Source: Thysanoteuthis rhombus (Eukaryota; Mollusca; Cephalopoda; Oegopsida; Thysanoteuthidae). From it: 64,000 bases of DNA. The stretch spans positions 26,195,387-26,259,386 of the forward strand of contig OY735201.1 in the NCBI GenBank assembly GCA_963457665.1, given 5' to 3'. The translations under genes were made by a program, and so were the position numbers. Under the pieces are notes generated by a model. The model was not told the DNA's origin. It saw nothing but the letters and a program-made list of their open reading frames with translations, and made no database searches. Positions 1 through 64,000 of this stretch are shown in pieces. The first letter of the stretch is position 1. The number at the start of each line of letters is the position of its first letter.

Positions 1-205
1 GCGACGTCAAATGCCACACACTACATTTCTGTTTTCATGTTACACACTCGAGTAGCTATATGAAGGAGAAAAATCGCTAAGATTCATTCATTCGTGTCAA
101 GGTTGTGACTCGACGAAGCAGCGACAAAAATGAAAAGTGCGTACCACTTTTGTGCATGAATGTTAAAAAAAATGAATAAAACTCTGTTCCCATTTGTATT
201 ACCGT
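1..205 (+). repeat. Dispersed repeat A, copy 1
   Basis: This stretch aligns by eye with 2700-2905 in the same orientation. The shared string TCGTGTCAAGGTTGTGA (near 94 and 2811) sits in matching flanks, including ACAC-CTC-AGTA followed by a TATGAA/CATGAA block upstream. The two copies are clearly diverged. No coding potential or terminal inverted repeats are visible, and the family is not recognised. The copy may extend left of the window. Confidence 0.45.
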
Positions 206-567
206 AACATTGGAAGGTGAATCTTTTTTAACGTTAGTACCACTAATAGATATAAGTCTTCTGCTGATATACATATATAAAATCTGTCTTAAAGGTATCA
301 AGCTATTCAATATCAACGAAAATAGCATACTTTGATTTATTGTGGCTTAGCACCCCCCCAACCCTAATCCTATATTTTCTGAGGGACATCACTTATCCCA
401 GCACCCTTTCAACTTACGAGTATAGTTTGCAAAGTCCTTTTCCAGAATAGCCATCGACAACGTTCAACCTGATAATATTGAATTAACCCAGGTTCAGACA
501 GTAAGAAAGTGTCCTTGTGTATGTATCCCCAACCCCGTTTATCTTGGGTCGAACTTTCTCAAATCTG
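206..567. other. Unannotated AT-rich spacer
   Basis: No RNA gene, repeat or credible ORF is visible. Short ORFs here carry no recognisable motifs. Confidence 0.5.
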
Positions 568-1260
568 ATATATTTCCAGAAGGTTTAAAATTTTAATCAA
601 TTGGAATGCACCTAGAATCAAAAGAGAAAGAATATTAACATCTTTTCCATCAGATTTTAAACTCGGTCCAACGATTGTATTTACTTTGTTTTTAAACATA
701 GTTGTACTGTTACTCTCGTTGGCTTCTCTAGAGATAGAGTTTTTTCTCTCTAGAAAAAAACAATGGTGAATCCAACTGAAATTGCCAAAACTCTTCAAAA
801 ATTTGACCTTAGAATTTGCATATAAATTTTGACCTGCTGGTTTTGGATATTCCGGTTCTTATAAATACATAATAAATAGAGCCCCCTTTAAAATCCAAAT
901 TCTTTCTAACAAATTTCCTGGAGGTTTTAAGGTCAGATAGTTGGAATCATAAAACTGAAAGAAGAAAAAACTTTTTCTCTCCATGTTTATACTGGGTCCG
1001 TCGTTTCCTAATTCCAGGGCTCTAACCACTCGAGTATTCTGCAAACATGACTTTGAAGCCTACAAATAGTGCCCAAAAAGGAATTTTCAAAGGTTTGACC
1101 CCCATCATGTGTGTAATGATGGGAAAACGCTCTCTTGCTTATATTTTGATTTTGTTGATCAAACTCTAGTAGTTTCCAAGAGAGTTTTATGTTGAAAAAA
1201 AAAAAAACATAGAGAAAAACTATTTTTCGACAGAATGTTTCTTGACACCCCAAACACTGA
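568..1260. repeat. Diverged direct repeat, about 350-bp period (two copies)
   Basis: Segments starting near 568 and near 917 share an ordered series of words: ATTTCC-GGAGG/AAGG-TTTAA, then TTGGAAT, an A-rich GAAAGAA block, then GGTCC/GGGTCC-CG. About 250 bp later both have a TTCAAA-TTTGACC block. The copies are old and gapped, so the unit length is approximate. No protein product is supported, although small ORFs cross the region. Confidence 0.3.
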
Positions 1261-1560
1261 CCCTGTACAAAATCGACCATCCTTTTTCGAGCAAAATTCG
1301 CCTCAAAGACGTGCAGAGGTTAATTTGACACCTACCGATTTCAGAGGTGCCTTTATTTCTGTTTCATCCCAGAGTACGGACATACATACGTTAGTATTCT
1401 ATTATATAGAAGATACTTCTACTTGTAAGATACAAAGCTGGGTAAAAAAATTGATTGAATGTTGTTAGAATTCCAAAAGTTCTCAAAGGATAGTACTTAT
1501 TTGATAGAAAGTTGAAATTCTAATCACATATCTCAGTTCATCTGATCGTGAAATTACACA
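1261..1560. other. Unannotated spacer containing a short unidentified ORF
   Basis: A 77-codon ORF (1235-1468, plus) crosses this spacer but shows no motif, splice context or relation to its neighbours, so I do not call it a gene. The right end holds a short (AAT)n run that served as the insertion site of the element starting at about 1582. Confidence 0.4.
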
Positions 1561-2055
1561 ATGAATAATAATAATAATAATAGAGTAGCAACGATGATAC
1601 ACTGGGAACTAAGTAAACAAATGGGATTCAACCATGGGGAAAAGTGGTATCAGCACAAGCCAGAGGCAGTTTTGGAGAATGACAACCACAAACTACTGTG
1701 GGACTTTGACATCCAAACTGACCACCTCATCCAGGCAAGAAGGCCGGACTTAGTAATAGTAGACAAAAAAAAGAAGGCCTGCCAAATAGTAGACGTGGCT
1801 GTGCCTGCAGACCATAGAGTAAAAAAGAAGGAGGCTGAAAAAAGGGAAAAATACCAGGACCTAGCAAGGGAGTTAAAGAAAATGTGGAACATGAAAACCA
1901 GGGTAGTACCAGTCATAGTGGGAGCACTAGGAACTGTCCCCAGAACGCTGAGGGAGAGACTGGAGGAGATCGGGATTAGGGGGAGGATAGAGACCGTACA
2001 GACCACAGCACTACTGGGAACTGCACGGGTACTGAGGAAGGTGCTAGAGATATAA
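1561..2055 (+). pseudogene. LINE ORF C-terminus: restriction-like endonuclease domain fused to a poly-Asn leader
   Basis: The ORF opens with ATG inside the flanking (AAT)n tract, which encodes a run of Asn. It then enters the LINE reading frame in phase and runs 157 codons to the native TAA stop. The LINE part matches residues 1045-1201 of the complete ORF with five substitutions that I can count. It keeps the endonuclease signature RPDLVIVD and, 14 residues after PD, the Asp of IVDVAVP. It lacks the zinc knuckle, reverse transcriptase and Myb regions, so it cannot retrotranspose on its own. Whether it is ever transcribed is unknown; I treat it as a truncated pseudogene even though its frame is open. 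Confidence 0.85.
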
Positions 2056-2298
2056 GTACTGCAACGAATTGTAGCTCTGTCATGATATGCGAAAGAGGGA
2101 GGAGACGTTAGCTGAAGACCTGAGGAGACTTATTGTCACTCAGCCCTCAGCGATAACCACTGGGCAACCGGTGTGAAACTGTAAATCGCAGAATTACTGC
2201 GACCTGCTAGTACTAGGAGAGGAGGGCTGGAGACTTGAGGAGACTTGCTGTCACTCAAACTCCAGCGGTTACCACCAGGCAACTGGTGTGAGATTCCA

Positions 2299-2300
<2 letters not shown>
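1582..2300 (+). mobile_element. 5'-truncated RLE-type LINE copy (R4/Dong-like), young
   Basis: This is the 3' terminal 0.72 kb of the same element that is complete at 25.38-29.46 kb (minus). Homology begins in the middle of the ORF, directly after a short (AAT)n run at about 1564-1581. It continues through the stop codon and the whole 3' UTR, and ends at ATTCCAAA followed by (TAA)n at 2301-2345. A TAA repeat on both sides with 5' truncation is what target-primed reverse transcription into a TAA tract would give. Near identity to the complete copy shows a recent insertion. Confidence 0.9.
2121..2300 (+). repeat. Duplicated 65-bp block in the LINE 3' UTR
   Basis: The 3' UTR contains the same block twice, at 2121-2185 and 2236-2300. 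Both begin TGAGGAGACTT, share TGTCACTCA, then GCAAC-GGTGTGA, and end with AAA. Between them is a small perfect hairpin (TCGCAG, 5-nt loop, CTGCGA, 2186-2202). The arrangement is conserved in the complete copy (25380-25445 and 25497-25560, minus). In RLE-type LINEs the 3' UTR RNA is what the reverse transcriptase recognises, so the duplication may double a recognition structure; that role is inference. Confidence 0.75.
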
Positions 2301-2348
<48 letters not shown>

Positions 2349-2384
2349 TAATATATATATATATATATATATATATAGATGTAA

Positions 2385-2450
<66 letters not shown>
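2301..2450. repeat. (TAA)n tail followed by a long (TA)n microsatellite
   Basis: (TAA)15 at 2301-2345 is the 3' junction of the truncated LINE. It runs directly into about 100 bp of (TA)n interrupted once by TAGATGTAAAG. Apparent ORFs of Ile-Tyr repeats here are microsatellite artefacts. Confidence 0.95.
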
Positions 2451-2453
<3 letters not shown>

Positions 2454-2699
2454 GAAAATTCCAATCGAAAAGCTGATCATTTCTAGCGTTCAATCACTTG
2501 GAGTCAAAACAATGAACGCATTCAACTCAATACAAAAGTGCATACGACCGAAGTTCTCATCCCTACGAATGTCTGCACATGCGCAATGCTTTCAGCCCTA
2601 TATGTTCACGCAGGCGTACTTACATGCAAGCGTATCTAAAGACGGCATTGTTTTTGAAGGAAGCGCAGTGAAGATGCTAATATAGGCCAACATAAAATT
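2451..2699. other. Unannotated spacer
   Basis: Slightly less AT-rich than its surroundings. An ORF entering from the microsatellite continues to 2685 but shows no domain. Nothing else supported. Confidence 0.4.
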
Positions 2700-2905
2700 C
2701 ACCTGTGTTCCCGAATGCAAAAAGCCACACAGAGCATTCCATCTCTCTTATCACACGCTCAAGTACCCACATGAAAGATGAGAAAAGCGTCAAAGATCTA
2801 TACGTGAAATCGTGTCAAGGTTGTGATTCAAGGAAAAAGACAACAAAACATTTCCAGCACTCAAAGATTGAAAATCAATAAAACACCGTACCCTTTTCGG
2901 CGTCA
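2700..2905 (+). repeat. Dispersed repeat A, copy 2
   Basis: Second copy of the repeat seen at 1-205, same orientation, sharing ATCGTGTCAAGGTTGTGA and the surrounding word order, including a following AATAAAAC block before a run of C. Diverged and non-coding. Confidence 0.45.
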
Positions 2906-3129
2906 AAAGGTGTGTATCTCCGAGCACGACAATACCTTTTGTTGTATAGCGCCCCTATTTTACCGTCATAAAAATAGTTGGTTTTTCTATTGAGCTATTT
3001 TGTACGTTCTCTGTCCAGGAAATATCCGATCATATAATGTTGAATAAAATTGCTCATCTAGTGCAATGGTTCCCTATTCCCTTCCAATGAAACCCCTTTT
3101 GAAATCTCATGATATTACACTGTGCAAAG

Positions 3130-3560
3130 CAATTCTTTTTTGTTTTGCAGTAGTGAATTCTATGAGAAGCTGCTAACCAAAAGTGTCAATGTACATTTTT
3201 CTGTTTCTACCTTGGTCGGGCTGGCTGGCTATAAATGCATATTTCACACATAAGGGTTGCACCGATGAAGATAGGAGGTTAGAAATTCTAACATTCACCC
3301 CGTATTATGTCTTATTTTTCTTAAATATCCACTAGATAGGTTATAGTTGGGGATTCAATTTGCAAAATCAGTTAATGCAAAATGTGTGCCTTTGTTTGTG
3401 TCTAGCAGCATTCCTGCTTGCTCTTTTGAATTTCAGACTTTTTTGGTGATTACTGTCCAACAAAAGGCTAAAGAAGTTATATAGTTATTGATCACGTTTC
3501 TTTTTTTTCTTGTTGATTACCCTGAACACAGCATGTTGCCAATATACTTTGCTCCTGTGT
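3130..3560 (+). repeat. Dispersed repeat B, copy 1
   Basis: One of three related copies (also 9080-9420 and 46060-46420). The common core is a GGCTGGCTG-like block with TGCAT and CACA near 3220, then about 200 bp later TTTTTTGGTGATTACTGTCC followed by AACAAAAGGCTAAAGAAGT and TTGATCA. The family shows no protein similarity that I can see; it could be a non-autonomous element. All three copies face the same way. Confidence 0.55.
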
Positions 3561-3772
3561 TTGTTTCTATTGAGTGATTAATCAAACTTGTCTCATAGTA
3601 GCTTTTGTGTTGAAAGTATAGAAAATTGCCATAATTTCTTACAAACTTAGCTTTTGTGAGCTAGGCAGTGAGATTTACGAATTAAATATTGTACAACGGG
3701 TGAATTTACCTTTCCGTTTCACATTTAGAAAAAAAAGATTCGAAAAACAAAAACAACATATATTGGAGTGTT

Positions 3773-3848
3773 CATCACGATAGCTAGGAGCAACGCTACG
3801 TTGAAGTGATTATTTTATCCGTTTCAAGTTCGATTCCTGCTGCAGCTC
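3773..3848 (+). repeat. tRNA-like promoter unit (possible SINE head)
   Basis: An excellent B box, AAGTTCGATTCCTGC (near 3825), lies about 45 bp after an imperfect A-box-like TAGCTAGGAGC (near 3781). Spacing fits a tRNA-derived internal pol III promoter. The cloverleaf is not convincing, so a tRNA-derived SINE remnant is more likely than a tRNA gene. Confidence 0.4.
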
Positions 3849-3959
3849 TATTTTTCTCCAATTGTACATTTCAATTCACGCTGTCTAGTCTGACTGACCT
3901 TTTATCCGTGTAACAATGAGAAGATATTTCAAATAAAGTTTCAAATAATATGACGTACG

Positions 3960-4040
3960 TACATATATGTGTGTGTGTCTGTGTGTGTGTGCATGTGTGT
4001 ATTAATGTACATGAATATTCATTTATGTATATATAGGAAG
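3960..4040. repeat. Imperfect (TG)n microsatellite
   Basis: Interrupted TG dinucleotide tract at 3968-4000 followed by ATG/TAT-rich sequence. Confidence 0.85.
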
Positions 4041-4059
4041 GAGTGAGTGCATGCGTGTT

Positions 4060-4817
4060 GGTGTAACGTATAATCCAAATGTACATGTTAGCGTGTTGGT
4101 ATATGTGCCGAATCTCTGTAAGTCTGCGTGTTTATTTAATGAAAAGCATAAGTTATCTTAGTCTGAGGACTCCACACGTCGAAATGCATTCAGTGCAAAA
4201 AGATCCTTTACAAAATACACTGACGTCGATAAGGGTGCTTTGCTTGAGTACTCTGAAAATAACAATCTCTGTTCATGAGTATTGTTCCACGTAGAAAGGA
4301 CGAGAAGAAAAGAGAATATCGCATGACAAGCAAATATTACCGAACAAACCGTTGCTCTCAGTCACCCTGTCTATTGATTATTCCTTTGTATAGAAAGGAA
4401 ACATTGAACTACATTTAGGCGTAGAGACTCCGTTGAATTGAAATTTTTCGGAAAGTCAAATATCTCTGCTTGCTGATGCACAGATATGACAGGTCCAGTC
4501 AAGGATGTGGCTGGGGATTTGAGTGCCTCGGTGTTTTGTCTCCTTCAGGGACCCCGACAATATTTACTGAGATTTGGTATTGTGCAGTGTCAGTAGAAAC
4601 TCAAGAGGCGAAATACTATTCATAGAACTTCAGGGTGCCTTCCCTTATTTGGGTCTGAGGGAAGTGATTGAGAACACACCCATTACTTACGTAAGCTGCG
4701 ACTCTGGATCAAGTTGAAAAAGAAATGCTTATAGGTGTTTGCTTCTATTTTGTTTAAAGCTTTTATTACATTTTTAAGTGAGCAAAATATAAAAATGAAT
4801 AAAACCTTAACATTCAA

Positions 4818-4819
<2 letters not shown>
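4060..4819. other. Unannotated spacer with a GC-richer block at 4480-4690
   Basis: The 4480-4690 block stands out by composition (several GGGAC, GGTGCC words), which often marks an old transposon insertion, but I recognise no family. The rest holds only short ORFs without motifs. Confidence 0.35.
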
Positions 4820-4852
<33 letters not shown>

Positions 4853-4885
4853 TGTGGATGTGGGTATGTCCCTGCGTGTGTGTGT
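4820..4885. repeat. (TG)n microsatellite
   Basis: Uninterrupted TG run of about 30 bp at 4820-4850 continuing as an imperfect tract to about 4885. Confidence 0.9.
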
Positions 4886-4889
4886 GCAC

Positions 4890-5289
4890 CTGTGATATAT
4901 TTGCCTGCATAGGTTAGCAAATATAAATGTTGTAGATGATATGTCCAAACTACACGTCAGTGGAAGAATTAGGTTCAACGCATTTACTGGTAGGTCATGG
5001 ATTTTTCTTATAGGCCAGAACAAGGTTATCAGAGCACAGCTCCTGGATATGACGTGTATAACATTGGGAATACGTGTCCTTTCAAAGCAAGATTGGACAT
5101 TCCTACACACAACACACATCCAAAGTAGAGTATGCGTCCGACACGTTCTGATAAGACAAAACGAAAAATATAAATGAATTGGCCTGAAGTAAGTAATATT
5201 CAATGATCCGACTCTCGAAACGGTATATCTTTTTACATATTCTACGATCGAGTAAGTGGAAAGAAAAACATATAAAACAGCTTCGGTCA
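4890..5289. other. Unannotated spacer
   Basis: Overlapping short ORFs on both strands are mutual shadows; none shows a domain or exon signals that I can support. Confidence 0.4.
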
Positions 5290-5400
5290 TTCACTCGATA
5301 GAAACTGTCTCATGACTTTTGGCTGCAAACCGTGTTGGGGATGATTGATTAAAAACTTGAAAATGGGATGATCATTGAATGAGTTACTTCTTTAGGATTT
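5290..5400 (+). repeat. Dispersed repeat C, copy 1
   Basis: Contains TGTTGGGGATGA preceded by a GGCTGCAAACC block and followed by a TTGA/AAAAC-TTGAAAA block. The same order occurs at 61190-61270 (TGTTGGGGATGACTTTGAAA). Short and diverged; family unknown. Confidence 0.35.
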
Positions 5401-6040
5401 TAATGGGATGTGATCACCAGAAAAATTCGAAATTTTTAACAAGTACCCATGAATGTTGAAGGTCATAAGCTAAGGAATCAATTCGACATAAACTTATACG
5501 CAAATTGAAAATGTCACTAAAAACATGTTTAGGGGGAAATTCTCAAAAACCAAAAAAGGAGTTTTTTTTTTTTTTTGTCTCTACATACTGACAAGAAAAT
5601 GTTGGAAATGTTCAGCCCCCAAGCTTCATTTGTGTGATCTGTACGCATGATACATTCATAGCTAGTAAGCTGGACCAACCTAAAAACTAAAGTTGACAGC
5701 TCTGGTAACATTTTGGGTTGTTGATATCAAATTCACCAGCAGGATATTTGACCATATACCGAGATACTTTTGTGTGACGACACGCCTGTGAGATACTTCA
5801 TCAACGACAAACTGCTAATGCTAGATCCTCCATACAAATTTGGGAATTTTAGTCCATAAAATGGATCTTTTGATTTCTTATTTGGAAAAATAGTATATAT
5901 TCTGTTAGTTTTCAGACTTTTAGTAAATATTGTCTTGTAAATAACACTTACATTATGAAAAATTTTGATTAATTTCAAGCTGTTGATGGATTGGTCATCA
6001 AATTGAACGTGTTTGAATCTCATACTCACGTGTTCTATGG
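5401..6040. other. Unannotated AT-rich spacer
   Basis: Nothing recognisable. The minus-strand ORFs at 5529-5711 and 5733-6029 lack motifs and have the composition of the surrounding DNA. Confidence 0.4.
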
Positions 6041-6115
6041 TACCAACTGTAACTGTGTACTATAGTACTAACAGTAACAGTGTACTATATTACCAACAGT
6101 AACAGTGTACTGTAG
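6041..6115. repeat. 25-bp minisatellite, three copies
   Basis: Three consecutive 25-bp units start at 6041, 6066 and 6091. Each has the form TAC-AAC-GTAAC-GTGTACT and differs from the next by two to four bases. Confidence 0.85.
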
Positions 6116-6649
6116 TAACTAAGCAGTGATAAAAACTTCGGGAGGAAATCTACACCTTACGAAAACATGAAACCTCAATTTTGTAAAAAGTTGATTTTAT
6201 TGTCAAAATATCTGTCATTATTACCAAATTACTTAATATCTCGAGAGGAATCGAAGATGAAAGGAGTAATTATGGTCATTTACGCTTAAAAGTAAATACA
6301 ATACTGTAATATTTTCTTTTCTTTTCTTTCTGCAAACCTGATCAGGGGTGGTATTATTGATATATCTTGGTACATCTACGTCAGTTTTTTATTTCATTAC
6401 TTCCATCACAGTATATGGACTGTTTTGAATCAGTGTCCGATTCATTGACCGAGTGAGATGGTTGCAGGATATCCTGTCAGACGTTCCTAAGAGATAGAAT
6501 ACAGACAAATACCCAACCTCCTTTATAGTGCAAACCTACCTTTTAAAATAAGGGACAAATATCAAGATGAAGAAATATCATAAATGTAATAATTATCCAA
6601 ATAGTACGGTATAATCTTGAGTCAACCTTAAAAGCATTATTATTATTAC

Positions 6650-7130
6650 GGTAAACCCTCGCTATAATAAACTTTAGTATAAAAAATAGGCTTTGAAAAG
6701 CTCAAGAAGCTATCTGAAATGACTTTGAATTTACTGGAGTTTGATAAATGTTGCCAACACGGGGACTATAACGAACTTTCCAAGTTCCATAGTACAGCCT
6801 TTTGCAGCTATCATATTAAAGTCAAAAGATAGCATATGTTCTTCTCATGTCAACAAAACATAGCACAGTATTCTAATGTTGGATTGCGAAGGTTTATATG
6901 GTTGTATATATACTTTATCTGCCCCAAAAAGTTGGACCACAAAACTATGATACTGTCACGAAATTTCTTCTCGTCACCGGTATTCACCGAACGATGTAAG
7001 GTTAGGTTGAAAAAAGAACTTAATCGACTTACTTTTCAATTTGCCAAGCGATGCCTGTTAAATGCAGCCGAATTTTTTCGGCTTTATCCACAAACGCTCC
7101 CTCGTCCCAAGTGGTCCTTTATAGCGAGGT
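6650..7130. mobile_element. Possible pogo/Tigger-like MITE
   Basis: The left end reads CGGTAAACCCTCGCTATAA after a TA-containing flank, which resembles pogo/Tigger terminal repeats. Inward at about 6770 there is a second related word, ACTATAACGAACTT. About 470 bp away, TTTATAGCGAGGTCTCCCC (near 7121) reads in reverse complement as an imperfect match to the left end. No transposase is visible; the 123-codon ORF inside (6836-7207) has no motif. Ends and target duplication are not exact, so the boundaries are provisional. Confidence 0.4.
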
Positions 7131-7861
7131 CTCCCCAAACATTTACTTCTCATCTATCTTCTGTTTTTTTCTTCATCTTTGTTTTGATTTTGTTGGTTCT
7201 GTGGTAATTCCATTTGGTCAGTTTTTCCTATGTTAATATTTCTGTCAATTATAGCGCTAAAAGTCTACTTTTGAAATGTAAGTGGGTATTGCCTGATCAC
7301 AAATTACTTTCTCTTCTTTGATGTTTCAAACTTATTTTACTTTTCGGGCATATATTTGCATTCATTCCTGTTTAGACGCCACTCCTACGCAAAATTCTGG
7401 ATATGCCCTTGACGTATCACTACTTACGCAACAGGAAACTTTTTGCATGGTATTCAGCAATGAAAATGCTTAATATCTAGACACACGCACTCGTATAAAG
7501 TATGTCTAATTATAAACAAGCATGTGACCACCCGCAAACAAAACTCGCGTGAAACAATTCAAGCGAAAGTTCCTATAAAGAAAGCACCCATACACGCCCG
7601 TAATGCTGTGAACCTTGAACAAATTATCATAAAAAAGATCATCAGGTTAATCAGGGATATTCATGCATTCTCACAAATGCTTTGCAATTTTTCCTCTTCA
7701 TTTATTTTTGCTATTGTTTGCATTATTTCTTCTTTACATGTAAGAAAATTTTGCACCAATTTTTGCAAATGTTTGTCTCACCATATAAATACATTTATCT
7801 TAGTACTTGACAACCAAAACTTTTAACATAGGTCCCTTTAATTTTGATAGGCCATCTATCA
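7131..7861. other. Unannotated spacer
   Basis: No feature supported; a 100-codon ORF (7524-7826, plus) shows no recognisable domain. Confidence 0.35.
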
Positions 7862-7956
7862 TTCTATCTATCTATATTCCTTTGTTTATCTATTTATCTG
7901 TTTATTTCTATCTATCTATCTATCTATCTATGTATCTCTCTATCTATCTATCTATG
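7862..7956. repeat. (CTAT)n microsatellite
   Basis: Imperfect CTAT tetranucleotide tract with TTTAT and TCTC interruptions. Confidence 0.95.
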
Positions 7957-8639
7957 TGTGGTATACATAGTCTGTGTCGATGGAGTAAATGAACAGAAAT
8001 ATAAAAAAAGGTACTCCTTATTGGTCTACAGAAATCTTTTGTGTTCAAATCTTTTGGAAAATTCATCAAATCAACTCTGGTGTTTGTTCCCCCTGAATGA
8101 ATAACTTGTCTAACTGAAAGATAAAGTAAAATCATCGAAAGAAATTATTTGATGACTGAATAATGATGTTAGGTTCTTATATGTCTACACATCTCTATTA
8201 GATACTATTTAGTCGCCCTGTCACTTCCAATTAAGTTGGAAAAAAAAACGATATTGGACCGAGAGAAAACGTGTGATGTCATGAAAGATACGATGTCATT
8301 GAAATTCGTGAGGTCATTAAAAGGCGTGAAGCGTTAGAAGGAAACATATTTTAATCAATATTTTTGTCAGTCACTAATAATTTCATGATTGAAGAAAGCT
8401 AAAAATTGCCCTGAAATTTAAAAAAATTTAATTCGATTTTAATGAAAATAGCACTTGCATATATTCTATATCGCAATATTATTCAGGTTGAGGAATCAAT
8501 CGAATAAAAAAAAAGACCATTTGCTATTTTACTCCCCCCTTTATGCTACTACAACCATAGATAGTGGATGGACACATTATATTTTGTGTTAATTCAGTTG
8601 AAACACAGAACTTAAACAAGAGATTGACCATCAAACTGA
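7957..8639. other. Unannotated AT-rich spacer
   Basis: Nothing recognised. A cluster of GATGTCA/GAGGTCA words at about 8272-8320 is too irregular to call a repeat. Confidence 0.35.
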
Positions 8640-8990
8640 TAACCATGTGATTTAGACAGGGATAATATGCTGACATCACATGGTGAGATCACAAGATAGC
8701 ACGGTACGTTTGGAATAAGAGGAGCAAGTGTCAGATATATAACAAAATCCGTTCAAAATCTCAATTAGCAATAGGTTGGTCCGAGTGCAGGAATGTTAGA
8801 CAACTGCTAGACGTTATGACTCAATGTAGATCCCCTGGGGGCCATATCCGAGACTGGTCGGAAAAAAAAAATGGTGTAACGAACAATTCAGAAAGAATTA
8901 GCTCCACAAAACGCATGACGGGAAGGTCAAGTGGATCTTGCAGAGGATATATGACTGACAAAAAGTTGTAAGAATCAGCTGATGATGATT
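8640..8990 (+). mobile_element. Decayed 3' end of an RTE-like LINE (copy 1)
   Basis: Shares the order of landmarks seen in the other copies: CATGGTGAGATCACAAGA, a degraded 'WAGH-ARM' region, a CCTGGGGGCCA block, then AAAGAAT-GCTCCACAA, GAGGATATATGACTGAC, and a terminal GATGATGAT. Translation is interrupted by frameshifts and stops. The LINE type is inferred from the best-preserved copy at 11.1-11.7 kb. Confidence 0.6.
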
Positions 8991-9079
8991 CTGATATAAA
9001 AGCAATGAATATAAAAGCAATGAAATGCGGATTTAACTAACCGTAATGGTTTTTTTAAGACTAATTTTCTGACCAATTC

Positions 9080-9420
9080 TCTCTCGCTGGCACTCATCTC
9101 TATTCAAAACTGTTAATCAAACATGTCACCAAAACCGTAAAAATAGTTTGTTCCAGTTTTCAAGAATGTTCAGCAGTTTGGCTGGTGATGCATGTGTTGC
9201 ACGTATTGGCTGCATCAATAGAGCTGATTGGTTAAAAATTTGAACATTTACTCATTATATCTTGGGAAAAACACGTTCTCTTCATTTTAACAGGTCCATT
9301 TATAATGTAGATCTATCCTAAATTGGTTCCTTGGTTCACGTATGTAACTTTTTAGTGACCCAAGCCCAACAAAAGGTAGAAAAGTAATGAATTCATTTCC
9401 ATCAAGACATGATGATAGCT
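9080..9420 (+). repeat. Dispersed repeat B, copy 2
   Basis: Has TTTGGCTGGTGATGCATGTG, then CATCAATAGAGCTGATTGG, and about 150 bp later TTTTTAGTGACCCAAGCCC followed by AACAAAAGGTAGAAAAGTAA. The same series is found at 3130-3560 and 46060-46420. Confidence 0.55.
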
Positions 9421-10674
9421 GACTTTAATTATGTAGCAGATTCTGATGAGTGGATAATCAGATTTATATTTATTGTATTTGATGATAGTATTTTTGAAAT
9501 AATGATTTCCCTCGGCTGCTCTCGGTTATGTATCAAAAATCGTCCCTCATAATTTCCTTTGAATATTTTTATTTTAGATTTCGGACCAGGAATTTCACTA
9601 TGAAGATAAGAATTCAGGTATAGAGCTGCCTAACTTCAATCGAATACAATAATTAAGATCTCTAAACCTCATATTATCGTCTGTAGACAAGCAATACTTC
9701 AATAGACTTTATTAATCAGAGTTGACATTTTTTCTATTACAAGAACAAGAATGATTCTTAAAAAAGGTGTGTGATTTGATAAATAAAATTGATAAGTGGT
9801 GTTTTACTGACTGACCTACACCGACAACTAATCCTTTTATTCTAATAAATAAATACATTTATTTTTCATATGATTTGCTATCAGTTAAGTCTACAATACA
9901 AATGCAGTAATCATCTTCAATTGGGATACAAGAATCAGTGGTGTTTGACACCTCAACAGGTTATATCGTCGGCAATTACATTTTGTGTAGTTTATTCGTA
10001 GTAGGAGTAGTATTAAGTTGTTTGATTTTTTTCGATCAAGCCATGTTATTATTAATTTGTGACGGGTTTTTCTGTTGTGTTTTGTATTAACATTCTACAT
10101 TCATGTGAAATTAGCTCCTTAGGATATGAAGACCAATTTTGAGTCTCGTTGGAGGCTATTTTATTTTTGATCACAAGTCTTAGTTAACTGTATTAGAAGG
10201 TAAAACTGACCTGTGCACTGTGATAATGAAAGTAGCAAGAATTAAATTGAAAAAAGTAGTAAAAAATGAATAATGAAATTGCCCCAGTTAATAAAACATC
10301 TAACAATGCTATACATGAACCAACAATATGGCGTCGAAAAAATCAGATAAGGAAGAAAGTAGCTGATATTTGAAATCGCCTCACAGATGGGTCTATGTGG
10401 CTTATGAATTGTCGATGTCAGACATGCTCTCAAGAATACAGACTTCCAATTCAAATCTTGTCCGATCTATATTGCTTACTAAATATAGATGAATAAACAG
10501 TAAACGAGATATATTTGGAAATTCATTCATTGTGCGGTAAATTCTACAAGTCTACGAACATTCTAATAGTATACTCGATTGTAAAATTGTAGCCCATCGG
10601 AATTGTTCCGTGTAAATCACCTAAATTTACATCCACATGAAACTAGCCCCCAAAAGATTAGGTCACAAGACCCA
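9421..10674. other. Unannotated AT-rich spacer
   Basis: No RNA gene, recognisable transposon or credible exon seen in 1.25 kb. Confidence 0.4.
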
Positions 10675-10712
<38 letters not shown>

Positions 10713-10713
10713 C

Positions 10714-10786
<73 letters not shown>

Positions 10787-10816
10787 CGGACAGACAGACA
10801 GACGGACAGAGACAGA
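10675..10816. repeat. Compound microsatellite (CA)n-(TA)n-(GA)n-(GACA)n
   Basis: CA at 10675-10706, TA at 10705-10731, GA at 10732-10787, then GACA/GACG units to about 10816. ORFs here are repeat-encoded artefacts. Confidence 0.95.
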
Positions 10817-11079
10817 ATGAAAGAAAAAAGGTGCAGTAGGGAGAGTGGACGAGAAAAATAAAGAGAGAGCTATATAGATATATTGTTTTAGATGATATTG
10901 AAAAAAAAACGTGCATTCTTACGAATGTCAAAACAATATGCTGATTTATCTGTCTACTCGTCAACAAAACAAAAGTGACAGAATGATCAAATCAAACAAT
11001 GTTCAAGACATAATGAGACTCAATGAGACCATTTGGATGTTGATCTCGTCCAAATGAATAGAATAAATGTCATATACAG

Positions 11080-11726
11080 TAAGCATGTTATGGAAATAGA
11101 TATGATGATCAAAATAAAAAACGCTGAGGTGAAGAAAGTAAACAACTACATCTACCTGGGACAGTGGATCTCTAAAATTCTTAAAAGATGAAAATCAAGG
11201 AAAGAATCACGTTAAATTGCGTAGCTTTCGCTGGAACTTGCATACGTTTCAGGAACAATAAAATCTGCCTACTTCCTTGGAGGAAATATGTCAATCACTT
11301 TGGGGAATTCATACTTCATATTTCTATTTTCGTAAATCCAATGTTTCTCAATTTGCGAGCCATGCAACGTGCGCATGAAAGAATTATGCTGGGCCTCACT
11401 TGAAGAGACCATGAGACAGCTAAGTACATCTGAGAAAAGACAAGAGTCAGGGATATCATAGAATCAATTAAAAATCTCAAATGGCGGTGGGCTGGCCATG
11501 TTGCAAGAATGGCGGACAACTGATGGATATCACGACTCACGGCATTGATCCCCCGAGATCACATACGCAACTTGGGCTAGCAGAACAGTAGATGGAGAGA
11601 CGAACTAGTCAAGTTCAGAAAGTACCGGCTCCACGACGCCCATGATGAGTGTGGCGATTCCTGAGGAAGGTCTATGTCCAATGACGGACATCAAAAGACT
11701 GATGATGATGATGATGATGATGATTA
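11080..11726 (+). mobile_element. Decayed 3' end of an RTE-like LINE (copy 2, best preserved)
   Basis: Conceptual reading with several frame changes shows the C-terminal landmarks of RTE-like reverse transcriptases: VNNYIYLGQWIS near 11139-11172, then MQRAHERIMLGL at 11362-11398, SIKNLKWRWAGHVARMADN near 11464-11520, a PRDHIRNLG block and SRWRDELVKFRKY near 11588-11626. It ends with GAGGAAGGTCTATGTCCAAT and a (GAT)n tail at 11699-11724, typical for this LINE type. Stop codons and frameshifts show it is dead, and no upstream RT core is present, so it is 5'-truncated. Confidence 0.85.
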
Positions 11727-14341
11727 AACGCAGTGTTTCAGAGCCAATCGTACCTATGACTAATCAGTTGAACAGGTTAACTTCAGCAGAACATTCGTTT
11801 GAGCTGTTTTGTCAGGTTATCTCTTCTGGTACTAGATTTAGATTTTTTTCTTTGTTCAGCCAGAAATTCTGAATCTTGCTTTGAGCTTCATATTTTATGA
11901 TTACATTAATTTACAACCGTAATATCAGTAGTAATATCATAGCACGGTAAGTTGTTGCTGATATTTACAAACACTCAGGCTCTCATAACAAAAAGAGTTA
12001 AATCTTGATCCAAAACTGCTGAATTGGCATCACTGGAATTATGTAGTTCTGCAAGTTTTATCTATTATCGATTATTTAACACATGAAATATTAATTCCAT
12101 TGTGCGACATAGTAGGATACCCTGCAGACAGAAATGTAGCAAGGTAATTGAGCATGGACAAGTCAGGCCAAAATATATTGTCATTAATTCAACATGGGGA
12201 CCCATACAAGAGCTAAATATAATTACATGTCTCAGTGGTTTATTTTCGTGTGATGCAATGAGGAGATCTTTGCTAATCAAAACATCGTCAAAACACAATT
12301 ATCTACCACCTTTTTGAATAAAACATACGGGATATTAATCATGAAACAAGTTACGATCCATTAATCGTGGAATAAGTTTCACGGATAGAAACACTTAATT
12401 GATTTCAATGACAGTGATTTTTTGATCATATTTGTCATCCGACTGACCTCCCTAATTAAAATTTTATTATATTTTTCGTGCCCATGTATGTTGAATACCC
12501 AGTGGAAACTATGATAATATTTAGAATAAGTAGTAGCAGCCATGAAAACCTTAACAAATCAACCTTCGCAGTAGGAACAATGCCAGCATCTATCTCCAGT
12601 TTTATACCATGGATGGAATAGTTATTATCATTTCCTTTTGTATGCATAATGTTTATATCGACAATTGCCAATTTTCATTTTATCTATCTTTTAACTCTCC
12701 TTCATTTTCCAAATCTCAAAATTACAAATAACATTCGAATCCATAAATTCAAAAAAGAAATGCTGCTTGTTAGCGAAGACACAGCATTGACCCTATTTTT
12801 TTTTTACACAAAATGTTCTGTTAACAGCAGGTCACTTGCACCTTAGAGGTTTTATAATTCTAAAAAGAGTTCCAACGTTTGAGCTCAATAAGAGACTTTG
12901 GATCAATAAGTTATTTCATTCCCATTACGGTTTATAACGAATGAATGACTTGGATTAAAAAGCAAATAGCCGAGTAGGTTCCAGAAAGGAATGACTGATC
13001 AGTAAAAAACAAAAACAAAAAAAACCCGCAAGTCTTTGATTGTCGAGATTGAACGATACCCTTTGAATCACCAGTCTAACATTCTCTCAACTAAGTTATT
13101 TTAGATGGCATAAAATGTAGGTCGAATTCATTTTAAATCATTTCAAAACGTGTGACAGCCGAAAAGATAACGATTTTGATCATCTTGCCTGAAGGCGTAA
13201 TATAAGGCCTGAAGTTTTTGCCTCGATATCTTTTTACGCATGAGAGGCCATGAGTTCTATCCTCAATGGAACCAACTTGGAAACTTCAAATTCTGAAACA
13301 AGTTATCTATCTTTTAAATTAGTGTTTTTTCGAGATCGAACAATTGCCAAGGTATGTTTTTTTTTGAGAACTGTTTAAATGTTTTTTCTCGAATGAAGAC
13401 ATTGTATATCTTAATAAAACTGGAATGGTTCTAAAAGTCAATCCATCGGAATATCAACAAACTGATCTTCTCATTAAAACAAATAATGTAAATGTCGTTA
13501 AACTATTTGGCCTACTTGGCGTTGGTACAAGGTAAAAGTTTTACACATTTTTTCTCTTTTTTCCAACGTTTCCAATAATCTAAGCTAGTATTTGAACCCT
13601 AAGTACTCAGTTAGACTATCACACTCAAATTGCAAGGCCTATCGGATTAACCCTTCTCATTAGGACAAACAAGACATTGAGTTGTGGCATTGGTTATCTT
13701 AGTTTTACTTCGTATGTCATTAGAGGTCATCAGAGATCAATTTTAAATCAGAGTAGTCATGGTATGCAGGGTTAACCTGTACAGAAAAAAAGATGGTTCA
13801 TAAGTGGTACTTAATTCCAATGTCCTTTAAAGTCACAGGAGATTATTTTGGGTTGAAATAGCTTTTTTCCGGGTAAAAACAACGGACTCTTTTCTTTCCT
13901 TTTTTTAGTTTAGAAAACGTCGTCCAACAATATATCTTTTTTAGGCAAAATTCCAAGACAACAACTTTTTATGCAGACATACAATGGAAGAGCCCTGGTA
14001 TTGTAAACCCAGAAGCTACGTCAAACTAATGGGCTGCCTCATTCAGTCTGATTTCTAAATCTGTTTTTTCGGTAACTGATACTTTCTCATGTGTGAATGA
14101 TTTCGTATCTCTGATATGCAAGAAGAAGTATATTGAATAACGTATTTTCATGTGTCGTTATATTTACTGATATAATTTCCTCGGTCACAACGAGTTTTCT
14201 TACTTGTGACCCAGTATGGAGAGAAAAGAAGCAACACTGACCCTTAAAACCTTCGACAACATGTTTTCTGTTGTTGAACCCCCAAACTTTAGAGCATATG
14301 AATAATTTGATCTACTGATAAAGGAATGATATGTACTCGTC
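11727..14341. other. Unannotated AT-rich spacer
   Basis: 2.6 kb without a supported feature. Opposing ORFs at 12065-12298 and 12102-12317 are shadows of one another. Two poly-A/T-rich spots and a B-box-like word near 13610 were considered and not accepted. Confidence 0.4.
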
Positions 14342-14408
14342 GAAACCGGTATTGGACACAAAACTCTGGATTAAGACTTTGAAGCTATTCCAACTGAGCT
14401 AATTTTGT
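14342..14408 (-). repeat. tRNA-Lys(CTT)-derived sequence (SINE head or pseudogene)
   Basis: On the minus strand an exact A-box TAGCTCAGTTGG is followed by AGTCTTAATCCAGAG, which matches the anticodon arm of tRNA-Lys with CTT, and then GTGTCCAATACC as a degenerate B box. Order and spacing match a tRNA-Lys. The acceptor stem is not complementary, so it is not a functional tRNA. tRNA-Lys is a common SINE progenitor, which makes a SINE head the likely identity. Confidence 0.6.
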
Positions 14409-15504
14409 TAAAAGCAAATATTTTTAAGATTCCAGTCAGCCAACCACCAGATACCGAAATCCGAGATCTTTAGGCCTTCTGTCTTACATCCTAATGCTTT
14501 CAAAAGTTGTTCTTTCTTTGACTCGGCTTTTTTAGACGCCGTCTGATAGTATCTTTGGGAAGAACTATTTAAATGATTGCACAAGTGTTGATACCATTTT
14601 GTATTACAAAAATCCAGGAATTATTGAAAAAGTTTATGAATCTATTAAAATATCATAGTATTGATTTTTTCATTAAAAAGAATAGAAAAGTTTCTTCATC
14701 TTTCTTTTTCTTAGTTTCTTCATCTTTTTCAATGATAGATCGGTATGGGAAAGAATATAAAAAGACATCATACTTCGATACCCTATTTGAAATACAAGAT
14801 TAGAATTTCACAAATTTTGGTCTCAAGTTCAATTCTTTGTTCCCTGAAATAGGAAAATTCCTAATTTCCGTCAATAAAAAAACAAGAACGAAGATATGGT
14901 GATGTTTGACCTACCCTGCCTCACTGATTTATGACATATTAGCAGAGAGATGGATCCAAGTTTTTCCCAAAGTTGGGAGTGTACGTAAATGTCTCATCCA
15001 GAATTTAAACTTGTTGATCTCTGTTCTGATAACCACTTGGCCAGTTGCACCTAAAAACTTTCAAGGGAATCAGAAAATTGGCTCTGATTATGAAATGGAG
15101 ATAAAATGTGGTGATTCAGACGCAGGGAACCTTGTTTTAAACAGAGAATTTCCGATCTAGATTTTAAAACTCTCCAAAATGTGCCATTTATCTATTTTTC
15201 CTCTCCTAAATCTATAACGCGAATAAATCAAAAGAGCTTATATAGTACCAGAATATTTACAGTAGGCAAAAAAAAAAAAGAAAAAAAAAGAGATATCATT
15301 GCCTTCCCCCAGATGCTGAAAATCGAGATTTTGCGAGTGATCTTCAGTCTAATACAATTTAGCTATTTCGGCAGAAACTTGGGAATCACCAAATTCAGAT
15401 CGAATTGTTTAAAAATATTAAATAGTTGTGAAGAGTACAAGATCAGTCTGCTTAAGAGTGACGATTCTTTTATCAATCAGGCTTAATTGGTATTGGACGC
15501 CGTT
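14409..15504. other. Unannotated spacer
   Basis: Several plus-strand ORFs of 75-100 codons (14573-14803, 14906-15160, 15181-15486) carry no recognisable motif, and the last includes an A-rich slippery tract. Not called as genes. Confidence 0.35.
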
Positions 15505-15576
15505 GGTTCCGTAGTGTAGTGGTTATCACGTTCGCTTCACACGCGAGAGACCCTGGGTCCAATCCTCAGCAGAACC
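15505..15576 (+). tRNA. tRNA-Val (CAC), possibly a pseudogene
   Basis: A 72-nt cloverleaf can be drawn. The acceptor GGTTCCG pairs with CAGAACC with one mismatch. The D stem is GTG/CAC. The anticodon stem TTCGC/GCGAG encloses the loop TTCACAC, giving anticodon CAC. The variable loop is AGACC, and the T stem CTGGG/CTCAG has one G-U. The 5' half closely resembles animal tRNA-Val (GTAGTGTAGTGGTTATCAC). The T loop TCCAATC departs from the usual TTCRANT, which weakens the B box and suggests a decaying gene or a tRNA-derived SINE head. No CCA is encoded, as expected for a nuclear tRNA. Confidence 0.7.
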
Positions 15577-16891
15577 TATTCATTTGAAGGCCACATGTAT
15601 TTGCTTCATCTAGAGATTATTCATCCCCTCCCCACTTCACACAAACTGGATTTGCTCTCTGCTATAAGGTTTATCTGTTAACGATGATTATCTTTGGGTT
15701 CATTTCCCGGTAGATTACTTTTTGTTCATTTGTAATCCACAAAAAATGAGAAAAATCATATTTTCAAATCTGGTGTCAATGGCATAAAAACACATAAATA
15801 TTCTTTCATTTGAGCAACCAATTCAGCTAACTCTATAGCTGAAAGAAGCCTTCGTATGAATTTCCAAGCTTAATCAGAAGAAAGAAGCAACACCTATATA
15901 TATTGTAGATTATGTAAATAATATCATGATTTCGGAAGCCATAACATTTGCAGCATCAAAGTTTGATCGAAATGAAAAATGACAAAATCTAACCACTTTG
16001 GATATTTTAGCCACCAAGAGAGGCTACATTGTTTGATATTTACGACGTTCATTTGCATCAGCGCGTTTTAACTGTTCAACATGGCTGCTGTTACATTTTT
16101 AATAACATCCTTTCAGTTGAGGCTCGACGGTGGAAGAATGATACTAAAACATCCAAAAATATCTAATTAATTGGAATGTTTGATGAAAATATCCAAAAGA
16201 AATGTGTAATTCGATTTTTTATTTCTTTTCGCTCACTATGAAGCTTAAAATATAATTAAGCAGAGAACCCCCGACCTGCAACCGACAAAAAAAAAAAAAA
16301 AGATTGCGATGACAAGCGATATTATTTTTTCTATTTCTAAGTGAGGCATTTGAATGGGCCTTCTGGTACTCTGTTTTGAAAAAAAAGTTAACAGTTCATT
16401 TTTTTTCAAGAGGTTTATTCATAATTTGTAAAAACTCGATGAATTAAATGGACACAATTAAGATATATATCTAATTGATCAAGTATGGGTTAATATTAAA
16501 CAAGAAACTTTTTTTTCTTCAAATTCTAGATTGGAACAAAAATAATTGCCAAAAGTTATGTTAGACATTATTGAAAAAGTACGGAAAAAAACCATCACGT
16601 GACTTGGGCCCGTATCTCTGATTCGAAATCTTTTGATGACCGTGGATTCGATTGGTTACCAATACATGATCATCAACCACAGCGAAAGCAGCAACAACGA
16701 CAGAACAACCCAAAATCCAAGTACTTATGGAAAGCAAACGCACGTGTCTCGTTGGTACACCGACAATGATTCAGATATACCATTTCAGAGAGATTCTTGT
16801 AACTTAGTAGTACATTTTCGAAATTGACTGAAAGTTGACAAAAAAATTCTGATTTTTGTTCATAACTTTTCAATTGATTAATCTCATTTCA
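15577..16891. other. Unannotated AT-rich spacer
   Basis: Nothing supported. The word GGGTTCATTTCCCGG near 15697 resembles a B box but lacks an A box upstream. Poly-A at 16286-16301 is isolated. Confidence 0.35.
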
Positions 16892-17104
<213 letters not shown>

Positions 17105-17399
17105 TGTGTCTTTGGTCTGAATTCTACGGTTTCGAAGCTGCATTAGGATGTTTAAGATTCAAATTTATTAAATACTCTCTACACTCACTGAGATCACACA
17201 CAGCATCTGTGGTGTTGAGCACCATAGTCGAGTTTTCTTAGCACTCTCAACTTTTCTGAGTCAACATTTGGTTTTGTTTGCGCATTACCTCAACAATGAT
17301 ATCAGCACGGGGCCGGGTTTTATGGGACCCCTGGCTGTGATTCAGAAGGGGGCCCACGCATCAAAATTATAACTTGAGAGCGTAAATAAGAATTTCTAT

Positions 17400-17652
17400 T
17401 GAAATCTCTGAATTCTATCCAACCAGCGGATGGTTATTGGTTGGTCATGTTGCAAGAATGTCAGACAACCGTCTGACATTAAGGCTCATACCATGGATCC
17501 TCAGAGCTCAGATGCAAAACTGATGTTTGCAAGAAATGAGATAGCGTGCTGAACTCGAAAATATTGGCTCCTACGATGTCCATGATAGAGGGGTATGATG
17601 AGTTTATGGGGAAGATTTATATCCGATGATGGACGCTTAAAGGCTGCTTATG

Positions 17653-17655
<3 letters not shown>
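17400..17655 (+). mobile_element. Decayed 3' end of an RTE-like LINE (copy 3)
   Basis: Contains GGTCATGTTGCAAGAATGTC (encoding VGHVARMSD), then CTCATACCATGGATCC, GAAATGAGATAGCGTGCTG and CCTACGATGTCCATGAT. It ends with GGAAGATTTATATCCGATG and a TGATAATATA tail that passes into a (TA)n tract. Alignment with 11480-11700 is clear, and frame breaks are present. Confidence 0.75.
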
Positions 17656-17711
<56 letters not shown>

Positions 17712-17785
17712 GCACACACACACATATATATATGCACACACACACACATATATATGTACACACACACAGACATACGCACACACCC

Positions 17786-17846
<61 letters not shown>
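17656..17846. repeat. Compound microsatellite (TA)n-(CA)n-(TA)n-(TG)n
   Basis: TA run, CA/TATG mix, TA run, then about 35 bp of TG. Follows directly on the LINE tail at 17655, so it probably grew from that tail. Confidence 0.95.
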
Positions 17847-17848
<2 letters not shown>

Positions 17849-18456
17849 AAAAACTTGAAGGAAGGAGACTGGAATAAAGATGAAATGTTGGGTGAAGTAG
17901 ACAGTTACGTTGACGGAAAGTGCAAACACGTAGTTGAACCGATCACTGTCGAGTAAGTTAACTGGCGAAACGTTTTTCCGAAAGGAAGATGTCCATCATG
18001 ACACAAGATAAGTACACTTGGAAGTATTGAACGATAATACCCGCTGATATGTTCGTTGACCTCGTAATTTGCTGCTCCAGAAAACACCGGATCTGCTTCG
18101 AGAAATACAGACAAGATGGATGGAGACGTTGAACGGCAGGTAAGGCAGGGTAGGTGGAAAAGTGGGTAGGAAATCGCCCTGGAAGAAAAATCCGAACCAG
18201 TGAAATCAAGGATAAGAGGAAATGAAAACCTAAAGAGGAAATACGTCGAGTAGCCGAGGATAGGAGAAAACAGGGAGCTGAAAAAAAAAGACAGGAAGTG
18301 CTTGAGTAAAAAAAAAAAAAAACAAAGAACAAGAAAGGTTGAGAGAGGGGTGGGAAAAGCAGTGTGTATGAAAAGGGAAGATGAATTAGAGAGCCACAGA
18401 AAGGGTAGCTGATTGGAAGGGCAAGAGAGATATAGAGAGAGGGGGGTACAGATTGA

Positions 18457-18458
<2 letters not shown>
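17847..18458. other. Purine-rich unannotated spacer
   Basis: From about 18120 the plus strand is strongly purine-rich (GGAAA, GAGAGG words). No feature recognised. Confidence 0.35.

Positions 18459-18501
<43 letters not shown>
18459..18501. repeat. (TA)n microsatellite
   Basis: Uninterrupted TA dinucleotides, about 42 bp. Confidence 0.95.
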
Positions 18502-18504
<3 letters not shown>

Positions 18505-18917
18505 GAAGATAGAGGAAGAGGAAGGGGAGGGTGAAAGGGTTACAACAAAATGAAGCAGGGGTCAAAATGTCGATAAAATTAGCGGTGAAAATAAAAGAAA
18601 ACAACAGGTTGATCTATCAATAAATCTGAAAGAAAGTGTGATCAATACACAAGTTACTTCCCTTGAATTTTGTTGGATTAGATCGCTAAAATATCATGTA
18701 TGTTGTCGGCGACAAGATGGGGATCAGTTCAATAGTAACTCACATCGTAATATCCACCCTCCAGCTGGAAACTTTTTTTATTTCCTCTTTCATAAAGGTA
18801 GCCAGCCTGATCCCACTTAAAAACTGAAGAAACCCGTCTTGATAGTTCTTGGGACAGTTTTGTTTGATGTTCTCCCATAGAGTTTGATCCTGAGTCACAT
18901 GGTTTGATTGGATGTCA

Positions 18918-18939
18918 GAGAGAGAGAGAGAGAGAGAGA
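18918..18939. repeat. (GA)n microsatellite
   Basis: Short pure GA run just upstream of the tRNA-like unit at 18956. Confidence 0.9.
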
Positions 18940-18955
18940 CAACAACAGACATCTG

Positions 18956-19033
18956 CCTGCCTTATGGCAGAGGTAACTATGTATTTCCCATTGGTTTGAG
19001 GTGTTATGAGTTCGATCCTGGTTAAAAGGCAGG
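18956..19033 (+). repeat. tRNA-like unit, probable SINE head
   Basis: Ends are complementary over 8 bp (CCTGCCTT at 18956-18963 with AAGGCAGG at 19026-19033). An A-box-like TGGCAGAGGTAAC follows the first arm, and a near-perfect B box GAGTTCGATCCTG precedes the second. No anticodon stem can be formed, so this is not a working tRNA. A tRNA-derived SINE 5' region or an old pseudogene fits best. Confidence 0.55.
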
Positions 19034-20785
19034 ATTTTGAGTATCGATTTGCCAGACAGAATATCGCAACAAAATTTCCTTCAAACGCCACTTAATCTTC
19101 AGTCGCACATAATAAAAATCGAATTTATATAGAAAAATGAAAAGGGTGCGTAAGAGTTAAAGGACTTGAGAGATCGAGAATTAGTAGCATTGGAAGAAAA
19201 AACGGGTGCCTCAAGTGCTATTCACTAATGACAAAATAAGCAGGACAGCAGGAAAGACTTCATGACGTAAGCGGAAGTCGACAAAGAATCTGACCTGTCG
19301 GGCTTGTCAGTAACAAACCGGAGACTCGCATCTATCTTCCTCGTGTTTAGGCACGGAAGACTGGGTAGCGTAGGATGACCAATATGAAGAGGATGTGCAA
19401 ACAATGAAGGAAGACATTGTGAGCAGACGACGTCTCCTTTTCCGAAAAAAAAAAAAGAAATGAAAGAGGAGACCCTCATATGAAAATAAGTGACAATGGG
19501 GAGAAAATAGATAAGATTTGATTAGGGAAAAGAATTTAGGATCAATTTTAAGTAATGCAGAAAATAATGTTGCAGTTTTGTAAAGTGCATAAATCTCGCT
19601 CAAATCGAAGACATTCTTAACTTTTTTTTGCAGAGAAGTGACTCATTCTTAATAGTTACAACAAAAGCATGCTATGAAAATTATTCTTTAATTACTCGTT
19701 GTAGAATAATTATTTTTACATTTGTGAGAAGAGCCCAACTGGTCAGGTCTCTGGACGAAAAAGTATGTGGATCCAGCAGAAGCAATTACTTTCCCTACAT
19801 AGAAAAGTTAACACACTCGGGATATGTTCAAGTTAACTGAATAAACGGAAATTCAATGGTACTAAATCCACTGAATGTGGTAGAGTTTAGGCTTTCTCCT
19901 TACTATCTACCTTCACTAAGATGACTTTATAGAAATAACCCCATGAATTTTCCCTTTTTGATAAAATCCATGATGGTTATCAATATAACAGGATGAGTTA
20001 GACTTTGGTTGAGCGCCCCCCCCCCCGCGCTACCTATCTTATCTCAAGTGCTTTTAGATTCGAGGTTTTCCCAGTCGATTTAAGGGGCACAGACTCTGTT
20101 CACCATAAAGCCTCTACTGGAATGTTTACACATTTTGTGATCATTTGTTAATTATATGAATATGATGCAAATCGTGTCTAATTATTTTGAAATGGAATAG
20201 AGTGAGATGATTATTTTAAGAGTGAATGGAAGGAAGATAATTTGACCTCTCAAAACAACATTCTGTGGAAAGTTTTTTTTCATTCACGATAATAAATGTG
20301 CTTGTTGGATGGATTAAAAACATATTTCTTAAAAAGAGCAACACCATTTTTAGGTAGGGTTCTTTCGTTCTGTGAGACAACGATAGATTTATCAATATTT
20401 GCAATGAATTCAATGAATATATTTCTAAATTTATTGAGTACAATCATTTACTCATATTTTTGGTCTATCATTTGACTGGTGCAGTCATAATTTATATATT
20501 CTCCTATTGTTTTGTATATCTAAAAGTATCAAAATGAATCATGACCCACAGTCAATTACCTCTTCGGATCAATGCTATATACACGTTGCATATCCTGTTT
20601 GGACAGGCACATTGACATCAATGAGGGTTCTCATGCATATTGTGCATATCTGCTTTCTTCAGACCAGTGGTTCACGTGCATCTACCTTAAACCTATGCAA
20701 TACGTGCAGATCTGCTTTTACAGCTTTTTTTCTTTTTTTTGCTCACATTCTTTATCATGCATACGCTGATGTGTGTATGTAGCTT
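19034..20785. other. Unannotated spacer
   Basis: No convincing feature. There is a poly-C run at 20020-20028. The ORFs on either strand (for example 19307-19603 minus, 20507-20782 plus) show no domain. Confidence 0.35.
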
Positions 20786-21400
20786 TTAAGTAATCAGAAT
20801 AGTGCTTGTAGCCAATGTTCCAGAATTAATGTAAAGTTGAGAGAATAGATCCCATCTCCCATAAGGAACTAAGGCACCACTTAGGCCCTTTGAAGGGATA
20901 AGACGAAGATCCAGTGCATAGAGAGGATGTTCAGCTAGTAATTTATGGATAGTATTATTTGAGCCCTTGGGAAAATAATGCAACTTCAACTCAACAGGTT
21001 TTTACTTCGACTCCGAAAATGCAAGGTAAATCGTGGAACAGGAATAAAAAGGAAAAAAAAAAACTAAAGCAAACAAATAGTGAAGGAAAGGTCCTGGAGA
21101 CGCACAAAAAGACTTGAGGATGATCCAACACTTCTAGTTACCTTCAAGCATAGGGCCAACACAGTGAAATATTTAATGGGAATGAAATGCACGACACTAG
21201 CGAATGACCAGCTTACCAAACATTGTCCTACAATTGGCAGCCAAAAAAGTTGTATATATATGCGCAAAAAGGTCGAGTCATCCAATATCGACAGAAACTG
21301 CCTACCTAGGGCAAAGTATTTCCCTTGAGATTTCACATTTTTTCTCTTAACTACACTTCCACAATTTGGAGTAATTCCCCTTTCTGGAATCAGCATGGGT
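20786..21400. other. Region of unidentified overlapping ORFs
   Basis: Minus-strand ORFs at 20786-20989 (67 codons) and 21064-21396 (110 codons) and a plus-strand ORF at 21080-21328 (82 codons) have more even amino-acid composition than the surrounding AT-rich ORFs. I recognise no family and see no splice signals that would settle which strand, if any, is coding. They could be fragments of a decayed transposon. Confidence 0.25.
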
Positions 21401-21892
21401 TACTTTGTTGCAGTCACCCTGTTCTCGTCAACTGTATGAAATCTCTTCGGGAAAAGCCAGGGTTTGTAATAAATAAAATCTAGACTCTATTAGGACTGAT
21501 AGATCTGGGTGATTCGATGTTTTTCCCGGGATACCTTGTGCAAAATATGAAGAATCGGTAGGCTTGGTGACTATGAATACTAGAATCCCGCAGTACAGTA
21601 CACAAACTCTCTGAAAGGCGTCTCAGTGTCGAACAAATAACCCTATGGGGAAGTGTATATTCATTCATACGCAGTAAAGTCCCTCTGATTGCCTGCCAAG
21701 TTACATCAAAATTGTGCAAATTATTCTTGACCTAGTCAAAATGTCTGGATAATTTCCAGACATACTTAAAAATAAAGTGTTTAGCTGTAGATCAGTAATT
21801 ACCAAGCTCATCTCAAATATATTTATTATTGTAGGATATTCATCTCCCTAAGAACCTTAAGATAAGATTCATAAAAGGAAACAGTTTTTCCC
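21401..21892. other. Unannotated spacer
   Basis: Nothing recognised. Confidence 0.35.
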
Positions 21893-21960
21893 CTAACCAC
21901 CGATGTTAAGCAATGTCAAATTTGATCAATGCTAGATGGGTAACTGCTAAGAGCTACTGA
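21893..21960 (+). repeat. 5S rRNA-derived fragment (pseudogene or 5S-type SINE)
   Basis: The order ACCACCGATGTTAAGCAATG, a short spacer, then GCTAGATGGGTAACTGC and AGAGCTAC follows the internal part of animal 5S rRNA (CACCGAAGTTAAGCAACG ... TTGGATGGGTGACCGC ... GGGAATAC). This covers the internal pol III control elements. The 5' and 3' ends of 5S rRNA are not recognisable and several conserved bases are changed, so it is a relic. A 5S-headed SINE (SINE3 type) or a 5S pseudogene would both fit. Confidence 0.6.
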
Positions 21961-22493
21961 ATATCTCAAACCAGTTGTGGCCACGTACGAGATGAAGTAA
22001 TCCATGGAAAATAGCTGTGGTTTAATAAATCATATGACAATTCGATTGATTTTGTGAATACATATTATGGGGTTCTTTGAAGCGAAGATATAATTCCACT
22101 TGCATACGGAAATAACCCAGTATATCATTTACTCTCCTTTTGTGATTACACCATGCACTAGTAAATATAGAAATATACGTTGCAATTTGAAAGAAAAGAA
22201 CTCAAAATTTCCAGAGCTAACAAATTTATCGCCTCAATTTGAAGCAAGGGTTAGATAGCTATTTTGCGTGTGTGTGGACATGAATCCTGAGAAGAACTTG
22301 AAAGAAGGATGTCGTACAAGTTATCAAGCAGGCAACTTAAATTAGAAAAGGGTTTATTCAATAATAGTTGATAAATCTAATTTTCAATGCAATACAAGAT
22401 TGCAGTATTTCTTTGTTAAGGTGATAATCCAGCAAATTTGATGTTGATGCGAAAAAAACTACTTTGATTTAATATAGGTTGAATAGTGAAAGC
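21961..22493. other. Unannotated spacer
   Basis: Follows the 5S-like fragment. If that is a SINE head its body would lie here, but I recognise no tail. Confidence 0.3.
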
Positions 22494-22538
22494 AGATAGA
22501 TAGATAGATAAATAGATAGATAGATAGATAGATAAATT

Positions 22539-22569
<31 letters not shown>

Positions 22570-22644
22570 GGATGGATGGATAGATAGATAAATAGATAGA
22601 GAGATAGATAGATGGATATATAGATAGATAGATGGATAGACAGA
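22494..22644. repeat. (GATA)n microsatellite
   Basis: Imperfect GATA tract of about 150 bp with AATA, GATG and GAGA variants. Confidence 0.95.
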
Positions 22645-22719
22645 TCACCATTGACGTTTCAAAATTTGAAGAAATAAGAATATAATCACCTTAGGTTGGC
22701 AAGATTCCGTTAGAGCAAG

Positions 22720-23185
22720 TTTAATATTCAAGGATAGGAAATCTCAAGAGTCTTGAAATGAAGGTTATACAACCAATGTGTCATCCTGATTGTAACATGA
22801 AGAGCTGAAACATGGAATTTAATTAAAACATGGATTTCAGAACTCCAAACCATGCAACGTTCTCAAGGAAGATCATGTTTAAAATCACACGGAGAGATCA
22901 CAAAAGAGTTCACAGCTATAAAAAAATCCATCAAGAAAACTCAAATTGCAATGGAAAGACCATGTTACAAGGGTGTGAGAAAATCGATGGATATGAAAAT
23001 TGACATCAAAATATGGACCTCGAGAGAATATATGCGAAATTGTGCCTTACAACAAATAAAATGGCGTGAAGACTAGAAAAAACGTCGATAATATTGGCGC
23101 TCAGACACTTAGACGGAGAGACCTGGTGGTTTGGGAGAAAGGTTTATGTCAAAAAATGGTAATTCTGATGATGGTTATGTAGAGT
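22720..23185 (+). mobile_element. Decayed 3' end of an RTE-like LINE (copy 4)
   Basis: A partly open frame at 22852-23076 includes LQTMQRSQGRS-like sequence, then SHGEITKEF and a degraded 'WAGH-ARM' region. It continues with AGACGGAGAGACCTGGTGG, GGGAGAAAGGTTTATGTC and CTGATGATGG at the end. Landmarks match 11360-11710. Frame is broken and the RT core is absent. Confidence 0.75.
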
Positions 23186-23729
23186 GATCGATAAGCATGA
23201 ACAGAATCAGAAAGATGTTCAGTAAGTGTGCTGGAATGCAACATAATAAAAAAAAGAAGAAATCCGTGGATGAAAATGCTATTCATATTCAAGGATCGGA
23301 CGCTTCGATATGGGACTTTATTTAGGCAAATAGTCTTGCAGATGTGTTTTCTAGAGTAATGAATGTGATTCTCATTTTCCAATCAACATTTGTGGCTTTA
23401 TGTCAGACGAAGATAAAGTCAATTAATATCGAGCAAACAAATGATGAAGAAAAATGATTTTTCAATAAATGTACGTAGATTAGGACACATTATAGATTCC
23501 GCACGCCAACTTGAACCAATGTTTAGATAAATAGTCTGTGTGTGTGTGAGTGTGTTAACATGTATCCGAGAGAAAACCAGAGGTGAAGATGTTGTGCAAA
23601 TTATTAAGCAACACACACAGGGTGCATACTGAGTTCAAAAGAGATTAGACTGAGCTGGCTGATTGGTCTCCATGGGCCAGCGTGCACAGTAAAAGAGGAC
23701 CAAACTAAGATGAGGAGTAAAGTAAAACA

Positions 23730-23815
23730 TGACAGGGATCAGCACAATCAGCATCATCATGGTAGGAGATCGGAGAGGTCCTTGTCCAACAGTTAACTTT
23801 TTATGGCTAATGATA
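23730..23815 (+). mobile_element. Terminal remnant of an RTE-like LINE (copy 5)
   Basis: GGAGAGGTCCTTGTCCAACA followed by TTTTTATGGCTAATGATA is the characteristic last 60 bp of this LINE type (compare 11666-11710). Only the extreme 3' end is left. The tail has expanded into the adjoining microsatellite. Confidence 0.65.
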
Positions 23816-23849
23816 CATACATATATATCTATATCTATCTATCTATCTA

Positions 23850-23913
<64 letters not shown>

Positions 23914-23928
23914 TGTGTGTGTGTGTGT
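23816..23928. repeat. Compound microsatellite (TA)n-(TATC)n-(TA)n-(TG)n
   Basis: Starts directly at the tail of the LINE remnant ending near 23815 and ends with a TG run containing a GAG interruption. Confidence 0.95.
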
Positions 23929-24715
23929 TTCTTATATGGATGTAAGGTTAAAGTAATGCAACAATATAGTGGTAGTAATTTGACAATGTGGAAGTGAAAG
24001 ATCTAAGAACAAATGTGTTGCATCTAAAAAAGGCGATAAAACTCATTTTTTTCAAAATTTTTCGCTCACACATTGTCATATAATTAAAACTTCTTTGGAA
24101 TAGAATCTGTGACTCCAAGCATAGATACAGAGGACAATAAAGCTGACGGTAGATTTTAAGCACAGAATCTAGATGTTCCGGCAAGAGCATATGTGCGCTG
24201 ACTGTTTGCTACACCTTCAGAGGTGTAACCTGACAGTGTAGCAACCAGAGCAAGACTTAGCCAAGCTTAGTTATTCTTCTATAGAAAAAAGAAAAGGTGG
24301 GGAAAGTTTGGTGGGAGGAATGGACTGAGAAGTTTAGGAATGTTAGTAGATTTAGGTTCTCTGTTAGTGCAGGAGTACCTTAGTTATTGTTTTAGAGGCC
24401 CAGTTGTAGGTTGTTGTGATATAATCTATTGCTTAGAGAGTTATTTACTTATGGATAACATTGTTATTGATTGTTTCGGGTATAATCTCTCTTCTCTGTA
24501 CTCATACACCTGAATGTGGTCTTTAGTTGGTGAGAGACAAGGCAGTTCCTTTCTTTCTTCCTTCTTTATCTTGGAGGAACTTTATTTACCTTTCCAGATC
24601 GCTGTCTTAGATTTTCCAATTCACTACGAAGTAGTGAGTGCTACCACCAAGGATGAAATCAACTTAAGCGTAATATATTGGTAATATCTGCTTAGAGGGA
24701 GTTTGCCAAGCACAT

Positions 24716-24717
<2 letters not shown>
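23929..24717. other. Unannotated spacer with a nested inverted repeat at 24207-24243
   Basis: TGCTACAC at 24207-24214 is the exact reverse complement of GTGTAGCA at 24236-24243, and ACACCT/AGGTGT form a second palindrome inside it. No gene is attached to it. Nothing else recognised here. Confidence 0.5.

Positions 24718-24772
<55 letters not shown>
24718..24772. repeat. (TA)n microsatellite
   Basis: Pure TA tract of about 55 bp. Confidence 0.95.
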
Positions 24773-24775
<3 letters not shown>

Positions 24776-25245
24776 TTTATTACGGAGGTAGATAGATTTG
24801 CATCGGTATTGATTTAATTATAAAGTCAAGAAACAGAGATGAAGAGTAGTTGAGCAGACATGATTTTTTAAAGATGATTCAGAAATATGAGAACAAGAAA
24901 ATTGATGGGAAATTAATGAGAAAGCAGACAAAGAAAGATAGCAGAACCGAGAAAAGGGGAAATTCCTACTGAATGAATGAATGGATTGAATTTTGAAAGT
25001 TAAATCCATCAGGAAATAGGCGAAATTTTGCATGATTTCCATCGGGATATTCTGCAGAGTAAAATATTGGCTTTGATCATAGATTCCACATTAAATTGGC
25101 AATGATTATTCGATTTTTGAAAGATGTTTCCATATTGTCCAGGAGTACGATGCATTTCGATCTTCAATATTGGTTATTTCTATGAATCAGGCTTTCTAGT
25201 TGGATGTCGAAATAACAGTCAAATCGTTGTTGAATAAAGTAATGT
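24773..25245. other. Unannotated spacer
   Basis: No feature supported. Confidence 0.4.
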
Positions 25246-25341
25246 GTTATTATTATCATCATTATTATTATTATTATTATTATTATTGTTATTATCATTT
25301 TTATTATCATTATTATTATCATCATCATCAGCATCATCTTA

Positions 25342-25380
<39 letters not shown>
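25246..25380. repeat. (TTA)n tract, 3' junction of the complete LINE
   Basis: TTA/ATC-type trinucleotide repeats; the last 45 bp or so are pure TTA and meet the LINE 3' end (CCAAA in element orientation) at about 25380. It combines the (TAA)n tail of the element and the pre-existing target repeat. Confidence 0.95.
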
Positions 25381-25560
25381 TGGAATCTCACACCAGTTGC
25401 CTGGTGGTAACCGCTGGAGTTTGAGTGACAGCAAGTCTCCTCAAGTCTCCAGCCCTCCTCTCCTACTACTCATAGGTCGCAGTAATTCTACGATTTACAG
25501 TTTCACACCGGTTGCCCAGTGGTTATCGCTGAAGGCTGAGTGACAATAAGTCTCCTCAGG
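25380..25560 (-). repeat. Duplicated 65-bp block in the 3' UTR of the complete LINE
   Basis: Copies at 25380-25445 (terminal) and 25497-25560, reading TGAGGAGACTT ... GGTGTGA in element orientation, as in the truncated copy at 2121-2300. The hairpin between them is weakened by one base here (TCGCAG against CTACGA). Confidence 0.75.
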
Positions 25561-25623
25561 TCTTCAGCTAACGTCTCCTCCCTCTTTCGCATATCATGAC
25601 AGAGCTACTATTCGTTGCAGTCC

Positions 25624-28600
25624 TTATATCTCTAGCACCTTCCTCAGTATCCGTGCAGTTCCAAGTAGCGCTGTGGTCTGTACGGTCTCTATCCTTCCCC
25701 TAATCCCGATCTCCTCCAGTCTCTCCCTCAGCGTTTTGGGGACAGTTCCTAGTGCGCCCACTATGACCGGTACTACCCTGGTTTTCATGTTCCACATTTT
25801 CCTTAACTCCCTTGCTAGGTCCTGGTATTTTTCCCTTTTTTCACCCTCCTTCTTTTTTACTCTATGGTCTGCAGGTACAGCAACGTCTACTATTTGGCAG
25901 GCCTTCCTTTTTTTGTCTACTATTACTAAGTCCGGCCTTCTTGCCTGGATGAGGTGGTCAGTTTGGATGTCAAAGTCCCACAGTAGTTTGTGGTTGTCAT
26001 TCTCCAAAACTGCCTCTGGCTTGTGCTGATACCACTTTTCCCCATGGTTGAATCCCATTTGTTTACTTAGTTCCCAGTGTATCATCGTTGCTACTCTATC
26101 GTGTCTATGCTTATACTCCTTCTGGGCGAGCTGACTACATTCACTAGTTATGTGGTTTACTGTCTCATCTCTTTCACTGCACATGCGGCATTTGCTGTTT
26201 GTCTGTGTTCTGTCGATTTTTGCTTTTATGTAGTTTGTCCTTATGCTTTTATTTTGGGCTGCCATGATGAGCGATTCTGTTTCTCTCTTAAGGTTTCCCT
26301 TTCGTAACCACGTCCATGATTTCTCGTCTACTATATCTTTTATCTGTCTTTTAAACTCGCCGTACAATTTTTTCCCTTCCCACTTTTCTTTTCTAGTTTG
26401 CTGTACTGTTCCATTGTTTTCTACTTTATTGTTTGTTGCACTATCCCTCGCGCTCTTTATGATTTCTTCACTATTTGTTTGCACATATCTATCTAGGACT
26501 ACTTTAGCTCTCTGGACACAATCTTCTATGCTGATGAGCCCCCTACCACCTTCTTTTCTCTTAACGTATAGTCTATCTGTATCATCCCTAGGGTGCAATG
26601 CTTTATGCATCGTCATAAGTTTCCTTGTTCGCCTATCCATTGATTGGAGCTCTTCTTTTGTCCATCCTAGAAATGGTCCTGTATACCTAACTACTGACAC
26701 AGCCCAGGTGTTCATTCCTTTTATTAGATTTCTGCTATTTAATTTGGTTTCTAATATTTTCCTTATCCTTCTGAGGTATTCTCTCTTAATTTTCTCCTTC
26801 ATCTCTTCCCGTTTTATCGTGTCACATTCAAGGACACCTAGGTACTTGTATCGGTCTTGTGCAGTCAATGCCCTAATCTTGTTGTTGTCCGGAAGTTCAA
26901 TTCCCTCAGTCATTGTAAGCCTTCCTTTGTGCATCACCATGATTGCACATTTTTCTATCCCAAACTCCATTCCTATGTCCTCACTATATTCCCTTACTTC
27001 GTTGAACAGAGTCTCAAGCTCTCCCCTGTTTTTTGCAAACAATTTAATATCGTCCATGTACATTAAGTGGTTGACCTTTCCTTTTGTTTTAGAGAAGTGG
27101 TATCCTTTGCTGTTTTTCAGGATTCTGTTAAGCGGTATCATTGTTAGAACAAATAATAGAGGGGACAATGAGTCTCCTTGGAAGATTCCCCTTTTTATCC
27201 CTACCTCGGCTAGTTTGTCCCCTGCGGCTGTCAAATCTACTTTCCAGTCTTCCATCGAATTACCAATGAATTTAACCACCGGTTGGCTAATTTTGAACAT
27301 TCTAAGGCATTCGAGTATCCAGCTATGTGGAATCATATCGTATGCTTTTTTGTAATCTATCCATCCCATTGCGATATTCTTTCTCCTTTTCCTTACTTCT
27401 TTTAAGATCATCTGGTCTATGTAGAGTAAATCGTTTGCCCCTTTGGTTCCTATCCTACACCCTTTCTGTTCTTCTGGTAGTAGTCCCCTTCTATCCATTG
27501 ACATGTATATTCTCTCCGCTATTTGCCCGGTCAGGATTTTCCACATAAGTGGTAGGCACGTGATTGGTCTATAGTTGCTTGCTATGTTCCCCTTTCCCGG
27601 GTCTTTTAGGATGAGGGTGGTTCTGCCTTTAGTCATCCATTCTGGTGCTTTGCCTTCATTTAGACAATTTTGGAGTAAGTGAGTGAGTCTGCCGTGTAAC
27701 GTGGTGAATTTTTTGAACCAATACCCATGGATCCCGTCGGGCCCCGGTGCTTTCCAGTTGGCTACTTTCCTAAGAGTATGTTTCAATGTGTTTTCATTCA
27801 GTATTATTGGTTCCCCCTTGTCTATATCTTCTAGTTCTTTTCTCATGTTTCCTAACCATTGCGGTGTTACGTTGTGTCTTTTTGGGTGCCCCCATATGCT
27901 ATTCCAATAGTTCTTGGCCTCTGTGGCATCAGGTTTCATGTCCTGCCTTCTTTCCCCATTTAAATCTTGGTAAAACTTTTTCTCATTGTTTTGGAATGTG
28001 CGGTTTTGTGTGTATTGGGCCGTTCTTAGTCTGTATCTTTTTAGTCTTGCCTCTTTGGCTAGTCTTTTCTGGTGTAACTCTTCGACTACAGTTGCGATGC
28101 CCTTTTGCGTTACTTTGTATTTGTTATAAAGTCTTACTCGTGGTCTGTCTGTGTGTGGTGTATTTCTAAGTAGTACTTCATCTCTCTGTAGTTGGGATAT
28201 CTGCCTTTGTAACCTTCTCTCCCAGTTGGGTTTCCCTTCCCTATTATTGCTCAGGTTCCTATCTTGTGTTGTGAAGCTTTGTGCTACCATTTTTGCCCCA
28301 GCGTAAATTAGGTTGTTGAGTTCTAGGAGGGTGTTCGTTTCTATGTGCTGTAAGAGGCAGTTGACCTGTTCGGTCACTTCTCCAACTTTCTTTCTGTCTT
28401 TGTCTCTTAGGGAGGGGAGTGTTGTTTTCTCTCCTCGCATGATCTCTTTCAAAGCTTGTATTTTGGTTTTCTCTTCTGCTGTTGGTGCCTCGTCGTCACC
28501 CTCTGGTGCATAGTTTACTGTGGGGGTCTTATGGGGAATTCTTATAGTTTTGTTATTGGTACTAGTTGTGCTGGGGGGGCATTCTACAGATGTGTCACCT

Positions 28601-29229
28601 GAGTCTCTCTCTACATTAATGCGAATCTCTAGTAGTTCTGTCTCAGACAGCCATTTCCTCTTTTGGATTTGTTTTACTTGGTCAGCAAGGCGTTGGTTCG
28701 ATACTTCCACATCAGATTTTTCCCTCCAAATCTGGAGCATACGCTCCCTATAAGATCGCACTGAAGGCTTGCTTTTAAAGTAACAATACATAACTAATCT
28801 ATTCTCCTCCCTTGTCCATCTCTTTCTCTTTATAGCAGTCACTCCGTGAGGACCGCGCCTACCCTGGGTGTCATTAGTGGTATATGAGTCTTGGCCAACA
28901 GTAGCTATGTGACGACTGTGTCCCTCCTGAAGGCCATTAAGGGTACACGAGCCGGAGTTTTGGCCAGCAGTCACAGGATGACGACCGGGTCCCTCCTGGT
29001 GGCTAACAAGGGAACACCTGCCGGTTACGACACACAAATCTCGGATTTGTGCCCCGTTTTTTGCGGTAAAATGGTTAGGTTGTACTGTCATGATAGGGGT
29101 TTTTGGTTCTTTGAGGTAGCGCCAGACCTTGGTGGGTTGGTTAAGACCGATGTGGTTCAGAAATAACCGAAGAGCCCCACCAGCCCTTTTTGGTTCTTTT
29201 AAGGTAGCACCAGACCTTGGTGGGTTCAT
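25624..29229 (-). CDS. LINE polyprotein: Myb-like domain, reverse transcriptase, zinc knuckle and restriction-like endonuclease
   Basis: An uninterrupted ORF of 1,201 codons from the first in-frame ATG at 29229. The open frame reaches a TTG three codons earlier, with a stop just before it. A second possible start is the ATG at 29091 (codon 47), downstream of a repeated leader segment. Residues about 135-195 form a Myb/SANT-like DNA-binding region beginning KRKRWTREENR. The reverse transcriptase lies at about 530-790, with the catalytic Asp of WIDYKKAYD at 625, GIFQGDSLSP near 681-690, and YMDD at 724-727. A CCHC knuckle (C1014, C1017, H1026, C1031) precedes the endonuclease signature RPDLVIVD (PD at 1099-1100) and its partner Asp at 1115. 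This order is that of R2/R4-type proteins, which nick the target and prime cDNA synthesis there. All key residues are present, so activity is plausible. Assignment to R4/Dong rests on the TAA target and is inference. Confidence 0.93.
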   Translation of the reverse strand: MNPPRSGATLKEPKRAGGALRLFLNHIGLNQPTKVWRYLKEPKTPIMTVQPNHFTAKNGAQIRDLCVVTGRCSLVSHQEGPGRHPVTAGQNSGSCTLNGLQEGHSRHIATVGQDSYTTNDTQGRRGPHGVTAIKRKRWTREENRLVMYCYFKSKPSVRSYRERMLQIWREKSDVEVSNQRLADQVKQIQKRKWLSETELLEIRINVERDSGDTSVECPPSTTSTNNKTIRIPHKTPTVNYAPEGDDEAPTAEEKTKIQALKEIMRGEKTTLPSLRDKDRKKVGEVTEQVNCLLQHIETNTLLELNNLIYAGAKMVAQSFTTQDRNLSNNREGKPNWERRLQRQISQLQRDEVLLRNTPHTDRPRVRLYNKYKVTQKGIATVVEELHQKRLAKEARLKRYRLRTAQYTQNRTFQNNEKKFYQDLNGERRQDMKPDATEAKNYWNSIWGHPKRHNVTPQWLGNMRKELEDIDKGEPIILNENTLKHTLRKVANWKAPGPDGIHGYWFKKFTTLHGRLTHLLQNCLNEGKAPEWMTKGRTTLILKDPGKGNIASNYRPITCLPLMWKILTGQIAERIYMSMDRRGLLPEEQKGCRIGTKGANDLLYIDQMILKEVRKRRKNIAMGWIDYKKAYDMIPHSWILECLRMFKISQPVVKFIGNSMEDWKVDLTAAGDKLAEVGIKRGIFQGDSLSPLLFVLTMIPLNRILKNSKGYHFSKTKGKVNHLMYMDDIKLFAKNRGELETLFNEVREYSEDIGMEFGIEKCAIMVMHKGRLTMTEGIELPDNNKIRALTAQDRYKYLGVLECDTIKREEMKEKIKREYLRRIRKILETKLNSRNLIKGMNTWAVSVVRYTGPFLGWTKEELQSMDRRTRKLMTMHKALHPRDDTDRLYVKRKEGGRGLISIEDCVQRAKVVLDRYVQTNSEEIIKSARDSATNNKVENNGTVQQTRKEKWEGKKLYGEFKRQIKDIVDEKSWTWLRKGNLKRETESLIMAAQNKSIRTNYIKAKIDRTQTNSKCRMCSERDETVNHITSECSQLAQKEYKHRHDRVATMIHWELSKQMGFNHGEKWYQHKPEAVLENDNHKLLWDFDIQTDHLIQARRPDLVIVDKKRKACQIVDVAVPADHRVKKKEGEKREKYQDLARELRKMWNMKTRVVPVIVGALGTVPKTLRERLEEIGIRGRIETVQTTALLGTARILRKVLEI
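28890..29226 (-). repeat. Two tandem duplications at the 5' end of the LINE ORF
   Basis: Block 1: about 66 bp is repeated at 28890-28955 and 28956-29025, each containing GTCCCTCCTG (or CTGG) followed by AAGG/GGCTAAC and a CACCTGCC-like end in plus orientation. It encodes the paired SHQEGPGRHPVTAGQNS and LQEGHSRHIATVGQDS peptides. Block 2: GGTTCTTT-AGGTAGC-CCAGACCTTGGTGGG is repeated at 29098-29144 and 29187-29226. Remnants of both lie in the old copy near 44780-44960, so the duplications predate the divergence of these subfamilies. Confidence 0.75.
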
Positions 29230-29457
29230 TGTGGGCAATTAGCTCAGTGACACTCTCGGAGTCCCACCAGCTGTTACATGGTATAACCTTACATGGATAG
29301 GCCATTCTGCTGCACAGATATATCTATTTGGTGGTATGACCATCCCCTTCTACATTCAGACCTAACAATTAACACATTAAGCTTCATCTGGGTGAAATTA
29401 ACAACCTTGAAGGTCATACGTCTCCCTTAAATCTTCTAAGTCTTGACTTAGTATAAG
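29230..29457 (-). other. Unique LINE leader between the ORF and the tandem array
   Basis: A 228-bp segment not repeated elsewhere in the window. On the minus strand it would be the 5' UTR immediately downstream of the last 591-bp unit. No promoter element can be named with confidence. Confidence 0.6.
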
Positions 29458-32400
29458 TCTCGCAATCTGTGTTCTTTCCCAATGGTGGACTTCCCCCTAT
29501 ATCTACTTAGCAGTAAGGGGTCCTAACGGTCAGGGGTGGACAGACTCCATTCATTCATACTCGGGGGTAGCTAGGCATTGAACTATAAATTTTAAATTTA
29601 ATTCCACTTACCCACGTGCAGCTCCAAGAAACAACAGACCACTCTCAACTTTTTTTTTTCTTTTCATTAGGTAGAATTTGGCAGTGGACAATTCATCTAG
29701 GTGAACATTTCTCAGAATCGCAAAGAAAAACCATCTCAGAAGTAGAAATATCATCAATATGTCAAGAATAATCATTCTTAAAGCCTAAAGTAAAATATCT
29801 TTTAAACCTTCGAAAATCATCACTGGGTTCATTCATACGGTCCAAATGTTACAACTACCACTTATAATTATAATTAAAATTATTATAATTATTATTATTA
29901 TTATTATTATCATTATTATCATTATTGAGACAATATACATATAAGAATTTAGTCTGAGTTAGTTTTCAAAGTCAATCACCAGAAATCATTCAAAGAAAGA
30001 GATTTACCTTTTTGCCAAAAAATAAAATGCTTCTTCTACCGGCTATCTCGCAATCTGTGTTCTTTCCCAATGGTGGACTTCCCCCTATATCTACTTAGCA
30101 GTAAGGGGTCCTAACGGTCAGGGGTGGACAGACTCCATTCATTCATACTCGGGGGTAGCTAGGCATTGAACTATAAATTTTAAATTTAATTCCACTTACC
30201 CACGTGCAGCTCCAAGAAACAACAGACCACTCTCAACTTTTTTTTTTCTTTTCATTAGGTAGAATTTGGCAGTGGACAATTCATCTAGGTGAACATTTCT
30301 CAGAATCGCAAAGAAAAACCATCTCAGAAGTAGAAATATCATCAATATGTCAAGAATAATCATTCTTAAAGCCTAAAGTAAAATATCTTTTAAACCTTCG
30401 AAAATCATCACTGGGTTCATTCATACGGTCCAAATGTTACAACTACCACTTATAATTATAATTAAAATTATTATAATTATTATTATTATTATTATTATTA
30501 TCATTATTATCATTATTGAGACAATATACATATAAGAATTTAGTCTGAGTTAGTTTTCAAAGTCAATCACCAGAAATCATTCAAAGAAAGAGATTTACCT
30601 TTTTGCCAAAAAATAAAATGCTTCTTCTACCGGCTATCTCGCAATCTGTGTTCTTTCCCAATGGTGGACTTCCCCCTATATCTACTTAGCAGTAAGGGGT
30701 CCTAACGGTCAGGGGTGGACAGACTCCATTCATTCATACTCGGGGGTAGCTAGGCATTGAACTATAAATTTTAAATTTAATTCCACTTACCCACGTGCAG
30801 CTCCAAGAAACAACAGACCACTCTCAACTTTTTTTTTTCTTTTCATTAGGTAGAATTTGGCAGTGGACAATTCATCTAGGTGAACATTTCTCAGAATCGC
30901 AAAGAAAAACCATCTCAGAAGTAGAAATATCATCAATATGTCAAGAATAATCATTCTTAAAGCCTAAAGTAAAATATCTTTTAAACCTTCGAAAATCATC
31001 ACTGGGTTCATTCATACGGTCCAAATGTTACAACTACCACTTATAATTATAATTAAAATTATTATAATTATTATTATTATTATTATTATTATCATTATTA
31101 TCATTATTGAGACAATATACATATAAGAATTTAGTCTGAGTTAGTTTTCAAAGTCAATCACCAGAAATCATTCAAAGAAAGAGATTTACCTTTTTGCCAA
31201 AAAATAAAATGCTTCTTCTACCGGCTATCTCGCAATCTGTGTTCTTTCCCAATGGTGGACTTCCCCCTATATCTACTTAGCAGTAAGGGGTCCTAACGGT
31301 CAGGGGTGGACAGACTCCATTCATTCATACTCGGGGGTAGCTAGGCATTGAACTATAAATTTTAAATTTAATTCCACTTACCCACGTGCAGCTCCAAGAA
31401 ACAACAGACCACTCTCAACTTTTTTTTTTCTTTTCATTAGGTAGAATTTGGCAGTGGACAATTCATCTAGGTGAACATTTCTCAGAATCGCAAAGAAAAA
31501 CCATCTCAGAAGTAGAAATATCATCAATATGTCAAGAATAATCATTCTTAAAGCCTAAAGTAAAATATCTTTTAAACCTTCGAAAATCATCACTGGGTTC
31601 ATTCATACGGTCCAAATGTTACAACTACCACTTATAATTATAATTAAAATTATTATAATTATTATTATTATTATTATTATTATCATTATTATCATTATTG
31701 AGACAATATACATATAAGAATTTAGTCTGAGTTAGTTTTCAAAGTCAATCACCAGAAATCATTCAAAGAAAGAGATTTACCTTTTTGCCAAAAAATAAAA
31801 TGCTTCTTCTACCGGCTATCTCGCAATCTGTGTTCTTTCCCAATGGTGGACTTCCCCCTATATCTACTTAGCAGTAAGGGGTCCTAACGGTCAGGGGTGG
31901 ACAGACTCCATTCATTCATACTCGGGGGTAGCTAGGCATTGAACTATAAATTTTAAATTTAATTCCACTTACCCACGTGCAGCTCCAAGAAACAACAGAC
32001 CACTCTCAACTTTTTTTTTTCTTTTCATTAGGTAGAATTTGGCAGTGGACAATTCATCTAGGTGAACATTTCTCAGAATCGCAAAGAAAAACCATCTCAG
32101 AAGTAGAAATATCATCAATATGTCAAGAATAATCATTCTTAAAGCCTAAAGTAAAATATCTTTTAAACCTTCGAAAATCATCACTGGGTTCATTCATACG
32201 GTCCAAATGTTACAACTACCACTTATAATTATAATTAAAATTATTATAATTATTATTATTATTATTATTATTATCATTATTATCATTATTGAGACAATAT
32301 ACATATAAGAATTTAGTCTGAGTTAGTTTTCAAAGTCAATCACCAGAAATCATTCAAAGAAAGAGATTTACCTTTTTGCCAAAAAATAAAATGCTTCTTC

Positions 32401-35400
32401 TACCGGCTATCTCGCAATCTGTGTTCTTTCCCAATGGTGGACTTCCCCCTATATCTACTTAGCAGTAAGGGGTCCTAACGGTCAGGGGTGGACAGACTCC
32501 ATTCATTCATACTCGGGGGTAGCTAGGCATTGAACTATAAATTTTAAATTTAATTCCACTTACCCACGTGCAGCTCCAAGAAACAACAGACCACTCTCAA
32601 CTTTTTTTTTTCTTTTCATTAGGTAGAATTTGGCAGTGGACAATTCATCTAGGTGAACATTTCTCAGAATCGCAAAGAAAAACCATCTCAGAAGTAGAAA
32701 TATCATCAATATGTCAAGAATAATCATTCTTAAAGCCTAAAGTAAAATATCTTTTAAACCTTCGAAAATCATCACTGGGTTCATTCATACGGTCCAAATG
32801 TTACAACTACCACTTATAATTATAATTAAAATTATTATAATTATTATTATTATTATTATTATTATCATTATTATCATTATTGAGACAATATACATATAAG
32901 AATTTAGTCTGAGTTAGTTTTCAAAGTCAATCACCAGAAATCATTCAAAGAAAGAGATTTACCTTTTTGCCAAAAAATAAAATGCTTCTTCTACCGGCTA
33001 TCTCGCAATCTGTGTTCTTTCCCAATGGTGGACTTCCCCCTATATCTACTTAGCAGTAAGGGGTCCTAACGGTCAGGGGTGGACAGACTCCATTCATTCA
33101 TACTCGGGGGTAGCTAGGCATTGAACTATAAATTTTAAATTTAATTCCACTTACCCACGTGCAGCTCCAAGAAACAACAGACCACTCTCAACTTTTTTTT
33201 TTCTTTTCATTAGGTAGAATTTGGCAGTGGACAATTCATCTAGGTGAACATTTCTCAGAATCGCAAAGAAAAACCATCTCAGAAGTAGAAATATCATCAA
33301 TATGTCAAGAATAATCATTCTTAAAGCCTAAAGTAAAATATCTTTTAAACCTTCGAAAATCATCACTGGGTTCATTCATACGGTCCAAATGTTACAACTA
33401 CCACTTATAATTATAATTAAAATTATTATAATTATTATTATTATTATTATTATTATCATTATTATCATTATTGAGACAATATACATATAAGAATTTAGTC
33501 TGAGTTAGTTTTCAAAGTCAATCACCAGAAATCATTCAAAGAAAGAGATTTACCTTTTTGCCAAAAAATAAAATGCTTCTTCTACCGGCTATCTCGCAAT
33601 CTGTGTTCTTTCCCAATGGTGGACTTCCCCCTATATCTACTTAGCAGTAAGGGGTCCTAACGGTCAGGGGTGGACAGACTCCATTCATTCATACTCGGGG
33701 GTAGCTAGGCATTGAACTATAAATTTTAAATTTAATTCCACTTACCCACGTGCAGCTCCAAGAAACAACAGACCACTCTCAACTTTTTTTTTTCTTTTCA
33801 TTAGGTAGAATTTGGCAGTGGACAATTCATCTAGGTGAACATTTCTCAGAATCGCAAAGAAAAACCATCTCAGAAGTAGAAATATCATCAATATGTCAAG
33901 AATAATCATTCTTAAAGCCTAAAGTAAAATATCTTTTAAACCTTCGAAAATCATCACTGGGTTCATTCATACGGTCCAAATGTTACAACTACCACTTATA
34001 ATTATAATTAAAATTATTATAATTATTATTATTATTATTATTATCATTATTATCATTATTGAGACAATATACATATAAGAATTTAGTCTGAGTTAGTTTT
34101 CAAAGTCAATCACCAGAAATCATTCAAAGAAAGAGATTTACCTTTTTGCCAAAAAATAAAATGCTTCTTCTACCGGCTATCTCGCAATCTGTGTTCTTTC
34201 CCAATGGTGGACTTCCCCCTATATCTACTTAGCAGTAAGGGGTCCTAACGGTCAGGGGTGGACAGACTCCATTCATTCATACTCGGGGGTAGCTAGGCAT
34301 TGAACTATAAATTTTAAATTTAATTCCACTTACCCACGTGCAGCTCCAAGAAACAACAGACCACTCTCAACTTTTTTTTTTCTTTTCATTAGGTAGAATT
34401 TGGCAGTGGACAATTCATCTAGGTGAACATTTCTCAGAATCGCAAAGAAAAACCATCTCAGAAGTAGAAATATCATCAATATGTCAAGAATAATCATTCT
34501 TAAAGCCTAAAGTAAAATATCTTTTAAACCTTCGAAAATCATCACTGGGTTCATTCATACGGTCCAAATGTTACAACTACCACTTATAATTATAATTAAA
34601 ATTATTATAATTATTATTATTATTATTATTATTATCATTATTATCATTATTGAGACAATATACATATAAGAATTTAGTCTGAGTTAGTTTTCAAAGTCAA
34701 TCACCAGAAATCATTCAAAGAAAGAGATTTACCTTTTTGCCAAAAAATAAAATGCTTCTTCTACCGGCTATCTCGCAATCTGTGTTCTTTCCCAATGGTG
34801 GACTTCCCCCTATATCTACTTAGCAGTAAGGGGTCCTAACGGTCAGGGGTGGACAGACTCCATTCATTCATACTCGGGGGTAGCTAGGCATTGAACTATA
34901 AATTTTAAATTTAATTCCACTTACCCACGTGCAGCTCCAAGAAACAACAGACCACTCTCAACTTTTTTTTTTCTTTTCATTAGGTAGAATTTGGCAGTGG
35001 ACAATTCATCTAGGTGAACATTTCTCAGAATCGCAAAGAAAAACCATCTCAGAAGTAGAAATATCATCAATATGTCAAGAATAATCATTCTTAAAGCCTA
35101 AAGTAAAATATCTTTTAAACCTTCGAAAATCATCACTGGGTTCATTCATACGGTCCAAATGTTACAACTACCACTTATAATTATAATTAAAATTATTATA
35201 ATTATTATTATTATTATTATTATTATCATTATTATCATTATTGAGACAATATACATATAAGAATTTAGTCTGAGTTAGTTTTCAAAGTCAATCACCAGAA
35301 ATCATTCAAAGAAAGAGATTTACCTTTTTGCCAAAAAATAAAATGCTTCTTCTACCGGCTATCTCGCAATCTGTGTTCTTTCCCAATGGTGGACTTCCCC

Positions 35401-38400
35401 CTATATCTACTTAGCAGTAAGGGGTCCTAACGGTCAGGGGTGGACAGACTCCATTCATTCATACTCGGGGGTAGCTAGGCATTGAACTATAAATTTTAAA
35501 TTTAATTCCACTTACCCACGTGCAGCTCCAAGAAACAACAGACCACTCTCAACTTTTTTTTTTCTTTTCATTAGGTAGAATTTGGCAGTGGACAATTCAT
35601 CTAGGTGAACATTTCTCAGAATCGCAAAGAAAAACCATCTCAGAAGTAGAAATATCATCAATATGTCAAGAATAATCATTCTTAAAGCCTAAAGTAAAAT
35701 ATCTTTTAAACCTTCGAAAATCATCACTGGGTTCATTCATACGGTCCAAATGTTACAACTACCACTTATAATTATAATTAAAATTATTATAATTATTATT
35801 ATTATTATTATTATTATCATTATTATCATTATTGAGACAATATACATATAAGAATTTAGTCTGAGTTAGTTTTCAAAGTCAATCACCAGAAATCATTCAA
35901 AGAAAGAGATTTACCTTTTTGCCAAAAAATAAAATGCTTCTTCTACCGGCTATCTCGCAATCTGTGTTCTTTCCCAATGGTGGACTTCCCCCTATATCTA
36001 CTTAGCAGTAAGGGGTCCTAACGGTCAGGGGTGGACAGACTCCATTCATTCATACTCGGGGGTAGCTAGGCATTGAACTATAAATTTTAAATTTAATTCC
36101 ACTTACCCACGTGCAGCTCCAAGAAACAACAGACCACTCTCAACTTTTTTTTTTCTTTTCATTAGGTAGAATTTGGCAGTGGACAATTCATCTAGGTGAA
36201 CATTTCTCAGAATCGCAAAGAAAAACCATCTCAGAAGTAGAAATATCATCAATATGTCAAGAATAATCATTCTTAAAGCCTAAAGTAAAATATCTTTTAA
36301 ACCTTCGAAAATCATCACTGGGTTCATTCATACGGTCCAAATGTTACAACTACCACTTATAATTATAATTAAAATTATTATAATTATTATTATTATTATT
36401 ATTATTATCATTATTATCATTATTGAGACAATATACATATAAGAATTTAGTCTGAGTTAGTTTTCAAAGTCAATCACCAGAAATCATTCAAAGAAAGAGA
36501 TTTACCTTTTTGCCAAAAAATAAAATGCTTCTTCTACCGGCTATCTCGCAATCTGTGTTCTTTCCCAATGGTGGACTTCCCCCTATATCTACTTAGCAGT
36601 AAGGGGTCCTAACGGTCAGGGGTGGACAGACTCCATTCATTCATACTCGGGGGTAGCTAGGCATTGAACTATAAATTTTAAATTTAATTCCACTTACCCA
36701 CGTGCAGCTCCAAGAAACAACAGACCACTCTCAACTTTTTTTTTTCTTTTCATTAGGTAGAATTTGGCAGTGGACAATTCATCTAGGTGAACATTTCTCA
36801 GAATCGCAAAGAAAAACCATCTCAGAAGTAGAAATATCATCAATATGTCAAGAATAATCATTCTTAAAGCCTAAAGTAAAATATCTTTTAAACCTTCGAA
36901 AATCATCACTGGGTTCATTCATACGGTCCAAATGTTACAACTACCACTTATAATTATAATTAAAATTATTATAATTATTATTATTATTATTATTATCATT
37001 ATTATCATTATTGAGACAATATACATATAAGAATTTAGTCTGAGTTAGTTTTCAAAGTCAATCACCAGAAATCATTCAAAGAAAGAGATTTACCTTTTTG
37101 CCAAAAAATAAAATGCTTCTTCTACCGGCTATCTCGCAATCTGTGTTCTTTCCCAATGGTGGACTTCCCCCTATATCTACTTAGCAGTAAGGGGTCCTAA
37201 CGGTCAGGGGTGGACAGACTCCATTCATTCATACTCGGGGGTAGCTAGGCATTGAACTATAAATTTTAAATTTAATTCCACTTACCCACGTGCAGCTCCA
37301 AGAAACAACAGACCACTCTCAACTTTTTTTTTTCTTTTCATTAGGTAGAATTTGGCAGTGGACAATTCATCTAGGTGAACATTTCTCAGAATCGCAAAGA
37401 AAAACCATCTCAGAAGTAGAAATATCATCAATATGTCAAGAATAATCATTCTTAAAGCCTAAAGTAAAATATCTTTTAAACCTTCGAAAATCATCACTGG
37501 GTTCATTCATACGGTCCAAATGTTACAACTACCACTTATAATTATAATTAAAATTATTATAATTATTATTATTATTATTATTATTATCATTATTATCATT
37601 ATTGAGACAATATACATATAAGAATTTAGTCTGAGTTAGTTTTCAAAGTCAATCACCAGAAATCATTCAAAGAAAGAGATTTACCTTTTTGCCAAAAAAT
37701 AAAATGCTTCTTCTACCGGCTATCTCGCAATCTGTGTTCTTTCCCAATGGTGGACTTCCCCCTATATCTACTTAGCAGTAAGGGGTCCTAACGGTCAGGG
37801 GTGGACAGACTCCATTCATTCATACTCGGGGGTAGCTAGGCATTGAACTATAAATTTTAAATTTAATTCCACTTACCCACGTGCAGCTCCAAGAAACAAC
37901 AGACCACTCTCAACTTTTTTTTTTCTTTTCATTAGGTAGAATTTGGCAGTGGACAATTCATCTAGGTGAACATTTCTCAGAATCGCAAAGAAAAACCATC
38001 TCAGAAGTAGAAATATCATCAATATGTCAAGAATAATCATTCTTAAAGCCTAAAGTAAAATATCTTTTAAACCTTCGAAAATCATCACTGGGTTCATTCA
38101 TACGGTCCAAATGTTACAACTACCACTTATAATTATAATTAAAATTATTATAATTATTATTATTATTATTATTATTATCATTATTATCATTATTGAGACA
38201 ATATACATATAAGAATTTAGTCTGAGTTAGTTTTCAAAGTCAATCACCAGAAATCATTCAAAGAAAGAGATTTACCTTTTTGCCAAAAAATAAAATGCTT
38301 CTTCTACCGGCTATCTCGCAATCTGTGTTCTTTCCCAATGGTGGACTTCCCCCTATATCTACTTAGCAGTAAGGGGTCCTAACGGTCAGGGGTGGACAGA

Positions 38401-41400
38401 CTCCATTCATTCATACTCGGGGGTAGCTAGGCATTGAACTATAAATTTTAAATTTAATTCCACTTACCCACGTGCAGCTCCAAGAAACAACAGACCACTC
38501 TCAACTTTTTTTTTTCTTTTCATTAGGTAGAATTTGGCAGTGGACAATTCATCTAGGTGAACATTTCTCAGAATCGCAAAGAAAAACCATCTCAGAAGTA
38601 GAAATATCATCAATATGTCAAGAATAATCATTCTTAAAGCCTAAAGTAAAATATCTTTTAAACCTTCGAAAATCATCACTGGGTTCATTCATACGGTCCA
38701 AATGTTACAACTACCACTTATAATTATAATTAAAATTATTATAATTATTATTATTATTATTATTATTATCATTATTATCATTATTGAGACAATATACATA
38801 TAAGAATTTAGTCTGAGTTAGTTTTCAAAGTCAATCACCAGAAATCATTCAAAGAAAGAGATTTACCTTTTTGCCAAAAAATAAAATGCTTCTTCTACCG
38901 GCTATCTCGCAATCTGTGTTCTTTCCCAATGGTGGACTTCCCCCTATATCTACTTAGCAGTAAGGGGTCCTAACGGTCAGGGGTGGACAGACTCCATTCA
39001 TTCATACTCGGGGGTAGCTAGGCATTGAACTATAAATTTTAAATTTAATTCCACTTACCCACGTGCAGCTCCAAGAAACAACAGACCACTCTCAACTTTT
39101 TTTTTTCTTTTCATTAGGTAGAATTTGGCAGTGGACAATTCATCTAGGTGAACATTTCTCAGAATCGCAAAGAAAAACCATCTCAGAAGTAGAAATATCA
39201 TCAATATGTCAAGAATAATCATTCTTAAAGCCTAAAGTAAAATATCTTTTAAACCTTCGAAAATCATCACTGGGTTCATTCATACGGTCCAAATGTTACA
39301 ACTACCACTTATAATTATAATTAAAATTATTATAATTATTATTATTATTATTATTATTATCATTATTATCATTATTGAGACAATATACATATAAGAATTT
39401 AGTCTGAGTTAGTTTTCAAAGTCAATCACCAGAAATCATTCAAAGAAAGAGATTTACCTTTTTGCCAAAAAATAAAATGCTTCTTCTACCGGCTATCTCG
39501 CAATCTGTGTTCTTTCCCAATGGTGGACTTCCCCCTATATCTACTTAGCAGTAAGGGGTCCTAACGGTCAGGGGTGGACAGACTCCATTCATTCATACTC
39601 GGGGGTAGCTAGGCATTGAACTATAAATTTTAAATTTAATTCCACTTACCCACGTGCAGCTCCAAGAAACAACAGACCACTCTCAACTTTTTTTTTTCTT
39701 TTCATTAGGTAGAATTTGGCAGTGGACAATTCATCTAGGTGAACATTTCTCAGAATCGCAAAGAAAAACCATCTCAGAAGTAGAAATATCATCAATATGT
39801 CAAGAATAATCATTCTTAAAGCCTAAAGTAAAATATCTTTTAAACCTTCGAAAATCATCACTGGGTTCATTCATACGGTCCAAATGTTACAACTACCACT
39901 TATAATTATAATTAAAATTATTATAATTATTATTATTATTATTATTATTATCATTATTATCATTATTGAGACAATATACATATAAGAATTTAGTCTGAGT
40001 TAGTTTTCAAAGTCAATCACCAGAAATCATTCAAAGAAAGAGATTTACCTTTTTGCCAAAAAATAAAATGCTTCTTCTACCGGCTATCTCGCAATCTGTG
40101 TTCTTTCCCAATGGTGGACTTCCCCCTATATCTACTTAGCAGTAAGGGGTCCTAACGGTCAGGGGTGGACAGACTCCATTCATTCATACTCGGGGGTAGC
40201 TAGGCATTGAACTATAAATTTTAAATTTAATTCCACTTACCCACGTGCAGCTCCAAGAAACAACAGACCACTCTCAACTTTTTTTTTTCTTTTCATTAGG
40301 TAGAATTTGGCAGTGGACAATTCATCTAGGTGAACATTTCTCAGAATCGCAAAGAAAAACCATCTCAGAAGTAGAAATATCATCAATATGTCAAGAATAA
40401 TCATTCTTAAAGCCTAAAGTAAAATATCTTTTAAACCTTCGAAAATCATCACTGGGTTCATTCATACGGTCCAAATGTTACAACTACCACTTATAATTAT
40501 AATTAAAATTATTATAATTATTATTATTATTATTATTATTATCATTATTATCATTATTGAGACAATATACATATAAGAATTTAGTCTGAGTTAGTTTTCA
40601 AAGTCAATCACCAGAAATCATTCAAAGAAAGAGATTTACCTTTTTGCCAAAAAATAAAATGCTTCTTCTACCGGCTATCTCGCAATCTGTGTTCTTTCCC
40701 AATGGTGGACTTCCCCCTATATCTACTTAGCAGTAAGGGGTCCTAACGGTCAGGGGTGGACAGACTCCATTCATTCATACTCGGGGGTAGCTAGGCATTG
40801 AACTATAAATTTTAAATTTAATTCCACTTACCCACGTGCAGCTCCAAGAAACAACAGACCACTCTCAACTTTTTTTTTTCTTTTCATTAGGTAGAATTTG
40901 GCAGTGGACAATTCATCTAGGTGAACATTTCTCAGAATCGCAAAGAAAAACCATCTCAGAAGTAGAAATATCATCAATATGTCAAGAATAATCATTCTTA
41001 AAGCCTAAAGTAAAATATCTTTTAAACCTTCGAAAATCATCACTGGGTTCATTCATACGGTCCAAATGTTACAACTACCACTTATAATTATAATTAAAAT
41101 TATTATAATTATTATTATTATTATTATTATCATTATTATCATTATTGAGACAATATACATATAAGAATTTAGTCTGAGTTAGTTTTCAAAGTCAATCACC
41201 AGAAATCATTCAAAGAAAGAGATTTACCTTTTTGCCAAAAAATAAAATGCTTCTTCTACCGGCTATCTCGCAATCTGTGTTCTTTCCCAATGGTGGACTT
41301 CCCCCTATATCTACTTAGCAGTAAGGGGTCCTAACGGTCAGGGGTGGACAGACTCCATTCATTCATACTCGGGGGTAGCTAGGCATTGAACTATAAATTT

Positions 41401-42420
41401 TAAATTTAATTCCACTTACCCACGTGCAGCTCCAAGAAACAACAGACCACTCTCAACTTTTTTTTTTCTTTTCATTAGGTAGAATTTGGCAGTGGACAAT
41501 TCATCTAGGTGAACATTTCTCAGAATCGCAAAGAAAAACCATCTCAGAAGTAGAAATATCATCAATATGTCAAGAATAATCATTCTTAAAGCCTAAAGTA
41601 AAATATCTTTTAAACCTTCGAAAATCATCACTGGGTTCATTCATACGGTCCAAATGTTACAACTACCACTTATAATTATAATTAAAATTATTATAATTAT
41701 TATTATTATTATTATTATTATCATTATTATCATTATTGAGACAATATACATATAAGAATTTAGTCTGAGTTAGTTTTCAAAGTCAATCACCAGAAATCAT
41801 TCAAAGAAAGAGATTTACCTTTTTGCCAAAAAATAAAATGCTTCTTCTACCGGCTATCTCGCAATCTGTGTTCTTTCCCAATGGTGGACTTCCCCCTATA
41901 TCTACTTAGCAGTAAGGGGTCCTAACGGTCAGGGGTGGACAGACTCCATTCATTCATACTCGGGGGTAGCTAGGCATTGAACTATAAATTTTAAATTTAA
42001 TTCCACTTACCCACGTGCAGCTCCAAGAAACAACAGACCACTCTCAACTTTTTTTTTTCTTTTCATTAGGTAGAATTTGGCAGTGGACAATTCATCTAGG
42101 TGAACATTTCTCAGAATCGCAAAGAAAAACCATCTCAGAAGTAGAAATATCATCAATATGTCAAGAATAATCATTCTTAAAGCCTAAAGTAAAATATCTT
42201 TTAAACCTTCGAAAATCATCACTGGGTTCATTCATACGGTCCAAATGTTACAACTACCACTTATAATTATAATTAAAATTATTATAATTATTATTATTAT
42301 TATTATTATTATCATTATTATCATTATTGAGACAATATACATATAAGAATTTAGTCTGAGTTAGTTTTCAAAGTCAATCACCAGAAATCATTCAAAGAAA
42401 GAGATTTACCTTTTTGCCAA
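29458..42420 (-). repeat. Tandem array of about 22 near-identical 588/591-bp units, candidate LINE 5' monomers
   Basis: Unit starts (TCTCGCAATC) fall at 29458, 30046, 30637, 31228, 31819, 32410, 33001, 33592, 34180, 34771, 35362, 35953, 36544, 37132, 37723, 38314, 38905, 39496, 40087, 40678, 41266 and 41857. The last unit stops at 42420, 27 bp short. Units look identical except that four lack one TTA triplet. Each unit contains, on the plus strand, ACTTCCCCCTATATC, CCCACGTGCAGC (an E-box CACGTG), a long pyrimidine tract ending CATTAG|GTAGAA, and a (TTA)n run about 430 bp into the unit. No unit has an ORF over 60 codons. The array starts at the LINE leader and ends sharply at a TTA tract, so it may be the tandem-monomer 5' UTR of the element. 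An independent satellite or an assembly expansion are alternatives. The strand given is that of the adjoining LINE. Confidence 0.97.
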
Positions 42421-42530
42421 TTATTATTATTATTATTATCATTATAATTATAATAACTAAACAACGACGATTATTACTATTAATATTAATATCATTATAG
42501 TTATCATTTGCATTATCATACCAATGCCCG
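42421..42530. repeat. Degenerate TTA-rich tract, distal junction of the array and tail of the older LINE
   Basis: Begins with pure TTA repeats directly after the truncated last array unit and decays into ATT/ATC-rich sequence that abuts the 3' end of the older LINE copy. In element orientation it is both the TAA tail of the older copy and the target flank of the younger insertion. Confidence 0.8.
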
Positions 42531-44995
42531 TCGGTTGTCGCTGTCGACTAGGTGACAGTAAGTCCGGAGTCTTTCTCCCAACACCCTCACAGTGTACAGT
42601 AGTGTTCTCCTCAATATTTGTGCAGTCTTAAGAAATGCAATAGTTTCTATTTTCGTAGTCTCTATTTTCACAATGATTTCCAGCTCTCCAAAACCTATCA
42701 CTAGTTCTGAGGTTTACAGTCTTGTATTCCTCTCCACATCGGTGGCATTTGCTGTTAAGTTAGGTTCCATCAATATTTGTCTTGAAATAGTTCGTCCTCA
42801 TACATTTGTTTTGTGCTAACATGATAAGCAATTCCATTTCTTACCTCAAAACTTCTTAAAGTTCATCACCTTTCGTCTTTGATGAGTTGTACCTTTTTTC
42901 CCCCGTATATTTTTTCTCTTTTCATTTCTTATTTCTTATTGTTGGCTTTGCTGCTACATTGTTTGTTACTTTTTGTCCTTTGTTGCTCTGTTTCGGGAGC
43001 TTCATATAATGTCTCTGCTGCCTGCTTGCTCATACTTTCCTCCTCACATAGATTCAATCAGCATCATCCCTTGGGTGCAGAGCCTTGTGCATCGTCATAA
43101 ACTTCTTTGGTCGCCGGTCCATTCATTTGGGTTCTTTCATTTTCTATCCAATCAATTAGCCTGTGTATCTCACTCACAATGTTTTTTCCCTTTTATCAAA
43201 GTTCTGCTATTTAGCTTGGCATCCAATATTTTTCTTATTATTCTAATGTTTTTTTCCATTTCATCCCTTTTCCGAGTCACATTGGAGACATCCCAGTTAT
43301 CTATATCGGTCCTGTCCTTTTTATAATTATCTTTTCAAAATTTGCTCCAGTAGCTGTCAAGTGTACTTTGGAGTTCTCATAGAGTTGGCTGTGAATCCCA
43401 TCACTAGTTGTTGCTCCTGAATATCATGAAGCATTTGAATGTCCGGCTATGTGGGATAATGTCATGTGATTTTTGTACGGTCATTCCATCTCACGGAACC
43501 ATTTCTCTCTTTTTTCTCCCATACTTCTTTCACAATCATCTGGTCAATGTAGATTAAGTTATTGCCCTCTCGGTTCCTTTACTGCATTTTCTTCCCCTTC
43601 TGATAGTAGTATTCTTTGCGTGGAAACATATATTCTCTCTGGTATCTGCCCGGTCAAGGCTTCCCACATTAGTGGTAGGTATTGATCTGTAATTGCATGT
43701 CCGTTCATATGAGGGTTGTTCTGCCTGTCATTCAGTTTGGGACGTTGCCTTCAAGGCAAGTGTGGATTAGGCTGTCATGTAAAATGGTGAATTCCTTAAA
43801 CCAATATACATTGATCAGGTCTTGGTGCATTCCAGTTAGCTTTCCTTCAAGGACTTTTTCCAACGTGATTCCATCCGATACTGATTGTCCTCCTTTATAC
43901 TTGACTTCTTTTTTTTTCCAATATCAGGTACATGTATGTATGGTTCCATAAGTTCTTTTTCCATTCAGACCATGATGAAATATCCTTTACTTAATTTGGA
44001 AAGAGCAGGTTAGTATGTATTGGTCTGTCCTTTAGCCATATCTCTTCATCCCTAATTTGTTTTGATGCATTTCTTCAACTGCAAAGGGTGCATCTTCTCG
44101 TCTCATCTCGTATTTGCTCAATAGTCTTGCTCATAGTCTGCACATGTACAATGTATGTTTCAGTAATACTCCATCTTTCTGTAATGAGAAGATCTGCGGG
44201 TGTTCTTGATGTCTGAGGTTCTTCCCTGAACGTTACAATTTTTGTGCTGGTGTACATCAGGATGTTAAACTCCGTTATATTATTGGATTTGTATTTTGGT
44301 TTTCACCTAATGGGGGGTCCCTCTCTGTTTTAGAAAGTGCCAGTCTTTGAGTATTGTATTGTTCTTTGTCTAAATCTTTTTAGTCCTGCTTCTTTGGCTA
44401 GTTTTCTTTGGTGCATTTTTCAACTGCAGAGGATACATCTTCCGTGTTATCTTGTAATTGTCCCTGTCTGAATGTGTGCCTTATAAGACTTGTATTTTTG
44501 TCAGGTTTTTCTTCATTGTTTGAATTTGATTCTACTTTGCCGTTTATCATGTCAGTTGTGTTTGGGTCTTCTTGTCCGGGTGATCCAAATTCTTCTTTCT
44601 TTCTAAAAGTCTTCAATATATTTCAAAATTTGTTTCGCTTGGTTATGATGACGCTACAGTCGATTCTATATATTGTTCAATGTAGCGCCTTTCAGACAGT
44701 CGGTTTCTAAAGTAGCAACACTTCACTAATGTATTGCCTTCTTTAATCCATTTTCTCCTTATTCTACCGATCAGCGACGGCAGTTCCCTCCTGAAGGCTA
44801 TTAATGGGGCACAAGATGATGACAGGGTCCCTCTTGGTAGCTAACAAAGGAGTACCTGTCAGTCATGACGTACAAGTCCTGAATTTGTATCCAATATGTT
44901 TTGGTAATCTCTATTTATATGCTTTGTGGTGCTGAAAGATAGCACCAAGCCTTAGTAAATTGTTTGAATCATATGGGGTGCACAGTATTGTGAAG
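42531..44995 (-). pseudogene. Old decayed relative of the RLE LINE, nearly full length, internally deleted
   Basis: Aligns collinearly by eye with the complete element from its 3' end (42590-42690 against 25610-25730) to its 5' end (44775-44960 against 28900-29130). Two deletions are clear. One between about 42690 and 42700 removes the equivalent of 25740-26130, which holds the endonuclease core. Another near 43325 removes 26865-27190, which holds the YMDD box. A segment around 44050-44100 is duplicated at 44390-44440, indicating an internal duplication of about 340 bp. Many frameshifts remain. It is therefore a dead element, much older than its neighbour. Confidence 0.85.
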
Positions 44996-45542
44996 GATGA
45001 TGAGGTGATTATCATCATCTTATAACTTGCAGACCTAGGTTAACGAGCTTTAGATTCAAATCCACTTTTGCTTCACCGATAGCAATGTATACATACTGCA
45101 GTATTGAGGTAGTGGGTAAACCTTGAATGCAAAATCCAGGCACAATAAGTACATGACGATTTTACAATACTTACATCAAGATGTTGCTACTTCAGTGTAA
45201 TTGGCATGTTCATACCCCTCTCTCATTTCTTTCAAGTCTTATTTCGGACAATTTCCATTGAAATTAAAATTTCAATATACAAAGGAGTAAATTTACCAGC
45301 AAGAAGACAAAACTAAATACAAACAAACGCTGAAAACGTTAGAATATATAAAAATTGTACATGTCAAAAGTTAGTTTCATATAAGATAATCTCACATCAT
45401 CACTGTTCTATAACCTGGGAGTAACAAATACGTACTCTTTAACTATATTTTGTCAAATGTGAGTGCCCCATCATTTTTAAGTTTAGCACTTCCCCCAGTG
45501 CTCATATTCTTGCTTCCAAGTGTTTTCTCTGGCTCCAATCAT
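44996..45542. other. Unannotated spacer, with a lone B-box-like word
   Basis: TTAGATTCAAATCCAC near 45049 resembles a pol III B box, but no A box is found at the right distance. Nothing else recognised. Confidence 0.35.
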
Positions 45543-45738
<196 letters not shown>

Positions 45739-45774
45739 TGAGATATGAGACTTACAACGGTCGTCAACAATGAC

Positions 45775-46060
45775 CTAACAGTTTGAATGAAGAAAGCCTA
45801 ATAGTACGTTAACTGGAGGAAGCTTGGTACATAACAAACCTCATTGGAATTTGAGAAAGTGACAGGACATAGACTTGGTTTTTATTATCCTGTTGAACAC
45901 CGCAGTGAAATTCATGCCTATAATAACTGGCGCACTTGGAATTCTGCTAGAAGTCGCAGAATAGATTTTGGATGGAATAAAGGGTTGGCATACCGTGAAG
46001 TCTAGACACATGGGCAATATTACTAATGTTATTCGAAGCTGTCTACCAGAACCCACGTGA
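45775..46060 (+). pseudogene. Weak fragment of an RLE-type LINE C-terminus
   Basis: One plus frame reads NTAVKFMPIITGALGILLE (45897-45953), which resembles MKTRVVPVIVGALGTVP in the complete LINE, preceded by QDID where the LINE has QDLAREL. Stops flank the segment. It lies directly after an (ATT)n tract. The match is short, so another LINE with the same C-terminal motif is possible. Confidence 0.4.
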
Positions 46061-46420
46061 AAACTGTCAACATACGTTTCTCGAGTTTATAAGCGCCTCT
46101 GTCTTTCTTGCTGGCTGTCTATGTATGTGTCACACTTACTAGCTTCATTAATGGAGCTAGACGGCCGTTTTATTTACTCCTTCTTTGTTTCTTCGACGTG
46201 TATCCAAAAAGCTTTTGAGTACGCATTTCGGTGTGCAATGTGATTCCATACTAAATGTTTGTGGCTGGTAGCATTCATACTTTTTTTTTTAATTTGAGCG
46301 TTTTTATTGATCACTATCCAACAAAAGTCTAAAGAAATGATTTATTCATTGATCATGCCTTTTTTGTTTATTTTTTAAATCAACCCCCGCCCCTGAACAC
46401 AGTAAGCTTGATCAGTGACC
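46060..46420 (+). repeat. Dispersed repeat B, copy 3
   Basis: TTGCTGGCTGTCTATGTATG, then TTCATTAATGGAGCTAGACG, and 150 bp later ATTGATCACTATCC followed by AACAAAAGTCTAAAGAAATG and a CCCTGAACACAG block also present in copy 1 (near 3521). Confidence 0.55.
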
Positions 46421-49009
46421 AATCAGACCTATTTTTTCTGTTAAGAATTGAGTCAATATGAAATATCGACTGAACAAGGAATGAACCCGTTGAGAAGGTA
46501 TCGCTGGAGGCACAGGTGAGTCCAAGAGTCAGATTGACAGATAGTGTTGGCATCCAATGTATAAAATAACAGATGAGCTCCCATCTCTTTTATGTTATGA
46601 TATTCAACGAAAGCGACAGCATTTTACACCTGGGTTTCCTCAACTTCCAAAATCATGACCCCCTTTCGCCGAAAGAAATTTTTTGCAGCACCTCCTCTCT
46701 TTTAGGAAAAATAAATTAGTCACAACCTCTTCAATATTCTTTAATGAAATAAAACAAAAAAAATCACTTTCACAATTTTGTGAATATAAATATCTTAAAA
46801 ACAGAAAAGACAATTTGGTTGATTATCTCTGCACAACAAATTAGAAATTGCCTTAATATCTGTCTATGTTAGTTTTAAGGGAACTTCATTGTCCTTATTA
46901 CGTGGGCATTAATTTTATTCTTATTTTTCGATTCAAGTCCCAAAAATGCTGATGCATGCAAGATTGTGATAAATCATTCTAAAGTTGATCTAGAATTATT
47001 TTAACAAAAGAATCGTTTAACTAAAACTATCTTAAAAAAAAATAATCATTTATCGAAAATGATCTGAGGAAATAAGCCTTACAGATACCCAAACAGAAAA
47101 TTTGTAGCCCACTTCTCTGGCTGATCGAGTGGTGCTACGGTGATTCAATGAAATTCAAAGTTAGTTATCACTTGAGAATTGGATTAATTAGAATAAGATC
47201 GTGCAAGGAAATCGTATACATACGATTGTAAAGTTTGAAAAACAATATAAACAAGAACTTTTAATTTCAAATGTATCGTCTAATCCTGGACAGAGGACAG
47301 GATCGATTCATTGTTATGAAAAAAAAAACAATTTTTGATAGTAGATGTTGCTATTCCAGAATACGAAATTAAATTGGAATATATTGATAATCTGAACAAG
47401 TACGTACAGTAGCTAAAGATATGGGGCCGCACGATGTTGCTATTTAAAGCGTCCCTCCAATATTCAGCGAGATTTCATGAAAAATGGAGTTTTCAATAAT
47501 GAGTTGGTGCAATAAATAATTTCGTTTTTTCACTATCGATTTCTTAGCTGTATATTTCAAGTTAAGATATTTTTTTTATAATCTGAAAAGAAAATTTCAG
47601 AATCAAAATATTTTGCCAACTAGAAAGACGACCATTTATTCCTGGAGCATAAACTTCTTGGGTATATCGAACTAGCGTGTTCTCCGGGGTTTTTTCAGCT
47701 GCTGCCTGTTTGTTGATGGCCTTCACTTACAGGAAGAGTTTTTGAGCAAAGAGGGTGAGATCATAGTTTATCTAATCCACATCTTTGAAGTACTTGTGTC
47801 CATTTCGAGATCATTACAACCAATGTTAGGCTGTTTGTTCTATCGCCGAATACTTGATATTGCTAGCAATTTCCGATTCCTTATATCGTATTTTGAACTC
47901 AGACTCAAAAACTGCTTGAATTCGCACTTCTCTATCTCTGATCTGAACGCTTCATATAAACCTGGATGGATAGGAAAGAAAAACGTTCAGCTTAAATAAA
48001 CCGTGCCTAGTTCATTATTCAAAATAGTATATTCCATTGACATAGATAAATAATAATATATTCTGAAATAAACATTAAATCTGAAGACAACATTTGGTAT
48101 CATTTTTTATACCACCTCAATATATATGTGTGTGTGAGTGTGTGTATGTATATGCATGCACTATTGCTCAATTAGCACAAATAACCCCAAAAGTTGGAAT
48201 AATATTTCATTATTCATGTATGTACATTTCTCAGTTTTTGCATTATGTCAGTTGAAATACATCAGATGAGCTACTATTTATAAAGCTATTTAAGACTGCC
48301 TATATTTTTGGCCTAGAAGCGTTTTCCAAAAGTTCATTTATCATTTTGATTTTCTAGGTTGGACTCCTCCAAACTCAAGTTTGCATTTATCGCAGTTTGA
48401 TGTTTTCTTTATCAGAATCCTTATCATCTTTAAGTCTTGTTTCAGCTTTCAGACAAACGATGGTTTGATTGAAGTATTCACAAATTACTCCGATAAGCAT
48501 TTCTTCATTACGATCTGGTATCTTCTTTGGTATACAAATTCCGTTCTTTGCTCAGTAGCTATCAGGGTCACCCAGAATATTCTGAGAAGTGTGTAACTTT
48601 GATTAAATTCCTCAGCTATTGCATATTGTGAGAGACCCCGATTCTGAAGTTAAACAATCCTACAATATTCGAAATTGAGCTGCGTTAGCTACTCCCCCAT
48701 ATTATATGAACTTTTCTCTATTTTTTCTAAGAGAGAAAATAATTAATTGAAATTTGGACACTGCATAGCACGTCCATTATCCTTTTAGTCGTAACGAATA
48801 TTTTCAATAATTAAAATTCCTTTTAAAATTCTCGACTCATGATCACTGTTCAGCATTTTGCAATTGAACAATGTTTATAAGAAGACCAAAATCATAATGA
48901 TAAACGATAATAAATTGATTCCAGAAAATATTGAGATTATTCAAAATTTTTACTTGAGTTTATACTGTTATGGTGCATTGTATATATATAAACAATATAG
49001 CAAAAAAGA
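46421..49009. other. Unannotated AT-rich spacer
   Basis: No host gene is supported in 2.6 kb. A short TG tract lies at 48125-48150. An 85-codon plus ORF (47742-47999) has no recognised domain. GAGTTGGTGCAATAAATAAT at 47501 resembles a mariner end but has no partner. Confidence 0.35.
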
Positions 49010-49200
49010 AAAAAAAAACCCTGCCCAGAGGGCAAGATCCCAGGAACCTCCCCTGATGGGAGGATCTGCAGGAACTACCTGAAAACGGCTTGATAGGGTG
49101 GTATTCAGCCGGTTCTTAACAAGACAAATTATGACTCTGCAAGATGAGGCGCCGTGAAGAAGAAAAAGGAGAAGAGGAAAATACGATACACAATGGCAAA
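49010..49200 (+). repeat. GC-richer interspersed repeat fragment, possibly a LINE 3' end
   Basis: Abrupt change to GC-richer sequence (CCTGCCCAGAGGGC, CTCCCCTGATGGGAGG, GGCTTGATAGGGTGG) ending with TGAGGCGCCGTGAAGAAG and an impure GAA-rich tail. Composition and tail suggest the 3' end of a non-LTR element. Two small self-complementary stems are visible (GCCC-GGGC and CTCCC-GGGAG). Confidence 0.4.
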
Positions 49201-51529
49201 TCGATGTACACACCTTTCAAGGCAATTAAGTTAAATTAAAAAACGCTTTTATTTATGGCTGTCGTATTATTAAAAGGGCGTAATCAGTTGGGCTTTCATT
49301 TTTCAAATCTAATTAAATTTCATTTCACTTAATCATGCTTATTTCCAGACATTATTTTGATTACTACTAATTAAGACAAGAATATTTGATTTATGTGTTT
49401 TGACTGCGTTCTTTCTGTTCTTAATTTAATAATTAAATACGTCCTTTTTGGTCTCATTTTCGTTGCTCTTGTTGGCATCTCATTCTTTGTAGCCTTATTA
49501 ATAAAATACCAAGAACAGGCCTCGCTGCTACAGGTTCAAAACTCCACTACTATTCAAAATGAACATGATTACTGCAGCTTTTCTCATTGTATATATGATA
49601 CATTTTAAAGGGCTTACAGGAATATTCTTTGAATAAACGTATTTATTAAAATGAAATTAACCCTTTGTATTGTGTGATAAATTTCGCAAACAAGTAATTT
49701 TTATCTGTTTACCTCAGACAGTAAGACACAAGCCTACCACTCACTGTGTCTTAATTTCAGATCACAGCAGGGAATGATTGATTCTATGACTGTATCTATT
49801 ATTATTCTTGCGTATCAGTAACATAAACTTTCAAAGGGGAAAATGAATGTGAATTAGAAATTGAACCTTCTTTAGAAGAGGTGCGAAAATCTAAAACAGA
49901 AAGTTTTTTTTCTTGCCATAATCAGGTTTAAGTATTTTTTATTATCTTTATCTATAATCATTTTTCAACCTTCTAGCTCTATTGGCACGTCCTCTACGCG
50001 TGGCACATAAAAAGATAATTAACCAGTAAGTCTTACTTGCTTTCAGGTATGATTGACGATTTCTAAAACCTATGCAAGTTCTTTATCTGATTTCCATCCT
50101 TTCAGGGGTGTATTGGATTACCCGTTCAATAGGATGCCATGGGCCATGGTGTTACATTCGTAGTAAGAGCGCACAGAGCCCTTTTTTTTCTACTGAACTG
50201 GGTTGTTTGGTATATTAGCAGCAGATAGAATTTGCTTTACACATATGCAACAGAAACTGAGGTCATATAATTGATTAATAGCTGCAGATACAGGAAATCA
50301 TAAGTTTGCATTTCATAAATCGATGAACAAGTTATTTTGACAAGGCAAGGATCACTGAAGAAGTTCAAACTTGAAAAAAAAACTAGACTTGAATATTGTC
50401 GGACACAACAGGAAGGGACCAATTTAGTATGAACTTACATCGCGAACTGAAAATGAAATAAAAAATTTTTATGGGAAAGTTGGGTTTTAAAAAATCCTTG
50501 AGATAATAAGGACTATGTTGACATTTTCAGTCATCTCCATTGGCATCGTCAACATGCGTTGTATATAGATAGCTAGATAGATTGATAGAATGATAAATTG
50601 ATAGATACCCAAGTAAACCCACTTAGAAACTGAAAGAACCTATGTTGACAGTTTTACATGCCGGTTCCTACGTAATGTTCGCTAATCCTCCTTCTATCAT
50701 CATAAATCCAAATATTAATGTCAGATATATTTCTCATTGTTCTCACCTATTCCATTATTTGTTTCAACTGGGTTGCAGAAAACCTCCAACAATTCTTCAA
50801 GATTTTTCAATTTATTGATAGTGCAATTTAGACTGTTATCAGAAGAGTGATCATGGATTGCCGAACGTTTAACAGCACCGAGAATAGAAATTGACGAACC
50901 GATCTTAATCTCCGGTTTCAGGCATTCTGCGTTCAATACGCTCTACCGCCCTTGGGAAATGAATCAATCCATTTCTTTGTTCCCTTCATGCACTCATAAA
51001 CGAATAATTTTGCAAACTAAACTCCTTCAGCCTGGATGACAACCAGTCTAGGTGACGTATAACTCTGATCCAACCTTTCATTAGCTAATGCTACACGTAT
51101 AGTTCTGCTTACCTTCAACGTATGTCTACTGGGCAGCCCACGACATCTATTTGTTTTATCCTGGAAGGGTCACCAGAGTCATTTCAACTAGAATTGTTCC
51201 TGGAGCTCTTGTGATTATGATAAAAACCGCTAAATCTCTTATCTGATCATTATCTAACAATGTTTTGGGGTTTATAGATGATTTTTTGATAATTGATTTT
51301 CTCTTCGTTGCCCAGTTATCCCCTAGAACTGCTATTCCCATATTGTGATAGAATTTCGATTGCACAAATTAGTAAATGAATATTGCACCTTCGCTGGCCA
51401 TGGATTCCCCGAATCACATTAATATTCATTCGACTCGATCCAATGTATGGAGTGGACTTAGAAGCAACAAGCACATGAATTTGCATCAAACATTCCACCC
51501 TGTAATATATCATATCATGCTGGGGGTAT
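49201..51529. other. Unannotated AT-rich spacer
   Basis: No convincing feature in 2.3 kb. An ORF at 49393-49608 (plus) encodes one hydrophobic stretch, but AT-rich random DNA readily does so. A short (GATA)-like run lies near 50566-50608. Confidence 0.35.
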
Positions 51530-52060
51530 TAATGTAAGTAAACAAAGGTCACTACCTCTACTTGGTACAACAGATCTCCATAAGCTCCACCAAAATAGAA
51601 TAAATCAAGTGAAAATCACTGTAAGTTTGGAAGCTTTCGTAGTACAAGATCTATAACGAATTCATTCTTCCGATAGTCACATATGGAGCTTAAACATGAA
51701 ACCTTTCCAAGCGATTGACCCTTCAAAACTGCACAGGAGATAATAGTGCTCATCAAATGGAGAGATCACAAGAAATTACAATATAAGAGAAAACAAATCG
51801 GGCTTAAATAAATCATTGACAATATTAGGAAACTCAAATTACAATAGACTGCTCAAGGTTATCAGAATGCCATCAATCTCTTGACTGATAAAAGGGATCC
51901 CAGGATATCATATGCAAAACTATGATGTGCAAAATATAAAATAGCGTTACGAACTAGCTTAGTCGAGTCTTGGCTGCACAACACCCCAAATAGAGATGTC
52001 TGACGAATCATGGGGGAGGTTTATGCTCAAAAACTGATACTGCTGCTGTTGATAAACAAT
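51530..52060 (+). mobile_element. Decayed 3' end of an RTE-like LINE (copy 6)
   Basis: Shows the landmarks in order: a YLG-type segment near 51555, CACATATGGAGCTTAAACAT, ATGGAGAGATCACAAGAAAT, AGGAAACTCAAATTACAATA, AGGGATCCCAGGATATCA, GCTGCACAACACCCC and GGGGGAGGTTTATGCTC before a degenerate CTGCTG tail. Frames are broken throughout. Confidence 0.75.
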
Positions 52061-53608
52061 GGTGATATTGGACAGAGTTACTCGATTGGCCACCATACAT
52101 CTTCTATGATACGCAAAAACGGCTATTCATTGCCAGTTGCAGGGTTCAGGTGCACCAAAGGGGTCACACATACGCTAAACCAATGAATACAATGAACAAA
52201 TACTTTGCCATTCCAAGAATGTAAATGCACAAACAGATTGATGAATATAGTAAAGCATGAAGTAAAAATAACGTTTTATCCGTCAATTATGGTGAAGTCG
52301 ATATCTTCTTAGTCAAAAATGTAAACACGCTCCCCAGCCCGATGAGGAATTTTCTGTGAGTACGCAAAAGTATTTTTGTACTCTTTTTTTTTTTCATGAC
52401 AATATTGATGTTATTTTCTTGCTTTTGCAATCATAATTGAGTCGAAGAAGATATCTAATTAGTGCCACACGTTTTAGGAGATTATTAGAAGAACGCCCTG
52501 TAGTTGCTAGTGAAACCTAAATAAACAGTTTATCAATGAAAAGAAGGCATTTAATAAAACTGCTGTGTGGTGATTACTAACACTTCTTTTTCTATTTATG
52601 TTGATATTCAGCTTCATCATATTATTTTTGTTGTTTTGTTATTTTTTCTTTCAACTATTTATCTGGTCCGAGAAATATTGCAGCAAAATGAAAAAAAATA
52701 TTAAAATGATAGTGAATAGAAGCACAAAAATAAAAGAATTTTAATGATGATTTACAATATTTCATCTCCTAAAAAATAAATACATTTGTTTTCAGCGCAG
52801 TGAATCGAAAAACAAATTTAGCATCTTAAATACCGTTCGAGTAACCTTGGGTGTAAACAGTTATCAACCATGATAAGTTTCCAACAGAGCTGATATTATC
52901 TACATAAATGATTTTTTGATAAATACTTTTCTACGATCTTTTTTTTTTTCTATCAATAACACGAACATTATTTTGATGCATTTATGATTTCCTAAATTTA
53001 CAACATTCTGTATTTATTGTACAGCTTATTTTTTATGATGCAATTTTTCGTGGTACAATGCAAAACTACCCACAATAGTTCCATTAAATTATTCTTGACT
53101 GAGCCGCGAGTTATCAAAACTATGTATAGAAAACCAGCGAATGGCAAGGGATAACTGTATACTCATATGTATTCATTAAATGATCATCGATTTTTACATG
53201 ATCTTCAGATGGAAAGACTGCATTACGTATCAGGATATTTGGAATATTATGCAATCTCAATTGTGTATAAAGACGGATTGTCTACTACGAATTCCAATCC
53301 CCGCATCAACTCTCAATTGAACACTTTTTACTGATAGTGTAATCAGATGCAGTTTCCTTATAGTCCATCAGAGTATAGCTTATAGTTACAAATGGAATTA
53401 TAACTATAAAGAACATTTTATGGTATCAGGAAATCTGATAACGTTGAACAAATATTTTTATTTCCGTTCCCATACGGGATAGCTTTCTTTACAGAATAAG
53501 CATTAGTGACTTTTATGAATGTATCATAAAATAACAACATTTAATGTTTTCGCTTTAAAAGCTGATCGCAAATAAACCCGACGATGTCATAACATTAAAA
53601 AAAGTCAA
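52061..53608. other. Unannotated AT-rich spacer
   Basis: Nothing recognised. Confidence 0.4.
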
Positions 53609-53645
53609 AAACAACAACAATAACAACAACAACAACAACAACAAC

Positions 53646-53711
<66 letters not shown>

Positions 53712-53741
53712 GATAATAATAATGATGCTAATAATAATAAT
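53609..53741. repeat. (AAC)n-(AAT)n microsatellite
   Basis: AAC units to about 53645, then about 60 bp of pure AAT and a decayed GATAAT end. No LINE end is attached on either side, so an unoccupied potential target for a TAA-specific element. Confidence 0.95.
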
Positions 53742-53963
53742 ATGTCATGTGTTTTCATTTACTCATTTATTCATTCATTTTGTCCACTGTCACGCTCACA
53801 AATGCAAGGGAAGTAAAAGAACGAAATACGATGTTCTGATGACGTGGTAAATGCGCTGAATTAAAAGTGGACGAAAAGTGAGGAAAATGAAAACCAAAAA
53901 AGGAAAAGATGTGTGGATGATCAATAGAACTCAATTGTCCACGCTCACTGCAGTGCAAATATC

Positions 53964-53966
<3 letters not shown>

Positions 53967-54041
<75 letters not shown>
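53967..54041. repeat. (TA)n microsatellite
   Basis: Pure TA tract of about 75 bp. Confidence 0.95.
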
Positions 54042-54044
<3 letters not shown>

Positions 54045-55379
54045 TATACAACGTCTTTTTGTGAAAGGGTAATAATATAGTAGACACACATTTCCAATTA
54101 CTATGACTCCAAACGTCGTACAGTTTTTAAATGGAATTTTCCGTCACAAAAACAATGTACATAAACAAAGAATAGAAGACCAAAACAATGAATATCAAAA
54201 ATGTGCAGCAAACTACGCTGTTTTTGAGGCTTTGAAAGAATACGGAGAAGAAAATCATTAATTTGGCTTAGATTGGAGTCACATTGCCTGAATTACCGGC
54301 TATTAAATGCTTCTGGCCAAAATAGACGAAAAAATCATGAACATTATGTAGAGGACGACTGAGGAGAGGGAAACGGACCCTGCAATCCACATTGATTGTA
54401 TCATGAAAAAACCGTATCAACTAAGAAGAATTACCTGATTCGAGATGCCCTCAAGAATGTTCGCTGGAATGCAGACAACCAAACTTTGTGGATTCAATAA
54501 AGGGTTCAGTTCGCAATTCCATCAAAATTACCGACTAAGACAGACACATGAAGATGGCTGGAAGGTAAAACAGCCGAAATTTGTGACTATAAAAAGCAAT
54601 ATATCAATGGTAGTTTGAGTGAATCCTTGTTTAATAGTAAAGATGATTATTTTTCACGTCAGGAATTCGAAAATTTTCTTTGAGATTAAAACTACATTTA
54701 AGATTTTACTCATCTTATCCACAACAATCCCAAATGGTGAGCGATGCAATTGCTGCAGTGGTTTCGATTTATAAATAACATTTTACAGTATTTTGTTGTT
54801 CGTTACTGGATGATAAGTGTCATTCTCTGTTGGACTGTCAATAAGAAAAAAAATATGGAAACTGTCCATTATTCCTCACGATCTTTGCTCTGGTGACCAA
54901 GACAGTGTTAATTCAAAATCTATTTATTTCTAATTGGGCAACAGGCAAATTAGCACATTCCTGATCACATCAGGTGTGAAAAACAATTACAAGTGAATAT
55001 CACTGTCCAGGTCACAAAAAAAAATATTGAAGGGAATAATTTGAATTTTCCAATACTTTTTAGACATAAGTAATCAGAAATAAGACTCGCTGAACTGGAC
55101 CAAAAATCACATTGCACTGCGTGATCGACATATTCATTCCAAAAAATATTTCCTGAATAAAAAATAAATATCGAGTCATAATGTATTTGATAACTGTTGA
55201 ATTGACTGAATCTCGTTAAGTAATTCGGTTTGGTGACTGTGAGCAGCCTGAAGGCGTTAAGGTGACCAGACAAGACGGATATTTGCCATTTTTGTTAGAC
55301 TCATACTATGATGACTTCATCTTGCTAACCCAACAATAGTAAAAAGTTCGGACTCCCAGTTAAGACAAAAACGTGGAAG
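54042..55379. other. Unannotated spacer with a short unidentified ORF
   Basis: A 52-codon ORF from ATG at 54103 is Asn/Lys/Glu-rich and followed by broken frames to about 54620. The composition is slightly richer than the flanks, consistent with a decayed transposon, but I cannot name it. Confidence 0.3.
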
Positions 55380-55570
55380 GTTTAAAATGGTTGATGAAGA
55401 GAGGAGAGAGAAGACGGAGAGAGAGAATCTAGTCAAACGTCATACGTCGTAGATCAGCGGAAAGAAGAAAGAAAAGAAAGAGAGAGAAAGAGAGAAAAAC
55501 GAGTAAGAAAAAGAGAAAAGAACAGACAAAATGAGCGATATAAAGAAAGAAAGAGAAAATTAAAAAAAAC
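55380..55570. repeat. Purine-rich (GA/GAA) tract
   Basis: About 190 bp in which the plus strand is dominated by GAGA, GAAA and AAGA words, interrupted at 55428-55460. Confidence 0.8.
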
Positions 55571-57531
55571 TAGTGACGCTAAATTGAATTATCTGGCGTC
55601 GCTTAGATTGTTTTAATTGAAATGTATAACTTTTTGTTTCTTTTCTCATTCATACTATGATTCTTTTCAATTCTTTTCACCCTGCTCAGTCCATACCGCC
55701 AAGAGTAGCAACTTCAAATGTTTGTACATGCACTTCTGTCAGGAAAACAGCTCTTGTTTTGATTTTAAGATCGGCATCGTGGCTCAAATAGTTGCGTTCA
55801 GAGTAGAGTATGATCCTGGAGCAGCCTAATATTGATCAAAATCACATTAGAAATTCCAAATGTTAATACTGAGCGATAACTGCTTATCAATATCACCTCT
55901 CTTGCAGCTCTGGATGGGTTTTGAAAGAAATGTATCTGACGTAATAAAGAGCTCTGCCGTAAATAGGGAGCGGTATAAAGCAGATTATGAATTTAAGAGT
56001 TACAGTAACGCTGGATATGCACAAGACAAGTTACTTAGTATGAAAATTTTATGAAAAACATAAGAATATATAAGTAATTACAAACAACAATATGCAACTC
56101 ATGAGATTTCTAAACAAGATTCTGAAGGATTTTTTTTTTCGTAATATGTACAACAAAAACAAATTTCTTGCAAGACAGCCAGTTGAGAATGATGTGCCGT
56201 TTCATTTATCAGAATTTAACATTATATCAGCGAAGCAGCAGAGTCAGATTCCTCTCAAACTTGAGACTTTGTAATGGAGTTTGGAAATAAAACTTTTAAC
56301 AGCCGTCACATGTCTAACAACTGTTCCATGATATCCGTCAATTGAACACAGAAATTCTTCTCCAAGGGTCATGCTCATAAAAAAAAGTCACTGCTTAAAG
56401 GATTATTGATCTCTGAAAGTCAAGTTAGTTTGTCGTATTTTATTGATGTTAGAATAATCACAGCGTTTGCTCTTTTTGCTCAGTCAACGAAAAGTTATCT
56501 AACCTTGGGAAAAAATCATGATGACTTGTGAAGCTGTTTTGGAAACTAACTTTTGACAACTTGGCATTTCGTTTTGTACAGCCTCGATTTAATAAGATTG
56601 TTAGTGCCAGTCGTACTTGCTGAGGCTACTGGTATCACAAGTTTCTCTGTCTCAGTTTACAATAAATAAAACTCGATTAGAGATAACAAACAACCGGAAT
56701 AGGGTCCAAATGCCAATAACGATAACCTTGAAAAGGATTTGCAAATAAAGAGATCATCAGGCCATCTTACATTTTGTCGGTCAAAATTTCATCTATGATC
56801 TCAGAGGATCACTATTATCAGTTGCAATGTCCAACAGTTGTCTCAGATCTATGAAATATGGCCTGCCCACTGCCATTTCAGTTTTGTATTGGTATCTATT
56901 TTTCTTTGATATACTGTGTCATTTTTCAAATCTTTCCGCATGATACTTAGCTGACTGTCATATAAGTGTGGTATCGGATAATATATTTTTCATTTTTATA
57001 CTCTGATGTTAGCTTACACAGTAAACAATGGTGATTATAGTACGCAAAAGAAGAGCGCAGAGTTCAGTTCAAAGGTTCAATAGTGATTCTGAAAGTCATT
57101 ATTGAAAATGTGTTACTTTTTTTTCACAAAAGTTTGATAGGAGAGGGACTAATTCATAAACCTCAATATTCGAATGGGATGAATAGAGGAGATCTTCAAT
57201 TACGTATCGTTCATAAATTAACACTGAAATCGCTGAAACAACAGACTTTGATCAAAGAAAAATTGTAAATAGACATTCCTAATTATATACTATCATTGAT
57301 GTACTTGATTTACCCTTTTGCTGATTCACAAACGTGAAATTATCGATCTATTTGGACCAATAAGTCCGTAGCCTGACACAGTTACCATGTGAATTTCAGT
57401 TCGAAGAGTCCCACTGTATCATGTCCAATCTCTTCGAGTATTGGGGATCTAGAAAGAAAGAAATTATGTTAATAGGAATTGTTGTTTAAAAAAATGTTCT
57501 TTTTTTCACCACACTTTTGACTTATTGATGT

Positions 57532-57534
<3 letters not shown>
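55571..57534. other. Unannotated AT-rich spacer
   Basis: Short plus-strand ORFs (55617-55829, 55860-56054, 56092-56274, 57083-57268) lack motifs. Nothing supported. Confidence 0.35.

Positions 57535-57604
<70 letters not shown>
57535..57604. repeat. (TA)n microsatellite
   Basis: Pure TA tract of about 70 bp. Confidence 0.95.
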
Positions 57605-57607
<3 letters not shown>

Positions 57608-58799
57608 CACCAGCTTTTACTATATATACATAAAGTTTCTTTACTTGTAAGAATGGTCAGTCAAGGCAATAGAATTTTTAAAGATTTTTAGAAAATTCGA
57701 TAAAGACATGATGAGTACATCTTAATCCCTTGAAAACCTTTCAGCTTTACTGCAGTGGAATATCAACCGAAATTTAAGAATAGGCTGACTAAAGTATAAA
57801 AATATAATAACTGATAATTGTATGTAAAATAGATCAATTAGCATTCATGTTAGGAGAATTGAATAGCCAGAAGAGATGGGTCCAGTCTTTGTCAGTTTGA
57901 AGGATCATTGTATTAAAGAAGAGAGAAAGATGTGGTTCTTGTCAATTTTATCTTATAGGTAGTTGGGTGGGATGGGAAATCGAACATGGAATGCAATGTG
58001 ACAAATCATTCAGGTCTATTAATGGAATTGCCCATTGGGGTATTACTATCCGCTAGAAAGTAGTTTCGATTCAATTTATATAAATATACATCATGTGATT
58101 ATCAAAAGTGTTCGAAAATACAACTGATGGAAGTTTGATGTTATATGACGTGGAAAAATTAAATTTTAGGTTGGTGGGAAAAAAAAGTCGAATTCTTCGT
58201 TTGAATATCTCGGCAGAGAATCGACTTGAAGAAATTTCTGCTTGTGTGATCAGTCTTCTTAAAGATGATATCATGAGTTGGTTTGCATGCATTCCGAAAT
58301 TAAAACAAACACAACAGATTTGATATTCACATGAGTGAACATCCAATAGAAATCATACGAACAACGACCTATGTCTGTTGTTCCACTCACTGATCCTTCA
58401 TCGTTGAAAAAAAAAATTTTTTTGTAACCTACGTAAGCAGGCCCTGTTTCCAAAATCAAAAGCGTTGTATAAAATATCAGTATAAAATGCACGTAAAACC
58501 CATATATCAAAAAAACAAAAAATGTGTATGACATGTGTGTGTGTTTGTTTAACTACACTAGAGTATGAGACGTCATATTTCATATTTATTGGATGTATTT
58601 CATTTTTCTTCCTCTGAACAAATCATCGCTATACGACACAATTATCCATATTTCCTAAAGAATTTCAGAGTCACTTTTGATCTAAACTGTGTGCTATGTT
58701 TTTGCCTACTATAGTTACCATTATTTATCGATGAAACAAACATTAAACTCTGAAAGGAGAAAAAAATATGATCTCCGTTGGTCCAATATGACAGTTATA
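57605..58799. other. Unannotated spacer
   Basis: Opposing ORFs at 58071-58346 (minus) and 58108-58323 (plus) overlap; neither has a recognised domain. Confidence 0.35.
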
Positions 58800-59098
58800 T
58801 AAGTCAGCCAAGGGATATTCAAGCTAATTATCACATGGAAAGATTTCACAACGACACAATATAGCATAGATAGCACAGAAAAAAAGATATTATGAAAGAC
58901 CATTAGTGGCACTGGGCAGGCAATACTTCAAGGATTTCATGTAACAGCTAGATCTTACAAATTACAACATTGTAACAACTCATGTAATTATAGGTGGAAA
59001 TGTGACCGACAAAAAGAAAAATGTCAAAATGATCTGGACAAGTTCAGATTTTCTGGTACTGTGACGCTCGAAAGTGGGGAGAAAACTGGCAGACCCTA
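58800..59098 (+). mobile_element. Decayed 3' end of an RTE-like LINE (copy 7)
   Basis: Starts with TATCACATGGAAAGATTTCA (the SHGEIT landmark), followed by CACTGGGCAGGCAATACTTC (degraded 'WAGH-ARM') and GATCTGGACAAGTTCAGATT (the DDLDKF landmark). GGGGAGAAAACTGGCAGACC is near the end. The tail is lost. This is the most degraded of the seven copies. Confidence 0.5.
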
Positions 59099-59844
59099 GT
59101 GCTCACTCTATACTCAACATCGAATTTAGAATTGATGTTGGTAATTATGAATTTTTCGTAGACATATCAGATTAGTTATTATGGTTCAGTCGGTAAGAGA
59201 GCCACCCGATGATCATATTGTCAGAATTTCAGATCTCGGTACGGTGATGTTCTTTATTTCATACATTGGTTTGGCTTAACATAGCAGGACAGAAAAATAT
59301 TGAAGAGTTCATTGCTCTGAATTAGGCGATGAATGTTGTTGCGGTTATGGAAAAACTATAAGTTCAATTTCAGACCTGGTTTGGAATGTGACAACGATGT
59401 TTCTTATCTGTTTACACGGTCAAACATCGACTTGGGTATTGCCACCTGCTACTTACATCTTTTCGACGCAGATTCGTTCATGAATAATTTTCACTTGATT
59501 GTACAGCCAACAAGGCTTTTCTGAGAAAGGACTTCGTCTTTTTTTAAAATTTACTCTTTTTCAGATAGATATATCGACTAGAACCACATCAACAGCCCTA
59601 CAAGAATTTAAATCTACGGATATTTTCCTTCCATCTGCTTTTCTTCTTCATTTTTCCAATTGTTGCTGTCACCGACTGAAAGAGAATGTTTATTCTCGTC
59701 GCCCATACAACACGGAACCATTTAAAATAGACCTCCATCATTCAACACTTCTTACCCATTACTCCTGTCTAATGAAACAACGCTCTGGTTCAGCATTAGG
59801 CTGAGTCGACATAGAGCAGCATTCTTATTTTATTCAAATTTGAG
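59099..59844. other. Unannotated spacer
   Basis: TGGTTCAGTCGGTAAGAG at 59182 resembles the start of a tRNA, but no B box or stems follow. ORFs here show no domain. Confidence 0.35.
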
Positions 59845-60075
59845 TTGTTTGCGTGTACACTTGTGCCCATGTATGTGTATTTGCGTGTGTGCTTAAGCAG
59901 CTGTATAGGTATGTGTATGGGCATGTTTATGTTTGTGAGTATGCGTATGTATGTCTCCATGTGTGTGTATATGTGTCGAGTGTGTCTGTGCGAGTTCGAA
60001 TGTGTGTATATGTGTGCGTGTGTATGCATGTGCTTGTGTATGCATATATGGTTGGGTGTTTGTGTGTGGAATTGA
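59845..60075. repeat. Imperfect (TG)/(TATG) tract
   Basis: About 230 bp of TG-rich sequence with ATG, CG and CATG interruptions; overlapping Cys/Val-rich ORFs are artefacts. Confidence 0.85.
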
Positions 60076-60964
60076 GTATATTTCCCTTCATCTCACGCCA
60101 ATCTCATTGGACCACTGACAAACAACTGTAAATCCACTCGGAAAAAAATATTGAGCAGACGAAAGTGAAATGGACAGATGTACATCGTCATTGACAAAAG
60201 AGTTGATCCTGTTTACAAGCCTGTGCTCAGGTCTGCCATGGTGTCACGAGTCAAAATACGAAAGTAGAAAAGTTTGGTTGTTATTGTAAATTTCAATCCC
60301 CGTGTAAAAAAAATAAAAAAGATATCGTTAGGTTTTGCCACTGAACAGTTTCTTTTTTTTCCCATTCAACAACAGTTTATGATGAGTTGCCTATGTTTTC
60401 TGGAAACCATGAATAAATGTAAATGAACATAAAAAAAAAAAACAGAATTGAGTCTACCTGGCTATTCTTTGGAAACAGACACCTGACCAACATCTATTGG
60501 CTGCATGAATCAAAATTAGACGGGGTCTAGTGGAGTACTGATACCAATTTTCAAATTTGTAGATGAAACGGTATGGACGGAAGTGCTGGAACGCACAAAC
60601 ACCTTTAATGAATACAGATGTTCAATAATGATAGACATGCACCTTTATGACTCATGATCATTTTGATTTTTGTTAACCTTCTATGTGATTTGGAGGCTCC
60701 CTACTTTGAGAGCTGATTTACAGGTTGAATGGTCCAATGTTCCGGCACTGGTTACGAAAATCAGGAAGATGCTCTGGTATTATATCATTCTTTCCAAGAT
60801 CAATGAAATGTTCCTGTTTGTTAAGTTCGATCCTGCTCTGAAAAGTTAAGCTTACTTTTCTAAGGTGATTTTTCTTTTGAAGATTCCACAGAAAATCTCT
60901 GTATCAGATTGATGAGTAAACTACTTTTCCCGACCCCTATTTATCTGTCTGTTCGTCAATCTTC
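60076..60964. other. Unannotated AT-rich spacer
   Basis: Nothing recognised except a lone B-box-like TAAGTTCGATCCTGCTC near 60821. Confidence 0.35.
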
Positions 60965-61090
60965 CTCCTCCTTCTCTCTCTCTCTCTCTCTTTACATATA
61001 CACAGACAGAGAAAGAGGTTGAAAGAGAGAGAGAGAGAGTTAGAGAAAGTGAGAGTAAAAAAGTGTGAGAGTAAGAGAGTGTGTGTGTAT
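60965..61090. repeat. (CT)n and (GA)n tracts facing each other, with a TG/TATG end
   Basis: CT run at 60972-60991 and GA run at 61021-61038 separated by 29 bp. They are complementary and could form a stem. Confidence 0.9.
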
Positions 61091-61189
61091 ATGTGTATAC
61101 ACAAAAACAAACCATCCATATCAGTGTGTATACCTAATTGAAAAAGCATCCGTATATGTGTGTACTTGGATAGCAAAATCGATAAATGG

Positions 61190-61270
61190 AATTGTTTGCG
61201 TACTTTGACTTGCAGCCCTGTTGGGGATGACTTTGAAAAACATCTGGTATAATGGATAATTTTTTAAAAG
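61190..61270 (+). repeat. Dispersed repeat C, copy 2
   Basis: Shares TGTTGGGGATGA and its flanks with 5322-5365 in the same orientation. Confidence 0.35.
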
Positions 61271-61684
61271 TCAATATTTGGAAATGCGCAGTTGTTAGCT
61301 CTGTTATGTGGTAATCTTAAAATACTTTTTTTTTCTCAAAACAAATCATAAAAACCTTAGAATGCGTCATATTGTACTCATCTTTCTCTTAATGTTTATG
61401 CATTTAGAATAAGACATAATATTTTCATAATATTCTAAAGTATGAGTCCTCGCTAAAATAAAGTTACATGTAAATACATAATAGGCTTAAATGACATAAC
61501 TGAATTATGCTTTCCGTTGTCTGTCAAACACATGATGACATCGTTTGAGTTTGCTATTTTTACTCAGGAATAGAGATTCTGTGATAATATACTTATACCT
61601 CTAATGTAATTACTGCTTCACTGGCAAGGGAAAGATGTTTGGGAACAATAAGCTTAAATAAACGAAACATACAAATAACTTCAT
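61271..61684. other. Unannotated spacer
   Basis: Nothing recognised. Confidence 0.4.
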
Positions 61685-61716
61685 AATATATATATATATA
61701 TATATAGATATATATA

Positions 61717-61779
<63 letters not shown>

Positions 61780-61794
61780 GTGTGTGTGCATGTG
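61685..61794. repeat. Compound (TA)n-(TG)n microsatellite
   Basis: TA and TG runs alternate twice. Confidence 0.95.
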
Positions 61795-62123
61795 TTCTTG
61801 TTTATACGCATTTGCACGAAATACATATTGTTCCATATTTTAGAAAAAGATTATTAAAGATAGAATAAGTAAAGAAAAATCCCCTAACTGACAAACACGT
61901 ATTATTCTTTTTTAAAATCAATTTTAACAGCTGATCACTTTACAAAATGTAAATAGCAAACGTATGGGTATGAATGTTCTTATCTGCATACACATACATA
62001 AAAATAGATTGATGCATTATTGCATATTAGTACAAGCAGCTATATGATATCTTCTGGGATTTGAATTCATTTAGCAACGTACTATGTGTATACACATCAT
62101 AGCAGTTTAGCAGTAGCAAAGTG
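61795..62123. other. Unannotated AT-rich spacer
   Basis: Nothing recognised between the two microsatellites. Confidence 0.4.
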
Positions 62124-62198
62124 CACGCATACACACATACACAAATACATATTCACGTACGCATATCCACATACACAGACACACAAACACACATAAAA

Positions 62199-62231
<33 letters not shown>
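62124..62231. repeat. (CA)n microsatellite, imperfect then pure
   Basis: Interrupted CA/TACA to about 62201, then a pure CA run to 62230. Confidence 0.95.
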
Positions 62232-62233
<2 letters not shown>

Positions 62234-62485
62234 TCCTCAAAGGAATAATGTATAAACCTATCAAATGAAATATACTTATCGGTGGAAAATAGGTTATACT
62301 TTTGCCGTAAAATCACATTGAAAATTATACAACTTTCTGAAACCCTTTTGAAGTATTCATCTCAAAACCTTTTGCTTTACCATCCCCCCAGGTCCTTTGA
62401 GTAGGCATGCTTCTATGTTAATAGCGTGACAGACAAATAAGTAAACACACAGGCACATATAATTTAAACTCACAAATATATAAAT

Positions 62486-62523
62486 GCACACACACAGACA
62501 CACACACATACACTCACACACAC
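62486..62523. repeat. Short imperfect (CA)n microsatellite
   Basis: CA repeats with AGA, TA and CTCA interruptions. Confidence 0.85.
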
Positions 62524-64000
62524 CTCGATAATCTATTTGAGATAGTGATGTTTAAATATTGTCCAACTAACTGTGTTCAAATGCAATATTTATAGCTTTT
62601 TAGAGGCTCCAGAAAACATTTCATTAGGGTGAAAAATGTTCCACTCCAATATTAACTTTAGTTGGGTAGTGTAATGCACAATGTGAGTTTATGCTTATTA
62701 TTTTGATTTGATATGAAGTCTTATAGATGGAATGAAGTAAGACCCATATTTACAGAATATATTACTAAGGAATATATGAGTTTTCTTACGGGTATGGTTT
62801 CCACACATGGTTAGGTAAGTTAAGTGGATCCAATGAAATACACTTACTTTGAAATCATCAATGTACAAATCCATTCAACGGTCAATCGTTCCATCCTGTA
62901 CCCATCCCAAAAACTATTCGGTGAAGATTTCGAAAACCTGAACGGTCTTTGTTGTTGTTGCTTCAGGAGTGAATAGAGAAGTTTGCAAACGTCGGATTCA
63001 TTATTATTATCATTATAACATTTATCAATTTAGTGTCTAGGATGTAACGTACATTTGCTCAGTCATCTTTTATATCAAGAATTGTAATGGATGTATGCAT
63101 GTATGTGTATATGTATGTATTTTGGTCTGTGTTTCTGCTCAAACTCTTATAGCTGGAAAGGGCATCCGTGACAAGAAAAAAAAACTGTAATCAATTCGAG
63201 CACTTTTTCATCTACGTGCAGCACACATCTTATGTAGATTTTTTCATGTTTTTGTGCTTTGTTGCACCTGAAAATTATCCAGCCAATATAATCAATGACA
63301 AATGTTTGTCCTCGAGTTGTGGTTAGAGATAACTAGGAAACTAACTGGAAACTGCCAGATGTTTTTTTTTTTTTTCTGGTAGTTCTATTCATTAACTTAG
63401 TTTTCTGGAGTCAAATGTAATGTTTCTTTCTTGTTTTTATCTGAAAAGTTAGATTTAGGATGGTGACGTTTTTTTCTCACTTACCTGCTTAGTTTTTTCA
63501 TGATCTAAGTCATTCTTGAGGTTTTCGCTGATGGAATTTCCAAAAGGCAAATTTGAGTTTCGTAAAGTTTTTCTTCGAAGTGTGGACTGTAGGAACGAAG
63601 GAAAGAAAGAAACAAAGAAAAAAAAACAACAAAACCAAACCAGACACTCTGACTTCTATATCAACTAAATACGATCACTGCAACTTTTGTATTGTATATA
63701 TGTATTGAGTAAGGAAAACTAATAAAAAAATGTTCCTAATTAACGGAATTGAATTAGTTATAGCATATTTGTAAAATACCTTTTTATGAATATGCAAGAC
63801 TTGTCAGTTTCGCTGAGTCGCTGAGAGAACCGAATACCTATTAGTTTTAATTTCAAATCACGTATGAACGTTTATTTTTTTTTTTTTTTATAAGTGTATT
63901 TATTCATCAAAATAAAATAAGGCCTTGTGTTATTCCAAACATGCACTCTGGTAGATATATAAGACTTGTCAATTAAGCTAAGTTGGTAAGAAACGTTATA
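62524..64000. other. Unannotated AT-rich end of the window
   Basis: No gene or RNA supported. CTCTTATAGCTGGAAAGGGC near 63147 recalls words common in LINE 3' ends but is too short to call. Poly-T runs lie at 63362-63376 and 63876-63890. Confidence 0.35.

Follow-up and report, generated by a model that had tools for sequence, protein, structure and literature searches.

A 591-bp tandem unit as the 5' UTR monomer of a young RLE-type LINE in the genome of Thysanoteuthis rhombus

The window, i.e. the whole stretch of 64,000 nucleotides of Thysanoteuthis rhombus DNA that was analysed, contains a LINE on the minus strand, which is preceded at its 5' side by a long tandem array. The following features were identified:

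25247-25380, no strand assigned: TTA repeats at the 3' edge of the element
25381-29457, minus strand: leader, ORF and 3' UTR of the LINE (4077 bp), delimited by alignments to fetched genomic places
25624-29238, minus strand: open ORF of 1204 aa with a reverse transcriptase (RT), a CCHC-like region and a C-terminal RLE-like region, from domain and PDB matches
29239-29457, minus strand: unique leader between array and ORF, with a 5-bp deletion at 29279 compared to the 19 copies that cover it
29458-42420, minus strand: 5' UTR monomer array, 21 complete 588/591-bp units and one truncated unit
29458-36543, minus strand: first 12-unit block of the array; its 588/591 pattern occurs again in units 13-22 (36544-42420)
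30450-30517, minus strand: example of an internal (TAA)n tract, which resembles the element's own target; one such tract per unit
42420-42451, no strand assigned: TTA repeats at the 5' edge of the element
42698-44413, minus strand: remnants of an older relative LINE 5' of the element and in the same orientation, four pieces with 66-77% identity

The array is composed of 21.9 head-to-tail copies of a 591-bp unit (12,963 bp, equivalent to 21.93 units), and the original prediction of about 22 tandem monomers of this size was thus correct. The first of its 22 unit starts is at 29458 and the last at 41857, with spacings of 591 bp (17 times) or 588 bp (four times). The 17 complete 591-bp units do not show a single difference among them, and the four 588-bp units represent one sequence, which lacks one TTA of the TTA tract of about 65 bp that is present inside every unit. 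Unit-specific substitutions are absent from the 12.96 kb, and the window sequence contains no N. The 588-bp units occupy the array positions 1, 8, 13, and 20, which fits a 12-unit block that was copied once and weakly suggests one block duplication (shuffle P = 0.033). The array is joined to the LINE leader exactly at 29457/29458, its 22nd and 5'-most unit is cut short by TTA repeats at 42419/42420, and the 3' end of the LINE (25380) likewise adjoins TTA repeats. The position of the join, the cut within the outermost monomer, and the location of both ends on TTA repeats had all been described before, but not the TTA tract inside each unit.

The ORF of the LINE starts with TTG as listed by the tool, and an ATG is found three codons further in. 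It contains a clear RT domain (RVT_1, E = 6.9e-28), while a match to zf-RVT stays under the curated cut-off (23.7 versus 27.5 bits). Among PDB entries, R2 proteins give the best matches (E = 2.1e-24), and a second, weak stretch at residues 1098-1181 aligns with the C-terminal region of R2 that holds the PD motif. A stop-free frame of at least 1204 codons is also present in 10 of the 20 genomic loci that were fetched at 10 kb. The main alignments of the LINE body to these 20 places have identities of 99.0-99.7%, and the identity of the leader piece is lower in four of them (96.4-97.0% in L021, L025, L026, and L028). Compared to the 20 copies, the LINE body of the window (4.08 kb) has five private substitutions and one 5-bp deletion. 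The 3' end lies at TAATAAT in the window and in 15 of the 20 loci, namely the 15 whose 3' end is reached; five of the 20 contain N, and some of the apparent 3' truncations there may be N stretches.

The Thysanoteuthis rhombus assembly (2.73 Gb, 514 contigs) was searched for the unit, and the best 39 of 651 candidate places were scored, a selection that is biased to complete, young units; 20 places were fetched at 10 kb and the other 19 at 0.9-2.2 kb. All 39 scored places have the unit on the 5' side of this LINE and in its orientation, and the unit number varies. The unit is joined to position 1 of the leader at 38 of the 39 places, and L024 has a gap of four bases at this point. One copy, L020, carries an internal deletion, which joins position 143 of the unit to position 1461 of the LINE. 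Pattern searches of the genome with up to two mismatches, for each of which the reversed-pattern control gave 0, yielded 701 leader matches, 461 leader-unit junctions (with a pattern that spans just 12 unit bases), 278 young-type unit 3' ends, 124 unit 5' ends, and 120 unit-unit junctions. On the contigs C1 to C9, up to 6.4 Mb, 95 exact leader matches were compared. The exact junction is present at 84 of them, and the remaining 11, L040 among them, all of which were read, run on into the unit or into a diverged variant; at L051 the continuation comprises only about 17 bases and is followed by TAA repeats. With two mismatches allowed, a junction is missing at 240 of the 701 genome-wide leader matches, and the reading covered the 11 just named.

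A long, homogeneous tandem array could also be an unrelated satellite, beside or inside which the LINE landed by chance. However, one and the same junction in one and the same orientation was found at 39 of 39 scored places and across the 95 compared exact leaders. The genome-wide places and the leader comparison bind the unit to this LINE and speak against its identity as an unrelated satellite, a reading to which we assign a negligible probability. On the places examined, the sequence comparisons bear out the proposal made from the window that the 591-bp repeat is the 5' UTR monomer of this LINE, with a layout like that of mouse L1. Rat L1 has a similar layout, and the LINE itself is a young element of the RLE type with (TAA)n as its landing site.

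The unit number of the window copy is exceptional. Most copies have no unit-unit junction, i.e. about one unit or less, tens have up to two units, and a few have three or four. It was possible to place 105 of the 120 unit-unit junctions: 21 belong to the window, 15 to one locus on C5, and 69 to 59 other loci. Among these 59 non-giant loci, 50 have one junction, eight have two, and one has three (a script tally for 55 loci, to which four were added), in stark contrast to the 21 junctions of the window. Because 15 of the 120 junctions were not placed, a third, diverged giant array is conceivable. The largest ordinary array, L061, is made up of three full units plus a partial one and lies beside the 3' tail of another LINE. 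The 5' ends of the copies fall at many points within the unit. A fixed 5' start at a unit boundary is not favoured: the 124 unit 5' ends found genome-wide compare with 120 unit-unit junctions. Place by place, however, only 50 of the 64 unit 5' ends that were listed for loci other than the giant ones have a listed junction; at least these 50 run into another unit, and some of the other 14 (such as L020 and L034) also have a neighbour.

The 5' edges of the copies reveal the target of the element. Strictly upstream of the first unit match and within 57 bp, a repeat of at least three TAA was found in 25 of 40 copies (the 39 places and the window), and the count rises to 30 of 40 if the first 12 unit bases are included. 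The background is 6 of 778 windows in that orientation and 12 of 778 in either. The position of the array's far end on TTA repeats is thus more than a coincidence of background sequence. Of the 27 copies with an edge that does not fall near the tract of the unit itself, 18 have the repeat upstream. An upstream TAA repeat is missing at 15 of the 40 edges, with L038, whose 5' flank reads N, counted as a miss. Fourteen of the 40 edges are preceded, at a distance of up to 150 bp and in matching orientation, by the 3' tail of another copy of this LINE or of a relative (77-99% identical), and therefore the TAA repeat of the tail appears to serve as the target of the next copy. Another 5' edge pattern, seen in 13 of 40 copies, is a position in or near the TAA tract of the unit, where alignment across the TAA repeat blurs the edge; such edges would fit microhomology joining. 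The element thus inserts into TAA repeats, which is a trait of the R4/Dong clade.

A second giant array is located on C5 at about 2.5286-2.5662 Mb (about 38 kb), where 16 outer-unit 3' ends come after another copy of this LINE. Each of the two outer units closest to that LINE copy contains about 14-15 copies of a 171-bp unit piece, and the distances between outer units are mostly near 591 bp plus a multiple of 171 bp. Genome-wide, 133 matches to the nested 171-bp junction were counted, all of them on one strand, and all 100 listed places are at the C5 locus. About 744 bp of the C5 host flank are repeated inside the array near its far end. This flank repeat is part of a tandem duplication with an offset of 3358 bp, and the duplication is identical over the approximately 1.6 kb that both fetched copies cover. 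The nested repeat and the copy of the host flank imply that the C5 array, as assembled, grew in DNA after insertion. The exact duplication could be an assembly error, and part of the C5 locus reads N. The two giant arrays show that the 5' UTR of a LINE seeds satellite-like arrays, one of them nested.

Among ordinary copies, the units were compared at 15 substitution sites outside the TAA tract and gap-rich columns. Neighbouring units of one element share variants: 5 differences were counted in 14 pairs, compared to an expectation of 22.8 and a lowest value of 7 in 20,000 shuffles; this test, too, was restricted to columns outside the TAA tract and without many gaps, and it excluded the window rows as well as L035_2 and L040_1, whose starts do not align. 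A 16-bp deletion was seen in distal units only. As the places had been picked by similarity to the window unit, diverged units are under-represented in this sample.

The best explanation for the whole, which we consider likely, is that the unit is the monomer of a TAA-landing RLE-type LINE and that the window array grew in place after insertion. The window copy would have been an ordinary insertion, and its monomers would later have been amplified within the locus, as DNA, until about 22 identical units were reached. Unequal exchange or slippage during replication or repair could have brought this about, perhaps including one late duplication of a 12-unit block. The variation of the unit number among copies might be due to transcription that starts, or reverse transcription that stops, at varied points inside the unit, and a reiterated unit would let copies survive the loss of their 5' end. 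Growth in place is the most likely origin of the window array, and in the assembly such growth was seen only at C5. The LINE body has five private substitutions, whereas the array, at three times the length, lacks unit-specific ones. If the private changes of the LINE body mostly postdate the insertion, the window array is younger than the insertion; this is suggestive only, as some of the private substitutions may predate it.

Alternatively, the 22 units could have arrived together in a single retrotransposition event, through a long RNA with its start in a distal unit or through re-annealing of the reverse transcriptase between identical units, so that the window would contain a true 17-kb LINE. 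In agreement with this, the truncated unit at the array end lies against TTA repeats, as in many ordinary copies, and ordinary copies with two to four units exist, the units of which are alike. However, the number of junctions falls off steeply in the placed non-giant loci, and a constant fall-off (55 loci) would lead to a probability of about 2e-17 for 21 junctions. In addition, an array of nearly equal length was found among the placed junctions solely at the nested C5 locus. We regard a single event as unlikely. It has also been considered that the assembler over-expanded a shorter real array and that the true unit number is smaller, for which the identical units, the possible 12-unit block repeat, and the N stretches in 10 of the 62 loci fetched can be put forward. 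On the other hand, the window is free of N, a second giant array of different structure exists, and an array of 13 kb would be within the reach of long reads. Over-expansion seems quite unlikely. Of the original description as a 17-kb LINE with a monomer array, the assignment of the unit to the 5' UTR holds, while 17 kb as a mobile unit is not supported, because the non-giant placed loci have at most three junctions and the C5 array shows signs of growth in place.

R4 and Dong are relatives of R2, the proteins of which are the best PDB matches found here, and the 5' junction of Dong carries TAA repeats according to PMC3774820. Target and protein relatives therefore agree with R4/Dong, and the element is best described as R4/Dong-like rather than as a proven member. 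A self-cleaving ribozyme at the 5' end is described for both R4 and Dong in PMC3774820; in the element of the window none was found. No Rfam match to an HDV-like ribozyme was obtained at E of up to 5 in the window region 25100-31300, and a ribozyme topology scan of unit, unit, and leader in series gave no matches, compared to 20 shuffles with none (19 times) or one; both searches were run without a positive control on the R4/Dong ribozyme. The only Rfam matches in unit and leader were three snoRNA-like chance matches (E = 4.1, 22.2 bits versus a gathering score of 50). In Octopus vulgaris, Dong-R4 elements account for the most numerous recently active LINE insertions (1129 of 2533; PMC13282606). 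Among the literature matches listed, which cover few subscription papers, none describes 5' monomers in tandem for an RLE-type LINE, R4/Dong included, and the main text of an octopus LINE paper contains neither "monomer" nor "tandem" (PMC9115989).

Tandem 5' monomers are best known from L1, and 5' modules in tandem are also a feature of Tx1 (Xenopus) and TRE5-A (Dictyostelium). Mouse L1 uses an APE endonuclease and is not known to have a fixed target repeat. The mouse families L1Md A, Tf, and Gf share with the LINE described here the tandem 5' units of variable number, the unique tether before the ORF, and rare outliers. Two monomers represent the minimal promoter with significant activity in mouse L1, the youngest subfamilies have 3-4 monomers on average, and seven loci with more than 10 intact monomers are described (PMC9022269). 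One mouse promoter with 50 monomers has been attributed to unequal crossing-over (PMC6454616). However, the mouse monomers have a length of about 200 bp and the element has two ORFs (PMC6454616), compared to a 591-bp unit and one ORF here. Closer in size are the promoter tandem repeats of rat L1 with about 600 bp, but they belong to the L1 clade, occur in at most two copies per promoter, and giant arrays are not mentioned in the respective section of PMC6454616. A further parallel is the plant LTR retrotransposon Ogre, in which short tandem arrays, a fraction of them expanded into long arrays and satellites, are part of the retroelement (PMC7004042); in contrast to the case described here, they reside in the 3' UTR. 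The architecture as such is already known from L1; its occurrence in an RLE-type LINE, the presence of a TAA tract within each unit, and the existence of two giant arrays appear to be new. That a LINE of the RLE type with TAA as its target shares this layout suggests an independent origin of reiterated 5' modules as an answer to 5' loss. Since a single genome contains hundreds of copies along with both giant arrays, the gain of monomers by retrotransposition can be distinguished from array growth in place.

By analogy with mouse L1, the unit most likely carries a promoter; for the mouse monomers the activity has been measured (PMC9022269), while it is predicted here. A more far-reaching reading would be that an R2/R4-type LINE swapped the 5' ribozyme of its clade for L1-style promoter monomers, which are regenerated in each lineage by re-annealing of the reverse transcriptase between identical units. 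The rare giant arrays would then be promoters with many starts and, via the TAA tracts of their units, landing pads, and the window would contain a working 17-kb LINE. We regard this as very doubtful. A candidate for a functional core of the unit is the block around ...TGTTTCTTGGAGCTGCACGTGGGTAAGTGGAATTAAATTTA, which is kept in the diverged variants L052-L060.

Elsewhere in the T. rhombus genome, newer copies of the TAA-targeting LINE lie shortly after another LINE's 3' end, in the same orientation, and form head-to-tail LINE chains. The 3' end, which belongs to another copy or to a relative, lies no more than about 60 bp upstream of the newer copy, and such close arrangements are present at the loci L015, L016, L024, L026, L027, L028, L030, L032, L036, L041, L044, and L061. 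Two further copies are the following:

Window 1580-2298, plus strand: 5'-truncated copy of the window LINE (97.2%)
L009 8033-9912, locus sense orientation: LINE 3' half in a second, inverted copy (96.2%)

The truncated copy has its end point at an AAT repeat (window 2299-2353), and the inverted copy is located immediately downstream of the LINE copy of that locus.

Four LINE copies (L021, L025, L026, L028) contain an additional repeat, about 88 bp long, of a segment of the leader, from LINE position ~232 onward; two related 40-bp copies already exist at this segment in the window (29100-29226). Upstream of the leader, seven of the nine diverged unit variants (L052-L060) carry an additional segment around AATAA..CTCC..CCGAGATAAGAGGTGT, which is partial in L056 and absent from L055 and from the young, window-type unit.

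A second giant 5' array is present on the contig C5 (L049, C5:2526500-2534500, and L050, C5:2562000-2570000). It contains 171-bp repeats nested within the 591-bp units as well as a copy of the host flank.
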